A stretch of DNA of 64,000 bases from Bacteroidota bacterium. GTDB taxonomy: Bacteria > Bacteroidota > Bacteroidia > Chitinophagales > Chitinophagaceae. Positions 1 to 64,000 of this stretch are shown in pieces. The position numbers and the translations under genes are program-made. The stretch spans positions 1 through 64,000 of the forward strand of contig JAUZNZ010000003.1 of NCBI GenBank assembly GCA_030706735.1. Reading direction: 5' to 3'. How positions within the stretch are numbered: the stretch's first letter is position 1; every line of letters begins with the position of its first letter. The notes under the pieces are model-generated. The model was given only the letters and a program-made list of their open reading frames with translations, had not been told where the DNA came from and ran no database searches.

Positions 1-438
1 CTCCTGCTCGAAGACACCGCCTTCATGCAAAAAAGCATCCGTATTTCGGTGGCCTATAATGATTATACCGGGGGACTGCCCAAATCCAGGCAGATCATCA
101 TCCAGGCCATCACTTCCCTGGGCAACCGTTTCGCCAAACCGGAAGAGATCGCTCACATCCCGTTGTTCAATGTGGATAGCCTGGATCAGAATCCCATCCT
201 GGCCGGCAACCTCGAAAATTCGGCCCTTCGGATAGAGAAGCATGGCGCCAGGTTCAGGTTCCTCTACTCCAACGGCCTGTTTGAAACCACTTCATTCAGG
301 GAAATAGCTTCCCGGGATTTCGCAATGAAGCCCAGATACCTTGGCTTGATCGCGCTGAAGGGTTTTGTGGACAGCTCCGCCGTAATCCCCGCGCGCTTTT
401 CTTTTTGCCGCCTTGATTGCGAAGACTGCGGTAATTAA
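1..438 (+). CDS. C-terminal part of a concanavalin-like (DUF1349/GH43-C2-type) protein, 5' truncated
   Basis: The reading frame is open from base 1, so this is the 3' end of a gene that starts outside the window; the ATG at 25 is internal. The visible 145 codons read like the C-terminal beta-sandwich found at the end of family 43 glycosidases and in DUF1349 proteins: a stretch LRIEKHGARFRFLYS, normally followed by an account of how far the sample is exposed, then YLGLIALKG and PARFSFCRLD near the end. Such domains bind or shield carbohydrate. No catalytic residues are present in this fragment, so the activity of the whole protein cannot be called. The family assignment is by pattern only. Confidence 0.55.
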   Translation, partial: LLLEDTAFMQKSIRISVAYNDYTGGLPKSRQIIIQAITSLGNRFAKPEEIAHIPLFNVDSLDQNPILAGNLENSALRIEKHGARFRFLYSNGLFETTSFREIASRDFAMKPRYLGLIALKGFVDSSAVIPARFSFCRLDCEDCGN

Positions 439-524
439 GATTCCCGGGGATGAAGGTCATGTCTGAAAAATAAGTATATTCTCGTCCTGGTTCCTGCACA
501 TTTTTAAAACTTAACGTCTATTTT

Positions 525-1991
525 ATGACAGCTTCGCAAAAATTCCTGGCAAAGATGGGATTGACGGAGGGGCAATCTGCGCCGCCGGACGCCAAAGAAG
601 AGCGCCCGAACAGCCGCCGGTCGTTCCTGAGAACCGCGGGCCTTGGAGGCCTTGCCCTGGGCGGCCTTCTATTTGCCCCGATCGAAGATACCCTCGCGCA
701 CTGCACCTCAAAGGTGAATCGTTACTCGGGCCCTTCCGACCTAAAGATCACGGATATGCGCTATGCGACGGTAATGAATACCACCGGCCGGTGTACCATC
801 ATCCGCCTCGATACCAACCAGGGCATCTATGGCTACGGGGAGGTGCGGGATGGCGCCGACTGGCGCTATGCGTTGTTCCTGAAGAGCCGCATCGTGGGCA
901 TGAACCCATGCAGCGTGGAGCAGATATTCAAACGGATCAAACAATTCGGAGGCAATGGCCGGCAGGGCGGCGGCGTCAGCGGAGTCGAGATGGCCCTTTG
1001 GGACCTGACCGGAAAGGCGTATCACGTCCCGGTTTATCAGCTGCTCGGAGGAAAGTACCGTGACAGTGTGCGCCTATACGCCGACACGCCGGAGGAGGAG
1101 GACCCGAATGTCTTTGTCGCCAAGCTCAAGGACCGTCTCGAAGGCAAGGGGTTCACCTTCCTCAAGATGGACCTCGGCATCGAGATGATCCGCAAGATCC
1201 CCGGTACGATCGTCAATTCCAATTTCTGGGACGTCGGACGGCAATGGAATATGGCTCCGATGACCTACGGGGCCACACAGCATCCCTTCACACAGGTACA
1301 GATTACCCCCAAAGGGCTCGAAGAAATGGCGAAGTACGTAGTGAAGGTCAGGGACGTGATCGGTTATGAAGTGCCATTGGCTTCCGATCACTACGGCCAT
1401 TTCGATATGAACAATGCGATCCGCCTGGGCAAGGCGCTCGACCCATACCGGCTCGCCTGGCTGGAGGACCTGATACCCTGGCAATTCACCGACGATTGGA
1501 AGGAGATCACCCGCGCGATCGAAACGCCTACCAATACGGGCGAGGATATCTTCGGCAAAGAAAGCTTCATCAGGCATATCGATGCGCATGCCACTGATCT
1601 CATCCACCCCGACCTGGCCACTGCGGGCGGGATCATGGAGACCAAAAAGATCGGCGATTATGCCGAAGAGAAAGGTATTGCCATGGCGATGCATTTTGCC
1701 GGCCTGCCGATATCCTTTATGGCCAATGTCCACTGTGCGGCAGCCACGCAGAACTTTGTTGCCCTGGAACACCATTCCCTGGACCTGCCCTATTGGAGTG
1801 ATTTTGCCAAAACGGTTGACGGCAAGCCGCTCTTTGAGAAAGGCTTTGCGCATGTTCCGGATTCGCCCGGCCTGGGGGTGGAGTTGAATGAAGACATGAT
1901 CAGGCGGCACCTCGATCCGGAGAATAAGAATTATTTCGGCCCGACGCCCGAGTGGGATAATGTCCGCAGCTGGGACAGACTTTGGAGCTGA
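525..1991 (+). CDS. Tat-exported mandelate racemase/muconate lactonizing-type enzyme (enolase superfamily)
   Basis: The 488-residue protein opens with a twin-arginine signal (SRRSFLRTAGLGG, residues 30-42, followed by a hydrophobic stretch to about 52), so export to the periplasm is likely. The remainder is an enolase-superfamily barrel: capping-domain residues about 70-180, a KMD motif (214-216), acidic metal-ligand positions at about D288, E314 (LEDLIPW) and E340 (GEDIF), then HPDLATAGG (361-369) and a late His390 (MHFAGLP). In this superfamily such residues abstract a proton alpha to a carboxylate, as in sugar-acid dehydratases. The substrate cannot be read from sequence; acid-sugar dehydratase is the best guess. 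The next gene, 55 bp on, is a transporter on the same strand and may be co-transcribed. Confidence 0.8.
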   Translation: MTASQKFLAKMGLTEGQSAPPDAKEERPNSRRSFLRTAGLGGLALGGLLFAPIEDTLAHCTSKVNRYSGPSDLKITDMRYATVMNTTGRCTIIRLDTNQGIYGYGEVRDGADWRYALFLKSRIVGMNPCSVEQIFKRIKQFGGNGRQGGGVSGVEMALWDLTGKAYHVPVYQLLGGKYRDSVRLYADTPEEEDPNVFVAKLKDRLEGKGFTFLKMDLGIEMIRKIPGTIVNSNFWDVGRQWNMAPMTYGATQHPFTQVQITPKGLEEMAKYVVKVRDVIGYEVPLASDHYGHFDMNNAIRLGKALDPYRLAWLEDLIPWQFTDDWKEITRAIETPTNTGEDIFGKESFIRHIDAHATDLIHPDLATAGGIMETKKIGDYAEEKGIAMAMHFAGLPISFMANVHCAAATQNFVALEHHSLDLPYWSDFAKTVDGKPLFEKGFAHVPDSPGLGVELNEDMIRRHLDPENKNYFGPTPEWDNVRSWDRLWS

Positions 1992-2046
1992 ACCACCTAT
2001 GTAGTACCCGACACGCTATTATTGTCACCGCAACCCAATTACCGGT

Positions 2047-3162
2047 ATGGCATTTTCAAAGAGCCGCCTTTTTTCATTTTTTTACGTCCTTGCGATCCTG
2101 TTCTTGTTGTCCTTTATCCTGGTGACCGTCGGTCCCCGGTGGATGCTGGGAGGATGGCTGCTGATGCTCTGTTTTTTCTCTCTGGCCATCGCGTTCCGCG
2201 GACATTCCCTGTTGAAAGGGTTTTCCTATACCGTGATCATCCTGGCCATGGTGAGCCTGGCCCTTTACTATCCCGCCTATTTTGTCAGGGTAGGCGACTT
2301 CAAGCTGTCCAGGCTGATCGTGCCCTTATTGCAGGTGATCATGTTCGGCATGGGGACGGAGCTGAGCCTGAAGGATTTCGCGCAGGTCTTGCGCATGCCG
2401 AAGGGCGTGGTCCTCGGGGTCATCTGCCATTACACCATCATGCCGCTCGTGGGATTTGCGCTGGCCAATTTGTTCCGTTTCCCGCCCGAGATCGCGGCAG
2501 GTATCATCCTGGTCGGTTGCTGCCCAAGCGGCCTGGCCTCGAATGTCATGTCCTTTCTGGCAAAGGCTAACCTCGCGTTGTCCGTGTCGGTGACCACGGT
2601 GTCCACTTTATTGGCGCCCTTTCTGACACCGTTCCTGATGCGCATGCTGGCGGGGCGTTTCATCGAAGTGAATCTCGATGCGATGATCTGGGATATTACG
2701 AAGATGGTGGTCTTTCCCGTGCTGGCAGGTCTCCTCTTTCATTACCTGGTGCGAGGCCGGTTCAAATGGCTGGACAAACTCATGCCGGTTGTTTCGATGG
2801 CCGGCATCGCGCTGATCATCGCCGTTATCACGGCGTCTGGCAGGGAAAGCCTGCTGAAGGTGGGAGGCTTGCTGGTGCTGGCGACCCTGCTGCATAACGT
2901 TACCGGCTATACGCTAGGCTATTGGGCCGCGCGTCTCTTCAAATTCCGGGAAAAAGATTGTCGTACGATCGCGCTCGAAGTGGGCATGCAGAATGCCGGT
3001 CTGGCCTCCGCCCTGGCCCAGACCATGGGCAGGCTGGCGACGATCGGCCTTGCGCCGGCCATCTTTGGTCCATTGATGAATACCACGGGCTCATCGCTGG
3101 CCAGTTGGTGGCATCACCGTCCTCCCGACGAAGAGCCGCAAACGACAAGTCACTTGAAATAG
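2047..3162 (+). CDS. Bile acid:sodium symporter family (BASS/SBF) transporter
   Basis: This 371-residue integral membrane protein has about nine to ten hydrophobic segments across its length. Two family hallmarks are clear: GCCPSGLASN (157-166) and EVGMQNAGLA (311-320), which form the crossed helices and sodium sites in BASS transporters. BASS members move organic acids such as pantoate, bile acids or alpha-keto acids with sodium. It lies 55 bp downstream of an exported enolase-superfamily enzyme, which hints that it imports a related carboxylate, but that is inference. The last 13 bases overlap the 3' end of the small gene on the opposite strand. Confidence 0.85.
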   Translation: MAFSKSRLFSFFYVLAILFLLSFILVTVGPRWMLGGWLLMLCFFSLAIAFRGHSLLKGFSYTVIILAMVSLALYYPAYFVRVGDFKLSRLIVPLLQVIMFGMGTELSLKDFAQVLRMPKGVVLGVICHYTIMPLVGFALANLFRFPPEIAAGIILVGCCPSGLASNVMSFLAKANLALSVSVTTVSTLLAPFLTPFLMRMLAGRFIEVNLDAMIWDITKMVVFPVLAGLLFHYLVRGRFKWLDKLMPVVSMAGIALIIAVITASGRESLLKVGGLLVLATLLHNVTGYTLGYWAARLFKFREKDCRTIALEVGMQNAGLASALAQTMGRLATIGLAPAIFGPLMNTTGSSLASWWHHRPPDEEPQTTSHLK

Positions 3163-3347
3163 GACTCCGGGATCGTCTTCCACATGTCATGGGAAAGATG
3201 CCCTGTCAGTAACTCATACAACAGGTAGATAGGCCAAAAAATGTAATGGATGATGAGCAGCAGGATCGAATGGTTATAATACCAGCTCACCATGATGGAA
3301 TATAAGCCCAGGAGCAGATAAAGGATGCTTGTGTGCCTGTAATTCAT
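3150..3347 (-). CDS. Small membrane protein of unknown function
   Basis: A 65-residue open frame with two hydrophobic segments (about residues 7-24 and 27-47) ending in a polar tail that contains GHLSHDMWKTIPESYF. It fills an otherwise empty gap between two convergent or tandem genes and its base composition is more AT-rich than its neighbours. The tail has the look of a conserved motif, which argues for a real gene, but I do not recognise the family. It overlaps the end of the transporter gene by 13 bp tail to tail. Confidence 0.5.
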   Translation of the reverse strand: MNYRHTSILYLLLGLYSIMVSWYYNHSILLLIIHYIFWPIYLLYELLTGHLSHDMWKTIPESYFK

Positions 3348-3384
3348 ATAAAACCATTTAGCCTGAAGATAATCCTTTTTCCCG

Positions 3385-4641
3385 TCATTTTTCCCTCACC
3401 TCGATGGTTTGATCGATAGCTTTTCCGGGAGAGGAGATGGTCTCCGCCGGGCGATAGGCAAAGTAGATCCTTTCAACGACCTTCCTCAGCGCTCCCGGGT
3501 CCATCCTGCCCAGGAGTTGGGCGATGGACAGCGGTGTCCTCTCATGGCATTCCTGCCTGAAGTCGAAGTTTTTCCAGTTCGCATGGCCGGGGCTTGCATC
3601 AGGCGTCGTGTACCAGGTCACGAAATCGTCCAGGATATAACCTGGCGACCTGTAGTAGATGAGTTTGAAGGCCGGGTTATTCCCATGGCCCGGGGTAACG
3701 CCCGGCGCCGAGATGAGGCAGGTGATCAGGTTCTTCCCGGTCTGATCGACCAACAGCCTGACGCCATCGCAATGCGAGTGCCCGGCCACCAGTCCGACGA
3801 TTTGATCCTGGTATTTTTTCAACAGGCTTAAAAAGGGTTCCGTCGCATCCGGCATTTCCGCACTATGGAAGGACCACAGTTCATTCCCCGAGTAGCCATC
3901 CGCGCCCGGCGGAACATGCATGACGATCAGGCAATGGGCGCCATCCTCCTGAGCGGTTTGCAATTGCTTCGCGAGCCAGGCTAACTGGTCAAAGATATTT
4001 TCCTCCTGTGTGCCGGCAGGTCTTCCGTAGGGATGCTTTTTCTCGCGGACGAACATGACGGTATTCAAACCGATCAGCCTGAAATGTGCCGGCTTGCCCA
4101 GCGGGTCGGCAGTATAGCATCCTAGTTCCTTCCATTTCGAAAGGTCACGGATCGCCGCCTTTCCGCGGGCGTCCTCCGCGTTCAGCAAGGGAGAATGGAT
4201 GTGCAGCGAAGGATCGGCATAGATACTGTCCGAAAAGAAGGAATAATCGCCGTCCCAGGAGTCGTTATTGCCCGGGACAAAGAAGATCGGGATATGATGC
4301 GCATCCCCAAGTTGTTTCAGATCCCGCAGCGCGGTCCGGATATTTCGGTGCACCAGGGCGGTGTCATGCGCATGGCCGGGGAGGTCGCCCGGGATGACGA
4401 TAAATGCCGGCGCCGAATGTCCGCTTCTCAGCAAGGTATCTATCCGGCCCTTGAATACATCCCAAAGCAACGGGCTGGTATTGTCCGAACTGTCCGTATC
4501 GGGACCTTTCAGATCCTGATCCAGATGAATATCCGAAAGAACCAGGAAATAGGGGAGGCTGTCGCGGGCCGGGCGGACGGACGGGGCAGCCTGTATTTGC
4601 GCGCCCGCCATCAACAGCCCGATGAACAGCAGCGTTCTCAT
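3385..4641 (-). CDS. Secreted metallophosphoesterase (calcineurin-like, acid sphingomyelinase-like group)
   Basis: The 418-residue product starts with a signal peptide (about residues 1-18, cleavage near AQIQAAP). The dinuclear-metal phosphoesterase motifs appear in order: DIH (37-39), GDLPGH (85-90), GNND (124-127), MH (241-242) and GHSH (287-290). The long spacing and the secreted nature fit the acid sphingomyelinase-like phosphodiesterase branch rather than a cytosolic nucleotide phosphatase, though the substrate is not determinable. Its ATG overlaps the TGA of lpdA by 4 bp (ATGA), so the two are probably translated from one message. Confidence 0.8.
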   Translation of the reverse strand: MRTLLFIGLLMAGAQIQAAPSVRPARDSLPYFLVLSDIHLDQDLKGPDTDSSDNTSPLLWDVFKGRIDTLLRSGHSAPAFIVIPGDLPGHAHDTALVHRNIRTALRDLKQLGDAHHIPIFFVPGNNDSWDGDYSFFSDSIYADPSLHIHSPLLNAEDARGKAAIRDLSKWKELGCYTADPLGKPAHFRLIGLNTVMFVREKKHPYGRPAGTQEENIFDQLAWLAKQLQTAQEDGAHCLIVMHVPPGADGYSGNELWSFHSAEMPDATEPFLSLLKKYQDQIVGLVAGHSHCDGVRLLVDQTGKNLITCLISAPGVTPGHGNNPAFKLIYYRSPGYILDDFVTWYTTPDASPGHANWKNFDFRQECHERTPLSIAQLLGRMDPGALRKVVERIYFAYRPAETISSPGKAIDQTIEVREK

Positions 4642-6041
4642 ATATGGATCGCTTCCCCGTAGGCCACTTCGATCGCATCCTTGACGCTTTCGCTGATGGT
4701 CGGGTGGGGATGAATGCTGTCCAGCACTTCCTGATAGGTAGTCTCCAGTTTCCGGCCTACCACGGTTTCGATGATTATTTCAGTCACATTGTATCCGATC
4801 ATATGAGTGCCCAGCCATTCGCCGTACTTCGCATCAAAGACCACTTTGATGAAGCCTTCCGTGTGACCCGCCGCCGACGCCTTGCCGGACGCGCTGAGCG
4901 GGAATTTCCCCACCTTCACGTCATACCCCGCGTCCCTGGCCTGTTTTTCCGTCAGGCCTACCGAAGCGATCTCCGGGCTGCAATAGGTACAGCCCGGCAC
5001 ATTGCCGTAATCGATGGGCTCCGGCTGGTGGGCATATTTCTTTTCGTTATAGGCGATATTCTCCACGCAGATGATCCCTTCCTTTGACGCCACGTGAGCC
5101 AGGGCCTGCCCGGGAGCGCAATCCCCGATAGAATAGACGCCGGGCACATTGGTTTGATAATATTTATCTACGGAGATCTTCCCTTTTTCCGTTTTCACGC
5201 CAAGGGTTTCGAGGCCGATATTCTCGATATTGGCCGAGATGCCGATTGCACTGAGCACGATTTCCGCCTCCAGGGTGACCTCCCCGGTGGGCGTCTTTAT
5301 TTTCGCCTTTACCCCCTGGCCGCCGGTATCTACGCTGGTCACCTCGCTGTTGGTCAGGATCTCGATGCCATTCTTCTTGTATATTTTTTCCAGCTCCTTT
5401 GAAATGTCTTCGTCCTCTACGGGCACGATCCGGGGGAGGAATTCCACGATGGTGACCTTCGCGCCCATACTGTGGTAGAAATAAGCGAATTCGACGCCGA
5501 TCGCGCCACTTCCGACGACGATCAGGCTCTTAGGCATTTGGGGGAGCGCCATGGCCTCGCGATAGCCGATCACCTTTTTCCCGTCCTGCTTGAGATTCGG
5601 CAATTCACGGCTGCGGGCCCCTGTGGCGACGATGATATGTTTGCCTTCTACTACCTGGGTCTTGCCGTCCGCGCCCGCGACCTCGAGCTGGCCCTTTGCT
5701 TTCAGTTTGCCATAGCCCATGATCACATCAATCTTGTTCTTTTTCATCAGGAACTGGACGCCTCTGCTCATTTTGTCGGCAACTCCGCGGCTTCGCTTGA
5801 TGACGGCGGGAAAATCCGGCTGACCGCTCGCTTCGATCCCATAGTCCCTGGCGTGCTTGATGTCTTCATACACCTGCGCGCTCTTCAGCAAGGCCTTGGT
5901 CGGAATGCAACCCCAGTTCAGGCAAATCCCTCCCAGGCTCTCCTTTTCGATGATCGCCGTCTTAAATCCCAATTGCGATGCGCGGATCGCTGCTACATAA
6001 CCCCCCGGACCGCTGCCGAGAACGACTACGTCGTATGCCAT
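4638..6041 (-). CDS. lpdA: Dihydrolipoyl dehydrogenase
   Basis: A 467-residue flavoprotein that reoxidises the dihydrolipoyl groups of 2-oxoacid dehydrogenase complexes and passes electrons to NAD. It has the FAD-binding GSGPGG motif (9-14), the redox-active disulfide in GGICLNWGCIPTKA (C40 and C45), an NAD-binding GSGAIGVEF stretch in the middle, the second FAD motif SIGDCAPGQALAHVAS, and the C-terminal catalytic HPHPT dyad of the interface domain. Length and motif order are those of the family. No E1 or E2 subunit lies nearby, so it probably serves several complexes. It overlaps the following phosphoesterase gene by 4 bp. Confidence 0.95.
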   Translation of the reverse strand: MAYDVVVLGSGPGGYVAAIRASQLGFKTAIIEKESLGGICLNWGCIPTKALLKSAQVYEDIKHARDYGIEASGQPDFPAVIKRSRGVADKMSRGVQFLMKKNKIDVIMGYGKLKAKGQLEVAGADGKTQVVEGKHIIVATGARSRELPNLKQDGKKVIGYREAMALPQMPKSLIVVGSGAIGVEFAYFYHSMGAKVTIVEFLPRIVPVEDEDISKELEKIYKKNGIEILTNSEVTSVDTGGQGVKAKIKTPTGEVTLEAEIVLSAIGISANIENIGLETLGVKTEKGKISVDKYYQTNVPGVYSIGDCAPGQALAHVASKEGIICVENIAYNEKKYAHQPEPIDYGNVPGCTYCSPEIASVGLTEKQARDAGYDVKVGKFPLSASGKASAAGHTEGFIKVVFDAKYGEWLGTHMIGYNVTEIIIETVVGRKLETTYQEVLDSIHPHPTISESVKDAIEVAYGEAIHI

Positions 6042-6225
6042 GTCAACCTGTTTTTGATGATGAATGCAAAATAAGACGTGCGAAACTACTTCACAAAGCC
6101 CATATAGCCAAATACCCGGATGGCCTGTCGCGGGCCTGGCGCGGGTGAGAGGGATGGTCCCGGGATGGCAACCGGATTACCAGCGGGATTGGAACTGGAC
6201 TACCACCGGGATGGGCGAAAAGCGG

Positions 6226-6233
6226 TATTTTTG
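6226..6233 (+). promoter_or_regulatory. -7 promoter element upstream of bshB1
   Basis: TATTTTTG matches the Bacteroidota TAnnTTTG element and sits 42 bp before the bshB1 start. No TTG is found at the expected 19-bp distance upstream. Confidence 0.4.
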
Positions 6234-6275
6234 CCCGCGCAAACGATGAGCGCGCAAACCGAAAATCACTAACCG

Positions 6276-7013
6276 ATGAAATTGGATATTCTGGCCATTG
6301 CGGTCCATCCCGATGATGTTGAACTGGGATGTTCCGGTACGTTGTTGATGGAAAAGATGCATGGAAAGAGGACCGGCGTGGTCGATCTCACCAGGGGAGA
6401 ACTGGGTACCCGGGGCTCGGCCGAACTGCGGGCCAAGGAAGCCGCCGCCGCTGCGGCCATCCTCCAGTTGGACGTCCGGGAAAACCTCGACATGGCGGAT
6501 GGGTTCTTCCGCAATGATGAGGAACACCAACGGTCGCTGATCCGTGTTATCCGCAAATACCGGCCGGAGATCGTCCTGGCCAATGCGCTTGCAGACCGGC
6601 ATCCCGATCATGGAAGGGCGGGGAACCTGATCGCCGACGCCTGCTTTCTCAGCGGGCTGAGGAAAATAGAAACCGTGGACGTCGACGGGACGGCGCAGTC
6701 CTTCTGGCGACCGAAATATGTCTTCCATTTCATCCAGGACCGCTATACCCACCCTTCCTTCGTTTATGACGTCTCGGAGGTTTTCGACCGGAAACTCGAG
6801 TCGATCCGGGCCTATTCTTCCCAGTTCCATTCGAACGCCTATGACAAGGAGGAGCCGCAAACCTATATTTCCACTCCCGGGTTCCTGGAATCCATCATCG
6901 GCAGACACCAAATGTTCGGAAAGATGATCGGGGTGCCGTATGCGGAGGGCTTTGTAACCGAAAAGACCCTCGGAATTGGCGATTTTGATTCCCTGGTCAG
7001 GTTTGATACCTGA
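6276..7013 (+). CDS. bshB1: Bacillithiol biosynthesis deacetylase BshB1
   Basis: A 245-residue PIG-L/LmbE-family zinc deacetylase that removes acetate from GlcNAc-malate during bacillithiol synthesis. The zinc-binding motif HPDDVELG starts at H11 with D13, D14 and E16, and the second motif HPDH (109-112) carries the third ligand. The conserved QDRYTHPSFV and the C-terminal region with IGVPYAEGF are typical of the BshB1 branch as found in Bacteroidota, which use bacillithiol as their low-molecular-weight thiol. The bshA and bshC genes are not in the window. Confidence 0.88.
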   Translation: MKLDILAIAVHPDDVELGCSGTLLMEKMHGKRTGVVDLTRGELGTRGSAELRAKEAAAAAAILQLDVRENLDMADGFFRNDEEHQRSLIRVIRKYRPEIVLANALADRHPDHGRAGNLIADACFLSGLRKIETVDVDGTAQSFWRPKYVFHFIQDRYTHPSFVYDVSEVFDRKLESIRAYSSQFHSNAYDKEEPQTYISTPGFLESIIGRHQMFGKMIGVPYAEGFVTEKTLGIGDFDSLVRFDT

Positions 7014-7087
7014 TCACAAAACAAATGCACTGATTAAGCGTTTATTATATTGTGTGCCCTTTAACACTTTCTACCTTGTAAAAGGGT

Positions 7088-7095
7088 TAACTTTG
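7088..7095 (+). promoter_or_regulatory. -7 promoter element of the desaturase gene
   Basis: TAACTTTG fits TAnnTTTG and lies 32 bp before the desaturase start in an AT-rich stretch. There is no clear TTG at -33. Confidence 0.45.
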
Positions 7096-7127
7096 CACCA
7101 TCTTTAACATTTCATAACAGGCTTATC

Positions 7128-8198
7128 ATGATCGCGATACCCAAATTCTCGAGCTCCACTCAATCCTTTCACGCTGAATTGAAGAAGAGGATCAGCGAGT
7201 ATTTCGAGAAGGTGGGTAAATCCACGACCGGCAATTACCAGCTATTCCTTAAAGCCGTCATCCTGATGGTTGTATTTGCGTTCATCTATATTCACCTTGT
7301 ATTCTTTACCCCGGCTCCCGTTTGGGCCATATTGGAAAGCGTGCTGCTCGGTTGCGTCGTGGCGGCCATCGGGTTTAACGTCATGCATGACGGGGCGCAC
7401 GGAAGCTTCTCAAAATACAAATGGCTGAACCATTTCGCCGCATTTTCCCTGAATATCCTGGGCGGCAACAGTTTCATGTGGAATATGAAGCACAACGTGA
7501 TCCACCATGCCTATACAAATGTCGACGGGCTGGATGACGATATCGACGCCCAGCCCTGGTTGAGAATGAGCGCCACGCAGAAGAAGCTTCGTTTGCACAA
7601 ATACCAGCACCTGTACTTTTGGTTCCTTTATTCCCTGTTCTACCTTTTCTGGATCTTCGTGCTGGACTATCAGAAGTATTTCAAGGCGAGGGTAGGCAAC
7701 ATGCCGCTGAAAAAAATGGCCGTTCCCGATCACCTGGTTTTCTGGGGATTCAAACTCGTACATGCCTTCCTGTTCATCGGGTTGCCGATCTATATGACCG
7801 GATTTGCCTCCTGGCTGATCGGCTTTGTGGTCTTTACCTGCGTGGCGGGGTTTGTCCTCAGCCTGGTCTTTCAACTGGCCCACACGGTCGAACATACGGC
7901 CTTTCCCGTTGCCAATATCGAGACCGGCAGGCTCGACGACGAATGGGCCGTACATCAGGTCAAGACAACCGCCAATTTCGCCACCAATAATCCGGTCGTT
8001 TCCTGGCTGGTGGGCGGTCTGAACTTCCAGATAGAGCATCATCTTTTCCCCAAGATATCCCACATACATTATCCGGCGATCAGCAAGATCATCCGCCAGG
8101 CCTGCATGGATTACGGCCTGGTATACATCGAATACCCCCGCGTTCGCTATGCCGTTGCCTCGCATGTCGCTTATTTGAGACAGATGGGCAGGAAGTAG
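7128..8198 (+). CDS. Membrane fatty-acid (acyl) desaturase
   Basis: A 356-residue integral membrane di-iron desaturase. The three histidine boxes are HDGAH (87-91), HNVIHH (122-127) and QIEHH (301-305), with an extra HTVEH between the later membrane segments. Two hydrophobic hairpins lie between the first two boxes and the last. A third box beginning with Gln is the pattern of the DesA/front-end-like group acting on acyl-CoA or acyl lipids; no cytochrome b5 domain is fused, so a separate electron donor is needed. It likely adjusts membrane fluidity. It stands alone with its own promoter. Confidence 0.88.
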   Translation: MIAIPKFSSSTQSFHAELKKRISEYFEKVGKSTTGNYQLFLKAVILMVVFAFIYIHLVFFTPAPVWAILESVLLGCVVAAIGFNVMHDGAHGSFSKYKWLNHFAAFSLNILGGNSFMWNMKHNVIHHAYTNVDGLDDDIDAQPWLRMSATQKKLRLHKYQHLYFWFLYSLFYLFWIFVLDYQKYFKARVGNMPLKKMAVPDHLVFWGFKLVHAFLFIGLPIYMTGFASWLIGFVVFTCVAGFVLSLVFQLAHTVEHTAFPVANIETGRLDDEWAVHQVKTTANFATNNPVVSWLVGGLNFQIEHHLFPKISHIHYPAISKIIRQACMDYGLVYIEYPRVRYAVASHVAYLRQMGRK

Positions 8199-8232
8199 TG
8201 TCTCCCCCGCATCCGGTTCAGGATAATTTGCA

Positions 8233-8240
8233 TAAATTTG
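8233..8240 (+). promoter_or_regulatory. -7 promoter element of aguB-aguA
   Basis: TAAATTTG matches the Bacteroidota -7 element 24 bp before the aguB ATG. It contains the TTG that a simple ORF caller would take as the start codon, which supports the later ATG. Confidence 0.5.
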
Positions 8241-8264
8241 CGCTTTATTTCGAACCGGCAAATC

Positions 8265-9140
8265 ATGAATAAAATAAAAGTAGGGCTCGTGCAAATGAGC
8301 TGCACGGCCGATACCGGGCAGAATATGCAAAAGGCCCTCCGGGGACTGCGGGAGGCCGCGGCGAAAGGAGCGCAGGTCGTCTGCCTGCAGGAACTGTTCC
8401 GTTCGCTCTATTTCTGCGACGTGGAGGACTATGCTCATTTTCAGCTTGCAGAGCCCATGCCGGGACCTACAACGGATATCCTGGCCAAACTGGCTGCTGA
8501 ATTGCAGATCGTGATCGTGGCTTCCCTGTTCGAAAAAAGGACGCAAGGCATTTATCACAATACGACGGCCGTCCTTGACGCCGACGGTACGTATCTGGGA
8601 AAGTATCGCAAAATGCATATCCCCGACGATCCGGCCTATTACGAAAAATTCTATTTTACTCCCGGCGATCTGGGATACAAGGTCTTTAAGACGCGCCATG
8701 GCGTTCTTGGGGTGCTGATCTGTTGGGATCAATGGTACCCCGAAGCAGCTCGCATCACGTCCCTCATGGGCGCCGAGGTCCTTTTCTATCCCACCGCGAT
8801 CGGCTGGGCTACCAGTCAGGATGAGGCCACCAATAAAGAGCAATATGATGCCTGGCAAACGATCCAACGCAGCCATGCCGTGGCCAACGGGGTGCATGTC
8901 GTGAGCGTGAACCGGGTCGGACTGGAGCAGGGCGGGGCGATGAAGTTCTGGGGCGGATCCTTCGTCTCGAATCCATTTGGTTCGGTGGTTTACCAGGCTG
9001 ACCACGTTTCGGAGGAGGTCGCCGTGGTAGAGATCGACACAGCGGCAACGGATCGTTACCGGACACACTGGCCTTTTCTTCGTGACAGGCGCATCGACAG
9101 CTATCAACCGATTACCAGACGCTTCCTCGACGAAGATTAA
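8265..9140 (+). CDS. aguB: N-carbamoylputrescine amidase
   Basis: The 291-residue nitrilase-superfamily enzyme hydrolyses N-carbamoylputrescine to putrescine, ammonia and CO2. The Glu-Lys-Cys triad is visible: E43 in LQELFRSLYF, K116 in YRKMHIPDD and C153 in LICWDQWYPEAA; the WDQWYPE sequence is characteristic of AguB. I chose the ATG at 8265 because the protein then starts MNKIKVGLVQ as in the family and an earlier in-frame TTG falls inside the promoter. It is followed after 3 bp by aguA, the enzyme that makes its substrate. Confidence 0.92.
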   Translation: MNKIKVGLVQMSCTADTGQNMQKALRGLREAAAKGAQVVCLQELFRSLYFCDVEDYAHFQLAEPMPGPTTDILAKLAAELQIVIVASLFEKRTQGIYHNTTAVLDADGTYLGKYRKMHIPDDPAYYEKFYFTPGDLGYKVFKTRHGVLGVLICWDQWYPEAARITSLMGAEVLFYPTAIGWATSQDEATNKEQYDAWQTIQRSHAVANGVHVVSVNRVGLEQGGAMKFWGGSFVSNPFGSVVYQADHVSEEVAVVEIDTAATDRYRTHWPFLRDRRIDSYQPITRRFLDED

Positions 9141-9143
9141 GAC

Positions 9144-10211
9144 ATGCCAGACGCCCAGCTCATGAATGCTCAACCCACCCCCGCCGCTCTCGGCTACCGC
9201 TTTCCCGCAGAATTCGCCAGACATGAGGCCACCTGGCTGAGCTGGCCCCACAAGGAGGCCTCCTGGCCGGGAAAGATCCAATCCATCTATCCGAACTACA
9301 GCCGCTTTGTAAAGGAACTCGCCGCGGGTGAAAAGGTGCGTATCAATGTCAATGACCGGGTCATGCAAGCTGCTGCCGGGAAACATCTGGCTGCAGCCGG
9401 AGTGAACATGTTGAATGTGGAATTCTTCCTTCATCCTACCAATGACGCATGGTGCAGGGATCATGGTCCCGCCTTCCTCGTTAATCCCGATGCGGCGCAA
9501 AAAAAGGTCATCGTGGACTGGAACTACAATGCCTGGGGTAACAAATATCCACCCTACGACCTGGACGACGTGATCCCGACCCGGATAGGCGAGGCCCTGG
9601 GGATTCCCGTCTATCATCCGGGCATCATCATGGAAGGGGGCTCGGTTGACTTTAACGGCGCGGGCACCCTGATCACCTCGACCTGCTGCCTGCTGAATAA
9701 GAATAGAAATCCTCAACTCGACAGGGACGACATAGAGTCCTGCCTGATGAATTATTATGGAGTGCAGCAGGTCCTTTGGGTAGAAGAAGGCATCGTCGGC
9801 GACGACACAGATGGGCATATCGATGATACGGTCCGCTGGGTCAACGACGACACGGTGCTGGCCGCCATCGAAGAGAACAAAAAAGAGGAAAATTATGCCT
9901 TGCTGCAACGGAACCTGTCCGACCTGAAGAAAATGCGTCTGCCTGACGGCAGGGCCCTGAACATCGTCGAGCTGCCCATGCCCGACGCCGTCATCTACGA
10001 GGATCAGCGCCTCCCTGCCTCCTACGCCAACTTCTATATCGCAAATCAATCCGTCATCGTGCCGGTCTTCCGCTGCGATAAGGATGAGCGCGCCCTCAGG
10101 ATCATAGCAGATTGTTTTCCCGGGCGTCAGGTGGTAGGCATCGACTCCACGGATATCATCTGGGGCCTGGGCAGCTTTCATTGCCTGAGCCAGCAGGAAC
10201 CGGCTGTCTGA
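9144..10211 (+). CDS. aguA: Agmatine deiminase
   Basis: A 355-residue guanidine-modifying (PPAD-type) enzyme converting agmatine to N-carbamoylputrescine. Family signatures include HEATWLSWPH near residue 30, NDAWCRDHGP with the active-site Asp, GGSVDFNG, the GDDTDGHIDD motif with the catalytic His, and GSFHCLSQQEP at the C terminus, whose Cys is the nucleophile. It is preceded by aguB with a 3-bp gap, so the two form a two-gene putrescine operon. A second ATG lies six codons downstream and could also be the start. No arginine decarboxylase gene is present here. Confidence 0.93.
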   Translation: MPDAQLMNAQPTPAALGYRFPAEFARHEATWLSWPHKEASWPGKIQSIYPNYSRFVKELAAGEKVRINVNDRVMQAAAGKHLAAAGVNMLNVEFFLHPTNDAWCRDHGPAFLVNPDAAQKKVIVDWNYNAWGNKYPPYDLDDVIPTRIGEALGIPVYHPGIIMEGGSVDFNGAGTLITSTCCLLNKNRNPQLDRDDIESCLMNYYGVQQVLWVEEGIVGDDTDGHIDDTVRWVNDDTVLAAIEENKKEENYALLQRNLSDLKKMRLPDGRALNIVELPMPDAVIYEDQRLPASYANFYIANQSVIVPVFRCDKDERALRIIADCFPGRQVVGIDSTDIIWGLGSFHCLSQQEPAV

Positions 10212-10279
10212 GCCCGCTTGCTGCGTCCGTACCCAACCTTTTTTAGGCTCCTGACCGTATAGTATGGAAAAAGGAGTTT

Positions 10280-11056
10280 ATGAAAAGCCTGTTTAAGATC
10301 ATCGCTTTCCCGGCCATTTTCACCCTGCTGATCCTTGCCTGTAGCAAGGAGGGAAATCATTCCGGGACCACCCAGTCCACGCTTACGGTGTCCAAGAGCA
10401 AAGTGGCTCGCGGGGAACCCCTTTCCGTCACCGCAGCGCAAATAACCGGTGTGCATGCGGTCAAATGGACCGTCAGCCCCTCATCGGGTTCGATCCTCTT
10501 TCCGAATAAGAATGACGTCGTCGCCCTGTTCAGCAATGCAGGCACTTACCATGTGACCGCACAATATTATCCGGATTCCGCCGGTTCGGGGGCTCCCATC
10601 GATAGCAGTTCCTCCCCGATCACCGTCACGGACTCCGTCTATGCCGTTCCGCCGGTCACAGGGTATGATTCCACCCCCCTCACCGGAGTCAACCTCTCCG
10701 TAATGCCCGTGACAGCCCATGACACCGGCGGATTGTACCTTGTCGTCTCCACGAACACCTGGTTTAGCTGCTACCCGCACCTGAACTGGTCGGTCAATCA
10801 ATCCGGCTCCGGGGCAATAGATCTCTATTTTTTCAGCGTGACGAATCAGACCAACCATTGCGCCGGCTCGTCCAGCATGCCCGCAACGGCTTATATATAT
10901 TTGTATCCGCCCGCAAACGGCAACCACCCGCTGACGATCCATATGGACGGCCATGCCTTCGCCGGTACATTGACGGTTAGCGATCAAAATTATGGGATCG
11001 CCTGGCCGGATGCATCCAGAGTGAGTTGGACGGTAAACAACGTGTCAAAGAACTGA
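10280..11056 (+). CDS. Putative lipoprotein with an Ig/PKD-like region
   Basis: A 258-residue protein with a lipoprotein signal: hydrophobic residues 5-19 and a lipobox LILA-C with the Cys at position 21. Residues about 32-115 read like a PKD/Ig-type beta-sandwich (VKWTVSPSSG ... FSNAGTYHVTAQY). The rest is Ser/Thr-rich, with paired cysteines that could be bridged outside the cytoplasm. I do not recognise a specific family. It is followed by a strong hairpin and then by the sigma-factor operon, so it is a separate transcription unit. Confidence 0.65.
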   Translation: MKSLFKIIAFPAIFTLLILACSKEGNHSGTTQSTLTVSKSKVARGEPLSVTAAQITGVHAVKWTVSPSSGSILFPNKNDVVALFSNAGTYHVTAQYYPDSAGSGAPIDSSSSPITVTDSVYAVPPVTGYDSTPLTGVNLSVMPVTAHDTGGLYLVVSTNTWFSCYPHLNWSVNQSGSGAIDLYFFSVTNQTNHCAGSSSMPATAYIYLYPPANGNHPLTIHMDGHAFAGTLTVSDQNYGIAWPDASRVSWTVNNVSKN

Positions 11057-11071
11057 TCCGGATAAGTAACC

Positions 11072-11099
11072 AGACCTCCGGGGCGAGCCCCGGAGGTCT
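11072..11099 (+). terminator. Hairpin terminator after the lipoprotein gene
   Basis: A perfect 12-bp stem (AGACCTCCGGGG paired with CCCCGGAGGTCT) with a CGAG loop lies 15 bp after the stop codon. The U-tract is weak (TATTTCA), so it could also act by stabilising the 3' end. Confidence 0.6.
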
Positions 11100-11117
11100 A
11101 TTTCACAAATAGATGGC

Positions 11118-11669
11118 TTGAATGAGATTATTGAACAAAAGGTCATAGACGGTTGCATCAGGAATGACAGACGAAGCCAGGAAAAATTGTATAAGCAATT
11201 GTTCCCGGCCTTGTTTTGTCTCTGCAGGAGATATTTCCGGAACGACCATGAGGCCATCGAGTCCGTGAATGACGGTATGTTGAAGGTTTATAAAAATATT
11301 AATTCGTACCAGCCCGCAAAAGGAGCGCTATTCAATTGGGTCTATACGATCGTTCGCAATACGGCCCTGGATAAGCTCAAGCTGACCGTTCCGCTCACCC
11401 AACAGGTCGAAACCCTGTCCGGAGCTGCCGAATCCGGCAACGGGGAAGATCCCCTCCGGGCCCTGGAGGCGAAAGATCTCTACAGCTTGCTGGATCACCT
11501 GAACCCCGCCACCCGTTTGGTCTGCAGCTTATTTTACATCGATGGCTATGCCATCAAGGATATCGTTTCCCGGCTTGACATTTCGCCGGGAACTGTCAAA
11601 TGGCATTTGAGCGAGAGCAGACGGAAGCTTAAAGACATTTTTGAAAAACAATTTAATACTCGACCGTGA
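11118..11669 (+). CDS. RNA polymerase ECF-type sigma factor
   Basis: A 183-residue sigma-70-family protein of ECF size. Region 2 is seen at about residues 20-85 (LFCLCRRYFRNDHEAIESVNDGMLKVYKNI, then FNWVYTIVRNTALDKLK), and region 4 at about 125-178 with the helix-turn-helix DIVSRLDISPGTVKWHLSESR. It should direct polymerase to a small regulon including its own operon. The next gene begins inside its stop codon (GTGA, 4-bp overlap), so the downstream membrane protein is translationally coupled and is its probable partner. Confidence 0.88.
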   Translation: MNEIIEQKVIDGCIRNDRRSQEKLYKQLFPALFCLCRRYFRNDHEAIESVNDGMLKVYKNINSYQPAKGALFNWVYTIVRNTALDKLKLTVPLTQQVETLSGAAESGNGEDPLRALEAKDLYSLLDHLNPATRLVCSLFYIDGYAIKDIVSRLDISPGTVKWHLSESRRKLKDIFEKQFNTRP

Positions 11670-12997
11670 GACCAACAGAGCCCATCGATCCGCATAGCCC
11701 CGGCGGGAGTAGCCCGGTTCCGATACCGCCGGTAGAGGATGCCTGGATCGCCATGCGCAAGCGGCTGGATAGGGAGATGCCGGTCCGGCGTAAACGCAGA
11801 AGGGCATTTTGGCTCTTCTTCCTGCTCCTGCCATTGCTCCTGTGGTGGTGGATGGAAAGAGGGCAGGGGAGAGGGTCCGGGCAAACGACGCCTGCCGTGG
11901 CATCCGGCACATCCGCATCCGGCACATCCGCATCGGGAAACCACGCATCCGGAACCCCCGGAACCCACGCATCCGGAAATTCCCCGGCCGCGACGCGCCA
12001 CATAGCTTTCTTGCCGCTCCCCTATAACCCGCCATCAAACGGAAAGGCATCGGTCCTTCACGGCGAGCCTGCCGGCCACCAAGCCATTCAGGAAACCTTC
12101 GCACGACCGGCCTATAAACCGCGGCGTCGATCGCCGGCCGGGCCGGCCGATCTGACCAGGTCGGAGATCCGTGCGGAACTCGCGACGACAGCCAGCCGGG
12201 TCGCGATGGATCTGCCGGCGCCGGAAACAGGGAATGTCCGGCGCAATGCAGCTGGTGGCCAGAGGGCGGATAAACAGGCAAAACCGGTGAAAGAAGAGAC
12301 CAGGATCGTGTTTGCCGCCGGACTTGCCGCGAATAAAAGCTTTCCTGTCGGCGCCCAGCAAGCGGTGGACTATAATGCCAACCTGAAAAAGGACCTCTGG
12401 TTCGATTACCTGCCCACTCCATATTTTCAATATCACCCGGGCAGGCGGGTTGCCTTGCAGACGGGCATCCAATTCAATAGCCCGCAATACACCGAGAATG
12501 TGGCGATCTACAGGAAGTCCGGGCCTCCGATCGGCGTGGGCAGCGCCTTCACGCAGGATACGGTACTTGTGGTCAGAAAATTATATTATTTCAATTTCCC
12601 GCTGATCGCGTATTACAGCCCGGTCCGCAATCTTTACCTTGGCGCGGGAATACAATATTCCAATCTCCGCAACGGGGTGGCTCTTCAGAATAATGTGCTT
12701 CATTATAACGGTTCAGGAGGGGGTCAACGGGACTCGGTCCAGTTCACCAAATTTGTCACACTGAAGGATTACGCCCCGGCGTATGGCAACCTGAGGAAGA
12801 GCGATTGGAGGGGCTTGCTGGAATTGAACTATTACTGGCGGCGGATCACCCTCGGCCTGCAATATCAGGAGTCGCTGGGCAATTACCTCCGTACGCCAGT
12901 GGAAGGGTCGCAGGGCAAGGACCGCAACAGTTCGTTCAACCTCTACCTTCGTTATAATATCTGGGAAAAGCGGGTCGTCGTTCATCCCGGGAAATAA
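11666..12997 (+). CDS. Membrane-anchored outer-membrane beta-barrel protein coupled to the sigma factor
   Basis: The 443-residue product begins with GTG overlapping the sigma-factor stop. Its parts are: a short Pro-rich, presumably cytoplasmic N terminus containing DAWIAMRKRLDREMP (25-39); an Arg/Lys-rich stop-transfer and a transmembrane helix (47-63); a low-complexity linker of ASG/GTS repeats and basic Pro-rich sequence (70-200); and about 230 C-terminal residues of alternating aromatic strands (WFDYLPTPYFQYHPGRR, LYYFNFPLIAYYSP, LLELNYYWRRITLGLQY) ending in FNLYLRYNIW. The last part looks like an outer-membrane porin-type barrel. Position suggests an anti-sigma or sensor role, but no known anti-sigma fold is visible. 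Confidence 0.65.
   Translation: MRPTEPIDPHSPGGSSPVPIPPVEDAWIAMRKRLDREMPVRRKRRRAFWLFFLLLPLLLWWWMERGQGRGSGQTTPAVASGTSASGTSASGNHASGTPGTHASGNSPAATRHIAFLPLPYNPPSNGKASVLHGEPAGHQAIQETFARPAYKPRRRSPAGPADLTRSEIRAELATTASRVAMDLPAPETGNVRRNAAGGQRADKQAKPVKEETRIVFAAGLAANKSFPVGAQQAVDYNANLKKDLWFDYLPTPYFQYHPGRRVALQTGIQFNSPQYTENVAIYRKSGPPIGVGSAFTQDTVLVVRKLYYFNFPLIAYYSPVRNLYLGAGIQYSNLRNGVALQNNVLHYNGSGGGQRDSVQFTKFVTLKDYAPAYGNLRKSDWRGLLELNYYWRRITLGLQYQESLGNYLRTPVEGSQGKDRNSSFNLYLRYNIWEKRVVVHPGK
11900..11985 (+). repeat. Short in-frame repeat tract coding the ASG/GTS linker
   Basis: Two adjacent 15-base units (GGCACATCCGCATCC at 11906-11920 and a copy with one change at 11921-11935), followed by further copies of CACGCATCCGG around 11945 and 11970. 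The units keep frame, giving repeated Ala-Ser-Gly/Gly-Thr-Ser. Confidence 0.6.
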
Positions 12998-13015
12998 ACA
13001 CCGGACGACCCGGCC

Positions 13016-13852
13016 TTACAAGCTGATCGCCACGATCGGAACATGACTGTGATAAGCCAGCTTCTTCGTGTTGGTCGTCTTGAACATATGGCTTAAGAAC
13101 GAATGCCGCCGGGGAAAGCTCAGGATCAGGTCGATCTTCTTGTCCTCGACGAATTGATTGGTGGCTTCCATGAAATCGAACATGCGGATAAAATAGAATT
13201 CGGGGCTGTATGACCTCAATTCCCTTTCCAGTTTGGCCCTTTCGGCCTTGTAATCGTCCGTCAATTCCACGTAGTGCTCATGATCCACATTCACAATATG
13301 CAAACGGGGATTGAATAAGTTGAGGACGGTCTTCACGGAGGCCATGGGTATGGTACCCTCCACGTCCTTGAAATCGGTCAGCATCATCACGTTCTTTGCC
13401 GACACACTCCGTGTATCGGGAGGCACGATGATCACCGGGACGATCCCCCGCTTGACAATATTCAGGGTATTGCTCCCCATGAGCATCTGGCCCAGCCGGG
13501 TTGCGCCCGTAATGCCCATCACGATCAGTTGGATGTCATTTTCCCGGACATAACGCTCCAGGGCGTCCAGAAAGCGGTGGCTTTCTTCAGCCACGCAGAC
13601 GATCGGCGCGCTGGTGATGCCCGACAGCTCCGTCTTTACACTCTGCAAGGCAAGCTCCATGAGCGTAAACCTGCTCGTGTCCTCTTCGCCCTCCGTGCTC
13701 AAGGGACTACTGTCCGAGCCATATTCCAGGGTATCGAATACATTGTACAGGATGACCTGCGCGTCGGGCACCAGGGAGGAAATATGCGCCGCATACCTGG
13801 CTGCATTCTTGGAAGTCTCGGAAAAGTCGACGGGAACAATGAACTTAGGCAT
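13016..13852 (-). CDS. Universal stress protein, tandem UspA-type domains
   Basis: The 278-residue protein contains two Usp folds. The first (residues 1-137) has the ATP-binding pattern G-x2-G-x9-G-S (G113, G116, G126) within GITGATRLGQMLMGSNT, followed by VPVIIVPP. The second (about 150-278) ends HVPIVAISL but lacks the glycine-rich loop, so it probably does not bind nucleotide. Tandem Usp proteins are usually cytoplasmic stress or energy-status proteins. It converges with the barrel protein gene and is transcribed away from smc. Confidence 0.85.
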   Translation of the reverse strand: MPKFIVPVDFSETSKNAARYAAHISSLVPDAQVILYNVFDTLEYGSDSSPLSTEGEEDTSRFTLMELALQSVKTELSGITSAPIVCVAEESHRFLDALERYVRENDIQLIVMGITGATRLGQMLMGSNTLNIVKRGIVPVIIVPPDTRSVSAKNVMMLTDFKDVEGTIPMASVKTVLNLFNPRLHIVNVDHEHYVELTDDYKAERAKLERELRSYSPEFYFIRMFDFMEATNQFVEDKKIDLILSFPRRHSFLSHMFKTTNTKKLAYHSHVPIVAISL

Positions 13853-14040
13853 AAGTGTGAATGATTTGATAGGCGAAAATAGGTATTTGGATCGTTATTC
13901 ACCAATTTTCAACAAGAGCCTTCAGGGGCGCTCATTTTCTCGCCTATTCAAGCATTTTAATGTAGGTTTGCCGATCGGGTGCGCATGGGAACCCATAGTC
14001 TGCGCACCTTCTCCGATGCTCATAAATAAATATTTGAATT

Positions 14041-17000
14041 GTGCGATTAAAGAGCTTAGAAATCAAGGGTTTTAAGAGTTTTGCCGACAAGACCCAGATC
14101 AGTTTCGATGAAGGGATCACGGGGATCATCGGGCCCAATGGCTGCGGAAAAAGCAATATCATCGACAGCATTCGCTGGGTGATCGGAGAACAAAAGATCA
14201 GTCACCTGCGGTCGGAGAATCTGGAAAGTCTGGTATTCAATGGCAGCAGGACCCGCTCTGCTTCCGGGCTCGCCGAAGTGAGCCTTACCTTCGAGAATAC
14301 CCGCAATCTGCTGCCGATGGAATTCAATACGGTAACCATTACCCGTAAGTTCTACAAGAGCGGGGAAAGTGAATACCGGCTTAATGATGTTTCCTGCCGT
14401 TTAAAAGATATCCAGAACCTGTTCATGGATACCGGCGTGAGCACGGACAGCTACGCGATTATCGAACTCGGCATGGTGGACGACATTATCAAGGATAAGG
14501 ACAACAGCCGCCGCCGTATGCTCGAGCAGGCTGCCGGAGTCACCATATACAAGACCAGGAAGAAAGAAGCCCGGCAGAAACTGGATGCTACCGAACAGGA
14601 CCTGGCCCGTATCGAGGATTTGCTGTTCGAGATCAATAACCAGCTGAAAAGCCTCGAGAACCAGGCTAAAAAGGCGGAGAAATATTATGAGATCAAGAAG
14701 GAATACCGCGAGCTGAGCATCGAGCTGGCCAAAGCGGCCCTGGAGGGGTTCAACATCACGTATAAGGAGCTGAACGAACAATCTGAAACGGAAACCGACA
14801 AGCGCCTGCGGCTCGAGGCCGTGATCGCGCAGGAAGAGGCCGCTCTCGAACAGGAGAAACTGGGCTTCATCGAGAAGGAACGGGCGCTGCAATCCATGCA
14901 GCAGGAGTTCAACAGCCTGGTCGATCATCTTCGCATCAAGGAGAATGAGAAGAACCTGGCTTCCCAGCGACTCAATTTCCTGAAGGAAAAGGAGGGCAGC
15001 CTCCGGGAATTCCTGATGAAAGGAGAGGGCCAGCTGAAGGGCCTGGAGGAAAGCATCGAATTTACCCGTGGTCAGGTAGGCGAGGAGGAGAATACCCTTT
15101 CCGGTCTTCAGGAACAACTCGAAACTGAAAAATCATCGGTCGAAGAGGCCAGGAAGATATTCGACGATAAACGCGGCTTCGTGGACGAATTACGCAAAGA
15201 GAACGCCCGCATGCAGCGGGAACAATTCGACGCCGAAAAGAAAGTGGCTGTGGCGGATACCTCCATTCAGAACCTCCAGCGGGGGATACGTCAGCTGGAG
15301 GAGGAGAGGACCGTCCGGGAAAGCCAGCTCAAACAGCTGGATGAAGAGCGCCACTTGAAGGAGCAGGAATTGGAATCCCGGAAAACAGATCTTCGCCAAC
15401 TGCAGGACCACCAGGAAAGGACCAAAGAGAATATCCTGCAGACTCAGGGACAGCTGGAACGCTTACGGCAGGAACTGGCGGACGAAAGCCGCACCCTCGA
15501 TTCGAAGAAGAATGAGCACGATCTCCTCAAAAGCCTGATCGATTCCATGGAGGGGTACCCCGAAAGCATTAAATTTCTGCATAAGAACCCGGCCTGGAAC
15601 CACATGGCGCCGATCCTCTCCGATATCATTTATGTGAAAGAGGAGTTTCGCGCGGCGGTGGAAAACGTGCTCGAACCGTATTTGAATTATTACGTCGTCA
15701 ACGATCTGCAGGAGGGCATGCAGGCCGTTCACCTTCTCGACCAGCACAAGAAAGGGAAGGCAAATTTCTTCCTTCTTGACCGGATCGCCGCCCATCCATC
15801 CATAGCGGACACCCATGTACCCGGAGGAATGATCCCCGCGATGGAGGTGATCGAAGTGGACAGCGCGTATCGCGGCCTGGCGGAACATCTCCTGGGCAAT
15901 GTCTTTATTGCCGAGAACGAAGAGGCCATGGCAAATAGTAATGGAGCGATCGTTCTGGAAAAAACCGGGAAATACGTAAAAGGGAAGTATTCGATCACCG
16001 GCGGAAGCGTCGGATTGTTCGAAGGGAAGAAGATCGGCCGCGCGAAGAACCTGGTCAAACTGAATGAAGAAGTGATCGCCCTGGGTGCGGTGGTTAGCAG
16101 CCTGAAGGCAGCCATCCAGGAGAAACACAATGAAGTGATAGGGTATAACGAACAACTTAAAGAGCAGGCCATCCGCCAGACGCAGGAGGACATTAACCGG
16201 CTCACCAATTTCGTGTTCTCCCTGCAGAATAAAATAGAAAACCTGCATGCGCAACAGCAGTCCTCGAGAGGAAGGCTCGAAGAGCTGCAGTTGAACCTGG
16301 AGGAGACGATCGCGGGCATCGAGGATACGCGTCGCGAATGGGTGGATCTGGTGAAGGTGGTATCGGACCTGAAGGAGCGGACGGGCATGGCGGAAGAAGA
16401 ATACCGCGCCGCGGAAATGAATTACGACAGGCTCTCTGCCGCGTATAACGAATTGAACTTGCAGGTCACCCGTCAGCAAAGCCGGATCAATGCGGAGAAA
16501 CAGGAGTTGGAATTCAAGAGTAACCAGCTGAGTGACCTGCTGAATCAGATCGAAATGAATGTCTCGCAGTTGAAACAAACCTTCGAAAGCATTTCAGAGA
16601 GCGAAGAGCTGCTTGGACAGGCGGAGGAATTGCTGATCGGGCTGATCCGGAAAAAGGAAGAGGAAGAGAAAAAATTGAACGAAGCCGATCAGGCCTATTA
16701 TAACCTGCGCAACGCCTTGTCGGCAAAAGAGAGCGAACTGCGTCATACCGTAAAAGAAAAAGAGCAGATCGAGCATCTGCTCGGAGAGATCAAGGACCGG
16801 CTGAACGAATTGAAATTGCAACTGGCCGGGATGAAGGAGCGGCTGAGCGTAGAGTTTCGTATCAATCTGGACGACATCCTTGACCAGCCGCGTTCAGGAG
16901 AGGCGCCCGTGGAAGATTTGCAGGAGAAGGCGGACAAGATGAAACGGCGCCTCGAGAACCTGGGCGAAGTGAACCCCACCGCCATCGAAGCCTACCAGGA

Positions 17001-17565
17001 AATGAAGAAGCGTTACGAGTTCATCCTGGAGCAGAAGAACGACCTGGTGGCGGCTAAGGACAGCCTGATGCAGACCATTCAGGAGGTGGAGGCCACTGCC
17101 AATCAACAATTCCTGGATACCTTCAACCGGGTCCGTGAAAATTTCAAGCGTGTATTCCAGGCGCTGTTCACAGAAGAAGATACGGCCGACCTGGTGTTGG
17201 AAAATCCGGAAAATCTCGCCGAAACGGGGATCGACATCGTCGCCAAGCCAAAAGGAAAGCGGCCCTCTTCCATTACTCAATTGAGCGGCGGAGAAAAAAC
17301 GTTGACCGCTACCGCGCTGCTTTTCTCCATTTACCTGATCAAGCCCGCCCCGTTTTGTATCCTCGATGAGGTCGATGCACCGCTCGATGACGCGAACGTC
17401 GGCAAGTTCACCAACATGATCCGCCAATTCAGCGAGAACTCGCAGTTCATCATCGTAACCCACAATAAGATGACCATGAGTACGGTGGACGTGATCTACG
17501 GGGTGACTATGCAGGAACCGGGCGTCAGCAAGCTGGTTCCGGTGGACTTCAGGGGATTGAACTGA
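14041..17565 (+). CDS. smc: Chromosome segregation protein SMC
   Basis: At 1174 residues the protein has full SMC architecture: N-terminal ATPase half with Walker A GPNGCGKS (31-38), long coiled coil, hinge at about residues 500-670 (starting near YPESIKFLHK), second coiled coil, and C-terminal ATPase half with signature LSGGEKT (from 1081) and Walker B FCILDEVDAPLDD with D1109 and E1110. SMC dimers extrude DNA loops to compact and segregate the chromosome. The start codon is GTG at 14041, immediately giving MRLKSLEIKGFKSFAD as in the family. The kleisin genes scpA and scpB are not adjacent. Confidence 0.96.
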   Translation: MRLKSLEIKGFKSFADKTQISFDEGITGIIGPNGCGKSNIIDSIRWVIGEQKISHLRSENLESLVFNGSRTRSASGLAEVSLTFENTRNLLPMEFNTVTITRKFYKSGESEYRLNDVSCRLKDIQNLFMDTGVSTDSYAIIELGMVDDIIKDKDNSRRRMLEQAAGVTIYKTRKKEARQKLDATEQDLARIEDLLFEINNQLKSLENQAKKAEKYYEIKKEYRELSIELAKAALEGFNITYKELNEQSETETDKRLRLEAVIAQEEAALEQEKLGFIEKERALQSMQQEFNSLVDHLRIKENEKNLASQRLNFLKEKEGSLREFLMKGEGQLKGLEESIEFTRGQVGEEENTLSGLQEQLETEKSSVEEARKIFDDKRGFVDELRKENARMQREQFDAEKKVAVADTSIQNLQRGIRQLEEERTVRESQLKQLDEERHLKEQELESRKTDLRQLQDHQERTKENILQTQGQLERLRQELADESRTLDSKKNEHDLLKSLIDSMEGYPESIKFLHKNPAWNHMAPILSDIIYVKEEFRAAVENVLEPYLNYYVVNDLQEGMQAVHLLDQHKKGKANFFLLDRIAAHPSIADTHVPGGMIPAMEVIEVDSAYRGLAEHLLGNVFIAENEEAMANSNGAIVLEKTGKYVKGKYSITGGSVGLFEGKKIGRAKNLVKLNEEVIALGAVVSSLKAAIQEKHNEVIGYNEQLKEQAIRQTQEDINRLTNFVFSLQNKIENLHAQQQSSRGRLEELQLNLEETIAGIEDTRREWVDLVKVVSDLKERTGMAEEEYRAAEMNYDRLSAAYNELNLQVTRQQSRINAEKQELEFKSNQLSDLLNQIEMNVSQLKQTFESISESEELLGQAEELLIGLIRKKEEEEKKLNEADQAYYNLRNALSAKESELRHTVKEKEQIEHLLGEIKDRLNELKLQLAGMKERLSVEFRINLDDILDQPRSGEAPVEDLQEKADKMKRRLENLGEVNPTAIEAYQEMKKRYEFILEQKNDLVAAKDSLMQTIQEVEATANQQFLDTFNRVRENFKRVFQALFTEEDTADLVLENPENLAETGIDIVAKPKGKRPSSITQLSGGEKTLTATALLFSIYLIKPAPFCILDEVDAPLDDANVGKFTNMIRQFSENSQFIIVTHNKMTMSTVDVIYGVTMQEPGVSKLVPVDFRGLN

Positions 17566-17583
17566 GGTACCCGGAGAGGCCCC

Positions 17584-18654
17584 TCATGGCGCGAGGCGCG
17601 CAACGCGTCCTCCGCTTCCGGCAAGAAATACGGCCGATCCTTTTTTGGCTTTTCGGCAGACATGAAATCCCTCCGTGGAGATAAGCTCCCAATCCATGCC
17701 GCCGTCTAACGAGATATCCACTCCGCTCGTGCCGCAGCACAAGAACCCTTTTTGTCCGATGAATTCTACGCAACTGCGATAGCCATGCGGAGGGACGATT
17801 GGAGAAGACCAGGTCTTGCCGCCGTCCCCGGTGATCACGCAATTCTTTTCCCGGCTGGTATCCTTGCTGAAGTCACCTCCGACAACGATAAGAAAGGTAC
17901 CGCCATGCAGCTTCGTATTGTCCCTGATGGCCACCGAATTGGCGCCGGTGGTTGCCCTGCCCTGCAAGATGGGCAGATCGATCGTCTTGTCGCGAATGAA
18001 CAGCCGGGAACGTAAACCGCCGCTGACGAAACAAGCCCCTTCCCGGTCCAGCTTCCTGACATTCGTGCCGCTGGAGGCAAAGCAGGCTTCCCCCGAATCC
18101 GCCTCGGGCAGTTCTTTCGTCGGGATCTCGTGCCAGCTGTCACCACCGTCGAAACTCCGCGCCACGAAGAATCTTCCATTGACCGGATCGCCGAGCACGA
18201 TGCCGCTGTCTTTATTCCAGAATTCCATGGCGTCGAGGAACATGCCGGGCGTATCATTACGATAGACCTCCTTCCAGGTATGGCCGCCATCAAGGGTCTT
18301 CAGGATGATCGCGGGTTCGGCGATCCCCATGATCAGCGCCGTCTTGCCGTCAAAGGCCTCGATATCACGAAAATCCCTTTTTTCATAGCCCTTGACCGTT
18401 ATCCAATCCCAGGTCTTCCCCCCGTCGAGGGAACGGCCGACGGTTCCGTTACTTCCGCTGACCCAGACGATCTTGTCGTCGACCGCGCTCAGCCCCCGAA
18501 GCGAGGTATGCACACCCGCTGCAAGCGACAGGATCCTGGCCTTCGGCGGCCCGTCCGGGGCCGCCTTTTGGCTCCCTCCCTGGGCCATCAGGCCCTGCCT
18601 CAGGCAGATTAGCAAGAGCAACGCCGTAATTCGGGCAAATGGTTGACCACGCAT
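17584..18654 (-). CDS. Secreted BNR/YCF48-like beta-propeller protein
   Basis: From the ATG at 18654 the product is 356 residues with a signal peptide (about 1-24, ending GLMAQ). The mature part repeats the sialidase-type Asp-box pattern S-x-D-G-G-x-T-W: SLDGGKTWDW, TLDGGHTWKE, SFDGGDSWHE, TGDGGKTWSS and SLDGGMDWE, which indicates a propeller of the photosystem-II-assembly-factor-like/BNR type. No catalytic sialidase residues are evident, so binding or scaffolding is more likely. An ATG 13 codons upstream is in frame, but would lie before the -7 element at 18659-18666. Confidence 0.75.
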   Translation of the reverse strand: MRGQPFARITALLLLICLRQGLMAQGGSQKAAPDGPPKARILSLAAGVHTSLRGLSAVDDKIVWVSGSNGTVGRSLDGGKTWDWITVKGYEKRDFRDIEAFDGKTALIMGIAEPAIILKTLDGGHTWKEVYRNDTPGMFLDAMEFWNKDSGIVLGDPVNGRFFVARSFDGGDSWHEIPTKELPEADSGEACFASSGTNVRKLDREGACFVSGGLRSRLFIRDKTIDLPILQGRATTGANSVAIRDNTKLHGGTFLIVVGGDFSKDTSREKNCVITGDGGKTWSSPIVPPHGYRSCVEFIGQKGFLCCGTSGVDISLDGGMDWELISTEGFHVCRKAKKGSAVFLAGSGGRVARLAP

Positions 18655-18658
18655 GGGG

Positions 18659-18666
18659 CAAAAATA
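18659..18666 (-). promoter_or_regulatory. -7 promoter element very close to the BNR-protein ATG
   Basis: On the minus strand TATTTTTG ends only 4 bases before the preferred ATG, implying a leaderless or nearly leaderless message. No TTG at the normal spacing. Confidence 0.4.
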
Positions 18667-18727
18667 GTACAATTGCGGGCTGTTGCCGTTCACAAAAAAT
18701 TAGCATAATATTGGTTACCTAAGGCTT

Positions 18728-19948
18728 ATGCGGGGAACCCTTTTCGTTTTAAGTTGCCTGGTCTCTATTTATGCCCAGGCCCAGAATCCCGCGGGAATGA
18801 TCTTGCCTGGCTCCGCGACGGTACAAGATACCCTGGGTCAACGCGACCTGATCGGCATCGGTGTTCATCTTTTCCATATACATCCCAAAGGCACACCCCA
18901 TGTCGACGGCCGGCGCGTTTATTTTTCCCTGCTGCCACTCAGTACGTCGGTTCCGGGTGGAGGCAATGCCCTCGTGACCTCCACACAGGCAGGCTTCTAC
19001 CTCGGACCAAGAAAAACAACCTATTTGTCCAATATCACCTTCTCACCCAGCATCAATACGCGGGGACAGTTCAACCTGCCCTTCCATTCGAATATCTGGT
19101 CGGCAAACAATGCCTGGAACTACCAGGGAGATGCCCGGTTTTCGATCTACCCCCAATATACCTGGGGCCTCGGCGCGAGCCAGCCGGACGACCACAAGAT
19201 CACCATCCGGTACTCTTACATTCGATTTTACCAAAATCGCCTGAAGAGGATCAAGCCCTATCTTTTCGCGGGCGTCGGTTATGACATGGACTACTACATT
19301 CACATTCATACGGACAGCGATACGGCGAACTTGCACCAGTTCACCGGCTATGCCTACGGTACGACGAATCACTCAAACTCCTTCTCTTCGGGGATTTCCC
19401 TAAACCTCTTATATGACACGCGGAATAACTCGATAAATCCCCTGCCGGGTTCATTCTTTAATGTCATATACCGTGTGAGTCCGCAGTTGCTGGGCAGCAA
19501 TACGAATTGGCATTCCCTCTATCTGGATGCGCGTAAATACATTCCCCTGAGCGATATGGGCCAAAATGTCCTGGCCCTTTGGAGTTATTTTTGGACTACG
19601 CTAGGAAGCTATCCCCCATACCTCAACCTTCCATCGATCGGCTGGGATCCGAACCAGCGGTCGGGAAGAGGCTTCTATCCCGGACGCTTTAACGGAAAAT
19701 CCTTGTACTATGCCGAAGCCGAATACCGCAGGGATATTACGTATGATGGCCTTTTCGGTTTTGTCGTATTCTCGGAGCTGGTAACGGCCACCGAACCGGT
19801 AAATGGGAATTTTGCACGTGTTCACACGGCTGCCGGCACGGGCCTTCGCATCAAGTTCAATAAGCATTCCGGTTCCAACCTGGGGATCGATTTCGCTTTC
19901 AGCAAGGATTATAATACCATCTCGATCAATCTCGGCGAGGCGTTCTGA
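18728..19948 (+). CDS. Omp85/surface-antigen-type outer-membrane beta-barrel protein without POTRA domains
   Basis: The 406-residue protein has a signal peptide (1-18, SIYAQAQ) and about 380 residues of beta-barrel sequence. The C-terminal region carries the family marks of the bacterial surface-antigen barrel: GRGFYPGRFNGKSLYYAEAE, where the GRF tip of the inward-folding loop and the following E-x-R strand are recognisable, and a terminal strand ending with Phe. There is no room for the POTRA repeats of BamA or TamA, so this is a stand-alone barrel as in many Bacteroidota accessory transport proteins. Its cargo is unknown. Confidence 0.75.
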   Translation: MRGTLFVLSCLVSIYAQAQNPAGMILPGSATVQDTLGQRDLIGIGVHLFHIHPKGTPHVDGRRVYFSLLPLSTSVPGGGNALVTSTQAGFYLGPRKTTYLSNITFSPSINTRGQFNLPFHSNIWSANNAWNYQGDARFSIYPQYTWGLGASQPDDHKITIRYSYIRFYQNRLKRIKPYLFAGVGYDMDYYIHIHTDSDTANLHQFTGYAYGTTNHSNSFSSGISLNLLYDTRNNSINPLPGSFFNVIYRVSPQLLGSNTNWHSLYLDARKYIPLSDMGQNVLALWSYFWTTLGSYPPYLNLPSIGWDPNQRSGRGFYPGRFNGKSLYYAEAEYRRDITYDGLFGFVVFSELVTATEPVNGNFARVHTAAGTGLRIKFNKHSGSNLGIDFAFSKDYNTISINLGEAF

Positions 19949-19983
19949 TCCAGCGGCATTGTTGGCCCTCCTGGTATTATACC

Positions 19984-21045
19984 CTAAGCAATCGTGATCC
20001 CCTGATCGAGGTACACATCCTGGATCGCATGCAGCATGTCGATGCCCTCGCTGAAAGGCCGCTGAAAAGCCTTCCGTCCCAGGATCAGCCCCATCCCGCC
20101 GGCGCGTTTATTGATGACCGCCGTATACACGGCGTCTGCCAGGTCGGAGGCGCCCTTGCTCTCTCCGCCGCTATTGATCAGCCCCACCCGGCCGCTATAA
20201 CAGTTCAACACCTGGTAACGCGCGAGGTCGATAGGATGATTCTCGGGGGTCGTCAATTTTGAATAAACAAGAGGAGAGGTTTTCCCATGCCTGGTGGCCA
20301 GGTAGCCTCCGTTATTGGTTGGCAATTTCTGCTTGATAATGTCGGCCTGGATCGTGACGCCCAGGTGATTGGCCTGGCCCGTAAAGTCGGCAGCCGTATG
20401 ATAGTCCACCCCCCCGACTACAAAGCCGCTGTTGCGCGTGTAGCACCACAATATCGTGGCCATACCCAGCTCATGCGCGAGTTCGAAGGCTTCGGCGACC
20501 TCCTTCAGTTGGCGCGTGCTCTCCGCGCTGCCCCAATAGATCGTGGCGCCGACAGCGACAGCCCCCATGTTCCAGGCGCTCTTCACCGTCCCGAACAAGG
20601 TCTGGTCATAGCGGTTAGGCAGGCTCAGAAATTCATTATGGTTGATCTTGACGACGAAGGGGATCCGGTGCGCATATTTGCGGCTCATGATGCCCAGTAC
20701 CCCAAAGGTGGAGGCCACGGCATTGCAACCTCCTTCCAGTGCCAGCCTGATGATATTTTCCGGATCGAAATAGATGGGGTTTGGCGCAAAAGAGGCTCCC
20801 GCACTGTGCTCGATGCCCTGGTCCACGGGAAAGATCGACATATAGCCGGTATCGGCCAGACGGCCATGGCTATGCAGAACCTGGAGGCTTCTCAGCACCT
20901 GGTTGCTGCGGTTGGAATGGACCCAGATCTCCTCCACATGCCTCGGGGACGGTAGGGTAAGGGTGGATTTGTCGATGACGGGTTTATGTTCTAAGAGAAA
21001 ACGGGCTTTGTCGCCGAGCAGGTCGAGGATTTTCTTAGATGGCAT
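19984..21045 (-). CDS. Class I fructose-bisphosphate aldolase (DhnA/FbaB type)
   Basis: A 353-residue Schiff-base aldolase of the bacterial/archaeal DhnA type. The start [11 protein letters not shown] at 21045 is preferred because an upstream in-frame ATG would overlap the -7 element at 21072-21079. Recognisable features are [34 protein letters not shown] and the phosphate-binding end [10 protein letters not shown] followed by [16 protein letters not shown]. It cleaves fructose-1,6-bisphosphate in glycolysis or makes it in gluconeogenesis, without metal. It sits directly downstream of a class II aldolase but behind a terminator and its own promoter. Confidence 0.9.
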
Positions 21046-21071
21046 AAGGATTCGTTTTTGTTGATGGCGGA

Positions 21072-21079
21072 CAAAGATA
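21072..21079 (-). promoter_or_regulatory. -7 promoter element of the class I aldolase
   Basis: TATCTTTG on the minus strand, 26 bp before the ATG at 21045 and just after the terminator of the class II aldolase. Confidence 0.5.
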
Positions 21080-21084
21080 CGAAA

Positions 21085-21109
21085 CAAAAAACCCCGCCGG
21101 CAGGCGGGG
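21085..21109 (-). terminator. Intrinsic terminator of the class II aldolase gene
   Basis: Read on the minus strand, a 7-bp GC stem (CCCCGCC, TGCC loop, GGCGGGG) is followed directly by six T residues. It lies 22 bp after the class II aldolase stop codon, so it separates the two aldolase transcripts. Confidence 0.8.
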
Positions 21110-21131
21110 CGAATTTCGTATTATGCGGGTC

Positions 21132-22199
21132 TTATGCGTTCCGGTTGATGCAATTCAGGTCTTCGAAAGCGACCTCAAGCCTTTTGGAAAAACTTTCTTC
21201 CGCCTTACGCAACCACACGCGGGGATCGTAGTGCTTCTTATTCGGTTTGTCCGGGCCATCGGGATTGCCCAGTTGCCCTTGCAGGTAGGCTTCATTCTTT
21301 TTATAGAACTGCTGCACGCCTTCCCAAAAAGCCCACTGCAGATCGGTGTCTATGTTCATTTTGATCGCTCCATACCCGATCGCCTCCCGGATCTGGTGCT
21401 GGGGGCTGCCGCTCCCGCCGTGGAAAACGAAATACACGGGCTTCGGGCCGGTGCCGAGCTCCTTCTCGATATAGTCCTGGCTGTTCTTCAGGATGATGGG
21501 CCGCAATTCCACGTTGCCCGGGCTGTAGACGCCATGCACATTGCCAAAAGCGGCGGCCACGCTGAATAAGCTGCCTACCTTGCTGAGCGATGTATACGAA
21601 TACGCCACGTGCTGGGGCTGTGTGTACAGTTTTTCATTCTCCACGCCGCTGTTGTCCACGCCGTCCTCTTCGCCTCCCGTCACCCCCAACTCGATCTCGA
21701 TGGCCATGCCCAGCGGCTGCATGCGCTTGAAGAATTCCACGGAAGTATGGATGTTCTCCTCAAGGGGCTCCTCCGACAGGTCGAGCATATGCGAGCTGAA
21801 CAAAGGTTGCTTTTTCTCCTTGAAGAACTGTTCCCCGGCGTCGATCAGACCACTGATCCAGGGAAGCCATTTCTTCGAGGCGTGGTCCGTATGGAGGACG
21901 ACCGGGACGCCATAGTATTTGGCTACATTATGAATGTGCAGGGCGCCCGAGACGCCACCCGAAATATTCCCCTGCAGCTTGTCATTGGGCATCCCCTTCC
22001 CGGCAATGAACTGGGCCCCGCCATTGGAGAACTGGATGATCACGGGCGAATTTACCTTGGCCGCTGTTTCGAGAACGGCATTGATCGTGTTGGTGCCGAT
22101 GGTATTTACGGCGGGCAGGGCGAACTGGTTGTCCTTGGCATCCTTGTACAGGGCTTCGAGCTCTTTACCGAATAATACGCCGGGTTTGTATTTCTTCAT
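21132..22199 (-). CDS. fbaA: Class II (zinc) fructose-bisphosphate aldolase
   Basis: A 355-residue metal-dependent aldolase of the type IIA branch. The zinc/catalytic motif HTDHA (103-107) supplies D105 and H106; other marks are SNGGAQFIAGKG near residue 58, the EIELGVTGGEEDGVDNS stretch with metal and active-loop residues, the FHGGSGSP phosphate/zinc loop and NIDTDLQWAF. It acts in the cytoplasm in glycolysis and gluconeogenesis. A -7 element lies upstream and a terminator downstream, so it is probably monocistronic. Confidence 0.95.
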   Translation of the reverse strand: MKKYKPGVLFGKELEALYKDAKDNQFALPAVNTIGTNTINAVLETAAKVNSPVIIQFSNGGAQFIAGKGMPNDKLQGNISGGVSGALHIHNVAKYYGVPVVLHTDHASKKWLPWISGLIDAGEQFFKEKKQPLFSSHMLDLSEEPLEENIHTSVEFFKRMQPLGMAIEIELGVTGGEEDGVDNSGVENEKLYTQPQHVAYSYTSLSKVGSLFSVAAAFGNVHGVYSPGNVELRPIILKNSQDYIEKELGTGPKPVYFVFHGGSGSPQHQIREAIGYGAIKMNIDTDLQWAFWEGVQQFYKKNEAYLQGQLGNPDGPDKPNKKHYDPRVWLRKAEESFSKRLEVAFEDLNCINRNA

Positions 22200-22217
22200 T
22201 TTTTTTTAAACAAGCCG

Positions 22218-22225
22218 CAAATATA
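22218..22225 (-). promoter_or_regulatory. -7 promoter element of fbaA
   Basis: TATATTTG on the minus strand, 18 bp before the fbaA start and followed by an A-rich leader. Confidence 0.5.
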
Positions 22226-22248
22226 CGGTTTCAATCGCTCAATCCGGC

Positions 22249-23358
22249 TCAATCTTCAAATTTGCTGAGGTTTTTTTGGATCAAAACCAGGTTCTTCTGC
22301 AAGGTCTGCTTGAGTTGACGTTTAACCAGCTGGCCCATCGAATGGCACTTGAGGAAGGCGGGATTGGAAAAGTGGCCGGCCAGGCCAGTTTTGAGTTCGA
22401 GCAATTTCTCGGGAGCGGAGATTTCGTCCCGGGACATGATATTCAGCAACTCCATCAGGCGAAAGCGCGAGGAGGCGACCCGGAAGGCCATCAGGGTGCG
22501 TTCTTCTGCCTGATACTGCTCGATGGAGTCCTTATTCAGATGCAACATGCAAAGTTCTACATAAGGCAGGTTCTCTTTAAAGAACTGGGGAATGTAAAGG
22601 CTCTTCCGGCCTTCATAGGATTGCTGATCGAAGTCGATGGCCCGGATTCGGTATTGATATTCTTCGATGTCCGGCGTGATGTCCACCACGAAGTTGTAAG
22701 AACGCATGTCGCCCAACAGGCGTACGAAGCATCTTTCGTTGAACTTTACGAATTCCTTGGACAGCCTGATCTTGTTGGTCAGCGGGTCCTGCAGGTAGTT
22801 TTGAACGAACAGGTCCCCCGGAATGCCGGGAATATGCTCTTCCAGCAACGTTTGCCCCTGCGTGAAAAAAATGATGCGGTTTGGCGAAAGGAGATGTTCG
22901 AGCTCCAGTCCATAGACCCGCGAGGCATCCGCCTGCTTGATATAGAAATGGTCGTAATTGTCATTGAACTTGTTGACAATGCGGATGCGAAAAGGACAGG
23001 AATTGGCGAAGCTGCAATAATCCACACGGGCGACGTCGAGGTGATTGATGAACCGAAAGTCCCCTTCGGTCTTCAGGGTAGCATACATCTGCACCAACCC
23101 GGAACGAATAAAGTCCCAATGCCGCATATCATAGAGCGCAGTCTCCCAAAGGGTATCTTTTCCGTGTTTGTCCTTAAGCGGCACCGAAGAGGTGATATGT
23201 TGCAGGAGATCACGATACGACACGGGCAATTTTACTTCCCTGCCATGATGTTTGAGATAACTCCGCAGGGGGTCGGCGATGGGAAAGATCGGCTTCTTCC
23301 GGGACGGTTTATTCGTATCGTTCGATGGGGAAAGGCCCGGCGCGTCCGTAAATTGCAT
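22249..23358 (-). CDS. Uncharacterised protein with kinase-like (APH/protein-kinase fold) motifs
   Basis: This 369-residue cytoplasmic protein has no signal or membrane segment and I do not recognise its family. Its middle reads like a divergent kinase fold in the right order: a strand with a lysine (YIK, K141), a helix with a glutamate (LELEH, E152), a hinge-like LLEEHIPGIPGD (171-182), a catalytic-loop-like GDMRSYNFVVD (216-226, D217 and N222), and a metal-loop-like AIDFDQ (240-245). The N-terminal 100 residues and the C-terminal helices are unplaced. If real, it would phosphorylate a small molecule or be a pseudokinase. It is transcribed in the same direction as fbaA, 49 bp away. Confidence 0.6.
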   Translation of the reverse strand: MQFTDAPGLSPSNDTNKPSRKKPIFPIADPLRSYLKHHGREVKLPVSYRDLLQHITSSVPLKDKHGKDTLWETALYDMRHWDFIRSGLVQMYATLKTEGDFRFINHLDVARVDYCSFANSCPFRIRIVNKFNDNYDHFYIKQADASRVYGLELEHLLSPNRIIFFTQGQTLLEEHIPGIPGDLFVQNYLQDPLTNKIRLSKEFVKFNERCFVRLLGDMRSYNFVVDITPDIEEYQYRIRAIDFDQQSYEGRKSLYIPQFFKENLPYVELCMLHLNKDSIEQYQAEERTLMAFRVASSRFRLMELLNIMSRDEISAPEKLLELKTGLAGHFSNPAFLKCHSMGQLVKRQLKQTLQKNLVLIQKNLSKFED

Positions 23359-23752
23359 GGCCCAAAGGTCGCAAATTATTTGCTCGTTAGCCGCAGGATC
23401 GACTGGAATGGTAACTTCCTCCTGCTAAATTCTTGCTCTAATCAGAGTTTAGCAGGAGGGTACCGGAATTAAAGCAGCGGTTTTACGCATAGGATACTGC
23501 TTCAATGGTTTTTACTTTGGACGTTGGATTTTGAAAAACGGTTTATTATAGGATTATGGGCGTACTAGCTAAAATGGACTAGGGTTTCTGGCTATTGGAT
23601 AATTCAAAAATAATTTGTTAAATCGGCAGGGACAATAGAGGTTTTGCTTTATTTTCCGGTGGCAGGATTTACTAACTTCATCGTAATCACCGCATCGCTG
23701 GTTCGAAATATTGCGAGCGCCGCCATCGTAAGAATACGATAAATCGGGATCC
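23359..23752. other. 394-bp gene-free, AT-richer gap with a 12-bp inverted repeat
   Basis: The gap lies between two minus-strand genes and is visibly more AT-rich than its surroundings. It contains a perfect inverted repeat (23418-23429 with 23448-23459). A minus-strand open frame at 23569-23781 (70 codons) overlaps the end of the next gene and has no recognisable product. I see no transposase remnant, and only an isolated tRNA-like T-loop string at 23700. Confidence 0.5.
23418..23459. repeat. Perfect 12-bp inverted repeat with an internal hairpin
   Basis: CCTCCTGCTAAA and its exact complement flank an 18-base centre; the centre itself can fold a 4-bp CTCT/AGAG stem. There is no T-run on either side, so it is not a standard terminator. 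It lies about 60-100 bp upstream of the kinase-like gene. Confidence 0.6.
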
Positions 23753-25114
23753 CTACCCTCCAAGGGCATGAATGATGTCATATTTGGTGACGATATGATA
23801 ATTGCCGCTGTCGTCCTTGCCCAGTACGGCGCCGTTTTCGCGCGTGATCAGGCTGCTCAGTCTTTCCAGGGGAGTGTCAAAGGGGACGATGGGATACGGT
23901 TTTTCCAGTACCTCGGCAATTTTCTTGCTTTTGACGTCCATGCCATTATTCATGATCCGGCCGAAAAGACCGCTTTCGCTGATGGCGCCCCGTACCTCTC
24001 CTCCCTCGAGCACGGGAATATTGTCCACGTTGTATTTCTGCATCAGCTCGAACGCTTCGCCGACGGTCTGTTCCGGGGAGGCCGTGATCAGGCGCTTGGT
24101 TCCGCGCCCGCTGACGATGTCCCGGAAGGTCTTCAGGTCCAGGAAACCACGCTCCATCATCCACTGGTCATTATAGATCTTACCGACATAACGGCTGCCA
24201 TGATCATGCAGGATCACGACCACCAGGTCGCCTTTCTTCAATAGATCCTTCAGCTGCATCATCCCTTGCAGGGCGGTACCCGCACTATAACCGCAGAAGA
24301 GGCCCTCCTCCTTGGCAATTCGCCGGGCCATGATCGCGGCATCCTTGTCTGTGACCTGTTCGAAAACGTCAACATACTGCATGTCATAGTTCTGAGGCAC
24401 AAAGTCCTCCCCAATGCCTTCGCTGATATACGGATGCACCTCATGCATGTCGACTTCGCCTGTCCGGAAGTATTTTGTCAAAAGCGAGCCGAATGGATCC
24501 ATCGCCCAAACCTGGATCGACGGGTTCTTTTCTTTCAGGTACCTGGCCGTCCCCGTCACCGTTCCGCCCGTTCCGGTCGCCACGACCAAATGGGTTACCT
24601 GGCCATCGGTTTGCCTCCAGATCTCCGGGCCCGTCGTTTCATAGTGGGCCTGCCGGTTAGCGAGGTTATCGTATTGGTTGGCATGGAAGGAATTCGGGAT
24701 CTCCCTGGCGAGTCGTCGCGCGATCGAATAGTAGGAGCGGGGATCATCGGGTTCCACATTGGTCGGACATACGATCACTTCCGCCCCCAATGCCTTGAGG
24801 ATATCGATCTTTTCCTTGGATTGCTTGTCGGTCGTCGTAAAAATACATTTATACCCCTTCACGACCGCAGCCAGCGCCAACCCCATTCCCGTATTCCCCG
24901 AAGTACATTCGATGATCGTGCCGCCGGGCTTCAGGCGACCATCCTGCTCAGCCACCTCGACCATCTTCAATGCCATGCGATCCTTGATGGAATTGCCGGG
25001 ATTGAAATACTCCGTCTTCGCCAGCACGGCGCAGGGAAGTTCCCGGGTGATCTTATTGAGCCTGATCAATGGGGTGTTCCCGATCGTCTCGAGAATGTTG
25101 TTCTTAATGTCCAT
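23753..25114 (-). CDS. Cystathionine beta-synthase-type PLP enzyme with C-terminal CBS domain pair
   Basis: The 453-residue protein has a fold-type II PLP domain (1-325) and two CBS motifs (about 335-453). The PLP lysine is K44 in NPGNSIKDRMA, with the substrate loop TSGNTGMGLA and the phosphate cup GTGGTVTGTARYL. The domain order matches eukaryote-like cystathionine beta-synthases, and CBS pairs usually bind adenosyl ligands to regulate activity; this points to homocysteine-to-cysteine transsulfuration or H2S production rather than plain cysteine synthase. No cystathionine lyase gene is adjacent. Confidence 0.88.
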   Translation of the reverse strand: MDIKNNILETIGNTPLIRLNKITRELPCAVLAKTEYFNPGNSIKDRMALKMVEVAEQDGRLKPGGTIIECTSGNTGMGLALAAVVKGYKCIFTTTDKQSKEKIDILKALGAEVIVCPTNVEPDDPRSYYSIARRLAREIPNSFHANQYDNLANRQAHYETTGPEIWRQTDGQVTHLVVATGTGGTVTGTARYLKEKNPSIQVWAMDPFGSLLTKYFRTGEVDMHEVHPYISEGIGEDFVPQNYDMQYVDVFEQVTDKDAAIMARRIAKEEGLFCGYSAGTALQGMMQLKDLLKKGDLVVVILHDHGSRYVGKIYNDQWMMERGFLDLKTFRDIVSGRGTKRLITASPEQTVGEAFELMQKYNVDNIPVLEGGEVRGAISESGLFGRIMNNGMDVKSKKIAEVLEKPYPIVPFDTPLERLSSLITRENGAVLGKDDSGNYHIVTKYDIIHALGG

Positions 25115-25151
25115 ATCTGCATTTAATTCCTGGTAAAGGTAGAAGTTTGTT

Positions 25152-25159
25152 TACATTTG
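25152..25159 (+). promoter_or_regulatory. -7 promoter element of tex
   Basis: TACATTTG, 28 bp before the tex start; CTG stands at the -33 position with 19-bp spacing, one mismatch from TTG. Confidence 0.5.
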
Positions 25160-25187
25160 CTCCCCGATTTCAGGAAATTATCGAGAC

Positions 25188-27461
25188 ATGGAAACAGGTA
25201 CGCTGGTAAAGATCGCAGAAAGAACGAACCTTGGCATCAGGCAGGTCCAAAATATTTACGAACTGCACAGCGGCGGCGCCACCATCCCCTTCATGGCGCG
25301 GTATAGGAAGGAGGCTACAGGCAACCTGGATGAAGTGAAGATCGGCGACGTCGTCGGGCAGATCCATTATTTTTCGGAGCTGGACAAAAGGAAGGAAACG
25401 GTGCTGAAGACCATCGATGGACTGGGGAAGCTGTCGCCTGATCTGAGGCAACGGATCGAACATTGCTATGACGCGACGGAATTGGAAGATATTTACCTCC
25501 CCTATAAACCCAAGCGCAAGACCAGGGCCGTCATGGCCATGGAAAAGGGATTGGAGCCCCTTGCTGCCTTTATCTTTGAACAGGGCGGGGGTGATCCTTC
25601 CGGGGAGGCAGCCAAATATGTCGTCGGACCAGTGAAGGATGCCGCTGAAGCATTGCAGGGGGCCCGGGATATCATCGCAGAATGGGTGGCCGAACACGAG
25701 CAGGCGCGGAATGCGGTCCGGAAATTATTTGCCGCAGGGGCCAGGATCAGTTCGAAGGTGGTTCCTGCCAAAAAGAGCGAGGAAGCGGCTCAAAAGTTTC
25801 TCGATTATTTTGATTTCAACGAACCGCTGGCTGCCTGTCCTTCACATCGTATCCTGGCGATCCGCCGGGGAGAAAAAGAAGGCTGCCTGCTCATGGATAT
25901 CGATATTGAAAAGCAGCAAGCCATCGGCGCCCTGGACCAGATCCTTGTCAAGGGCAGCAACCGGAATGCGGCCGAAGTAAGAAAAGCCATTGACGATTCC
26001 TTCGACCGTCTGCTGAAACCCTCGATAGAGAATGAGTTCCGGCTGATCGCCAAGAACAGGGCGGACGAAGAAGCGATCCGGGTGTTCGCGGAAAATCTCC
26101 GCCAGCTGCTACTGGCCTCTCCGCTGGGATCCAGGCGGATCCTCGCCCTGGATCCGGGGTTCCGTACAGGGTGCAAACTGGTCTGTCTCGACGCGCAGGG
26201 CAATTTCCTGCATAACAGCACGATCTATCCGCACCCTCCCCAACAACAAGCCGGGGAAAGCATCGCGGAGATCATCAGGCTGGTGAGCCTTTATGACATC
26301 GAAGCCATCGGGATCGGCAATGGTACGGCCGGTCGCGAGACCGAGCAGCTGGTTCGCGGGATCGACTTCGGGAAAAAGGTCAGCGTCTTCATGGTCAACG
26401 AAAGCGGCGCCTCGATCTATTCGGCCTCCGAGGTGGCAAGAGAGGAGTTCCCCGATCAGGACATCACGGTGCGCGGAGCCATAAGCATCGGGCGGCGCCT
26501 GCTCGATCCGCTCAGCGAACTGGTGAAGATCGATGCGAAGTCGATCGGCGTAGGGCAGTACCAGCATGATGTGAACCAGACGAAACTGAAGGAGCAGCTG
26601 GACCTTGTCGTGGCCAGTTGCGTGAACCACGTAGGCGTGGATGTGAACACGGCCAGCAAACATCTGCTGACCTATGTGTCGGGCCTGAGCGCCGGCCTGG
26701 CCAGGAATATCGTGGAGTTCCGGGCAAAGAACGGCGCCTTCCGGTCACGTGAGGAATTGAAAAAGGTCAACCTGATGGGGCCCAGGAGTTTCGAACAGTG
26801 TGCAGGCTTCCTCCGCATTCCGCAAGCGGTTAACCCGCTTGATAACAGCGCAGTGCATCCGGAAACCTATCCGGTGGTGGAAGCCATGGCGAAGGACCTC
26901 CGTTGCACCGTTGCCGACATGATCCGGGAGCCGGACCTGCGGAAAAAAGTGTCGGTAAAGAATTATTTATCGGACACGGTGGGCGAATTCACCATCAGGG
27001 ATATCCTCAAAGAGCTCGACAAGCCCGGACGCGATCCACGCGCGCCCATAGAGGAGTTTCGCTTTGATGAGTCGATCAGGAGCATCGAAGACCTGAAGCC
27101 CGGCATGATCGTACCGGGTATCGTGACCAATGTCACGAATTTCGGGGCATTCGTGGATATCGGCGTTAAACAGGATGGGCTTGTGCATATATCGCAGCTG
27201 AGCAATACCTATATTTCGGACCCCAATCAGGTCGTCAAACTGCAACAACGGGTGACTGTCACCATAACGGAAGTGGACGTGGCCCGCAAACGGATCGGAC
27301 TGACCATGAAGACCGCCGAAAAGCGTCAGGCAACCCGGCAGGCGCCACATAGTGCGCCGCGACAATCTCCACAAGCGCCGCGGCAAGCGCCGGAACAGCA
27401 GGACAGCGCCCGCGCATTCCAGCAAAAGTTATCGGAATTGAAAAAGAAATTCAAGAACTGA
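25188..27461 (+). CDS. tex: Tex family transcription accessory protein (S1 RNA-binding)
   Basis: A 757-residue cytoplasmic nucleic-acid-binding protein. In order: N-terminal helical Tex domain (PFMARYRKEATGNLDE near residue 35), YqgF-like RNase H fold (ILALDPGFRTGCK from about 318), helix-hairpin-helix repeats (about 480-560, ASKHLLTYVSGLSAGLARNI), and an S1 domain (about 640-710, GIVTNVTNFGAFVDIGVKQD). The tail is rich in Gln, Pro and Ala, an unstructured extension. The family influences transcription and RNA turnover. It is divergent from the CBS-domain enzyme and converges with the anti-sigma gene after 4 bp. Confidence 0.95.
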   Translation: METGTLVKIAERTNLGIRQVQNIYELHSGGATIPFMARYRKEATGNLDEVKIGDVVGQIHYFSELDKRKETVLKTIDGLGKLSPDLRQRIEHCYDATELEDIYLPYKPKRKTRAVMAMEKGLEPLAAFIFEQGGGDPSGEAAKYVVGPVKDAAEALQGARDIIAEWVAEHEQARNAVRKLFAAGARISSKVVPAKKSEEAAQKFLDYFDFNEPLAACPSHRILAIRRGEKEGCLLMDIDIEKQQAIGALDQILVKGSNRNAAEVRKAIDDSFDRLLKPSIENEFRLIAKNRADEEAIRVFAENLRQLLLASPLGSRRILALDPGFRTGCKLVCLDAQGNFLHNSTIYPHPPQQQAGESIAEIIRLVSLYDIEAIGIGNGTAGRETEQLVRGIDFGKKVSVFMVNESGASIYSASEVAREEFPDQDITVRGAISIGRRLLDPLSELVKIDAKSIGVGQYQHDVNQTKLKEQLDLVVASCVNHVGVDVNTASKHLLTYVSGLSAGLARNIVEFRAKNGAFRSREELKKVNLMGPRSFEQCAGFLRIPQAVNPLDNSAVHPETYPVVEAMAKDLRCTVADMIREPDLRKKVSVKNYLSDTVGEFTIRDILKELDKPGRDPRAPIEEFRFDESIRSIEDLKPGMIVPGIVTNVTNFGAFVDIGVKQDGLVHISQLSNTYISDPNQVVKLQQRVTVTITEVDVARKRIGLTMKTAEKRQATRQAPHSAPRQSPQAPRQAPEQQDSARAFQQKLSELKKKFKN

Positions 27462-27465
27462 ACAC

Positions 27466-28011
27466 TCAGGCCCCGAGGTCTTTATTCGTATGCTGCCGGC
27501 GACGCCTCTGCAACACCGTATCCAAAAAGATCAGTCCGACGATCACATTGACCATGAGGAATAGTAGCAGATAGGAATTATTGAAGACCTTTCCCCAATC
27601 AAATTTGTCCAGGTGCTCCTGCAATCCCTGGGTATATTGCGCAATAAGCGGCGACGACGTCCCGGTCCCACCCCAATGGAACTGTCCAAAACACCAGATC
27701 AACAATCCGCCGATCAGGACCAGGAAGAAAGCGGCAATCCCCCGCACCACATTTTTATTGATATAACTTTTTGTGGCGGGCGCCACCTGGTATCGGGCGA
27801 TCTCGTCCATGACATTCCGGGTAAAACGCAGGGAAGGTTCTTCCAGCTCCGATCCCGATAGGGTCTCGTGGACTTCCAGCAGCTCCTTATACCTCTGCTG
27901 CCAATCTCTATGGCCCGCGATCAGACCTTCGATCGCCGATCTCTCTTCGGGCAGGCAGGCCCCGTCGATCAGGTTCCAAAGACGTTCGTCCATTTGTTGC
28001 TGATTGTTCAT
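27466..28011 (-). CDS. Probable anti-sigma factor, two transmembrane segments
   Basis: The 181-residue product follows an ECF sigma gene by 14 bp. Residues 1-85 are a helical cytoplasmic part (ERLWNLIDGACLPEERSAIEGLIAGH) resembling the N terminus of membrane anti-sigma factors but without the zinc HxxxCxxC motif. Two membrane helices follow (about 90-110 and 145-165) with a short external loop between. Position and topology make it the likely inhibitor of the upstream sigma factor. Confidence 0.7.
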   Translation of the reverse strand: MNNQQQMDERLWNLIDGACLPEERSAIEGLIAGHRDWQQRYKELLEVHETLSGSELEEPSLRFTRNVMDEIARYQVAPATKSYINKNVVRGIAAFFLVLIGGLLIWCFGQFHWGGTGTSSPLIAQYTQGLQEHLDKFDWGKVFNNSYLLLFLMVNVIVGLIFLDTVLQRRRRQHTNKDLGA

Positions 28012-28025
28012 ATTACTGTATTGCG

Positions 28026-28619
28026 TTATTCTCCTTGCATTTCACGTACTTCCCGGCTGAAATGTTTTTCCATTTTTTCTCTCAGGCGCTGCCTGGCACG
28101 ATGCAGTTTGACCTTGACCGTGTTCGGATCCAGGCCCATGATCCTTCCAATCTCCTCGAGGCTCTGCTCGGCCTGGTAAAAGAGGGTGATGACCTGTTGA
28201 TCATCTTTCCCAAGGAGCCGGATCGCATCATTCAACATCCCATGCCTGGACTTCTGTTCGACCCTGTTGGCCCTCAGCGCCGATTCCTGGTCCTGCCATT
28301 CGCCGGCCGACCGGTCATTCTCCAGGGATATCGTTTCCAGCTTTCGCTTTCTCAAAAAAGTAATGCAGCTGGTGCGCACGATCGTATATAGCCAGGTGCT
28401 GAATTTGGATTCGCCGCGAAAGTCAGCCAGTGAGCGATAGGCCTTTACGAATATGTCCTGGGCCACCTCTTCGGCATCCTCGCGGTTGTCGGTAAATCGC
28501 AGCACGAGGGTAAATACATAGTTCCGGTAGCGGTCCACGAGGTGGGCAAACTGGCTTTGCTCTCCTAGCAGGACCTTTCTAATGATCTCTGAATCAGTGA
28601 GTCCGGTATGTATCACCAT
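28026..28619 (-). CDS. RNA polymerase ECF-type sigma factor
   Basis: A 197-residue ECF sigma with clear region 2 (LVDRYRNYVFTLVLRFTDNR, EDAEEVAQDIFVKAYRSLADF, then FSTWLYTIVRTSCITFLRKRK) and region 4 (LFYQAEQSLEEIGRIMGLDP, TVKVKLHRARQRLREKM). It heads an operon with a membrane anti-sigma candidate. Upstream, a long inverted repeat surrounds a TACCTTTT sequence that may be its own -7 element, suggesting a dedicated regulator. Confidence 0.92.
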   Translation of the reverse strand: MVIHTGLTDSEIIRKVLLGEQSQFAHLVDRYRNYVFTLVLRFTDNREDAEEVAQDIFVKAYRSLADFRGESKFSTWLYTIVRTSCITFLRKRKLETISLENDRSAGEWQDQESALRANRVEQKSRHGMLNDAIRLLGKDDQQVITLFYQAEQSLEEIGRIMGLDPNTVKVKLHRARQRLREKMEKHFSREVREMQGE

Positions 28620-28640
28620 AATAAGACCACCGGCCTTCCG

Positions 28641-28682
28641 GCCAGGTTACAGTAAAAGGTACAATTTTTCATGTAACCTGGC
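28641..28682. promoter_or_regulatory. 11-bp inverted repeat in the divergent sigma/membrane-protein promoter region
   Basis: GCCAGGTTACA at 28641-28651 is exactly complementary to TGTAACCTGGC at 28672-28682, with 20 bases between. On the minus strand the centre holds TACCTTTT (28654-28661), close to the TAnnTTTG element for the sigma gene. The arrangement fits an operator for a dimeric regulator or a looped structure. Confidence 0.55.
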
Positions 28683-28744
28683 ACGACGGGTCGTAGTCAA
28701 AGGTTGCGTGATCCATTTATCAATAAAATTAAAATGCAAATACA

Positions 28745-29146
28745 ATGGGACCCGATCAATTGGTTTTTTTATGGCTGATCATCAGCTGCGTGACGCTTTT
28801 CGTAACGATATTCGGCATTCGCTACTTGCATAATAAGGAGAACATCGCCATGATCGAAAAAGGCATGGACCCCAAACTCAAGGCCCTGAGGCCGCGTCCC
28901 GCGCCTTTTCGCAACCTGAAGTGGGGCCTTCTGTCCGTAGGCGCCGGCCTGGGATTGTTCCTGGCCTACATTCTCGACAACTCCTTGCTATACAGGATCG
29001 GTCATACCATCCATGCCGGGGGCTATGACGATTATAATGGCGCGAACGTGATCATTTATTTCGCGATGATCGCCATCGGAGGCGGAACGGGACTTATCTA
29101 CTCCTACCGGATCGAGAAAAGGGAATTGCTGGACAAGCCCGAGTAG
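28745..29146 (+). CDS. Small two-to-three-helix membrane protein (DUF6249-like)
   Basis: The 133-residue protein has an N-terminal membrane helix (5-27), a conserved-looking cytoplasmic link HNKENIAMIEKGMDPK, a second helix (about 60-80) and a third (about 105-122), ending with a charged tail. The motif IAMIEKGMDP is characteristic of small DUF6249-type proteins that often sit beside ECF sigma genes in this phylum. Here it is divergent from the sigma gene and shares the palindromic promoter region. The function is unknown. Confidence 0.65.
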   Translation: MGPDQLVFLWLIISCVTLFVTIFGIRYLHNKENIAMIEKGMDPKLKALRPRPAPFRNLKWGLLSVGAGLGLFLAYILDNSLLYRIGHTIHAGGYDDYNGANVIIYFAMIAIGGGTGLIYSYRIEKRELLDKPE

Positions 29147-29153
29147 CGGCAAG

Positions 29154-30746
29154 CTATCTTCCCGCGTCCACAACGCTCTTAGCCCTGGCGACTACCGGAT
29201 CATACGCATTGACGACTTCGAAGTATCCTTCCGTCCGCCAGATCTGCCGGGCCATCAGGGCCCTGACGCGATGCTCCATCAATTCCTTATCCCTGGAAGG
29301 AATGTTCCGGATATTGATCGAATCACGGGCGGCATAAGCGGCCAGACTATTCCATAATTTTTCGTCGTCATGGAAGTCACTCACAAATTGGGACGCGTTC
29401 GCAAAACCGGCGAATGCGTCCTCATGCTGGATATAGTAGGTATAAATGAATCTGGACAAGGTGCCGTCGACATACAGCGCGGTGATGTTCTTTTCCAACG
29501 TGCTGGTGTCGAAGCCGACGAAGAGGTCCGGCGTGATCCCGCCCCCGCCGTACACGATGCGGTGCTGGCCTCCCAGCGTCCGGTACACCGGGCCGGCATG
29601 GATCGCCGTATCTCCATGTAGTACTTCCCCGTTATGGAATCGTTTCATCACCTCCTCATTGTAGTCGTCATGGCCTTTATTATACGGTTTTTGAATGCTT
29701 CGTCCCGTGGGCGTATAATAGCGCGCGACGGTAAGTCGTAAGGAGGCGCCGTTGCTGAGTTGGTAAGGTTCCTGAACGAGGCCTTTGCCGAAGGTCCTTC
29801 TGCCGATGATGGTTGCCCGGTCCCAGTCCTGCAAGGCGCCGGTCAGGATCTCGCTGGCAGACGCGGTTCCTTCGTCGGTGAGTACCGCCAGGTTCCCTTT
29901 CTCGAAAAGCCCTTCGCGTCGGCAATGATATTCGACCCGGGGTGATTTGGCTCCTACCGTATAGGCGATCAATTTATCTCCGTCCAATAGCTCGTCCGCA
30001 ATTTCAGTCGCTTCCTGCACGATGCCGCCACCATTTCCACGCAGGTCGATGATCAGGCTCTTGAGTCCCGCGGCCTGCAATTTCTGGAGGGCATGGACGA
30101 ATTCGGCATGGGTCGTTTCCGAGAATTTATTGATCCGGATATATCCGGCGTCCTTACTCAGCATATAGGCCACGTCGACTGCAGGCAACGGGATCGTTCC
30201 CCTGGCGACAGGTACTGTCATGATGGTCCCTTTCCGCAATAAGGTGATATCTATCTTACTGGCTCCCGGCCCCCGCAAAAATTTGCGGATCCGGTCGGAA
30301 TTGATCCCATTGCCGGCCACAACGGAGTCATCGACCTTGAGGAATTTATCCCCGACCCGTAGCCCTGCCTTATCGCTCGGCCCATCCGCCAGCACGCTGA
30401 TCACATTTACCGTATCGTCGAAGATCTGGAATTCGATCCCGATGCCCTCGAAGTTGCCTTGCAGGTCCTCATTCATTTCCGGAAGATCGACGGCGGGGAT
30501 ATATACGGAATGGGGATCCAGGTGTCCGAGCATGCCGTCGATCGCATCGTCGCCCAGGGAGTCCATGGCCACCGAATCCACATATCGCGAACGGATCAGG
30601 TCCATGACCTCTTCCACCGGCGCCGCCTTGCGGGCCTTAAAAAACCCCGTCGCGCCGACGTTCCCGCGCAGTCTGAACCCGATAAGCATACCCAGGATCA
30701 TAATGACTGCAAAAAGGAACGGGAGCCAAACCTGGAGTTTTTTCAT
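29154..30746 (-). CDS. S41 family C-terminal processing peptidase
   Basis: The 530-residue protein has an N-terminal membrane anchor (7-25), a PDZ domain (about 95-180, with GIGIEF and GDKFLKVDD) and an S41 protease core. The catalytic dyad is S296 in GTASASEIL and K321 in RTFGKG, with the usual 25-residue spacing. Such tail-specific proteases act in the periplasm on envelope or secreted proteins. The gene converges with the DUF6249-like gene and is divergent from the amino-sugar kinase. Confidence 0.92.
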   Translation of the reverse strand: MKKLQVWLPFLFAVIMILGMLIGFRLRGNVGATGFFKARKAAPVEEVMDLIRSRYVDSVAMDSLGDDAIDGMLGHLDPHSVYIPAVDLPEMNEDLQGNFEGIGIEFQIFDDTVNVISVLADGPSDKAGLRVGDKFLKVDDSVVAGNGINSDRIRKFLRGPGASKIDITLLRKGTIMTVPVARGTIPLPAVDVAYMLSKDAGYIRINKFSETTHAEFVHALQKLQAAGLKSLIIDLRGNGGGIVQEATEIADELLDGDKLIAYTVGAKSPRVEYHCRREGLFEKGNLAVLTDEGTASASEILTGALQDWDRATIIGRRTFGKGLVQEPYQLSNGASLRLTVARYYTPTGRSIQKPYNKGHDDYNEEVMKRFHNGEVLHGDTAIHAGPVYRTLGGQHRIVYGGGGITPDLFVGFDTSTLEKNITALYVDGTLSRFIYTYYIQHEDAFAGFANASQFVSDFHDDEKLWNSLAAYAARDSINIRNIPSRDKELMEHRVRALMARQIWRTEGYFEVVNAYDPVVARAKSVVDAGR

Positions 30747-30869
30747 TCGTAGCGGTTAAGAAGGCTGCAATTTAAGCCACAAGCTCCATCCTTCAAGGCC
30801 CCGGCGATCCTTTTTTATGAGGTTATTAACTAATATTTCACCCGCCCCAGTTCGCTTGTCGCTTGTTGC

Positions 30870-30877
30870 TAAATTTG
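30870..30877 (+). promoter_or_regulatory. -7 promoter element of the kinase-murQ operon
   Basis: TAAATTTG, 31 bp before the kinase ATG at 30909. An in-frame TTG at 30882 is too close to the element to be the start. Confidence 0.45.
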
Positions 30878-30908
30878 TAGCTTGCAGCCTGAAGATCAAA
30901 CGGCTTAC

Positions 30909-31745
30909 ATGAATATTTTAATTGCCGACAGCGGCGCTACCAAATGCGAATGGTGCCTGCTCCGGGAGGGTAGGAAGAAGACGATTTATACCCAGGGTAT
31001 CAGCCCCTATTTCCTGGATGCCGGGGAGATCGGCGAGGTCCTGGCCAGCGAACTCATGCCCGCCTTGAAAAAGGCCAGGATCGACCAGGTTCATTATTAT
31101 GGGACGGGATGCAAAGAGCCGAAGAACCGGCGGATCGTCGAATCAGCCCTCCGCAGCCGTTTCCCGGACGCCGCGATCGCCGTAACCCATGATCTGATGG
31201 GCGCCGCGCTGGCCCTTTGCGGAAATTCCGGGGGCGTATGCTGTATTCTGGGCACCGGGAGTAATTCCTGCTTTTTCGACGGGCGGAGGATCGGCAGGAA
31301 CAGTCCGGGCCTGGGTTACATCCTCGGAGACGAAGGCAGCGGAGCTTACCTCGGCAAAAAAGTCATCCAATATTACTTATACAATACTTTTGACGAGGAA
31401 TTACGCTATAAATTCGACGCGAAATATGCCACGACGGGAAAGGAGATCCTGGACAATGTGTACAAGAGGCCGCTGGCCAACCGCTATCTCGCGTCCTTTA
31501 CCTTGTTCCTGGCTGAGAACCGCGGACATTATATGATCGAGAACATTATCGAGGACGGCCTCAACGATTTTTTCTTCAGTCATTTATGCAAGTACCGGGA
31601 AAGCTGGAAATTCCCGCTGCATTTTGTAGGCAGCGTGGCTCACGGTTTCCGGGACGTAGTCAAAGAATTATGCGGCGTGTATGAATTCGAACTGGGGAAG
31701 ATATTGAAGAAACCAATGGACGGACTTATCACTTATCATAGCTAA
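30909..31745 (+). CDS. BadF/BcrAD-type amino-sugar (GlcNAc/MurNAc) kinase
   Basis: From the ATG at 30909 the product is 278 residues and starts MNILIADSGATKCEW, the phosphate-1 motif (D7, S8, G9, T11, K12) of the ASKHA kinase fold. Other nucleotide-site motifs are LGTGSNSC and GYILGDEGSGAYLG. BadF-type kinases phosphorylate GlcNAc or MurNAc; the characterised MurK enzymes of Clostridium acetobutylicum and Tannerella forsythia are of this type. The gene is 13 bp upstream of murQ, which consumes MurNAc-6-phosphate, so a MurK role in peptidoglycan recycling is the best inference. Confidence 0.8.
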   Translation: MNILIADSGATKCEWCLLREGRKKTIYTQGISPYFLDAGEIGEVLASELMPALKKARIDQVHYYGTGCKEPKNRRIVESALRSRFPDAAIAVTHDLMGAALALCGNSGGVCCILGTGSNSCFFDGRRIGRNSPGLGYILGDEGSGAYLGKKVIQYYLYNTFDEELRYKFDAKYATTGKEILDNVYKRPLANRYLASFTLFLAENRGHYMIENIIEDGLNDFFFSHLCKYRESWKFPLHFVGSVAHGFRDVVKELCGVYEFELGKILKKPMDGLITYHS

Positions 31746-31758
31746 ATACATACGAGGT

Positions 31759-32574
31759 ATGTCATTTGAGAAGATCACCGAGGAACCAAGCCGATATCAT
31801 TATTTGGAGAAGATGAGCATTCATGAGATCCTTACCTGCATCAACCGGGAGGACCGTACCGTGCCTGAGGCCGTGGCCAAGGCGATCCCGCAGATCGAAA
31901 GGCTGGCCGCCGTCATTACGGACAAGATGCTGGCCGGAGGCCGCCTGTTCTATATCGGCGCCGGAACCAGCGGAAGATTGGGGATCCTGGATGCCAGCGA
32001 GATACCGCCCACCTATGGTATGCCTTTTGATCTGATCATCGGCCTTATCGCCGGCGGCGAGGATGCCATCCGCAAACCGATCGAAAATGCCGAGGACAAT
32101 GCCGGACAAGGCTGGCTCGACCTGCAGCAATACAAGATCAATGACAAGGACGTGGTGGTTGGCATCGCGGCAAGCGGAACGACGCCTTACGTGATCGGCG
32201 CAATGGAGGAGAGCAGAAGGCTCGGTATCGTTACGGGTTGCATCGTCTGCAACCCCGGTTCACCCGTGGCGGAACATGCCGATCATCCCATCGAGGTGAT
32301 CGTTGGTCCCGAATTCGTTACAGGCAGCACCCGCATGAAGAGCGGAACAGCGCAGAAACTGGTGCTCAATATGATCTCCACGGCGGTGATGATCCAGATC
32401 GGTAGGGTGGAAGACAATAAAATGGTCAACATGCAACTAACGAATAATAAGCTGGTCGACCGGGGCACCAAAATGGTCATGGAACGGGCCGGACTGACCG
32501 ATTATGAAAAAGCCAGGGAGTTGCTGCTGCGTTCCGGCAGCGTGAAAAAAGCGGTGGATTCATGCATGAAATAG
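31759..32574 (+). CDS. murQ: N-acetylmuramic acid 6-phosphate etherase
   Basis: A 271-residue SIS-domain enzyme that removes the lactyl ether from MurNAc-6P, giving GlcNAc-6P for reuse. The family start ITEEPSRYHYLEKMS, the sugar-phosphate loop YIGAGTSGRLGILDASE with the catalytic glutamate, and VGPEFVTGSTRMKSGTAQK are all present. It is slightly shorter than the usual roughly 300 residues at the C terminus. It is downstream of a probable MurNAc kinase and overlaps the next gene by 13 bp. Confidence 0.93.
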   Translation: MSFEKITEEPSRYHYLEKMSIHEILTCINREDRTVPEAVAKAIPQIERLAAVITDKMLAGGRLFYIGAGTSGRLGILDASEIPPTYGMPFDLIIGLIAGGEDAIRKPIENAEDNAGQGWLDLQQYKINDKDVVVGIAASGTTPYVIGAMEESRRLGIVTGCIVCNPGSPVAEHADHPIEVIVGPEFVTGSTRMKSGTAQKLVLNMISTAVMIQIGRVEDNKMVNMQLTNNKLVDRGTKMVMERAGLTDYEKARELLLRSGSVKKAVDSCMK

Positions 32575-33125
32575 AGCCCTTTTACAACTGGCGCCACATC
32601 TATGTGAGTGAAGAGGACGAGCGATCGCCCTTTTATGGCCGGGCCTATTCCGAATTCGTCTTTTCTCAAACCATCTACAATTATTACATCCATCCGCAAT
32701 GGGACGAGTTCGGATCCCGTACCCTGTATATGAAGGTGCTGCTGGCGGATTACGACGAACATTATGTGGTAATTGAGCTGTTCGGCGAATGGAATGATGC
32801 CATCGAGAACGATATTATGAATATGAAACGCGAGGTGATCGATAAGTTCTTTCAATTCGGCATCATCAAATTCATCCTCATTGCAGAGAACGTGCTGAAC
32901 TTCCACAGCGGGGATAAAGATTACTATGAAGAATGGTTCGAAGAAGTGACGGACGAAGGCGGATGGATCGCGTGTATCAATATGCCCGAGCAAACCCAAT
33001 ACGACTTCCGCAAGGCGAAACTGAACCGGTTCATCGAGCTTATCGAATTGGAGAACTGGCGCGTCTACAAACCCTTCCATCTTTTCAAGCTGATAGACGG
33101 GCAGATCATGCAACGGCTGTCCTGA
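32562..33125 (+). CDS. Conserved-looking hypothetical protein, murQ operon
   Basis: The 187-residue protein is soluble, rich in aromatic and acidic residues (EPFYNWRHIYVSEEDERSPF, FVFSQTIYNYYIHPQWDEFG) and ends KPFHLFKLIDGQIMQR. There is no signal peptide or membrane segment and I do not recognise the fold. It starts inside the last codons of murQ (13-bp overlap), so it is translationally coupled to the recycling pair, but the link may be only positional. It is the last gene before the aromatic operon leader. Confidence 0.75.
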   Translation: MHEIEPFYNWRHIYVSEEDERSPFYGRAYSEFVFSQTIYNYYIHPQWDEFGSRTLYMKVLLADYDEHYVVIELFGEWNDAIENDIMNMKREVIDKFFQFGIIKFILIAENVLNFHSGDKDYYEEWFEEVTDEGGWIACINMPEQTQYDFRKAKLNRFIELIELENWRVYKPFHLFKLIDGQIMQRLS

Positions 33126-33157
33126 AAAATTTATTTTATTTTTCCGGATAAGTCTGT

Positions 33158-33165
33158 AAATTTGG
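33158..33165 (+). promoter_or_regulatory. -7 promoter element of the aromatic operon leader
   Basis: TAAATTTG fits TAnnTTTG and ends exactly 10 bases before the leader-peptide ATG, predicting a 5' leader of only a few bases. TTT is found at the -33 position with 19-bp spacing. Confidence 0.6.
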
Positions 33166-33175
33166 TGCGTTATTA

Positions 33176-33265
33176 TGAACAACACGAGGGCATACCGGTT
33201 TTTTAGCTTTTATTATTTCTACTTTACCAGCAGACCGGGAATGCTTTTGTTAAGAAGTAACTGAA
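33176..33265 (+). CDS. Phe/Tyr-rich leader peptide of the aromatic operon attenuator
   Basis: A 29-codon open frame, too short for routine gene calling, contains RFFSFYYFYF: eight aromatic residues in nine consecutive codons (33200-33226), plus one earlier Tyr at 33194. It lies between a promoter element and a terminator hairpin that precedes pheA. Such codon runs make ribosomes stall when charged Phe- or Tyr-tRNA is scarce. The peptide itself probably has no other job. The codon run, position and RNA structures together make the call strong, though expression is not shown. Confidence 0.85.
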
Positions 33266-33320
33266 TAACCAGAAAATTAACATAAAGAGTCCCGGTCAAA
33301 AGCCGGGACTTTTGCTTTTA
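33195..33320 (+). promoter_or_regulatory. Transcription attenuator controlling the Phe/Tyr operon
   Basis: Four segments can pair in alternative ways. Segment 1 is CCGGT at 33196-33200, inside the leader gene. Segment 2 is GACCGGGA at 33234-33241. Segment 3 is TCCCGGTC at 33291-33298. Segment 4 is CCGGGACT at 33304-33311. 1:2 is a protector, 2:3 is an 8-bp antiterminator, and 3:4 is the terminator. A ribosome stalled on the early aromatic codons covers segment 1 and frees segment 2, which captures segment 3; a ribosome running to the stop at 33263 allows the terminator. The operon downstream makes Phe and Tyr. Confidence 0.8.
33289..33320 (+). terminator. Attenuator terminator upstream of pheA
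   Basis: An 8-bp GC-rich stem (AGTCCCGG with CCGGGACT), extendable by A-U and G-U pairs at its base, is followed by TTTTGCTTTT. It lies 67 bp before the pheA start and is mutually exclusive with the antiterminator. Confidence 0.8.
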
Positions 33321-33387
33321 GCCCCCTTCACGGTCGCCGGTGCGGCGCGGTCGCAGGCGAGGAGGCAGTCGCACGAAAAAAGGAATT

Positions 33388-34218
33388 ATGGCAAGGATAA
33401 GCATACAAGGATACGAAGGCAGCTTCCACCAGGTGGCTGCACAGGAATTCTTCGGCAAGGACGTCGAAGTGATCACCTGTTCGACGTTTCGGGAAGTGGT
33501 GCGGGTGGCTTCCAGTAAAAAGGAGAGCGACGGCGGCATCATGGCGATTGAAAACTCCATCGCGGGGAGCATCCTGCCGAATTACAACCTGCTGCAAAAG
33601 AGCGACCTGCGGATCGTGGGCGAGATCTACCTGCAGATCGGCCAGAACCTGCTGGTCAATCCCGGAGTGAAGCTGGAAGATATCCGGGAGGTCCATTCAC
33701 ACCATATGGCACTGCTCCAGTGCATCGACTTCCTCGAAAAACATCCGCATTGGAAGTTGGTCGAGACCGAAGACACCGCCCTCAGCGCAAAACATCTGCA
33801 CCAGCACCGAAGCAAGCATGTGGCGGCCATCGCCAGCCGGCTGGCCGCAGAATTATTCGGACTGAACGTGCTCGCCCCGGATATACAGACGATGAAGAAT
33901 AATTATACCCGTTTTTTGGTCTTGCAAAGAGAAGCGACGGCTGTCCCGGATGAAAGCGCGGACAAGGCTTCGGTCAATTTCCATACCGATCATTCCCGGG
34001 GAAGCCTGGCCAGGGTATTGACCAGGATCGCGGAAGGAGGCATCAACCTCAGCAAATTGCAATCCTTCCCCATCCCGGGCAGCGACTGGGAATATTCCTT
34101 CCATGCGGACATGGAATTCGATTCCCTGGAACAGTTCCACCGGGTGATCGGATCGATCGGGCCGATCACGGCGGAGTTGAAGGTATACGGTATCTATAAA
34201 AAAGGCAAAACAGTATGA
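33388..34218 (+). CDS. pheA: Prephenate dehydratase with ACT domain
   Basis: From the ATG at 33388 (preceded by AAAGGA) the product is 276 residues starting MARISIQGYEGSFHQVAA. Residues 1-180 form the catalytic domain, with GIMAIENSIAGSI and the conserved NNYTRFLVL motif containing the catalytic Thr. Residues about 195-275 form an ACT domain (GSLARVLTRIAEGGINLSKL) that binds Phe for feedback inhibition. There is no fused chorismate mutase; that activity is on the DAHP synthase downstream. It converts prephenate to phenylpyruvate. It overlaps the next gene by 4 bp. Confidence 0.94.
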   Translation: MARISIQGYEGSFHQVAAQEFFGKDVEVITCSTFREVVRVASSKKESDGGIMAIENSIAGSILPNYNLLQKSDLRIVGEIYLQIGQNLLVNPGVKLEDIREVHSHHMALLQCIDFLEKHPHWKLVETEDTALSAKHLHQHRSKHVAAIASRLAAELFGLNVLAPDIQTMKNNYTRFLVLQREATAVPDESADKASVNFHTDHSRGSLARVLTRIAEGGINLSKLQSFPIPGSDWEYSFHADMEFDSLEQFHRVIGSIGPITAELKVYGIYKKGKTV

Positions 34219-35390
34219 AGACAGCTACACGTCTTGAAGGCATCGGCGAATATTATTTCTCGCAAAAGCTGCGGGAGATCGACGGCCTGAACAAACAAGG
34301 CAAGAATATCATCAACCTGGGCATCGGCAGCCCGGACCTTCCCCCTCATCCCGAGGTGATCCGGACCCTTCAGGAGGAGAGCGCGAAACCCAACGTGCAC
34401 GCCTATCAGTCCTATAAAGGATCCCCCGTGCTGCGCAAGTCGATCGCCGAATGGTATGCCCGCTGGTACGGGGTCGGACTGGATCCCGAATCGGAGATCC
34501 TGCCCCTGATCGGCTCCAAGGAGGGCATCATGCATATTTGCATGACCTATCTCGATCAGGGAGATAAAGTCCTCGTGCCGAACCCCGGCTATCCCACCTA
34601 CCGCAGCGCGGTGAAGCTGGCCGGCGGGATTTGCGTAGACTATGAACTGAAGGAGGAGAACCGCTGGTATCCGGACATGCAGGAACTGGAGCGCCAGGCG
34701 TCCGCCGGCGGGATCAGGTTGATGTGGGTCAATTACCCGCATATGCCTACGGGACAACTCCCGGATAGGGCCCTTTTCGAACAGTTGGTGGCATTCGGCA
34801 AACGTCATCAGATCCTGATCTGCCATGACAACCCGTACAGCTTTATATTGAACGAAGAGCCGATGAGTCTCCTTTCGGTACCCGGCAGCAGGGAGGTCGT
34901 GGTGGAATTGAATTCATTGAGCAAATCGCAAAATATGGCGGGATGGCGGGTAGGCGTCCTGACGGGAGCGAAGGATCGGATCGACGAGGTACTGCGGTTC
35001 AAAAGCAATATGGACAGCGGCATGTTCCTGCCCATTCAACTGGCCGCGGCGAAGGCCCTTTCCCTTGACAAGGACTGGTATGACGGTGTGAATGCGGTCT
35101 ATCGCCGGCGCCGCACAAAGGTCTTCGAGTTGTTGCAGTTATTGGGTTGTCCTTTCAACGAGGGTCAGGCCGGCATGTTCGTCTGGGCAAAAGTGCCTCC
35201 CGGTTCGGGCAACGGTTTTGACCTGAGCGACAGGGTACTCTACGAGGCGGATGTTTTTATTACCCCCGGCGGCATCTTCGGATCGGCCGGTGACGGATAT
35301 ATCCGGGTGAGCCTCTGCAGCCCGGAGGAAAAATTGCAGGAGGGCATCGACCGCATACGACAAAAAATAAAAACCCGTATTCATGTTTGA
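34215..35390 (+). CDS. Class I/II PLP aminotransferase, probably aromatic amino-acid aminotransferase
   Basis: A 391-residue fold-type I aminotransferase. It shows the N-terminal LGIGSPDLPPHP, YQSYKGSPVLRKSIAEWY, PNPGYPTY, NYPHMPTGQ (173-181), the HDNPYS aspartate/tyrosine pair, the PLP lysine K237 in SLSKSQNMAGWRVG, and a C-terminal arginine in YIRVSLC. The family also includes LL-diaminopimelate aminotransferases, which it resembles. Its place between pheA and tyrA, with overlaps at both ends, says it transaminates phenylpyruvate and hydroxyphenylpyruvate. Confidence 0.87.
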   Translation: MKTATRLEGIGEYYFSQKLREIDGLNKQGKNIINLGIGSPDLPPHPEVIRTLQEESAKPNVHAYQSYKGSPVLRKSIAEWYARWYGVGLDPESEILPLIGSKEGIMHICMTYLDQGDKVLVPNPGYPTYRSAVKLAGGICVDYELKEENRWYPDMQELERQASAGGIRLMWVNYPHMPTGQLPDRALFEQLVAFGKRHQILICHDNPYSFILNEEPMSLLSVPGSREVVVELNSLSKSQNMAGWRVGVLTGAKDRIDEVLRFKSNMDSGMFLPIQLAAAKALSLDKDWYDGVNAVYRRRRTKVFELLQLLGCPFNEGQAGMFVWAKVPPGSGNGFDLSDRVLYEADVFITPGGIFGSAGDGYIRVSLCSPEEKLQEGIDRIRQKIKTRIHV

Positions 35391-36231
35391 CACGATGACG
35401 ATCGTTGGAGTAGGCCTGATCAGCGGCAGCTTTAGCCTCGCATTAAAGGAGCGCGGACTCGTCCGCCATGTGATCGGCGTAAGCCGCACGGCCGCCAGCA
35501 TCGGGAAAGCGCTGGAATTGGGATTGATCGACGAGGCGCTGCCACTGGATGCCGCTGTGGATAAGAGCGACCTGGTCTATGTGGCCATCCCCGTCGATGC
35601 GACGGTCCCGGTTATGCAACAGATCATGGACCGTGTCACCGCCAGACAGATCGTGGCCGACGCCGGATCCACCAAGCACGTGTTGTGCGAGTCGCTGGCC
35701 GGCCATCCGATGCGTAGCCGTTTCGTAGCGACCCACCCGATGTGGGGGACCGAATACAGCGGTCCGGAAGCCGCCGTAAGGGGCGCCTTCGCCGGTCGCG
35801 CCTGCGTGATCTGCGAAAAAGAGAAAAGCGACGCCGGTGCGGTCGCCATCATGGAGGGGATCTACAAGCAGTTGGGCATGCACATCGTGTATATGGACGC
35901 CCACAGTCATGATATGCATGCTGCCTATATCAGCCATATCTCCCACATCACTTCCTTTGCCCTGGCCAATACCGTCCTGGAAAAGGAAAAGGAGGAGAAT
36001 ACGATCTTCGAACTCGCCGGCGGCGGTTTCGAAAGTACCGTCAGATTGGCAAAGAGCAATCCGGCGATGTGGCTGCCTATCTTCAAGCAGAACCGGGACC
36101 ACGTGTTGGATGTCCTCAACGAGCATATCGCCCAGCTGAGGAAGTTCAAAAGCTGCCTGGAGAAGGAGAATTATGACTACTTGCGGGAACTGATGGAACA
36201 CGCAAATGAGATCAGCAGGATATTGAAATAG
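35383..36231 (+). CDS. tyrA: Prephenate dehydrogenase
   Basis: The 282-residue enzyme makes 4-hydroxyphenylpyruvate, the tyrosine precursor. It starts with the Rossmann motif VGVGLISGSFSLAL (8-21), followed by the conserved ATHPMWGTEYSGPEAA around the active-site His. The C-terminal helical dimer domain is intact (HISHITSFALAN with its catalytic His, then AGGGFESTVRLA). No ACT domain is attached. It overlaps the aminotransferase by 8 bp and is the third gene of the tightly packed first block of the operon. Confidence 0.92.
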   Translation: MFDTMTIVGVGLISGSFSLALKERGLVRHVIGVSRTAASIGKALELGLIDEALPLDAAVDKSDLVYVAIPVDATVPVMQQIMDRVTARQIVADAGSTKHVLCESLAGHPMRSRFVATHPMWGTEYSGPEAAVRGAFAGRACVICEKEKSDAGAVAIMEGIYKQLGMHIVYMDAHSHDMHAAYISHISHITSFALANTVLEKEKEENTIFELAGGGFESTVRLAKSNPAMWLPIFKQNRDHVLDVLNEHIAQLRKFKSCLEKENYDYLRELMEHANEISRILK

Positions 36232-36251
36232 CCGTTCAGGCGCGAAAATCG

Positions 36252-36259
36252 TACCTTTG
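36252..36259 (+). promoter_or_regulatory. Internal -7 promoter element before the DEAD-box gene
   Basis: TACCTTTG, 19 bp before the helicase start, in the first gap over 40 bp in the operon. It may give the second half of the cluster transcription independent of the attenuator. Confidence 0.5.
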
Positions 36260-36278
36260 CGGCAAATTTTTAAAGTAT

Positions 36279-37961
36279 ATGACGACATTCGAAGGGTTGG
36301 GTTTAGACGCCAGGCTGGTACAGGCAACGGACGCCCTGGGATATAAGACGCCAACCCCCATACAGGAGCAGGCAATCCCGGTATTGCTCAGCGGGACCAA
36401 GGATCTGGTCGGACTGGCCCAAACCGGGACCGGCAAGACGGCTGCATTCGGTCTGCCGCTCCTCCAATTGATCGACAGTGACCTGAAATATCCCCAGGCC
36501 CTGGTGGTATGCCCGACACGGGAATTGTGCCTGCAGATCGTAGGCGAGGTGGAACTATTTAAGAAATTCATGCCCGGCATGCACGTGGTCGCCGTCTACG
36601 GAGGCACTTCCATCGGGCTGCAGATACGGGATATCCGTAGGGGGGTGCAGATCGTGGTCGCCACGCCGGGACGCCTGATCGACCTCATCGAACGCAAGGC
36701 CATCGACCTCGGGCAAATAAAATACGTCGTGCTGGATGAGGCGGACGAGATGCTGAACATGGGATTCCAGGACGATATCGAATTCATCCTCCAAAATACG
36801 CCGCAACGCGGAGCGACCTGGCTTTTCAGCGCCACGATGCCGCCGGAAATACGCCGGGTGAGCAAGAAGTACATGCAGCAGCCCACGGAGATCACAGTGG
36901 GCAAGATGAATACGGCCAACAAGAATGTAGATCACCAATACTATGTTGCATCGGCGCACCACCGGTATGAAACCCTGAAACGGATCATCGATTTCAATCC
37001 CGGCATTTATGGGATCATCTTCACCAGGACCAAGGCCGATGCGCAGAACATTGCTGAAAAGCTGACCCGCGAGGGATATGATATCGACGCCCTCCACGGG
37101 GACCTGACCCAACAGCAGCGCGACAAAGTTATGGGTGAGTTCCGGGAAAAAACGCTGCAATTGCTGATCGCCACCGACGTGGCGGCCCGCGGGATCGACG
37201 TGCAGGGGATCACGCACGTCATCAATTATGAGCTGCCCGACGACGTGGAGGTCTATACCCACCGAAGCGGACGTACGGGCCGTGCCGGGAATACGGGCAT
37301 CTGCCTGTCGATCGTTCACAGCCGTGAGATCGGCAAGTTGAAACTGATCGAAAGGATGGTGCAGGTCCCCTTCCACAAGCTCGAGATACCGGGCGGCAAG
37401 GATGTGTGCAGGAAGCAGTTCTTTCATTTCATGGATAAATTGTTACAGGCGGACATCAGCCATGGCAATTACGAATCCTATGTGCCGATGCTGGCCGAAA
37501 AATTTGCGGAGGTTAGCAAGGAGGAAGTCTTGAAGCGGGTGGCGGCGATGGAATTCGACCGTTTTCTGAAATATTATGAGAATGCCGAGGACCTCAACGT
37601 CCGCGAGCGGGTCCGGGAATACGGACGCGACAGGGAACAAAAAGGAGGCGAACGCAGGGAATTGGGAAGGCGCGAAGCCGTGGACGGCCGGTCAAGGACC
37701 AGGGATTTTAATGGAGGCGGAGATTATGCGAAGTTATTCGTCAATCTCGGGACCAAGGATGGATTCTACAAGGCCAGCTTCCTGCAATTCATTCTCGATA
37801 TGAGCGACCTGAGAAAGGAGGTGTTGGGGCGGATCGATATGAAGGAGATGAATAGCTGGATCGAGATCGACAAACGTTCGGCGCCGCAGATGATCCGCGC
37901 CATCGACGGAAAAAATTATAAAGGCCGGAGGATCAGGATGAACGATGCCAACAGCCGCTAA
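36279..37961 (+). CDS. DEAD-box ATP-dependent RNA helicase (DeaD/DbpA-like)
   Basis: A 560-residue RNA helicase. Motifs in order: Q motif TPTPIQEQAIP, Walker A AQTGTGKT (47-54), DEAD (153-156), SAT (motif III), and HRSGRTGRAG (motif VI). After the core comes a charged basic linker (about 430-475) and a DbpA-type RNA-binding domain at the C terminus (KLFVNLGTKDGFYKASF ... NYKGRRIRM). Such enzymes help ribosome assembly and mRNA folding, especially in the cold. It is unusual to find it in the middle of an aromatic biosynthesis cluster; it has its own promoter element. Confidence 0.93.
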   Translation: MTTFEGLGLDARLVQATDALGYKTPTPIQEQAIPVLLSGTKDLVGLAQTGTGKTAAFGLPLLQLIDSDLKYPQALVVCPTRELCLQIVGEVELFKKFMPGMHVVAVYGGTSIGLQIRDIRRGVQIVVATPGRLIDLIERKAIDLGQIKYVVLDEADEMLNMGFQDDIEFILQNTPQRGATWLFSATMPPEIRRVSKKYMQQPTEITVGKMNTANKNVDHQYYVASAHHRYETLKRIIDFNPGIYGIIFTRTKADAQNIAEKLTREGYDIDALHGDLTQQQRDKVMGEFREKTLQLLIATDVAARGIDVQGITHVINYELPDDVEVYTHRSGRTGRAGNTGICLSIVHSREIGKLKLIERMVQVPFHKLEIPGGKDVCRKQFFHFMDKLLQADISHGNYESYVPMLAEKFAEVSKEEVLKRVAAMEFDRFLKYYENAEDLNVRERVREYGRDREQKGGERRELGRREAVDGRSRTRDFNGGGDYAKLFVNLGTKDGFYKASFLQFILDMSDLRKEVLGRIDMKEMNSWIEIDKRSAPQMIRAIDGKNYKGRRIRMNDANSR

Positions 37962-37993
37962 TGAACAACTAATAATCGTGAAACTATATTGTT

Positions 37994-39085
37994 ATGGAAG
38001 CAACCGGGATCAAGAATACAAAGGACAATCTCCAGGCGGTCTGGAATAAGCGGCCCCTGATCATTTCCGGGCCCTGCAGTGCAGAGACCGAAGAGCAGGT
38101 ACTGGAAACCGCAACGCGCCTCGCCAAGACCGGCAAAGTCGATATGGTTCGCGCCGGGATTTGGAAGCCCCGCACGCGCCCGGGGAGTTTCGAGGGCATC
38201 GGGACCAAGGGTTTGCCCTGGCTGCAGCAGGCAAAGAAGCTGACGGGTCTGCCCATTACGGTCGAAGTGGCCACGGGCAAGCAGGTGGAAGACGCCCTGC
38301 ACTTCGGGGTAGACGTATTGTGGATCGGCGCGCGGACCACCGTAAACCCATTCAGTGTACAGGAAGTCGCCGACGCGCTGCGCGGAGTGGATGTACCGGT
38401 GCTGATCAAGAACCCGATCAATCCGGACCTGGAACTATGGACTGGCGCAGTGGAACGGGTAGCCAAGGCAGGGATCCGGCAGATCGGCCTGATCCATCGC
38501 GGCTTCAGCTCCTATGGCAATACCGAATACCGGAATGCGCCTATGTGGCACCTGGCCATTGAAATGAAGCTTCGTAATCCGGACATGATGATGATCAATG
38601 ATCCTTCCCATATCTGCGGTCGCCGGGACATCCTGGCCGATGTCGCCCAGAAAGCGATCGACCTCGACTACGACGGATTGATCATCGAAAGTCATATCGA
38701 TCCCGACAAGGCCTGGAGCGACGCCAAACAGCAGATCACCCCGGAACGCCTCGCCGAAATGCTCGATGGCATCAAATGGCGTCATGAGACGACCACGGCA
38801 AAGGAATTCATTACCGCCCTGGAGAAATTGCGCGAACAGATCAACCATATCGACGATGAGCTCATGCAGTTGCTTGGACAGCGCATGAAGATCGCCGACA
38901 AGATCGGAACCTACAAAAAGGACAATAATATCACCATCCTGCAGACGAACCGTTGGAACACCATATTGGAACGCGCCTTTGTAAAGGGTGAGAAGCTGGG
39001 ACTGAGCAAGGATTTTGTAACGAAATATTATGACGCCGTGCACATGGAATCCATCAATCATCAGAATAAGATCATGAATTCCTAG
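37994..39085 (+). CDS. Bifunctional DAHP synthase / chorismate mutase
   Basis: The 363-residue fusion has an N-terminal DAHP synthase of the KDO8P-synthase-like type (about 15-265: GPCSAETEEQ, VRAGIWKPRTRPGSFEG, IGARTTVNPF, NDPSHICGRRD, DGLIIESHIDPDKAWSDA) and a C-terminal AroQ-type chorismate mutase (about 275-355: LREQINHIDDELMQLLGQRM). The first enzyme opens the shikimate pathway; the mutase supplies prephenate to PheA and TyrA, which lack their own mutase. In such fusions the mutase domain can also act as the Phe/Tyr-sensitive regulator of the synthase. It precedes aroB by 12 bp. Confidence 0.94.
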   Translation: MEATGIKNTKDNLQAVWNKRPLIISGPCSAETEEQVLETATRLAKTGKVDMVRAGIWKPRTRPGSFEGIGTKGLPWLQQAKKLTGLPITVEVATGKQVEDALHFGVDVLWIGARTTVNPFSVQEVADALRGVDVPVLIKNPINPDLELWTGAVERVAKAGIRQIGLIHRGFSSYGNTEYRNAPMWHLAIEMKLRNPDMMMINDPSHICGRRDILADVAQKAIDLDYDGLIIESHIDPDKAWSDAKQQITPERLAEMLDGIKWRHETTTAKEFITALEKLREQINHIDDELMQLLGQRMKIADKIGTYKKDNNITILQTNRWNTILERAFVKGEKLGLSKDFVTKYYDAVHMESINHQNKIMNS

Positions 39086-39097
39086 GGTGATCAGGAA

Positions 39098-40129
39098 ATG
39101 AACAAAGTACAATATACCTTTTCGGGCAAACCGACGACCTTCTATTTCGATGCAGGACTTTCCTACCTGGAGAAGCTGGTAGAAAAGGGTCGCGCGGTCA
39201 TCATCACCGATGAAAATGTATTCCGCGAGCAGGGTAAGAAATTCGCCGGCTGGAACACGATCGTGATCAGGGCCGGAGAGGAGTTCAAAGTTCAGGCGAC
39301 GGTGGACTCGATCATCGATCAGCTGATTGCCCGCGGAGCGGACCGGAAGACCTGCCTCATTGGGGTCGGCGGCGGCGTGGTGACCGATATCAGCGGATAT
39401 GTGGCGGCAATTTACATGCGGGGGATACCCTTCGGTTTCGTACCCACTTCCTTGCTGGCCATGGTGGATGCATCCGTCGGAGGCAAGAACGGGATCGATG
39501 CGGGGCTGTATAAGAACCTGATCGGTACGATCCGTCAACCGGATTTCCTCTTATACGATACAGCCATGCTGAAGTCACTGCCCAAAGAAGAATGGATCAA
39601 TGGGTTCGCAGAGATCATCAAACATGCGAGTATCCGTGATGCCTCCCTTTTCCGCGCATTGGAAAAGAACTCGCTCCGCACATACCGGCAGGATAAGGCC
39701 ATGCTGCTTCGCCTGATCCGGCGCAATGTGCTGATCAAAGCAACCATCGTCAAAAAGGACGAGTTCGAGCAGGGCGACCGCCGTCTCCTTAATTTTGGAC
39801 ATACGCTCGGACATGCTATTGAAAACCTCTATGAACTGTCGCACGGGCAGGCCATTTCTATCGGGATGGCCGCGGCCTGCATGATCTCCGAGGAGTTGGC
39901 CGGTTTCACCGAAAGCAACAGGGTGATCACCACGCTGAAGAAATACGGGCTGCCCACGCAAGCCGACTTTGATACGCAACAGGTGATGAAAGTCCTCCGG
40001 ATGGACAAGAAGAAGGTCAGGGATGACATGAACTATGTACTGTTGAAAAAGATCGGGCAGGGCGTCGTCAGAGTGATCCCGGTCTCAGAATTGGAAAAGT
40101 TGTTGCAATCCATAATTACAGCGCGCTGA
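39098..40129 (+). CDS. aroB: 3-dehydroquinate synthase
   Basis: A 343-residue NAD- and zinc-dependent enzyme that closes the ring of DAHP. The NAD-binding GVGGGVVTDISGYVAAIYMRG, the substrate loop PTSLLAMVDASVGGKNGID, and the zinc-ligand region GFAEIIKHASI ... NFGHTLGHAIE are conserved. Length is normal. It ends with TGATG shared with the aroA start (1-bp overlap), so both are made from one message. Confidence 0.95.
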   Translation: MNKVQYTFSGKPTTFYFDAGLSYLEKLVEKGRAVIITDENVFREQGKKFAGWNTIVIRAGEEFKVQATVDSIIDQLIARGADRKTCLIGVGGGVVTDISGYVAAIYMRGIPFGFVPTSLLAMVDASVGGKNGIDAGLYKNLIGTIRQPDFLLYDTAMLKSLPKEEWINGFAEIIKHASIRDASLFRALEKNSLRTYRQDKAMLLRLIRRNVLIKATIVKKDEFEQGDRRLLNFGHTLGHAIENLYELSHGQAISIGMAAACMISEELAGFTESNRVITTLKKYGLPTQADFDTQQVMKVLRMDKKKVRDDMNYVLLKKIGQGVVRVIPVSELEKLLQSIITAR

Positions 40130-41466
40130 TGTTAACGCTTATTCAACCATCCGGGATTCATGGAGTCGTACGCGCTCCCCGCTCGAAAAGTTCGATGCAG
40201 CGGGCCTGTGCCGCTGCCTTGCTGAATGCGGGGGAAACGATCATTAACGATCCCGGCTACTCGAATGACGACAAAGCGGCCATTGAACTCATCCGCGCCC
40301 TGGGCGCCAGGGTAACCGGCTCCGGAGACGAGCCCCTGCACGTGATCCCGCCCGCCTCGAAATGGGGTGGCAAACCGCTCTCCGTGAACTGCGGGGAGAG
40401 CGGCCTGGGGATCAGGATGTTCGCACCCATCATGGCCCTAAGCGGGCAGGAGATTACCGTGAACGGCGAAGGCAGTTTGCTAAGCAGGCCGATGGATTTC
40501 TTCGATGAGGTCTTTCCGCAGTTGGGGATCAGGGTCGGTTCGAATAAGGGTAGGCTCCCATTGAAGATCCAGGGCCCCCTTCAGCCAAGGACGATCGACA
40601 TCGACGGATCACTTAGCTCACAGTTTCTTACAGGCCTCCTGTTCGCCTATGCCGGCGCGGAGGCCAGGGACGTCTCCATCAGGGTAAAGGATCTCAAAAG
40701 CAAACCCTATATCGATCTAACCCTGGAGGTCATGGAACATTTCGGTTGGGAGGTAGGCAACCGGGATTATGAGGAATTTTATTTCCCCGGATCTTCGGCA
40801 GCGCATCAGGGATCAACTGGCCGGCGGGCGCCCATTTCCTATACCGTCGAAGGCGATTGGAGCGGGGCGGCTTTCCTGCTCGTGGCCGGCGCCATCGCCG
40901 GACGTATCACGATAGTCGGGCTGGACCCCGATTCAGCGCAGGCGGATAAGGAGATCTTGCAGGCGCTTCGGAGTTGCGGCGCCCGGATGTTGCTGAGGCC
41001 CGATCATATCGAGATCGGCCCGGGCAGCGACCCTTTGCAGGGCTTTCATTTCGACGCGACCGATTGTCCCGACCTGTTCCCGCCCCTGGTTGCGCTTGCC
41101 TCCTACTGCGAAGGGACGAGCGTGATCGAAGGCGTAGGCCGGCTGGCGCATAAAGAGAGCAACCGGGCCCTTACGTTGCAGGAGGAATTTGCTAAAATGG
41201 GCGTGGACATCAGGCTCGAGGGAAACCGGATGCTGGTGAGAGGAGGGGAAGGCCCGGATACGGAGCGGGTCCTGGGAGGGATGGCCGTACATTCCCATCA
41301 TGATCACCGGATCGCGATGGCCTGTGCGGTGGCGGGCCTGCGGGCGGAAAGAGAAACCATGATCGAAGAAGCGCAGGCTATCGATAAATCCTCTCCGGAT
41401 TTTTATACGCATCTGCGCCAGCTGGGGGCCAGGGTGCGGATATGGGGAGAGATCAATCATGAATGA
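40129..41466 (+). CDS. aroA: 3-phosphoshikimate 1-carboxyvinyltransferase (EPSP synthase)
   Basis: The 445-residue enzyme joins PEP to shikimate-3-phosphate. It has the N-terminal substrate motif APRSKSSMQRACAAALL, the LFCGESGLG-equivalent NCGESGLGIRMF, SSQFLTGLLFA, and the C-terminal DHRIAMACAVAG near residue 390. It is coupled to aroB by a 1-bp overlap. It falls in the broad class II-like spread of EPSP synthases by motif variation, but sensitivity to inhibitors cannot be judged here. Confidence 0.94.
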   Translation: MLTLIQPSGIHGVVRAPRSKSSMQRACAAALLNAGETIINDPGYSNDDKAAIELIRALGARVTGSGDEPLHVIPPASKWGGKPLSVNCGESGLGIRMFAPIMALSGQEITVNGEGSLLSRPMDFFDEVFPQLGIRVGSNKGRLPLKIQGPLQPRTIDIDGSLSSQFLTGLLFAYAGAEARDVSIRVKDLKSKPYIDLTLEVMEHFGWEVGNRDYEEFYFPGSSAAHQGSTGRRAPISYTVEGDWSGAAFLLVAGAIAGRITIVGLDPDSAQADKEILQALRSCGARMLLRPDHIEIGPGSDPLQGFHFDATDCPDLFPPLVALASYCEGTSVIEGVGRLAHKESNRALTLQEEFAKMGVDIRLEGNRMLVRGGEGPDTERVLGGMAVHSHHDHRIAMACAVAGLRAERETMIEEAQAIDKSSPDFYTHLRQLGARVRIWGEINHE

Positions 41467-41495
41467 TGACACATGAACGATAAACCGGGCACAAT

Positions 41496-42521
41496 ATGAA
41501 CTCATTCGGCCGCTTATTCAGGGTGACCATCTTCGGCGAATCCCATGGGGATAGCGTGGGCGTGAGCATCGATGGATGCCCCGCGGGTCTCCCGTTAAGC
41601 GCGGAAGACCTGCTGCCCGACCTCGAACGGCGTAAAGGCGGCATGCAGAAAGGCACGACGCCTCGCAAAGAGGATGACCTGCCTTTGTTCAAGAGCGGAT
41701 TGTTCAATGGCCATGCCACCGGCGCGCCCATGACGATCCTGTTCGAAAATAACAATACGAGATCGGCCGACTATGAAAAGCAGCGGGCGGTGCCCAGGCC
41801 CGGCCACGCGGATTTTGTGGCCCATAAGAAATTTCGTGGATTCGAAGATTACCGGGGTGGCGGTCATTTTTCCGGCCGCCTGACAGTGGCGCTGGTGGCT
41901 GCGGGAGCGGTGGCGAAAAAGCTGCTGTCAGCCGCAGTGAGCGCGGGTTCGGAACCCGGCGGGATCGCGGTGAGGGCTGCCATAACGGAGATCGGCGGCG
42001 AAAAGGATACGGAGAAGGGACTGCAAAAGGCCATCGAAGCGAAGGATTCGGTAGGTGGCATCGTGGAATGCCGTGTAAGCGGACTGCCTGCCGGCCTCGG
42101 CGAGCCGTTCTTCGACTCGGTGGAATCCGTATTGAGCCATGCTGTGTTCTCCATACCCGCAGTCAGGGCGATCGAATTCGGCACGGGCTTCGCTGCGGCA
42201 TCCATGTTCGGCAGCGACCATAACGACGCCATCGTAAATGACGAAGGGGAGACCCGAACCAATCATGCCGGCGGCGTGGTCGGGGGGATCACCAATGGCA
42301 ACGAGCTCGTTTTCCGGATAGCGATCAAGCCGACTTCATCCACTCCCAGAGAGCAACAGACGCTGAATTGGGAGTCGGGCAAGATCGAGGCATTCTCCGT
42401 AAAGGGCCGTCATGATCTCTGCATCGCTTTGCGGGTGCCCGTGGTGCTCGAGGCCGTTACTGCCATCGTTCTGGCCGATCTTATGCTGCTCGAGCGGCGG
42501 ATCGTCCCGGCCGCCGGATAA
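41496..42521 (+). CDS. aroC: Chorismate synthase
   Basis: The 341-residue FMN-dependent enzyme forms chorismate. Family marks are FGESHGDSVG (13-22, with catalytic H17), RKEDDLPLFKSG, RPGHADFVAHKKF with DYRGGGHFSGR and a late GRHDLCIALRVPVVLEA with the second catalytic His. It is a little shorter than the usual 350-390 residues, mainly in loops. It closes the shikimate block (aroG/Q-aroB-aroA-aroC); aroD, aroE and aroK are elsewhere. Confidence 0.95.
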   Translation: MNSFGRLFRVTIFGESHGDSVGVSIDGCPAGLPLSAEDLLPDLERRKGGMQKGTTPRKEDDLPLFKSGLFNGHATGAPMTILFENNNTRSADYEKQRAVPRPGHADFVAHKKFRGFEDYRGGGHFSGRLTVALVAAGAVAKKLLSAAVSAGSEPGGIAVRAAITEIGGEKDTEKGLQKAIEAKDSVGGIVECRVSGLPAGLGEPFFDSVESVLSHAVFSIPAVRAIEFGTGFAAASMFGSDHNDAIVNDEGETRTNHAGGVVGGITNGNELVFRIAIKPTSSTPREQQTLNWESGKIEAFSVKGRHDLCIALRVPVVLEAVTAIVLADLMLLERRIVPAAG

Positions 42522-42543
42522 TATTCACCTAATCGACCTGCTC

Positions 42544-42864
42544 ATGTCCATTATTTATCATTTGACGACCAAAACCCAGTGGGAGGAGGCAACGGCCAGA
42601 GGCCGCTACGAGACACCCTCTCTCGCCGAGGAAGGGTTTATTCATTGTAGCGAAGAAAGACAAATACCCGGAGTGGTCGAGCGATATTTCAAAGGTAAAT
42701 CGGATCTGGTCAAGCTCGTCATAGCAACCGAGCGACTGACCAGTCCCCTTTATTATGACTGGTCTCCATCGATCGAAGACACGTTCCCTCATGTCTATGG
42801 ACCCATCAACCTGGACGCGGTCATTGACGTGCAGAAGGTTGAAAAAAATCACCCTTCGACTTAG
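42544..42864 (+). CDS. DUF952 domain protein
   Basis: The 106-residue protein starts MSIIYHLTTKTQWEEA and contains GFIHCSEERQIPGVVERYF and FPHVYGPINLDAVI, the pattern of DUF952, a small single-domain family of unknown function related to ADP-ribosyltransferase-like folds. It is 22 bp after aroC on the same strand and may be read through from it. An upstream in-frame ATG within aroC is not needed. Confidence 0.8.
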   Translation: MSIIYHLTTKTQWEEATARGRYETPSLAEEGFIHCSEERQIPGVVERYFKGKSDLVKLVIATERLTSPLYYDWSPSIEDTFPHVYGPINLDAVIDVQKVEKNHPST

Positions 42865-42899
42865 CAAATATTAGAACCTTGTATTATATTGGAGGACAA

Positions 42900-44585
42900 A
42901 TGAGTTATCGAAAGCGTTTTCTTTTTGTGTTGGTTTGGGTATGGCAGTTAGGGCTTCTGTTCTCATGCAAGGATCAGCCGAAATCCCTGGAAAAGGACAT
43001 CGTGAAACGACCCGCCAAAATGGAAGAGCATGTGAGCGGAGACCTGAAAAAGATGCTGCAGTTCGCAGCGGACAATCACGGCAAGCTTAATGACTCCATT
43101 TCACTGAATTACGGAAAATTACTGGATAGTTTATACGGGCACGGCGACTACGCTCCGATCTGGAGCGATAAGGATCATTGGCTGGCCCCCGCGGACTCCC
43201 TGTACGCATTTATCGAAGGCTCTAAATCATACGGGCTCTTCCCCTCCGACTATCACTTTACTTCGCTGGCCTTCACACATCGGATCATGCTCGAGGACAG
43301 CCTGGCCCGAAAGAACGCGGCGCTATGGGCGAGGGCGGACCTGTTGTTGACGGACGCTTTTTTCACGCTGGTGCAAAATCTTAAGCAGGGAAGACTGAAA
43401 TATGACAGCGTCACCCTGCGCAAGGACTCGGTACTTTCAGATACCGTATATACCCGGGCCCTCGCGAGCGCCCTGCAGCCCAATAACCTCGTCAACGTAT
43501 TACAGTCGATGGAGCCCCGGTACAAGGGTTATGATTCGCTGAAAACCTATCTGAAGGGATGGTTATCCACCGCTCATTTCAGGCCCCTCACCTGGCTCGA
43601 CTGGCCGTACAAAGACTCCACCGTCTTCTATCATTCCCTCGCCAGGCGACTCCAGGAGGTCGGCTATATCGATTCCACCGTGACGATCAGTCAGATCGAC
43701 ACGGTATCCCTGGTTCATGCGATCAAAGGCTATCAGCGAACCAATGGCCTGACGCCGAATGGCAAAGTTTCCGACGCGATGGTCAATATGATGGACAATA
43801 CGGATTGGGAAAAGTTCAAGCGGATCGCCATTACCATGGACAGGTATAAATTGCTGCCCGATACCCTGCCGACCACCTATGTATGGGTCAACCTGCCTTC
43901 CTTCAGTCTCAAGGTCATCGATTCGGATACGACCGTATTTGAATCAAAGGTCATCGTGGGAGCTCCGAAGACCAGGACGCCCCTGCTCAGCAGCGAGATC
44001 TCGAACTACATTACCCTTCCGCAATGGACGGTCCCCAATAGCATCATTTTCAAGGAAATGTTGCCGCAGATCAAGAAGAATATCGACTACCTCCGCAAGC
44101 AGAACCTGATCGTGGTAGACGACAATGACAGCGTGCGCGACCCACAAAAGATCAAATGGGCAAGACTCAGCAAAACGAATTTCCCTTTTCAACTGAAGCA
44201 GCGCGAAGGAGACGACAATTCCCTTGGGGTCATCAAGTTCAACTTCCGTAACAAATATGATGTCTACATGCACGATACGAACGTGCGATGGATGTTTGGA
44301 AAGTCTTTCCGCGCACTGAGTCACGGCTGTGTGCGCCTCAAGGAATGGCAGAAGATGGCGGACTTCCTCATCCGGAACGACACGGTCAAATATCACCCCG
44401 ACAGCGTTCGCGCCTGGATCGCCAGAAAAGAGAAGCATACCATATATGGCTTTGCCAGAGTGCCCATTTTCCTTCGGTATTTTACCTGTGAGGGCAAGAA
44501 AGGGAAACTGGTCTTCTATGAAGATATTTACGGGGAAGATCGTACGCTCAGGGACCGCTATTTTGCGGATAAGCCGATTTATTAA
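42900..44585 (+). CDS. L,D-transpeptidase (YcbB/YkuD type) lipoprotein
   Basis: Starting at the ATG at 42900, which has a rare good Shine-Dalgarno (GGAGG at 42891-42895), the product is 561 residues. A lipoprotein signal ends LLFS-C near residue 26. A peptidoglycan-binding-like helical repeat (AIKGYQRTNGLTPNGKVS) precedes the YkuD catalytic domain with SHGCVRLKEW, catalytic C477. The extra N-terminal scaffold resembles E. coli YcbB/LdtD. It should form 3-3 crosslinks in the periplasm. A RlpA-like gene follows after 9 bp. Confidence 0.9.
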   Translation: MSYRKRFLFVLVWVWQLGLLFSCKDQPKSLEKDIVKRPAKMEEHVSGDLKKMLQFAADNHGKLNDSISLNYGKLLDSLYGHGDYAPIWSDKDHWLAPADSLYAFIEGSKSYGLFPSDYHFTSLAFTHRIMLEDSLARKNAALWARADLLLTDAFFTLVQNLKQGRLKYDSVTLRKDSVLSDTVYTRALASALQPNNLVNVLQSMEPRYKGYDSLKTYLKGWLSTAHFRPLTWLDWPYKDSTVFYHSLARRLQEVGYIDSTVTISQIDTVSLVHAIKGYQRTNGLTPNGKVSDAMVNMMDNTDWEKFKRIAITMDRYKLLPDTLPTTYVWVNLPSFSLKVIDSDTTVFESKVIVGAPKTRTPLLSSEISNYITLPQWTVPNSIIFKEMLPQIKKNIDYLRKQNLIVVDDNDSVRDPQKIKWARLSKTNFPFQLKQREGDDNSLGVIKFNFRNKYDVYMHDTNVRWMFGKSFRALSHGCVRLKEWQKMADFLIRNDTVKYHPDSVRAWIARKEKHTIYGFARVPIFLRYFTCEGKKGKLVFYEDIYGEDRTLRDRYFADKPIY

Positions 44586-44594
44586 TGTCGCCCC

Positions 44595-45056
44595 ATGCAG
44601 CTAAAATTCAAAGCGGGAATAATCGCTTGTTGCCTGGCGCCCCTGGCAGCCGCCGGCCAGCATCGGGATACCGGCGGGATCCATCACCGGCCCCGGCCCA
44701 AGGTCCGGACCAAACCGGTAAAAGTGCAATTCGGGGTAGCCAGCTATTATGCCGACAAGTTCGAAGGGCGCAAGACCTACACCGACGAGATCTTCTCGCA
44801 AAAGAAACTGACGGCCGCAAGCAACACCCTGCCCATGCACACCTGGGTGCGCGTGACCAATCTGCGCAATCATCGTACGGTAGTCCTGCGCATCAATGAC
44901 AAGATGCACCCGCGGAACAAGCGACTGATCGATCTCAGCTTCGCCGCTGCGGAAAAACTTGGCTTTGCCGGCAAAGGCCTGACCCGGGGTCGCGTGGATG
45001 TGCTCGGCAGGAAAAAGCCCCGCAGCAAGGGAATGGCTGCGGCCCGGGAGGAATAA
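44595..45056 (+). CDS. RlpA-like double-psi beta-barrel protein
   Basis: The 153-residue exported protein has a signal peptide (about 1-21) and an RlpA/DPBB domain: GVASYYADKFEGRKTY, then ASNTLPMHTWVRVTNLRN and the late DLSFAAAEKLGF. RlpA proteins bind or cleave naked glycan strands at the septum. There is no SPOR domain, which is common in Bacteroidota forms. The basic C-terminal tail is unstructured. It pairs with the upstream L,D-transpeptidase and converges with PBP1A. Confidence 0.85.
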   Translation: MQLKFKAGIIACCLAPLAAAGQHRDTGGIHHRPRPKVRTKPVKVQFGVASYYADKFEGRKTYTDEIFSQKKLTAASNTLPMHTWVRVTNLRNHRTVVLRINDKMHPRNKRLIDLSFAAAEKLGFAGKGLTRGRVDVLGRKKPRSKGMAAAREE

Positions 45057-45063
45057 GGTACCC

Positions 45064-47490
45064 TCAATGATCCTTGGTTCCGAACAGCCGCTTGAAGAAG
45101 CCTTTTTTCTTAGGCGGTTCCTGCCTTTTATCGGCATCCGTCACCGTGATCCGGACGGACCCTTGCTTGTCGGTCTTCTGCAAATTGGCCTCCTTCAGCA
45201 CTTTTTGTTCATCGGGAGATAACTTTGAATCCAGTGGCACCGTGGGCGCGCTGGTATCGAGATATTGGTTGGCCCTGCCATTGCCTTCATTGGCTCCTTC
45301 AGCGCCGGGAGGCGCGGTCTTATCGATCAGGTTCTGATAATCGAACATGCGGTCCTGGCGCATGTTCTCCGGTTGAATGAATTTTGCATTCTGGCTGATC
45401 CCAAGGGTCTTATCAGCCATCACCTTGGCGAAGAAGTATTCCCAGATGGGTCGCGCAGCCTGGGCGCCATACCCGAGCCCTCCCTCCAGGTGTATGAACC
45501 GGTCGTCGCAGCCGATCCACGCGCCTGCCATCAGTTGAGGCGTATAGCCCATGAACCAGGCGTCGGAGTTATCATTGGTGGTGCCGGTCTTGCCGCCCAT
45601 TTCCGAAATGCCCAGGCGATCCCTTAAGCCCGCTGCCGTGCCGAAGTCCACGGGCCCCTGCATCATGCGCACCATGGTATAGGCTGTAGCCTGGCTGATC
45701 ACTTCCTTGCGTTCCGTGTCGAAACGTGCCAGCACCTTGCCGTTCTTGTCTTCGATCCTTGAAATATAATAAGGCTTGGTACTGAAGCCTCCCGATGGGA
45801 ACATGGTATAACCCCAAAGCATTTCATACAGCGAAAGCTCGCAGGCGCCCAAGGCCAGCGAAGGGTAGGGCGTGACCTTTGTGGGGATATTGATCTCCTT
45901 GATAAAATCGGAGAAGCGCTGAGGGCCGTCGTCTCCAAATGATTTCATGATGTAGGCGGCCACTTCGTTAATGGACCAGGCCAGCCCCGTCGCCATCGTC
46001 CGGGTACCCGAGCGGCCGCTGTTCTTGGCAGGGACATACCCCCGGTACTTCGGGAAATATTGCTGCGTCGCCTCGCATTCCGTTTCGGGAGTGAAGTTGA
46101 AGTCCTCGATAGCCAGGCTGTACAGAAATGGCTTGATGGATGAGCCCACCTGCCGCTTGGTATTGATATTGACGTGGTCGAACTTATAGGTCTTGAAGTC
46201 GATGCCGCCTACCCAGGCTTTGACGGCGCCGGTAATGGGATCCATGACCATGAACCCGGTTTGCAGCATGGACTGGTTATACTTGATCGAGTCCATCGGC
46301 GTCATGACCGTATCCTTTTCACGCCGGGAATTCCAGGCAAATACCTTCATCGCGACGGGCTGATAGAAGCTCTTCTTGATCTCTGCATCGGTCAGGCCTT
46401 CGTCTTCCAGGTTCCTCCACCGGTCACTGTTATGCATAGCCGCCTCCAGGACATTCTGGTGTTCCTTCCAGACCACGCCCTTGCGGATATCATACTGCGC
46501 GCTGAGCGCCCTCTGCAAAATGGGCATCTGTTTGGCTACGGCCTCGTCGGCATAGAGCTGCATGCGCGGATTGATCGTCGTATAGATCCGGAGGCCATCC
46601 TCATAGAGGTTATAGGGCTCGCCCGTCGCCGCATTTTTATTTTCCTTGCACCATCTTTTCAGCTCCTCGCGCAGCACGTCCCGAAAATAGGGCGCCAACC
46701 CATTGTTCTCATCGAGCTTCCGGTAATGGCTCATGTCGATGGGTTTCGCCTTCAGCGCCGCCGCCTCGGCCTCCGGCAGGTAATTGTTCTTCACCATCTG
46801 GTTGAGCACGATATTACGCCGCTCTATGGACGCCTTGGGGTTCTTCCGGGGGTTATACAAGGTATTGCCTTTCAGCATGCCGATCAGCACCGCGGCCTCG
46901 TCCACCGTCAGGCGATCGGGCTCCTTCTGGAAGAAGGTCCGGGAGGCATTGCGGATCCCGTACACATTGTCGCCGAATGGAACCTCATTGAGATATAGGG
47001 CAATGATCTCTTGCTTGGTGAAATTGCGCTCCAGCTTGATCGCAATGATCCATTCCTTCAATTTTTCGATGCCCCGTCTCACGAAGTTCTTCGATCCCTG
47101 CTCCAGCATATTCTTCGCCAGCTGCTGGGTGATCGTGCTGCCGCCCCCATCGCGACCGAATTTCAATACGGCGCGGAGCACGGCGAAACCGTCGATGCCG
47201 GAATGTTCATAAAACCGCTCGTCTTCCGTGGCCACCAGGGCATTGACGACATTCGGCGAAATATCATGGTATTCGACACTGCTGCGGTTGCCCTTGTCCT
47301 TGTAATACTTGCCCATCGGCGTACCGTCCTCGGCAAAGACCTCGGTAGCCTGCGTTATGGTCGGGTTCTCCAGCTCTTTCAGGGAAGGCAGCGAACCGAA
47401 AGCTCCCAGGTTGATCAGGACCAGGAAGAGGACGAACGCGCCCAGGCTGTAAAAAAAGACCTTCCAGAAAATCCGAACCACTTTAGACAT
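45064..47490 (-). CDS. Class A penicillin-binding protein (PBP1A-type)
   Basis: The 808-residue bifunctional wall synthase has an N-terminal membrane anchor (8-30), a glycosyltransferase domain (catalytic E89 in ATEDERFYEHSGID; GGGSTITQQLAKN at 115-127; ALYLNEVPFG) and a transpeptidase domain (GSSIKPFLY with the SxxK serine about 448, SWSINE for SxN, KTGTTND for KTG). The C-terminal tail is charged and Pro/Lys-rich. It polymerises and crosslinks peptidoglycan at the cytoplasmic membrane. It lies between other envelope genes. Confidence 0.95.
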   Translation of the reverse strand: MSKVVRIFWKVFFYSLGAFVLFLVLINLGAFGSLPSLKELENPTITQATEVFAEDGTPMGKYYKDKGNRSSVEYHDISPNVVNALVATEDERFYEHSGIDGFAVLRAVLKFGRDGGGSTITQQLAKNMLEQGSKNFVRRGIEKLKEWIIAIKLERNFTKQEIIALYLNEVPFGDNVYGIRNASRTFFQKEPDRLTVDEAAVLIGMLKGNTLYNPRKNPKASIERRNIVLNQMVKNNYLPEAEAAALKAKPIDMSHYRKLDENNGLAPYFRDVLREELKRWCKENKNAATGEPYNLYEDGLRIYTTINPRMQLYADEAVAKQMPILQRALSAQYDIRKGVVWKEHQNVLEAAMHNSDRWRNLEDEGLTDAEIKKSFYQPVAMKVFAWNSRREKDTVMTPMDSIKYNQSMLQTGFMVMDPITGAVKAWVGGIDFKTYKFDHVNINTKRQVGSSIKPFLYSLAIEDFNFTPETECEATQQYFPKYRGYVPAKNSGRSGTRTMATGLAWSINEVAAYIMKSFGDDGPQRFSDFIKEINIPTKVTPYPSLALGACELSLYEMLWGYTMFPSGGFSTKPYYISRIEDKNGKVLARFDTERKEVISQATAYTMVRMMQGPVDFGTAAGLRDRLGISEMGGKTGTTNDNSDAWFMGYTPQLMAGAWIGCDDRFIHLEGGLGYGAQAARPIWEYFFAKVMADKTLGISQNAKFIQPENMRQDRMFDYQNLIDKTAPPGAEGANEGNGRANQYLDTSAPTVPLDSKLSPDEQKVLKEANLQKTDKQGSVRITVTDADKRQEPPKKKGFFKRLFGTKDH

Positions 47491-47587
47491 AAATGGACAT
47501 ATTAAGGGTGAGGCACTATACCGGTCAAATCATCCGCAAAGATCGTACTTGAAAATCGAAATGTTCATACGGCAGGCGGCTGAGATG

Positions 47588-50500
47588 TTAAAATTTAACA
47601 GGATAGACGGTAACCAGGAACTTCTTATAGGCCTCCGCATCCTTGTTCCTCAACAGGAGATCGAGATTGGTCTCCGATATCACCACGAATACATAGGTGG
47701 CGGGGGGCAGCCAGGGCAGGATCTGCCTTGGCGCAAGGGCCCTGGCCTTGTTCATATAGTCAAGGGCCGCCGCCGCATTCGCAAAACTATCGACGACCAT
47801 CATCTTCACGGAGTCGTTCAATGACAGATTCTCGATCCGAAGCTGCAGCCCGTAGAAGTTTTCCATATTGTAACGGGTGAACGCATTCTTCGCCTCGTTC
47901 ACATACACCGGGTCGACCTTCGTCATGATCATCATCACGGCATGCTGCTTTTCCGGCGTGTAGGTATAAGCCAGTTTAGTGATAGCCTGCAACGAGTCCG
48001 CCTTCCGCTTACCCAAAGATTGGATGCTATCCAGCCGGTTGCGGCCTCCTCTCGCCAGTTGACCGGAGTCGGACGGATTGACCCTTGGCGGCAGGTTCTT
48101 TTGCGTCGAATCGCGCGGGATCAGGTACCTGGGCGGGGCGACAACGGTCCTCGGGCCGGGCTGCGGATGTTTGTTGACCGAATCGACACTGGCGGCCAGA
48201 TCGACGGAATCGCCGGCCCGTTCGATCTTCAGGTTGGTCAGATAGTTCTCGATCTGTCTGCGGCGGCTCACGACGTCGATCAGCCTGGCCGCCTTCGTGG
48301 CCATCGGATCACTGGGGAATTTGGTCACGATATTGTTGAGCACCCGCTTTGCCTCCTCATCCTGACGGCTATGGATAAAATAAACGGCCTCGATATAGAG
48401 GAGTTGCGGCGTCCAATAGGCCGAACCGTAAAGACTGTCCGCCTGGCGCTTTTCCAAAAGGGCCTCATCGAACCGCCCTTCAATAAAGGAACTATAGATC
48501 TTTTCATATTGCAGGGTGGCATTCGTCCGTACCCTGACGGAGGCCCGGGCGGCGGAGTCGGGATTGATGGCGGTCGCCGTAAACTTGCCCGAAGGGAATG
48601 CGGCTTTCATCTCCTGAAGGACGCGATCGGCGTTCGCCTGATCGCCGACCTTGGTATAGCAATAATAAAGATTAAATAGCGTCTCTTCCCGCAACGAGGT
48701 ATTCGGGATCCGTACCAGCAGACTGTCATAGGCATTGATCGCGGAATGATAATCCGAGAGTCCTTCCTGCAGGGCCTTGCCCAGAGAGAACATCGCACGT
48801 TCTACCGAATCCTGCGATTTCTTCATTTTTTCCGGGGTCAGCGGCAGGTTATCCATCAGCGTTTTGAAGTCGATGGCCGGCGGCGCGGCGCCTTTATTGC
48901 CGGGGTCCGTCAGGGAAGCCGCGGTGCGTTCTCCGGGCCTCGCGACCTTTTGCTGGGAAATGAGAGAGGTCAGTTGCCAGTTATCCACATTCGGACGATT
49001 GCCCCATTTGGTCTTAAAATCGGAATACCCCTTGGATTTCAGCGAAGGATTGTAAAAATACCACTCGCCGCTGCCGCTCGCAGACGAACTGAACAAATCG
49101 GGCGGCGGCGTCTTTCCGTTGTTCGCGAAGGCCGGGACATTGTTGTTCTCCTCTTGTTGTTCGTCGTCCCGTAAGCCCCGCTGCCTGCGCAGGGCGCGGA
49201 CCAGCCGTTTAATATAGGCATCCCGTTCATTGGGAGGCATTCCGGCGATTCGCTGAAGACTGTCCTGCCGTTCGATGACCGCTAGTTCGGAAACGATGTT
49301 GGAGAGCGCGATCTTTCGGTCGTGCAGCCAATTCAGGTCGCCCAGCGATTGATCGATCGTGTTGACGCTGTCGTAGTAACTCTTTGCCGACTTGTATTTC
49401 CTGTCCTCGAAAGATAAATTGGCGAGTTGCAGGAAGGCCTTGTTGCGCTGGCTGCCGGAACCTTCTCCTTCCGCCGAATGCACGCATTTCAGCAGGTCGG
49501 TTTCCGCGCCGGGCCTGTTATTCCGTTCGAGTTCGATCTGGGCGGCCATGTAATAGATGATGTCCCGGTAGGATTCATAACGATCCTTCCTGGCCATTTT
49601 TACCAGGGCGTCGATATTCTTCTGAATGTAATCGGCCGAACTGTCCCTGCTCTGCCGGATGGCATTTAGCCGGGCATAGACGTCCAGTACCGGGTTGTAG
49701 GTGTGCTTGACCGTCCGTTCGTAAAAGGTTTTCGCCAGGTAATGGTCGTTTGCGCGTTCATAGAGTTGCCCGATCAGGTATTCCCAGCGGGCACGCTCTT
49801 CGTCGCTGGCCGCAACGGGCAGGGCGCGGGTCAAATGATAAGCTGCGCTGTCGTAAATGGATTGTTTATAGAACCACAGGGCTTGCACCTCTTCCAGGGA
49901 AGGCCCGAGCCGGCCAGGGAACTGCGGATCGTTCTTCAGCACCGCGATCAGGGCTGCAGCCTCAGGATACTTATTCTGCTCAAGGAAGGTCCTGACCTGC
50001 CAGACCAACGCGTCATTGCGCGATGGAGGCAGGGAGAAGATCTTTTGAGCGATGTTCGGTTTCTCCTTCGTGGATACGATATTGGCGTTGCCGCCTTCGT
50101 CGCGGTTGGCATTGCTGCCGATGGGCTTGTCATAGCCATCACTTTCCTTCGGGGCAAAGGCATAGTTGAGGAACTGGAACGTAATATAGGCCGAGTCGAA
50201 GGTCCTGCGGAAATAATAAGCCTTGCCGATGAGCAGGTACAGGTTGTCGATCCAGTCATTGCGCGTATCATGTACCAAAATGCCGGTAGTACATTTGAAG
50301 ATGACCGAGTCGAGATCGCGTTTTTGAAGGGCTGTCGCCTCCAGGTTGAAATTGTAAAAAGGCAGCAATCGCGTATAGTCGTCGCGCGTCTGGGCTTTTG
50401 CACGGGCAATCACCTCATTGAGCTTGTTGTTGGCGTTGAAATAGAAATTGTAATGGGTGACCGTATTCTGGATGAAATGCCGGGGGATCCTGAATTTTCC

Positions 50501-50662
50501 TTCGGTGGATTTTTCGGAGGCGAGCGTGCGGTTCTCGTACTTCGGCGGCTTGACCAAATCATAGGCAACGCCTACCTGCCCGACGGCGGACAGAGAGCAC
50601 GAAATAAGGACAGGGAAAAACAAGATGTTGATACGAGTCACAATGTCCGATTGGGTTTGCAC
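47588..50662 (-). CDS. SprE/PorW-like type IX secretion and gliding lipoprotein-like TPR protein
   Basis: A 1024-residue secreted protein beginning with a signal region (about 10-28) from a GTG start; a second GTG seven codons on gives a tighter signal peptide. The N-terminal conserved part NFYFNANNKLNEVIARAKAQ ... LLPFYNFNLEATA ... NDWIDNLYLLIGKAYYFRR matches the SprE/PorW family. TPR-like helical repeats extend through the middle (for example LLNFEDRKYKSAKSYYD-type units), and the last part holds LLFNLYYCYTKVGD-type repeats. SprE/PorW link the PorLM motor to the outer-membrane SprA translocon. Assignment to the family is confident; exact function in this strain is inferred. Confidence 0.85.
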   Translation of the reverse strand: MQTQSDIVTRINILFFPVLISCSLSAVGQVGVAYDLVKPPKYENRTLASEKSTEGKFRIPRHFIQNTVTHYNFYFNANNKLNEVIARAKAQTRDDYTRLLPFYNFNLEATALQKRDLDSVIFKCTTGILVHDTRNDWIDNLYLLIGKAYYFRRTFDSAYITFQFLNYAFAPKESDGYDKPIGSNANRDEGGNANIVSTKEKPNIAQKIFSLPPSRNDALVWQVRTFLEQNKYPEAAALIAVLKNDPQFPGRLGPSLEEVQALWFYKQSIYDSAAYHLTRALPVAASDEERARWEYLIGQLYERANDHYLAKTFYERTVKHTYNPVLDVYARLNAIRQSRDSSADYIQKNIDALVKMARKDRYESYRDIIYYMAAQIELERNNRPGAETDLLKCVHSAEGEGSGSQRNKAFLQLANLSFEDRKYKSAKSYYDSVNTIDQSLGDLNWLHDRKIALSNIVSELAVIERQDSLQRIAGMPPNERDAYIKRLVRALRRQRGLRDDEQQEENNNVPAFANNGKTPPPDLFSSSASGSGEWYFYNPSLKSKGYSDFKTKWGNRPNVDNWQLTSLISQQKVARPGERTAASLTDPGNKGAAPPAIDFKTLMDNLPLTPEKMKKSQDSVERAMFSLGKALQEGLSDYHSAINAYDSLLVRIPNTSLREETLFNLYYCYTKVGDQANADRVLQEMKAAFPSGKFTATAINPDSAARASVRVRTNATLQYEKIYSSFIEGRFDEALLEKRQADSLYGSAYWTPQLLYIEAVYFIHSRQDEEAKRVLNNIVTKFPSDPMATKAARLIDVVSRRRQIENYLTNLKIERAGDSVDLAASVDSVNKHPQPGPRTVVAPPRYLIPRDSTQKNLPPRVNPSDSGQLARGGRNRLDSIQSLGKRKADSLQAITKLAYTYTPEKQHAVMMIMTKVDPVYVNEAKNAFTRYNMENFYGLQLRIENLSLNDSVKMMVVDSFANAAAALDYMNKARALAPRQILPWLPPATYVFVVISETNLDLLLRNKDAEAYKKFLVTVYPVKF

Positions 50663-50737
50663 CGCAAGCTAATTATTAACTGATTTTCAGGGAATTTATT
50701 ATCCTAACTTTATTATCTTTATCCGCAATCAGTCTCT

Positions 50738-51133
50738 ATGGCCAAATTCGATGCCAATTCTACGTTGAAGCGCCTGCAGAACCGCTATCGCCTGGTGGTC
50801 ATGAATGACGATACGTACGAAGAGGTAGTGACCTTCAAATTGTCCCGTTTGAGCGTTTATACCGTTCTCTGCACGATTTTTGTGCTCCTGACGGGTTTGA
50901 CAGTAGCCCTGATCGTTTTTACTCCCCTGAAATTATATATTCCGGGTTACGGGGATGTCAATAATACCAAGGACCTCCGTGAACTAAAAATGCGGACCGA
51001 TTCGTTAGAGCAGGAAGTACGGTACAAAGACAAGTATTTGCAAGACATCCGGACCGTTCTGCAGGGGAATTCGACTGTGAAACTGGATACGACGATGCTG
51101 AACATCCCCAAAGCCGAGAAGATTAACGATTGA
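50738..51133 (+). CDS. M23-peptidase-type N-terminal membrane anchor lacking the peptidase domain
   Basis: The 131-residue product starts with RYRLVVMNDDTYEEVVTFKL, the conserved N-terminal module of phylum-specific M23 (LytM) endopeptidases, followed by a membrane helix (about 40-62) and FTPLKLYIPGY. A short coiled coil follows (DSLEQEVRYKDKYLQDIRTV) and then the frame ends. No HxxxD or HxH metal motif is present in this gene or in the 50-bp gap to the bactofilin gene. It is therefore the anchor without the hydrolase; it may be scaffold or a remnant. Confidence 0.75.
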   Translation: MAKFDANSTLKRLQNRYRLVVMNDDTYEEVVTFKLSRLSVYTVLCTIFVLLTGLTVALIVFTPLKLYIPGYGDVNNTKDLRELKMRTDSLEQEVRYKDKYLQDIRTVLQGNSTVKLDTTMLNIPKAEKIND

Positions 51134-51183
51134 TTTTCAATATTTTACCTTAAAGTCACAAACAGTTACTAAAATCTGATACT

Positions 51184-51645
51184 ATGTTCAATGGAAAATC
51201 CAAATCGGATGTCCTTGGGGAAGCTCCCGTGGGCGCCAGTACCAGCCTGATCGGCGCCGGTACGTCAATGAAAGGGGATATCACCAGCAATGGCGATCTG
51301 CGCATCGATGGCACCCTGGTAGGCAACATCAATTGTTCTGCTAAAGTGGTCATCGGCGCCAACGGCGTGGTCCAGGGAGATATCAATGGACAGCAAGCCG
51401 ATATCATGGGTAAGGTCACGGGTACGATCAAGGTCAAAGATCTCCTGCAATTGAAAGGGGGCAGCCACATGAATGGCAATATCCAGGCCGCCAAATTACA
51501 GATCGAGCCAGCCGCAAATTTTAACGGGGAGTGCCACATGACGGCCGCAAGCACCAATGGTTCCGGAGCATCTGTCGCCGCCAGGGCCATACAGGAGGCC
51601 AGGAGCCAGATGAAACATGCCGATGTCGTCGCCACCGCGGGATAA
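51184..51645 (+). CDS. Bactofilin (polymer-forming cytoskeletal protein)
   Basis: The 153-residue protein is the DUF583 beta-helix: repeated short turns such as GAGTSMKGDITSNGDLRIDG, NINCSAKVVIGANGVVQGD and GKVTGTIKVKDLLQLKGG at about residues 20-115. Bactofilins polymerise without nucleotide and recruit wall enzymes to sites of growth or curvature. It sits 50 bp after the M23-type anchor, its usual partner, and overlaps the next gene by 29 bp. Confidence 0.92.
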   Translation: MFNGKSKSDVLGEAPVGASTSLIGAGTSMKGDITSNGDLRIDGTLVGNINCSAKVVIGANGVVQGDINGQQADIMGKVTGTIKVKDLLQLKGGSHMNGNIQAAKLQIEPAANFNGECHMTAASTNGSGASVAARAIQEARSQMKHADVVATAG

Positions 51646-51847
51646 TCGCCGGGAATTGTTACGCTACGCAGGTCTGTCTACGGAGGTCGTCATCTCCGTA
51701 GGGTTATCCGTTTTTGTTGGCCTCAAAGCCGACAAATGGGCCAGGCTTTCTTTTCCCATATTCTCCTGGGCCTTACCTTTGCTCGTCATCGTGGTCTTGC
51801 TGTATAAGCTAATCAAAGGATCATCCGGACGAAAAAATGGAAAATAA
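51617..51847 (+). CDS. AtpZ/AtpI family membrane protein
   Basis: A 76-residue protein with two membrane helices (about 20-37 and 44-62), beginning PPRDNRRELLRYAGLSTEVVISVG and ending in a basic tail. This matches small AtpZ/AtpI proteins, accessory to F0F1 ATP synthase assembly or Mg/ion handling. Its start is within the last codons of bactofilin (29-bp overlap) and its end overlaps the next gene by 11 bp. No ATP synthase structural gene follows. Confidence 0.75.
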   Translation: MPMSSPPRDNRRELLRYAGLSTEVVISVGLSVFVGLKADKWARLSFPIFSWALPLLVIVVLLYKLIKGSSGRKNGK

Positions 51848-52250
51848 CAAGGTCTCCCGCGGCTCTTTTCGGCCCCTTTTATGGGCATTCATCATCATTA
51901 CCCTGATCCTGGCCGCGGCCGGTTACTGGAGGGTCGACCGGACCTGGGAAGGTGCCTTTCCGGTACTCCTGGCCGGCAATGCCCTGCTCTTCCTGTCTAC
52001 CTCCCTTTCCTTCTACCTATATAGCCGCGCCCTGGCAAACAGGAATACGCAATTCTTCCTTCGCATGATGTACAGCAGCCTGCTCGTCAAAATGGTCATT
52101 TGCCTGGGCGGGGCCCTGCTCTATGGGCTGCTGGCCGGAAAAGAGCTGGATACGAAGGTGATCTTTTGCTGTTTTGGATTGTATATTCTCTATAGCGTCC
52201 TCGAAGTGAAAGTCCTTATGCGAATGAGCAAGCTGCATAAAAATGCCTAA
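51837..52250 (+). CDS. Four-helix membrane protein, AtpI-like position
   Basis: A 137-residue membrane protein with four predicted helices at about residues 15-35, 42-65, 75-98 and 102-122 and a short basic tail. I do not recognise a family motif; small four-helix proteins of this type often stand between atpZ and atpB in Bacteroidota, so an AtpI-like role is inference from position. It overlaps atpZ-like and the SprT-like gene at both ends. Confidence 0.65.
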   Translation: MENNKVSRGSFRPLLWAFIIITLILAAAGYWRVDRTWEGAFPVLLAGNALLFLSTSLSFYLYSRALANRNTQFFLRMMYSSLLVKMVICLGGALLYGLLAGKELDTKVIFCCFGLYILYSVLEVKVLMRMSKLHKNA

Positions 52251-52884
52251 GAAAGAAGCCCCACTCGAATACCTCCGCCAATTTATCCCTGAGGGAGCCA
52301 CAGCCCTGGCGCTCGAATACCTGAACCATTACCATGTCCATCTGACGATCACCCGTGATAGAAAGAGCGTTCTGGGTGATTACCGGCACGCCACCCGGTC
52401 GAGCAATCACCGCATCAGCGTCAACGGCAGCCTGAACGCCTATTCCTTTCTCATCACCCTGATCCACGAAATGGCCCACCTCGTCACCTTCATGGAGTTC
52501 GGCAACGAGGTACAATCGCACGGCAAAGAGTGGAAGCGCGTCTACCGGCGGATATTGGAAGACTTTCTTCCCCTGTCGATCTTCCCGGAGGACATCCTGG
52601 GCGCTCTGAAAAAGAATCTGCATAATCTCCCGGCAAGCAGTTGCGCCGACGAGGGCCTCATGCGTATCCTCAAACGATATGACCGTAATCCCGGAAAAAG
52701 GGTCATGGTGGAGCAACTGGCGGAGGGGGACACGTTCAGTATCGAAGGCGGCAACGTCTTCCGGAAAGGGAAAAAATTGCGCAAGAGATTTCAATGCATC
52801 GAACTGTCGACGGGCCGGCTGTATCTTTTCAGCCCGATCTATGAGGTCGAACCGGCGCCTGCCTCTGCCGGGAAACCAGTATAA
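52243..52884 (+). CDS. SprT-like zinc metalloprotease-fold protein
   Basis: The 213-residue cytoplasmic protein carries the HEMAH motif (75-79) with the third zinc-ligand His at about 93 in QSHGKEWKRV, the SprT/SprT-like pattern related to eukaryotic Spartan proteases. The C-terminal part (about 140-200) is a small beta domain (GDTFSIEGGNVFRKGKKLRKR FQC-like). The bacterial role is not established; the related eukaryotic enzymes cut DNA-protein crosslinks. It overlaps the preceding gene by 8 bp and ends a compact operon begun by the M23-type anchor. Confidence 0.85.
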   Translation: MPKKEAPLEYLRQFIPEGATALALEYLNHYHVHLTITRDRKSVLGDYRHATRSSNHRISVNGSLNAYSFLITLIHEMAHLVTFMEFGNEVQSHGKEWKRVYRRILEDFLPLSIFPEDILGALKKNLHNLPASSCADEGLMRILKRYDRNPGKRVMVEQLAEGDTFSIEGGNVFRKGKKLRKRFQCIELSTGRLYLFSPIYEVEPAPASAGKPV

Positions 52885-52986
52885 ATTTTCCACACATGCA
52901 GCAGCGCGGGCAGATCAGGTGACTAGTAAAGGGTCCCCCTCTTCTTCCCGCCTTTCGCTGAGCCCGTTTTTAATCATGTACCTGGT

Positions 52987-53472
52987 TTACAGATCCTTCA
53001 ACATCCATATATCACATCCGAAATGCCCTGTATTTCCCATGGGGCCGTCCAGGTAGCGGAATCCGAATTTTTCATAAACAGACATGGCCTTTCTCAATTC
53101 AGGAAGGGTCTCGATATATACATGACGGTAGCCGGCCTCAAGAGCGAATGCCAGGCATTTTTCGATCAGGAGCCGGCCCAGGCCCTTTCCGCGGTCTTCC
53201 GGGCGGAGATACATTTTTACGAGCTCGCAGGTCCCGGACGGTAATCCGGGCGACGGGAAGATCCCGGCCCCTCCGGCAATCTCATTCCCCGTAAGTGCGG
53301 TGTAGTAGCGGCTGCCCGCCGTCTGGAAAAGCTCAAATAAATGGTCGGTGGTCGGGTCGAAATAAACGGTACCCGGTCTGGCGGCGCCGAATTCGCTGAG
53401 TGAATTGCGGACGATGGCCGCCAATGCCTTGTTGTCGTCAGGCTGAATGGTCCTGATCAGGAGTTTGTCCAT
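52987..53472 (-). CDS. GNAT family N-acetyltransferase
   Basis: A 161-residue acetyltransferase with the acetyl-CoA pyrophosphate motif RPEDRGKGLGRLLIEKCL at about residues 91-108, preceded by the strand CELVKMYL and followed by HVYIETLPELRKAMSVYEKFGF. Length and fold are standard. The substrate, probably an amine or amino acid, cannot be read. It faces the SprT-like gene tail to tail. Confidence 0.88.
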   Translation of the reverse strand: MDKLLIRTIQPDDNKALAAIVRNSLSEFGAARPGTVYFDPTTDHLFELFQTAGSRYYTALTGNEIAGGAGIFPSPGLPSGTCELVKMYLRPEDRGKGLGRLLIEKCLAFALEAGYRHVYIETLPELRKAMSVYEKFGFRYLDGPMGNTGHFGCDIWMLKDL

Positions 53473-53502
53473 CCGGCGAAGGTAGGGATCAGGCCCGAAA
53501 TC

Positions 53503-53586
53503 CTAGCTCAGCAAAGCGATGAGACCGTACAATAAGCCGATGGAGACGATCAAAAAGCCAATAAAGGGTTTGTCTGCGTTTTTCAT
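53503..53586 (-). CDS. Possible 27-residue hydrophobic microprotein
   Basis: A very short frame from ATG at 53586 to TAG at 53503 encodes MKNADKP followed by a single hydrophobic helix of about 18 residues. A charged start with a near-complete membrane helix is the pattern of small membrane proteins, and it lies in a gap of almost 300 bp between a GNAT gene and clc. There is no homology or promoter evidence, so this is tentative. Confidence 0.35.
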   Translation of the reverse strand: MKNADKPFIGFLIVSIGLLYGLIALLS

Positions 53587-53769
53587 ATTAGGTTTGTTGG
53601 GTAGTGGATGTTAAAAACTGTGCCAGGAACCGGTGGCGTTGCCGGCATGCCCGGATACGCCAGGATAACGGCAGCCTGCTTCCAAAAATTATAAAGCTGG
53701 GAAAATTTTCTACGCGCCATGCGGCGCGGCCTGGACGATCGCGGCCCTGCCGCACGGCCCCATCGCCGC

Positions 53770-55638
53770 CTAATGTTTGAGTAAGATGCCTTTCCCCTTA
53801 AGGATCATCCGGATAGCCTGCCGCTTAAATGAATACTCTTTTCCGAAGTATGTGGAATCTCTTAGCTTATGCCGGTAGATTTCCAGGGTGTCCTTGTAAG
53901 AGAGAAGGCCAACCACCTCATGGCCACCGCCCGATACGACCGGCACAATATCAAGCGAGGACTCGGCCATGACCTCGACGGCCGCCTTCAATGACTGATC
54001 CTCCCGGACATACACGTTTGGCCCGGCCTGGATCAAAGATTGTATGGGAGTGGCCGGTGAATGCCGGCTATTATAGATCTCCTGCGAGGCCAGCAGCCCC
54101 AGGTATTTCCCCGTATCGTCGACGACGATGAGGTGGTTCGGCAGGCTGCCCGGCTCCTCCTTGCGGATCCAATCCTGCAGATCGGCCAGGGTATTGTCTA
54201 CGCTGAGCACCTGTATTTCGGTTTCCATGAGCGCAGTGACCGGATACAAGCCCAGGATGTCCGGCTCAAAAGAGGAAGGCGTAGCCACGCCGCGTCGCGC
54301 GATCTTCTCGGTCATGATAGTATTTTCCAGCAGGAAATACGACAAGATATAGGAGGCGATACAGGCGCCCAAAAGCGGCAACATGGCGGAAGACTGGCCG
54401 GTAGATTCAAGGGCGAATATGATCGAGGTCAAAACGGCCCGGGACGCGCCGGCAAACATGGCCGACATGCCCACCAGCGCGGCCATTTGGATAGTGATCC
54501 CGCAGGCCGGGAAATAATGAAGCAGGGCGCTCCCGGTCATGGCGCCGCAGGCGCCGCCGATCGTTAAAAGGGGGGCCAGGGTGCCTCCGGATGTTCCGCT
54601 GCCCAGGGAAATGCTCCATGACAGGAACTTTAAGACGCTGAGTACCAGCAGGACGGTCCAGGTAGGATGGTTCCCGATCAGGAACTCGATGTTCGAATAC
54701 CCCACTCCGAACGTCCTGGGTGCAACGAACCCGATGACCCCGACTGCCACGCCTCCCAGCGCAGGCCACCAATACCAGGGGATCGGCAGTTTTTCGAACC
54801 CATCTTCGATCAGGTAGACGGCCTTGGTGACTCCTGCGGCGAGCAATCCGATCAGGATGCCGATCAGACTATAAATGGCCAGGGCCTGGTTGGAAGGAGC
54901 GGCCTCCACCGGCATCGGAAAGACCGGCCCGTTGCCGAACAGCAATTTATGCATGGCGGCGCCGGTAATGCAGGCCAATGCGATAGGAATGATGGACCGG
55001 GGCGAGAATTCAAAAAGCAGCAGCTCGATGGCCAGGAAAATCGCGGCGATCGGCGTGCCGAAAATGGCGGACATGCCTGCCGTGGCTCCTGCCGTCAAAA
55101 GGATCTTCCGCTCATCAGGCGATATACGCATGAACTGCCCGATCGTGGAACCCAGCGCGCCCCCCGTGGCAATGATGGGCCCTTCCGCGCCGAACGGGCC
55201 GCCCGTCCCAATGGAAATGGCCGAGGAGACCGGCTTCAGGAAGGTGATCACGGGCTTGATCCGGCTTTGATTCGTCAGGATCTGCTCCATTGCTTCCGGG
55301 ATGCCGTGTCCCCGGATCGCCTTGGAGCCGTATTTGGCCATGAATCCTACGATCAGGCCGCCGATGACGGGAATGGCAATGACCACCGGCCCCAGATGAT
55401 TTTGTTCCGGCGAGCTATGCAGAAGGCTCACGCGCCCATAAAAGAAAAGGTTGGTGAAGAGATCGATCAGGCTCACAAGCAGCCGGGCCACCGCGCCCGT
55501 AGCCGCGGCGATGGCCACGCCCAGGGCGGCCAGGTACAGCATGCGGCGACTCGAACTTAAGGGCGACCTCTTTTCTTCCGTCGGCTGAAAATTATTGTCC
55601 AGGGAAATGGAAACCGGAATGCGATTTTTTTGCGTCAT
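53770..55638 (-). CDS. ClC chloride channel/antiporter with C-terminal CBS domains
   Basis: The 622-residue product from the ATG at 55638 has a ClC core (about 30-450) and two CBS motifs at the cytoplasmic C terminus (about 460-610). Chloride-pathway signatures are GHGIPEAME for the GSGIP loop, GPFGAEGPI with the gating glutamate of GxEGP, and GSGTSGGTLAP for GxFxP-like. It mediates chloride transport or chloride/proton exchange. The 53587-53769 gap before it is GC-rich and empty. A -7 element ends 6 bases before the ATG. Confidence 0.93.
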   Translation of the reverse strand: MTQKNRIPVSISLDNNFQPTEEKRSPLSSSRRMLYLAALGVAIAAATGAVARLLVSLIDLFTNLFFYGRVSLLHSSPEQNHLGPVVIAIPVIGGLIVGFMAKYGSKAIRGHGIPEAMEQILTNQSRIKPVITFLKPVSSAISIGTGGPFGAEGPIIATGGALGSTIGQFMRISPDERKILLTAGATAGMSAIFGTPIAAIFLAIELLLFEFSPRSIIPIALACITGAAMHKLLFGNGPVFPMPVEAAPSNQALAIYSLIGILIGLLAAGVTKAVYLIEDGFEKLPIPWYWWPALGGVAVGVIGFVAPRTFGVGYSNIEFLIGNHPTWTVLLVLSVLKFLSWSISLGSGTSGGTLAPLLTIGGACGAMTGSALLHYFPACGITIQMAALVGMSAMFAGASRAVLTSIIFALESTGQSSAMLPLLGACIASYILSYFLLENTIMTEKIARRGVATPSSFEPDILGLYPVTALMETEIQVLSVDNTLADLQDWIRKEEPGSLPNHLIVVDDTGKYLGLLASQEIYNSRHSPATPIQSLIQAGPNVYVREDQSLKAAVEVMAESSLDIVPVVSGGGHEVVGLLSYKDTLEIYRHKLRDSTYFGKEYSFKRQAIRMILKGKGILLKH

Positions 55639-55644
55639 GGCACG

Positions 55645-55652
55645 CAAAGTTA
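55645..55652 (-). promoter_or_regulatory. -7 promoter element abutting the clc start
   Basis: On the minus strand TAACTTTG ends 6 bases before the ATG at 55638, implying a leaderless or near-leaderless clc transcript. An in-frame TTG within the element is unlikely as the start. Confidence 0.45.
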
Positions 55653-55697
55653 CGCCAGCGGGAGGCGCAAATTATTAAAATAGGATTAAAGGCTGCT

Positions 55698-56495
55698 CTA
55701 GAGATCGGAAAACGCCGCCTGGTGAAGGAAGACGATGTCGATATGCGAGACGTTGTTCTGGTACTCCGGCGAGGTGGAGAGCTGCTTCCAGACCGGGTCT
55801 GCTCCAAATGCCTTCCAGTGCTCATCCCGTGAAGCCATATTGGCAAAGCTCGTCATGTACATGAGGTTCGGCATATGCACTCCCGACAACACCGAGGCGT
55901 AGAAGACCGCATTGAACCCAAGCCGCTGAAATAAGCCGATCTCGCCTCCCTGGTTGAACATTTGTACTTTGTTGGCGAAATACCGTTCTGTCGGCCCTTC
56001 ATAACTCCGCAGCTCATAGATCCGCTCCGCTCTTGCCGAATCCTTCAGGGTAGTGGAGGTCTGCAGCGTGGGCATGCCCGGAAAAGCCTGCAGAAGGATC
56101 GACTCTATCCGTGCATACGGTGGCTCTTTATAGTTCGCGTCAAGATATCCCTTCCCGTCTTCAAGGAACTGCCTGTCTTTTTCAAGTTGGAGCGGCAGGT
56201 TCACGAATTGTTCCAGGGTATGAAAGGGGATCAGCACATAGATCCGCCGAATGGCGGCGGTATCATTGCCGACCGGGAGGAATACCCCGACCGGCCTGAT
56301 GCCCAGGCGATGAAGAGCAGGCAGGTAGGCCTTTTGCAGCCAGGCGCTTACGACGGCCTCCTGATCACTGGTCTTGAGCTGATAAACTTTTATCGCATAG
56401 TACTCCTGTTTCGGAGCCTTGTCACGGCCATATCCCGGCGCGCCGGCAAAAAAAAGGAAGACCGGCAGCAGAGCGAAAAAACGAGGCTTGTTCAT
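55698..56495 (-). CDS. Exported NIPSNAP-family protein
   Basis: The 265-residue protein has a signal peptide (about 1-24) and two NIPSNAP-type ferredoxin-like halves: YYAIKVYQLKTSDQEA starting at about 32 and ERIYELRSYEGPTERYFANK at about 155, the latter being the family signature. NIPSNAP domains form alpha-beta barrels of unclear function; the secreted bacterial forms are uncharacterised. It ends 50 bp before the clc gene on the same strand but that gene has its own promoter. Confidence 0.85.
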   Translation of the reverse strand: MNKPRFFALLPVFLFFAGAPGYGRDKAPKQEYYAIKVYQLKTSDQEAVVSAWLQKAYLPALHRLGIRPVGVFLPVGNDTAAIRRIYVLIPFHTLEQFVNLPLQLEKDRQFLEDGKGYLDANYKEPPYARIESILLQAFPGMPTLQTSTTLKDSARAERIYELRSYEGPTERYFANKVQMFNQGGEIGLFQRLGFNAVFYASVLSGVHMPNLMYMTSFANMASRDEHWKAFGADPVWKQLSTSPEYQNNVSHIDIVFLHQAAFSDL

Positions 56496-56585
56496 GACAT
56501 AAATATAGGTGCGCCTTCCGGTTTTAACAAAAGCTTTAACAGTCGCCGGGAAAAATTCCGGTCGATAGGGTTAATTTGTCGGCTT

Positions 56586-57314
56586 ATGTTCATGCGTGTT
56601 GCAACCTATGGCGTTGTCCTCTTGCTGTTGATATCCAAGGAGGGGTTGACACAGGATATGCTGACCGGAAAAGTGCTGAAGAAAGGAACCTCCGAATTGC
56701 TGCTATCGGTCAGCGTCCAGAATCAGACCCGCAAAAAATATACGCTTACCGATGCCGGCGGCGCGTTCAGGATACCGGCAGGGGAGGGCGACAGCATCCT
56801 CTTTACATCAGCCGGGTATCGTCCCGATACCCTGGTCGTTCGCTCATATATGTTCTTCGAAGGATTCGAGGTGACCATGCAACCCAATGTCGTCGCCCTG
56901 ACGGCCGTCCGCGTCGGTTCGTCGAGCAATTACCAGCAGGACTCCATCGATCGGTGGAAGGATTACGAATGGTTGAAGCCCAGGCAAAATACCAGGCTAT
57001 TGGACAACCTGGATAAAGTGCGTACCGGCGACGGCGTCGGGATCAGTATCACGCCCAGGATATATTCGTCCGGAGAAAAGGACCGCATGCGCCTCAGGCG
57101 TCGCCTCGACGACGAGGAAGAACAGCATTATGTCGATTTCCGTTTTTCGCGGGAATATGTGGGGAAGCTCACGCGCTTTGAGGGAGACACGCTGACCCGC
57201 TTTATGACCCTGTACCGGCCGACCTACGCCTTTTGCCGTTCGGCGGGTTCTGTGGATATGCTGTTATACGTCAATGACAGCATGATCAAGTTCAAGCAAA
57301 TAAAATCGGAATAA
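56586..57314 (+). CDS. Secreted carboxypeptidase-regulatory-like domain protein
   Basis: The 242-residue product has a signal peptide (about 1-21, ending GLTQD) and one CarboxypepD_reg-like/TonB-plug-type beta-sandwich (about 22-105): LTGKVLKKGTSELLLSVSV, GGAFRIPAGEGDSILFTSAGY. The remaining part is polar with an RMRLRRRLDDEEEQHYVDF stretch and ends in beta strands. Such proteins attach to outer-membrane systems or are accessory to SusC-like receptors. A second ATG two codons on is possible. It ends directly against dgoK. Confidence 0.7.
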   Translation: MFMRVATYGVVLLLLISKEGLTQDMLTGKVLKKGTSELLLSVSVQNQTRKKYTLTDAGGAFRIPAGEGDSILFTSAGYRPDTLVVRSYMFFEGFEVTMQPNVVALTAVRVGSSSNYQQDSIDRWKDYEWLKPRQNTRLLDNLDKVRTGDGVGISITPRIYSSGEKDRMRLRRRLDDEEEQHYVDFRFSREYVGKLTRFEGDTLTRFMTLYRPTYAFCRSAGSVDMLLYVNDSMIKFKQIKSE

Positions 57315-58307
57315 ATGCACTCCGGAGAGCCTTCGTTATTCCTTAGCGCGGATTGGGGAACCTCCTTTCTCCGGGTGCGGCTGGCCAGCATCGATGGGCA
57401 AAACGTGATCGCCGGTTCAGACTCCAACAACGGTATCCGGACGACCTTTCATTGGTGGAAGCAGCGAAAAGATGCAGACCCCGTCCGAAGGGTGGCATTC
57501 TACCTGGGCATCCTTCGGGAGTCCATCTACCGGATCGAGGAACAGTTGGGCGGGTCCCTCGCCGGTACGCCGGTCGTCCTGTCCGGTATGGCGTCTTCTT
57601 CCGCCGGCCTGGTCGAGTTACCCTATGCGCAAACTCCGTTTGCCACTGACGGACGCTCGGTCATCGCCCAATGGCTGGATCTGGAGACTCTTTTTTTGCA
57701 CCCGGTGCTATTGGTGTCCGGCATCAGGAACACCGACGACGTCATGCGCGGCGAGGAGACCCAGTTGATCGGCTGCAACGGGTCTGGCGACGGATGGTAT
57801 ATCTTTCCGGGCACCCATTCCAAGCACATATTGGTTAAGGATGGCGCCATCGTCGATTTTTGCACCTACATGACGGGCGAGTTCTTCGGATTATTGTCGG
57901 AGATGAGCCTGCTCAGCGGATCGGTTGAGAAGAGCGAAGGGCCAGGCGGGGAAACCGGCAGCGGACCCTTTCAGCAAGGCGTGCTTGACGCCGGCGGCGC
58001 CAATTTGCTCCGCGCCGCATTCCGGGTAAGGACGAATGATCTGTTTGGCAAGCTTTCCGCAAAGGAGAATTATAATTATTTGAGCGGTCTGTTGATCGGC
58101 GCTGAACTCCAGGACCTTGCCGTCCGGACGAAGGCGTCGGGACTAAGAGGATATATGTGCTGCGGCCCCGCGTTAAAAGATTATTATGAAAAGGCGGTGG
58201 CCGTTCTCGATCTTTGTGAAAGAGTTCATATATTCCCATCCGGCTGGGTGGATACCGCGGTAGTTAGAGGGCAGTCCCTGATATTTCATCAACTTGATCA
58301 ATCATGA
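57315..58307 (+). CDS. dgoK: 2-dehydro-3-deoxygalactonokinase
   Basis: The 330-residue kinase of the DgoK family phosphorylates 2-keto-3-deoxygalactonate in the De Ley-Doudoroff route. It starts LFLSADWGTSFLRVRLAS, a sugar-kinase phosphate motif, and has VVLSGMASSSAGLVELPYA, FPGTHSKHI with the conserved GTHSKH, and a C-terminal CCGPAL. ATG immediately follows the preceding stop with no gap, and it overlaps the next gene by 4 bp, giving strong operon evidence. Confidence 0.92.
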   Translation: MHSGEPSLFLSADWGTSFLRVRLASIDGQNVIAGSDSNNGIRTTFHWWKQRKDADPVRRVAFYLGILRESIYRIEEQLGGSLAGTPVVLSGMASSSAGLVELPYAQTPFATDGRSVIAQWLDLETLFLHPVLLVSGIRNTDDVMRGEETQLIGCNGSGDGWYIFPGTHSKHILVKDGAIVDFCTYMTGEFFGLLSEMSLLSGSVEKSEGPGGETGSGPFQQGVLDAGGANLLRAAFRVRTNDLFGKLSAKENYNYLSGLLIGAELQDLAVRTKASGLRGYMCCGPALKDYYEKAVAVLDLCERVHIFPSGWVDTAVVRGQSLIFHQLDQS

Positions 58308-58966
58308 TCCGATCATTTTCCTGGGAGAAGTTCAACGCGGCTCCCATCATTGGGATTTTGCGTCATTTTCCCCGGGAGCAGGTGATGTTGCTGGCTCGTC
58401 AATATGCCGACGCCGGCCTGGGCACGCTCGAAATTACCATGAATTCCAGTGAAGCGGCGGAAACCATAACCGGACTGGTCCGGGAGTTCGGGGACGTGCT
58501 CAATATCGGCGCGGGGACGGTCATCACAAAAAGACAGTTGGAGCAGGCGCTGCAGGCGGGAGCCCAGTTCATCGTCACGCCGATCCTGGCCAAACCGGTG
58601 CTGAGGGCCTGTGTGAAACAAAAGGTTCCCGTGATCCCCGGGGCGTACACGCCGACCGAGATCTATAAAGCCTGGTCCCTGGGTGCGGCCGCGGTAAAAG
58701 TCTTTCCTGCCACCGAACTCGGACCCGGCTATATCCGGGAACTGCTCGCCCCGCTGAACGGACTCAAACTGTTACCGACGGGCGGCGTGCAACCCGATCA
58801 TTTCATCGATTACCTGCGGGCCGGAGCGGTGGGAGTAGGCATGGGAGGGCATTTATTTCCCAGGTCATTGATCGAAGCCGGTCGTTGGGATGAATTGAAA
58901 GAACATTTTTCGTCCTTTGTCAGGGCATACAAGGACTTCAGTCAGTCCCTGGGTTCCATAAATTAG
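58304..58966 (+). CDS. KDPGal/KDPG-type aldolase
   Basis: A 220-residue class I aldolase of the Eda/DgoA family splitting 2-dehydro-3-deoxy-6-phosphogalactonate or -gluconate into pyruvate and glyceraldehyde-3-phosphate. It has IIGILRHFPREQ near 17, LEITMNS, the GAGTVITKRQ loop, the Schiff-base lysine region VKVFPATELGPGYIREL, and LLPTGGVQPDHF. Coupled to dgoK by an ATGA overlap, the galactonate branch is likelier than gluconate. Confidence 0.9.
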   Translation: MIRSFSWEKFNAAPIIGILRHFPREQVMLLARQYADAGLGTLEITMNSSEAAETITGLVREFGDVLNIGAGTVITKRQLEQALQAGAQFIVTPILAKPVLRACVKQKVPVIPGAYTPTEIYKAWSLGAAAVKVFPATELGPGYIRELLAPLNGLKLLPTGGVQPDHFIDYLRAGAVGVGMGGHLFPRSLIEAGRWDELKEHFSSFVRAYKDFSQSLGSIN

Positions 58967-58998
58967 ATTGAACGTTTCCATCTGCGCATGTATCGCTT

Positions 58999-60312
58999 AT
59001 GAACATACTTATCGTTTTGCTGGGCATTGTCCTTCTCGTATTACTGATCACCTGGGGTAAGGTCAATGCATTCCTGGCATTCCTGGTCGTTTCCCTGCTC
59101 ACGGGTTTGCTGTTGGGTATCCCGTTTCAAACGGTCACCACGTCGGTCTATAAAGGCATCGGCGATACGCTCGGCCCCCTCGCCATCGTGATCGTGCTTG
59201 GGGCGATGCTGGGGAAACTGGTCGCAGAGAGCGGAGCGGCACAGCAGATCGCCACCGTGATGATGACGGCATTCGGCGAGAAATATATCCAATGGGCCCT
59301 GATGGTCACCGGGTTCATCATCGGGATCCCCCTTTTCTATAACGTGGGCTTCGTGCTGATGGTGCCGCTGATCTTTTCGGTAGTCTACAAATACAAACTG
59401 CCCGCCGTCTATATCGGCATCCCGATGCTGGCTTCGCTGTCGGTCACGCATGGCTTCCTGCCGCCACATCCCTCGCCTACGGCCCTGGTCAACCAATTCC
59501 ACGCAAACATGGGACTGACACTGGTCTACGGCATCCTGGTCGCGATCCCTGCCATCATTGTTGCCGGGCCGTTGTTTGCCCGCCGGCTGAGGAATATCGT
59601 TTCTTCGCCCCTGGAAGGGTTGGTTGCCGCCAGCCTCCCCGACGACCGCCTCCCCGGCAGGACCAATAGCTTCCTCTCGTCCCTATTGCCGGTGATCCTG
59701 CTCATGCTGTCTACCTTGCTTCCCCTGATCATTCCCGCAAAGGGCGCGTGGGGGGCCATGATCGGGTTTTTCGGCGATTCCGGCATCATTCTGTTGCTGT
59801 CGATCAGCATCGCGACCTTCACGCTCGGTATCCGCACGGGCATGACCATGAAAAGGATCATGAACGGCTATGCCGATGCCGTCAAGGATATTGCCATGAT
59901 CCTCCTCATCATTGCCGGGGCGGGGGCGCTCAAACAGGTATTCCTCGACAGCGGCGTGAGCAGCCAGATCGCCACGGCTTTACATTCCTGGCCGGTGCAT
60001 CCCCTGGTGCTGGGATGGCTGATCGCCGCGATCATCCGGGTCTGCCTGGGATCGGCCACCGTGGCCGGCCTCACCGCCGCGGGCATCATCCTTCCTCTTA
60101 TGGCCCGGTCGCACGTCAATCCCAATCTGATGGTATTGTCCGTAGGGGCAGGCAGCCTCATGTTCTCGCATGTCAATGATGCCGGATTCTGGCTCTTCAA
60201 AGAGTATTTCAACCTGTCGATCCGGGATACGTTAAGGTCCTGGTCCATCATGGAGACCATCGTGGCGCTGGTAGGCCTGATCGGGGTATTGCTATTGAAC
60301 CTCCTCGTGTAG
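58999..60312 (+). CDS. GntP family gluconate/sugar-acid:H+ symporter
   Basis: The 437-residue permease has about twelve membrane segments. Family motifs include GKLVAESGAAQQIATVM, IGIPLFYNVGFVLMVPL and HGFLPPHPSPTALV, where the PPHPxP sequence is the GntP hallmark, and SVGAGSLMFSHVNDAGFW late in the protein. GntP proteins import gluconate and related aldonates. It lies 32 bp after the aldolase and completes a kinase-aldolase-permease set; its dehydratase is missing from the operon. Confidence 0.92.
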   Translation: MNILIVLLGIVLLVLLITWGKVNAFLAFLVVSLLTGLLLGIPFQTVTTSVYKGIGDTLGPLAIVIVLGAMLGKLVAESGAAQQIATVMMTAFGEKYIQWALMVTGFIIGIPLFYNVGFVLMVPLIFSVVYKYKLPAVYIGIPMLASLSVTHGFLPPHPSPTALVNQFHANMGLTLVYGILVAIPAIIVAGPLFARRLRNIVSSPLEGLVAASLPDDRLPGRTNSFLSSLLPVILLMLSTLLPLIIPAKGAWGAMIGFFGDSGIILLLSISIATFTLGIRTGMTMKRIMNGYADAVKDIAMILLIIAGAGALKQVFLDSGVSSQIATALHSWPVHPLVLGWLIAAIIRVCLGSATVAGLTAAGIILPLMARSHVNPNLMVLSVGAGSLMFSHVNDAGFWLFKEYFNLSIRDTLRSWSIMETIVALVGLIGVLLLNLLV

Positions 60313-60437
60313 GATTAAAAAGAATTAATGCCCAAAAACCTGAAAATTATCCTCTTAGGGTATTTGTATCCAATAATATTATTTATTTTCATCATGAGCC
60401 GATGACCTGCTCACGTTAAGATAAATGTTTCAATATC

Positions 60438-60914
60438 TTGGAACAAGCAATTACCAGGGAAATCCTCAGAAATGAACTTCAGGCGGGGGAGCGGGCCGCG
60501 ATCGAGCTGCTGTTTTCCCATTACGGCTCCATGCTGTACGCCTATATCCTTCAGTTCGCCCCTGAGCGTCCAAAAGCAGAGAACCTTTTGATTACCATCT
60601 TTTCATCGCTCGGTCCACGGTTGGAGGATGCGTGTAATTCGACCCTGAGCGTCTATTGTTGGCTGCAGGTGGAAGCCCGGAAGATCATCCTCGGGTCCGG
60701 CTCTATGAATACGCCCGATCAGGCGCCGGAGCCTTGCAGGTCCTGCTATTCCGGATTGCTGCAGGATGCCTCGCCCGAGCAGCAACGGGTATTCCGGGAG
60801 CTTTTTGTAAACGGCAGGCGGAAAGAAGATCTCGCCAGGCTAATGGGCAAAGATGTGGCCGATATCGATGACCTGCTCCGCGACAGCCTGCAATGGATGA
60901 GGAAAAGGTTGTGA
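60438..60914 (+). CDS. Degenerate ECF sigma-factor-like protein
   Basis: The 158-residue protein, with TTG as the most likely start, has an ECF-like layout: a region-2-like helix set (AAIELLFSHYGSMLYAYILQ ... VYCWLQVEARKII) and a region-4-like C terminus (SPEQQRVFRELFVNGRRKED, LARLMGKDVADIDDLLRDS). However, the usual region 2 polymerase and -10 contacts are eroded and the putative recognition helix is acidic. A CRSC pair lies between the halves. It may be a non-canonical sigma factor or a regulator derived from one. Confidence 0.55.
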   Translation: MEQAITREILRNELQAGERAAIELLFSHYGSMLYAYILQFAPERPKAENLLITIFSSLGPRLEDACNSTLSVYCWLQVEARKIILGSGSMNTPDQAPEPCRSCYSGLLQDASPEQQRVFRELFVNGRRKEDLARLMGKDVADIDDLLRDSLQWMRKRL

Positions 60915-60938
60915 GCCGCCATCCGTCTAAATAAAATT

Positions 60939-60968
60939 TTGGTATTCCCCTATTCGCCATTACTTTTG
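60939..60968 (+). promoter_or_regulatory. Bacteroidota consensus promoter of the histidine operon
   Basis: TTG at 60939-60941 and TACTTTTG at 60961-60968 are separated by exactly 19 bases, matching the TTG-N19-TAnnTTTG consensus in full. The -7 element ends 10 bases before the His leader ATG. Confidence 0.8.
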
Positions 60969-60978
60969 CGCTACCATC

Positions 60979-61032
60979 ATGAATAGTCAGAGACAACATC
61001 ATCACCAGCATTTTTTCTTACCGCAGGGGTAG
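60979..61032 (+). CDS. His-rich leader peptide of the histidine operon
   Basis: A 17-codon frame encodes MNSQRQHHHQHFFLPQG. Four of five consecutive codons are His (60997-61005 and 61009-61011). It lies between the operon promoter and the hisG terminator, as in the classical his leader of enterobacteria. Low His-tRNA charging would stall ribosomes there. It is too short for ordinary ORF calling. Confidence 0.88.
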   Translation: MNSQRQHHHQHFFLPQG

Positions 61033-61102
61033 GCCGGGGATGTTTTGTCAAAACAATAAAACCATTTACAGGGCTTACCGCGAGGTAAGCCCTGATTTTT
61101 TT
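61017..61102 (+). promoter_or_regulatory. Transcription attenuator of the histidine operon
   Basis: Segment 1 CTTACC (61017-61022) can pair with GGTAGG (61028-61033). Segment 2 GGTAGGCC (61028-61035) pairs through 8 positions, one a G-U, with segment 3 GGCTTACC (61072-61079). Segment 3 also forms the terminator with 61084-61094. Stalling on the His codons masks segment 1 and frees segment 2 to block the terminator. Confidence 0.8.
61069..61102 (+). terminator. Attenuator terminator immediately upstream of hisG
   Basis: A perfect 11-bp stem (CAGGGCTTACC with GGTAAGCCCTG) and GCGA loop is followed by A and seven T residues. The T-run ends only 2 bases before the hisG ATG. Confidence 0.88.
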
Positions 61103-61104
61103 AT

Positions 61105-61965
61105 ATGAGTACCAAATTAAAGATAGCGATACAGAAATCCGGCCGCCTGTATGACGATTCGGTCAAGCTGCTGAAGGATTGCGGGATCGGTTTGAAGAAC
61201 GGTGTCAATAAGCTCAAGACGGAGGCCGACAATTTCCCCATGGAGATCTATTTTCTGCGTGACGATGATATTCCGCAGTACGTGGAGGACGCCGTCGCCG
61301 ACATCGGCATCGTGGGCGAGAATGTCTTATTTGAAAAAAACAAGAAAGTGGAAGTCGTGGAAGTTCTCGGCTTCGGAAAGTGCAGGCTCTCGGTTGCCGT
61401 CGGGCGCGGCGAGAACTATGATGGGGTCGGCTATCTGAATGGCAAGCGTATCGCAACGACCTATCCCTCGCTGGTTAGAGAATTTCTGAGAAAAAATAAC
61501 GTGAATGCCGAGATCCATGAGATCAGCGGGTCTGTCGAGATCGCGCCGGGCATCGGTCTGGCCCACGCCATCGTCGACCTGGTGAGCAGCGGCAGCACCT
61601 TGTTCATGAACGGACTGAAGGAGGTGGAAACGGTATTGTCCTCCCAGGCCGTACTGGTGCAAAATCCTGCGCTGGACTCCCCACGACGGATGATCCTGGA
61701 AAAGTTCCTTTTCCGGGTCCGATCCGTAAAAAAGGCCAGGAATAATAAATACATCCTGTTGAATGCGCCCAATGAAAAGTTGTCGGAGATCATTGCCCTG
61801 CTGCCCGGCATGAAGAGCCCGACGGTACTGCCTCTTGCCGAAGCTGGCTGGAGCAGCGTGCACAGTGTCCTGAACGAAGATGATTTCTGGGATATCATCG
61901 AACGCCTGAAGGCGGCCGGTGCGCAGGGAATATTGGTGGTTCCGATAGAAAAAATGGTGATCTGA
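61105..61965 (+). CDS. hisG: ATP phosphoribosyltransferase, long form
   Basis: The 286-residue enzyme catalyses the first step of histidine synthesis, condensing ATP and PRPP. It starts LKIAIQKSGRLYDDS and has ADIGIVGENVLFEKN, the PRPP loop SGSVEIAPGIGLAHAIVDLV and SSGSTLFMNGL. The length shows the homohexameric HisG-long form with a C-terminal regulatory domain (about 210-286) where His binds for feedback inhibition. Its TGA shares a base with the hisD ATG. Expression is set by the attenuator upstream. Confidence 0.95.
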   Translation: MSTKLKIAIQKSGRLYDDSVKLLKDCGIGLKNGVNKLKTEADNFPMEIYFLRDDDIPQYVEDAVADIGIVGENVLFEKNKKVEVVEVLGFGKCRLSVAVGRGENYDGVGYLNGKRIATTYPSLVREFLRKNNVNAEIHEISGSVEIAPGIGLAHAIVDLVSSGSTLFMNGLKEVETVLSSQAVLVQNPALDSPRRMILEKFLFRVRSVKKARNNKYILLNAPNEKLSEIIALLPGMKSPTVLPLAEAGWSSVHSVLNEDDFWDIIERLKAAGAQGILVVPIEKMVI

Positions 61966-63293
61966 TGATGAAAACGTTTGACATACGAAAGGGCAACGGC
62001 GCCCGCGGCGAACAAAGCGCGGAGAACTGGAAAGCCCTCCTGGCAAGACCCTCGATCGACAACGTCGCTCTCGAGCAAAGGGTGGCGGTCATCCTGGATC
62101 AGGTCAGGTTGCATGGCGATGCGGCGGTCAAAAAGTTCTCTCTGCAATATGATAAGGTCGCGCCGGACCCGATCGAGGCGAACCGCATGGAAATGGAGGC
62201 GGCCGCTGCGGAGATCAGTGACGAATTAAAAACGGCGATCAGCCAGGCCAGGGAAAATATTGAACGCTTTCACCGCCCACAATGGCGGGAACCAGAAGCG
62301 GTGGAAACGATGCCGGGTGTCCGCTGCTGGCGCAAGTCGGTGGGGATTGAAAGGGTCGGGCTCTATATCCCCGGCGGGACAGCTCCATTGTTCAGCACCC
62401 TGCTGATGCTGGGCATACCCGCCCGTATCGCAGGTTGTCGGGAGGTCGTACTTTGCTCCCCCCCGGATCCGAACGGACGATTGCACCCGGCTATATTGTA
62501 TACCGCCGGGCTTGTGGGGGTCACCAGGATATTCAAGGTCGGAGGCGTACAGGCGGTCGGGGCGATGGCATACGGAACCGCGATGATCCCCCGCGTCCAC
62601 AAAATATTCGGTCCCGGGAATCAATACGTAACCTGCGCAAAGCAACTGATACAGAAGGATGGCGTAGCCATCGACATGCCTGCCGGTCCCAGTGAACTGG
62701 CTGTTTATGCGGACGACCACGCAAATCCCCGGGTCGTGGCGGCAGATCTTCTTTCCCAGGCCGAGCACGGCGCGGATAGTCAGGTCATTCTTGTCAGCCC
62801 CTCGGAATTGCTTATCGAAGCGGTGCAAATGGAGATGGCCGGTCAGCTGCCGGACCTTCCGAGGCAGGCCCTGGCCACGGCAGCGCTGGCAAATAGCCGC
62901 GCCTTTATCGTCAGGGACGAATGGCAGGCCATGGAGCTGCTGAATGAATACGCCCCGGAGCACCTGATCCTGATCTGCCGGGAGCCCGGCGCTCTGGCAG
63001 AGCGGGTCGTCAATGCCGGATCGGTCTTTCTTGGCGCCTTCTCTCCCGAAAGTGCCGGGGACTATGCCACCGGTACCAACCACGTCCTGCCGACCAGCGG
63101 CTATGCGAAGGCGTACAGCGGAGTGAGTGTGGACAGCTTTGTAAAAAAGATCACCTTCCAGGAATTGACCGAGGAAGGGATCCGGGGAATCGCACAAACC
63201 GTGGAACGGATGGCCAGGGCCGAAGGACTGGATGCGCATGCCAATGCCGTGCGTGTGAGGATGGGCCGGCAGGGCAAGGCTCCGCGGGCCTGA
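61965..63293 (+). CDS. hisD: Histidinol dehydrogenase
   Basis: The 442-residue zinc enzyme oxidises L-histidinol to histidine in two steps. Conserved stretches are RVGLYIPGGTAPLFSTLLML, VGGVQAVGAMAYGT, FGPGNQYVTCAKQ, DMPAGPSELAVYAD, the QAEHGADSQVILV zinc-site region, and YAPEHLIL. It overlaps hisG by 1 bp (TGATG). Length is the family norm. Confidence 0.96.
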   Translation: MMKTFDIRKGNGARGEQSAENWKALLARPSIDNVALEQRVAVILDQVRLHGDAAVKKFSLQYDKVAPDPIEANRMEMEAAAAEISDELKTAISQARENIERFHRPQWREPEAVETMPGVRCWRKSVGIERVGLYIPGGTAPLFSTLLMLGIPARIAGCREVVLCSPPDPNGRLHPAILYTAGLVGVTRIFKVGGVQAVGAMAYGTAMIPRVHKIFGPGNQYVTCAKQLIQKDGVAIDMPAGPSELAVYADDHANPRVVAADLLSQAEHGADSQVILVSPSELLIEAVQMEMAGQLPDLPRQALATAALANSRAFIVRDEWQAMELLNEYAPEHLILICREPGALAERVVNAGSVFLGAFSPESAGDYATGTNHVLPTSGYAKAYSGVSVDSFVKKITFQELTEEGIRGIAQTVERMARAEGLDAHANAVRVRMGRQGKAPRA

Positions 63294-63322
63294 TAGAGGA
63301 CGATATTCAATTCAATGATACT

Positions 63323-64000
63323 ATGTTTCAATTAGACAGCCTGTTACGGGACAATATCCGGCGCCTCGTGCCGTATTCCTCGGCCAGGGACGAATTCCAT
63401 GGTTCGGCGCAGATCTTTATTGATGCCAACGAGAACAGCCTGGGTTCTCCGCTTACGCGCTGGTACAACCGGTATCCCGATCCCCACCAGGTAAGGGTAA
63501 AGGAGGCGCTCAGCAAAGTCAAAGGGATTGGCCCGCAACACCTATTCCTGGGCAATGGCAGCGACGAATGCATCGATATCCTGTATCGCGCCTTCTGCAA
63601 CCCGGGAAAGGACAATGTCATCATCAACCCGCCGACCTACGGCATGTACGAGGTCAGTGCGAACATCAACGATGTCGAGGTCAGGCGCGCCGTACTCATG
63701 GATGATTTCCAGCTGGACCTGATCCACCTTGAACGCCTGGTGGACGAAAACAGCAAACTGATCTGGATTTGCAGCCCGAATAATCCGACAGGCAATTCCA
63801 TGAACAGGCAGGATATCGAGATCGTCCTGAACAATTTTCCCGGACTCGTAGTGATCGATGAGGCCTATATTAATTTTTCCCGCCATCGCTCTTTCATTCA
63901 GGAATTGAGCGACTATCCCAATCTCGTCGTCCTGCAGACGATGAGCAAAGCCTGGGGACTCGCCGGCCTTCGTTTAGGGATGGCCTTCGCCAGCGAGGCG
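63323..64000 (+). CDS. hisC: Histidinol-phosphate aminotransferase, 3' truncated by the window
   Basis: The frame runs from ATG at 63323 to the window edge (226 codons visible). It has IDANENSLGSP, FLGNGSDECIDILYRAF, the NPPTYGMYEV stretch with PLP-stacking Tyr, ICSPNNPTGN, VVIDEAYINF and K209 in TMSKAWGLAGLRLG, all typical of HisC. It transaminates imidazole acetol-phosphate. It follows hisD by 29 bp and is the third gene of the operon, which continues beyond the window. Confidence 0.92.
   Translation, partial: MFQLDSLLRDNIRRLVPYSSARDEFHGSAQIFIDANENSLGSPLTRWYNRYPDPHQVRVKEALSKVKGIGPQHLFLGNGSDECIDILYRAFCNPGKDNVIINPPTYGMYEVSANINDVEVRRAVLMDDFQLDLIHLERLVDENSKLIWICSPNNPTGNSMNRQDIEIVLNNFPGLVVIDEAYINFSRHRSFIQELSDYPNLVVLQTMSKAWGLAGLRLGMAFASEA

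Follow-up and report, generated by a model that had tools for sequence, protein, structure and literature searches.

The window, a stretch of 64,000 nucleotides from a Chitinophagaceae genome (phylum Bacteroidota; assembly GCA_030706735.1, contig JAUZNZ010000003.1), contains a long run of genes for aromatic amino acid biosynthesis that begins with pheA. All genes from pheA to aroC lie on the plus strand, separated by gaps of at most 47 nt, and Pfam bears out the names pheA, aminotransferase and tyrA which a first-pass annotation, made from the letters of the DNA alone, had assigned to the leading genes. The neighboring gene upstream ends at 33125. Between this point and pheA are found a promoter box, a short frame rich in phenylalanine and tyrosine codons, and a series of RNA segments that can pair in alternative ways (Table 1).

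Table 1. Positions in the window of the leader, its RNA segments and the genes that follow
Feature	Position	Strand	Basis
Bacteroidota -7 promoter box TAAATTTG	33157..33164	+	sequence; TAnnTTTG in relatives
Leader peptide frame MNNTRAYRFFSFYYFYFTSRPGMLLLRSN, with stop	33175..33264	+	translation; aromatic-run leader in 224/227 family loci
Segment 1, 5′ arm of the protector	33184..33201	+	pairs with 33232-33250; covariation on alignment A1
Control codons FFSFYYFYF (codons 9-17)	33199..33225	+	translation; pyrimidine third bases in relatives
Segment 2: core GACCGGGA (33233-33240) and CTTTTGTTAA (33244-33253)	33233..33253	+	folding, covariation, variant test
Segment 3: TTAACATAAAG (33277-33287) and TCCCGGTC (33290-33297)	33277..33297	+	folding, covariation, variant test
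Terminator hairpin 3:4 (33288-33296 with 33302-33310)	33288..33310	+	folding, covariation
Interrupted U tract TTTTGCTTTT	33310..33319	+	sequence
pheA, prephenate dehydratase	33388..34218	+	Pfam PDT, E 9.7e-59
aat, class I/II aminotransferase	34215..35390	+	Pfam, E 4e-57
tyrA, prephenate dehydrogenase	35383..36231	+	Pfam PDH_N, PDH_C
Possible internal promoter box TACCTTTG, upstream of the DEAD-box gene	36252..36259	+	sequence; box in relatives
DEAD-box helicase with DbpA RNA-binding domain, between tyrA and aroG/CM	36279..37961	+	Pfam
aroG/CM, DAHP synthase-chorismate mutase fusion	37994..39085	+	Pfam
aroB	39098..40129	+	Pfam
aroA	40129..41466	+	Pfam
aroC	41496..42521	+	Pfam

All 20 relatives sampled share the order pheA-aat-tyrA, then aroG/CM; in 19 of them this is continued by aroB-aroA-aroC, which in the single exception, L317, fall outside the fetched stretch. 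The DEAD-box gene stands between tyrA and aroG/CM in 12 of these relatives and is absent from the other 8. A TAnnTTTG box occurs shortly upstream of the DEAD-box gene in 11 of the 12 relatives having that gene, and between tyrA and aroG in 4 of the 8 without it. Judging from gene order and from the position of these boxes past tyrA, it is therefore pheA, aat and tyrA that the leader would govern directly. The first-pass annotation had extended its control, with reserve, to the shikimate genes. The preserved gene order speaks in favor of this extension, whereas the promoter-like boxes before the DEAD-box gene or aroG speak against it; the leader likely has a share, in part, in the control of the aro genes, which an internal promoter at 36252 may supplement.

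Leader frame and RNA folds of the window

The leader frame encodes MNNTRAYRFFSFYYFYFTSRPGMLLLRSN in 29 codons. It had been recognized as a frame in the first-pass annotation, which placed it one base too high, at 33176-33265; the true start is 33175, and translation from 33176 runs out of frame and meets a stop at once. The eight aromatic codons in nine described there are present: FFSFYYFYF comprises 8 aromatic residues within 9 codons, and the last aromatic codon of the leader is codon 17. No clear -33 box was seen by eye upstream of TAAATTTG. Transcription is predicted to start at about 33169, leaving a 5′ UTR of about 6 nt. The promoter box and the constraint on the reading frame that is seen in relatives are consistent with a leader that would be transcribed and translated.

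The RNA between 33170 and 33325 folds with a z-score of -3.81, and equal stability was reached in 0 of 200 shuffles. Each of the helices proposed at the outset can form, in amended shape. The 1:2 protector, first drawn as 33196-33200 with 33235-33239, is a long helix upon folding and joins 33184-33201 with 33232-33250. The 2:3 antiterminator retains its 8 of 8 pairs after a shift by one base (33233-33240 with 33290-33297), and its length had been understated: folding prolongs it by a second helix of 10 pairs with one bulge, in which CTTTTGTTAA at 33244-33253 pairs with TTAACATAAAG at 33277-33287. The 3:4 terminator stands as a helix with corrected coordinates, 33288-33296 with 33302-33310, and has 9 pairs including one G-U. 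The computed energies in the window are -22.1 kcal/mol for the antiterminator versus -17.5 kcal/mol for the terminator. On the plus strand, the U tract following the terminator is interrupted (TTTTGCTTTT); a simple terminator scan did not list the plus-strand hairpin and scored the same hairpin on the minus strand only.

Conservation and covariation in the Chitinophagaceae

Conservation was assessed in 227 regions upstream of pheA, made up of 147 family genomes (30 + 117 loci, the window included) and 80 named loci, whose contigs include Puia, Flavitalea, Niastella, Terrimonas, and Flavihumibacter. A PheA match was present in 204 family genomes, and the 147 analyzed were drawn from among the matches listed; G278 and G230 were excluded as their contigs begin at the gene. 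The two locus sets overlap; at 93% likeness, 158 of the 224 leader-bearing loci are non-redundant, and at 86%, 100 are. The aromatic codon run, for which the first-pass annotation had advised a comparison among related Chitinophagaceae, is kept in 224 of the 227 regions, the best forward short frame in each of these having at least 6 F or Y in 10 residues. The reverse strand of these regions, used as a control, attained this level in 9 of 227, with a mode of 4. For the three regions that failed (G149, G049, and G135), no convincing leader was found in the 2.2-4.1 kb upstream. In G049, pheA is placed after a threonine dehydratase-like gene, named from reading the sequence.

Every one of the 224 leaders contains 3-9 Phe and 2-6 Tyr codons, in line with the early proposal that one leader reads both amino acids; Trp codons are present in 31. 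Across the 10-codon runs of the 158 leaders, 1520 of 1580 codons end in C or T, a bias expected if the reading frame matters. A hairpin with a score of at least 16 (a raw score, taken without a shuffle baseline) follows the leader in 224 of 224 loci, and in 207 the 12 bases past the stem include 4 T or more. That this hairpin acts on the translation of pheA instead of on transcription is improbable: its end lies less than 40 nt from the pheA match start in 118 of the 224 family loci, which would suit such a role, but the distance amounts to 40 to 199 nt in the other 106, where the hairpin is nevertheless retained, 77 nt separate it from the start codon in the window, and the T-rich tail just described argues for termination of transcription.

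The promoter box is conserved along with the leader. Of the 158 non-redundant relatives, 136 have TAnnTTTG at most 40 nt ahead of the leader ATG, where shuffles predict 8.75, and 0 of 158 have it in the 40 nt that precede the pheA match start. The gap between box and ATG measures 4-10 nt in 124 of the 136 family leaders with a box. If the box is taken to lie at -12 to -5, its place in Flavobacterium psychrophilum according to excerpts of PMC9723704, the 5′ UTR of these 124 leaders would be 0-6 nt long. Leaderless mRNAs make up 5.5% of those examined in F. psychrophilum (PMC9723704, same excerpts). Among the 47 leaders of other families considered below, 23 have a TAnnTTTG box, which in 21 of the 23 is located at 17-32 nt; with the box farther off in those families, the near-leaderless start looks like a trait of the Chitinophagaceae.

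Covariation was evaluated on an alignment of 100 leaders less than 86% alike (A1), which was compared with 500 shuffles and with slid versions of each helix. The covariation score of 3:4 is 0.265 (0.138 in shuffles, at most 0.097 when slid), that of 2:3 is 0.126 (0.093 and at most 0.066), and that of 1:2 is 0.259 (0.191 and at most 0.171). Pairing is possible in 95.5% of cells for the terminator, 82.1% for the antiterminator, and 77.9% for the protector; cells changed on both sides number 55, 56, and 42, respectively, versus 15.0, 24.2, and 19.1 in shuffles, and for none of the three helices was the count matched by any of the 500 shuffles. The covariation of segments 2, 3, and 4, the other comparison advised at the outset, is accordingly positive for 2:3 and 3:4 on this alignment. 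The number of pair types in 2:3 is not in excess over shuffles, 152 of 500 reaching the same value. The weakest helix is 1:2, whose last pair fails in 47 of the 100 leaders and which, when slid by +3, yields 50 doubly changed cells versus 42 unslid.

Since shuffles ignore relatedness, a second test compared, in the 158 loci, pairing with a locus' own segment partner and with the consensus partner. The CCCGG core of segment 3 is lost in 13 loci. In 12 of these 13, segments 2 and 3 of the locus itself match each other better than either matches the consensus partner, as in GGATCGGGT/ACCCGATCT and GCCAGGATT/AATCCTGGC, the comparison favoring own pairs to some degree as the consensus was represented by shorter strings than the loci; in L221, the altered core goes without a compensating segment 2. 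The 12 compensating loci are spread over 8 genera and include L216, which compensates through a different helix, so that some 7 independent events may be involved. In the full set of 158 loci, the mean 2:3 pairing score is 20.6 for own segments, 18.6 for swapped segments, and 11.4 for a shuffled segment 2, and own pairing lies above the 99th percentile of shuffles in 73%.

These results also bear on the idea that the hairpin is merely a spacer or the terminator of the upstream gene and that the small frame encodes a functional small peptide. The aromatic and hydrophobic character of the peptide would agree with such a function, as the scoring of the hairpin on the minus strand would with such a terminator. 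The end of the peptide, however, is not conserved: downstream of the aromatic run it is the RNA that is maintained, GCTTTTGT persisting in A1 despite single-base gaps that change the reading frame across it, and the peptides of 25 of the 158 leaders end in FC or LC. Moreover, segments 2 and 3 change together, and a promoter-like box stands just 5′ of the frame in the 136 relatives mentioned above. This explanation therefore appears hardly credible.

Leaders in other families and at other operons

A class-wide search returned 84 matches outside the Chitinophagaceae, of which 64 loci in 18 families were analyzed; the 20 left out were lower-scoring, partial, or located at contig ends. An aromatic leader precedes pheA in 47 of the 64 loci, in 12 of the 18 families, with 2-6 Tyr codons in each of the 47. 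This number includes six leaders with only 5 F or Y in 8 residues (five from family f53 and one from f39), which were accepted given their hairpins and their family; in the reverse-strand control, 5 F/Y were reached in 3 of 64 loci and 6 in 1 of 64. The hairpin score is at least 16 in 44 of the 47 leaders, the exceptions being L236, L271, and L283. Segment 2 pairs with segment 3 at a z-score of at least 3 against shuffles in 31 of the 47 (not significant in 16), for example as TGAAGCGGGA/TCCCGCTTCA, AGCGAGGCTTT/AAAGCCTCGTT, and ATGAGAACTTC/GGAGTTCTCAT.

The remaining 17 loci were scored as having no leader at pheA. In three genomes of family f16 among these, a leader stands before aroG-aroB-aroA instead, suggesting that it is tied to the start of the aromatic operon and not to pheA as such. 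Two loci of family f17 contain a short frame, MKLTQTYFWFYP..., that falls under the cut-off, with a hairpin seen by eye. Longer upstream stretches of G295, G357, G304, G501, G316, and G529 revealed nothing convincing, the best frame having 5 F/Y in 8 residues. This re-examination covered 11 of the 17 loci, five of f13 and one of f16 being left out. Counting the rearranged three as found, 14 of the 64 other-family loci are still without a leader, and family f13 (0 of 7) seems to lack one.

Such leaders can also be found in other families with a covariance model, R1. In 148 genomes of the phylum it matched 26 places in 24 genomes: 21 at pheA, two of which belong to other classes of the phylum, 2 before aroG, 2 before an aspartokinase-like gene, and 1 without a leader (G031); some of the genomes with pheA matches had also supplied sequences to the model. 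The match in G031 was dropped, as was a match in the genome of the window (L301, E 0.05), no leader being seen in either. At the 2 aspartokinase-like places, the gene is preceded by a Thr/Ile leader.

Further candidate leaders were noticed in the genome of the window. The one before hisG, read by eye at 60979-61032 of the window, encodes MNSQRQHHHQHFFLPQG and a stop, and the one before trpE (L327) encodes MKHELINKLWWWHANSVRGK and a stop. The other two precede an ilvE-like gene (MSKSSLYTIITKVSAIAVIIVVVIIIPAFPGGGW and a stop, L300) and a cysteine synthase-like gene (MNQAFSNSTCCCCCCRQGMVILVEDDLL and a stop, L299), both genes being named from reading the sequence. At the trp, cys, ilv, and his loci, no Rfam family scored above its gathering score; GcvB gave a weak sub-threshold match on the Cys leader. 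As far as their sequences allow a judgment, the His, Trp, Ile/Val, and Cys leaders appear similar to the Phe/Tyr leader.

Proposed mechanism and comparison with known attenuators

The distance between the last aromatic codon and segment 2 is 5-12 nt, with a median of 8, in the 154 of 158 loci in which the helix was found, a spacing such as the classical attenuation model would need. The effect of a ribosome was modeled by folding the nascent RNA of the window to 33300 with the ribosome footprint masked and the A site moved codon by codon. The probability of 2:3 is 0.82-0.96 with the A site at codons 6-16, 0.41 at codon 17, and at most 0.07 at codons 18-27; at codons 28-30, 2:3 is favored again (0.95-0.98). 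The protector 1:2 forms first, in RNA ending at 33270 and 33288; in RNA free of ribosomes, 2:3 is preferred over 1:2 once the transcript ends at 33300. The off state would therefore need an early 1:2 helix that persists until segment 4 has been transcribed. For the complete RNA, 3:4 is the favored equilibrium fold at every A-site position tested (codons 6-30), which implies that the switch must be kinetic. The antiterminator is at least as stable as the terminator in 106 of the 158 leaders.

From A-site codon 14 on, the masking fold of the full-length RNA frees segment 1 and restores 1:2, and the codons with the cleanest effect would hence be F9, F10, F12, and Y13. This feature, together with the surplus of Phe in the runs of the 158 leaders (819 F versus 547 Y), could be accommodated by an attenuator that senses essentially one amino acid, phenylalanine, where only the early codons matter and Tyr codons can be tolerated, TTY and TAY being one base apart. 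Such a sensor is nevertheless unlikely, as none of the 224 family leaders has fewer than 2 Tyr codons, the mixture persists in each of the 47 leaders of other families, and the operon contains both pheA and tyrA.

The locus is very probably a classical ribosome-mediated transcription attenuator that reads the supply of phenylalanine and tyrosine jointly. Comparison of sequences provides the elements of this device: a short, conserved upstream frame with a run of codons for the very amino acids that the following operon makes; antiterminator and terminator helices that exclude each other and covary; a protector helix, 1:2, that is less firmly established, given its proportion of paired cells and the preference for 2:3 in RNA to 33300; and a spacing that would keep segment 2 accessible while a ribosome is stalled and bury it under one that moves on. 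From these we infer the start of transcription, the translation of the leader, stalling and its kinetics, and a response to each of the two amino acids. Transcription would begin just 5′ of the leader ATG, with a ribosome trailing RNA polymerase. A shortage of charged tRNA-Phe or tRNA-Tyr would make the ribosome stall in the FFSFYYFYF run; stalled early, it would mask segment 1 and leave segment 2 free to pair with segment 3, so that RNA polymerase could read into the pheA-aminotransferase-tyrA genes and probably into the aro genes as well. If both amino acids are ample, the ribosome would move past codon 17 and sit on segment 2, or depart and allow 1:2 to form. With segment 2 occupied, the 3:4 terminator would be made and transcription would end near 33320. 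As the same device precedes these genes in most of the relatives examined, the ribosome probably serves as the gauge of both amino acids.

A broader reading combines a phylum-wide Phe/Tyr OR gate, a coupled near-leaderless start, and attenuation as a general device of the lineage; we put it forward tentatively, as a serious possibility. If the OR gate is real, a single device whose sequence drifts while its codon mix and three-way switch are kept would be the main aromatic control in Bacteroidota. If the near-leaderless coupling is real, a ribosome without an upstream binding site would be coupled to RNA polymerase from the first nucleotides in Chitinophagaceae. Taken with the candidate His, Trp, Ile/Val, and Cys leaders of this genome, attenuation would then be a widespread way of controlling amino acid synthesis in the lineage. 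Leader-peptide attenuation needs tight coupling of translation and transcription. Translation initiation in Bacteroidota is said to use sequence properties other than the Shine-Dalgarno sequence (PMC9723704, in excerpts). In a phylum said to initiate in this way, a conserved attenuator would be a natural probe for coupling, and the predicted near-leaderless family start would sharpen the question of initiation. The leader might also serve as a ready-made Phe/Tyr sensor for Bacteroidota.

Rfam leader families (Phe_leader and others) gave 0 matches at gathering score in the window. With E up to 10, the interval 33100-33400 matched seven unrelated families only, all below their gathering scores; the T-box riboswitch covariance model had no match in the window, nor in this interval at E up to 10. 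The Bacteroid-trp RNA motif (RF01692), listed as a probable cis-regulatory RNA of Bacteroidetes in a table of PMC2864571, matches neither the window nor, with E up to 1, the trp locus L327. PMC9723704 reports strong indications that leader peptides mediate attenuation ahead of amino acid operons in Flavobacterium psychrophilum, new elements without Rfam matches, and a 5′ element upstream of pheA that is conserved in Flavobacteriaceae. This element comes from the same phylum and precedes the same gene as the leader of the window; in the section on it, it is described without leader sequence, amino acid specificity, segments, or covariation. Mixed Phe/Tyr sensing in Bacteroidota, initially called little described, is fairly so termed, but the phenomenon is not undescribed in view of this element and these clues. 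Leader-like small frames are also mentioned for Bacteroides thetaiotaomicron in PMC7366714. No description of a mixed Phe/Tyr leader was found in searches confined to open-licence papers, judged mostly from their entries. New here are the Phe/Tyr mix, its breadth, the predicted near-leaderless start in the family, and the candidate leaders of similar type for His, Trp, Ile/Val, and Cys that this genome contains. The comparative survey of Lopatovskaya et al. from 2010 (doi 10.1134/S0026893310010164), by its title on attenuation of amino acid operons in bacteria, may already include pheA leaders of Bacteroidetes.

Mycobacteria possess leaderless polycysteine frames that the ribosome reads as an amino acid gauge. 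The leaderless gauge is alike, and relevant to the Cys leader of this genome, whereas the amino acid and the phylum differ from those of the Phe/Tyr leader. The textbook form of ribosome-mediated attenuation is represented by the enterobacterial phe, trp, his, ilv, and thr leaders, among which the pheA leader of Escherichia coli is Phe-only. The leader described here shares with them a short frame rich in cognate codons, the logic of alternative 1:2, 2:3, and 3:4 pairing, and a terminator before the first structural gene. In contrast to the enterobacterial leaders, Phe and Tyr codons are mixed, the operon spans both branches and the common pathway, and in most family leaders the frame would begin only 0-6 nt from the predicted end of the RNA.

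A His leader within the window

Besides the Phe/Tyr leader, a His leader and the hairpin that follows it constitute, as read from the sequence, a second candidate attenuator within the window. The profile match to the downstream hisG gene begins at 61117. A possible antiterminator, GGTAGGCC pairing with GGCTTACC, was also read by eye.

Amino acid leaders elsewhere in the genome

The poly-Cys leader is a candidate cysteine attenuator in Bacteroidota, judged from its sequence. It is accompanied by a hairpin (AGCTCCAC/GTGGGGCT), and GGTGGAG is a possible segment 2, the arm that would pair with segment 3. The Ile/Val leader is flanked by leuB-like and ilvE-like genes and followed by a strong terminator-like hairpin. 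A hairpin (GGCCCCGAC/GTCGGGGCC) lies between the Trp leader and trpE; comparison of this leader with the Bacteroid-trp Rfam family gave no matches at E up to 1.

Leaders and associated genes (L299, L300 and L327, loci in the window's own genome, G000)
Feature	Position	Strand	Remarks
His leader frame MNSQRQHHHQHFFLPQG*	window 60979-61032		ahead of hisG; read by eye
Hairpin AGGGCTTACC/GGTAAGCCCT	window 61070-61093		after His leader; read by eye
Ile/Val leader (IIVVVIII)	L300 about 1500-1666; G000:C7:84057-84156	minus	
Poly-Cys leader (CCCCCC)	L299 about 1500-1650; G000:C13:62550-62698	minus	ahead of cysteine synthase-like gene
Trp leader MKHELINKLWWWHANSVRGK*	L327 1294-1356		upstream of trpE
DEAD-box helicase gene	window 36279-37961		promoter-like TAnnTTTG box at 36252-36259

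The aromatic leader and operon in relatives

A DEAD-box helicase gene occupies the tyrA-aroG interval in 12 of 20 sampled relatives and is absent from the other eight; among the 12 that carry the gene, 11 have a TAnnTTTG box resembling a promoter upstream of it. The aromatic leader model, R1, also detected a Thr/Ile leader (MIFNTSIITTIIITTG) ahead of an aspartokinase-like gene in two loci of family f39 (L331, L332). In family f16 (loci L333, L334 and L350), the aromatic leader stands ahead of aroG/CM-aroB-aroA rather than pheA; it has thus remained at the head of the operon although the genes were rearranged.
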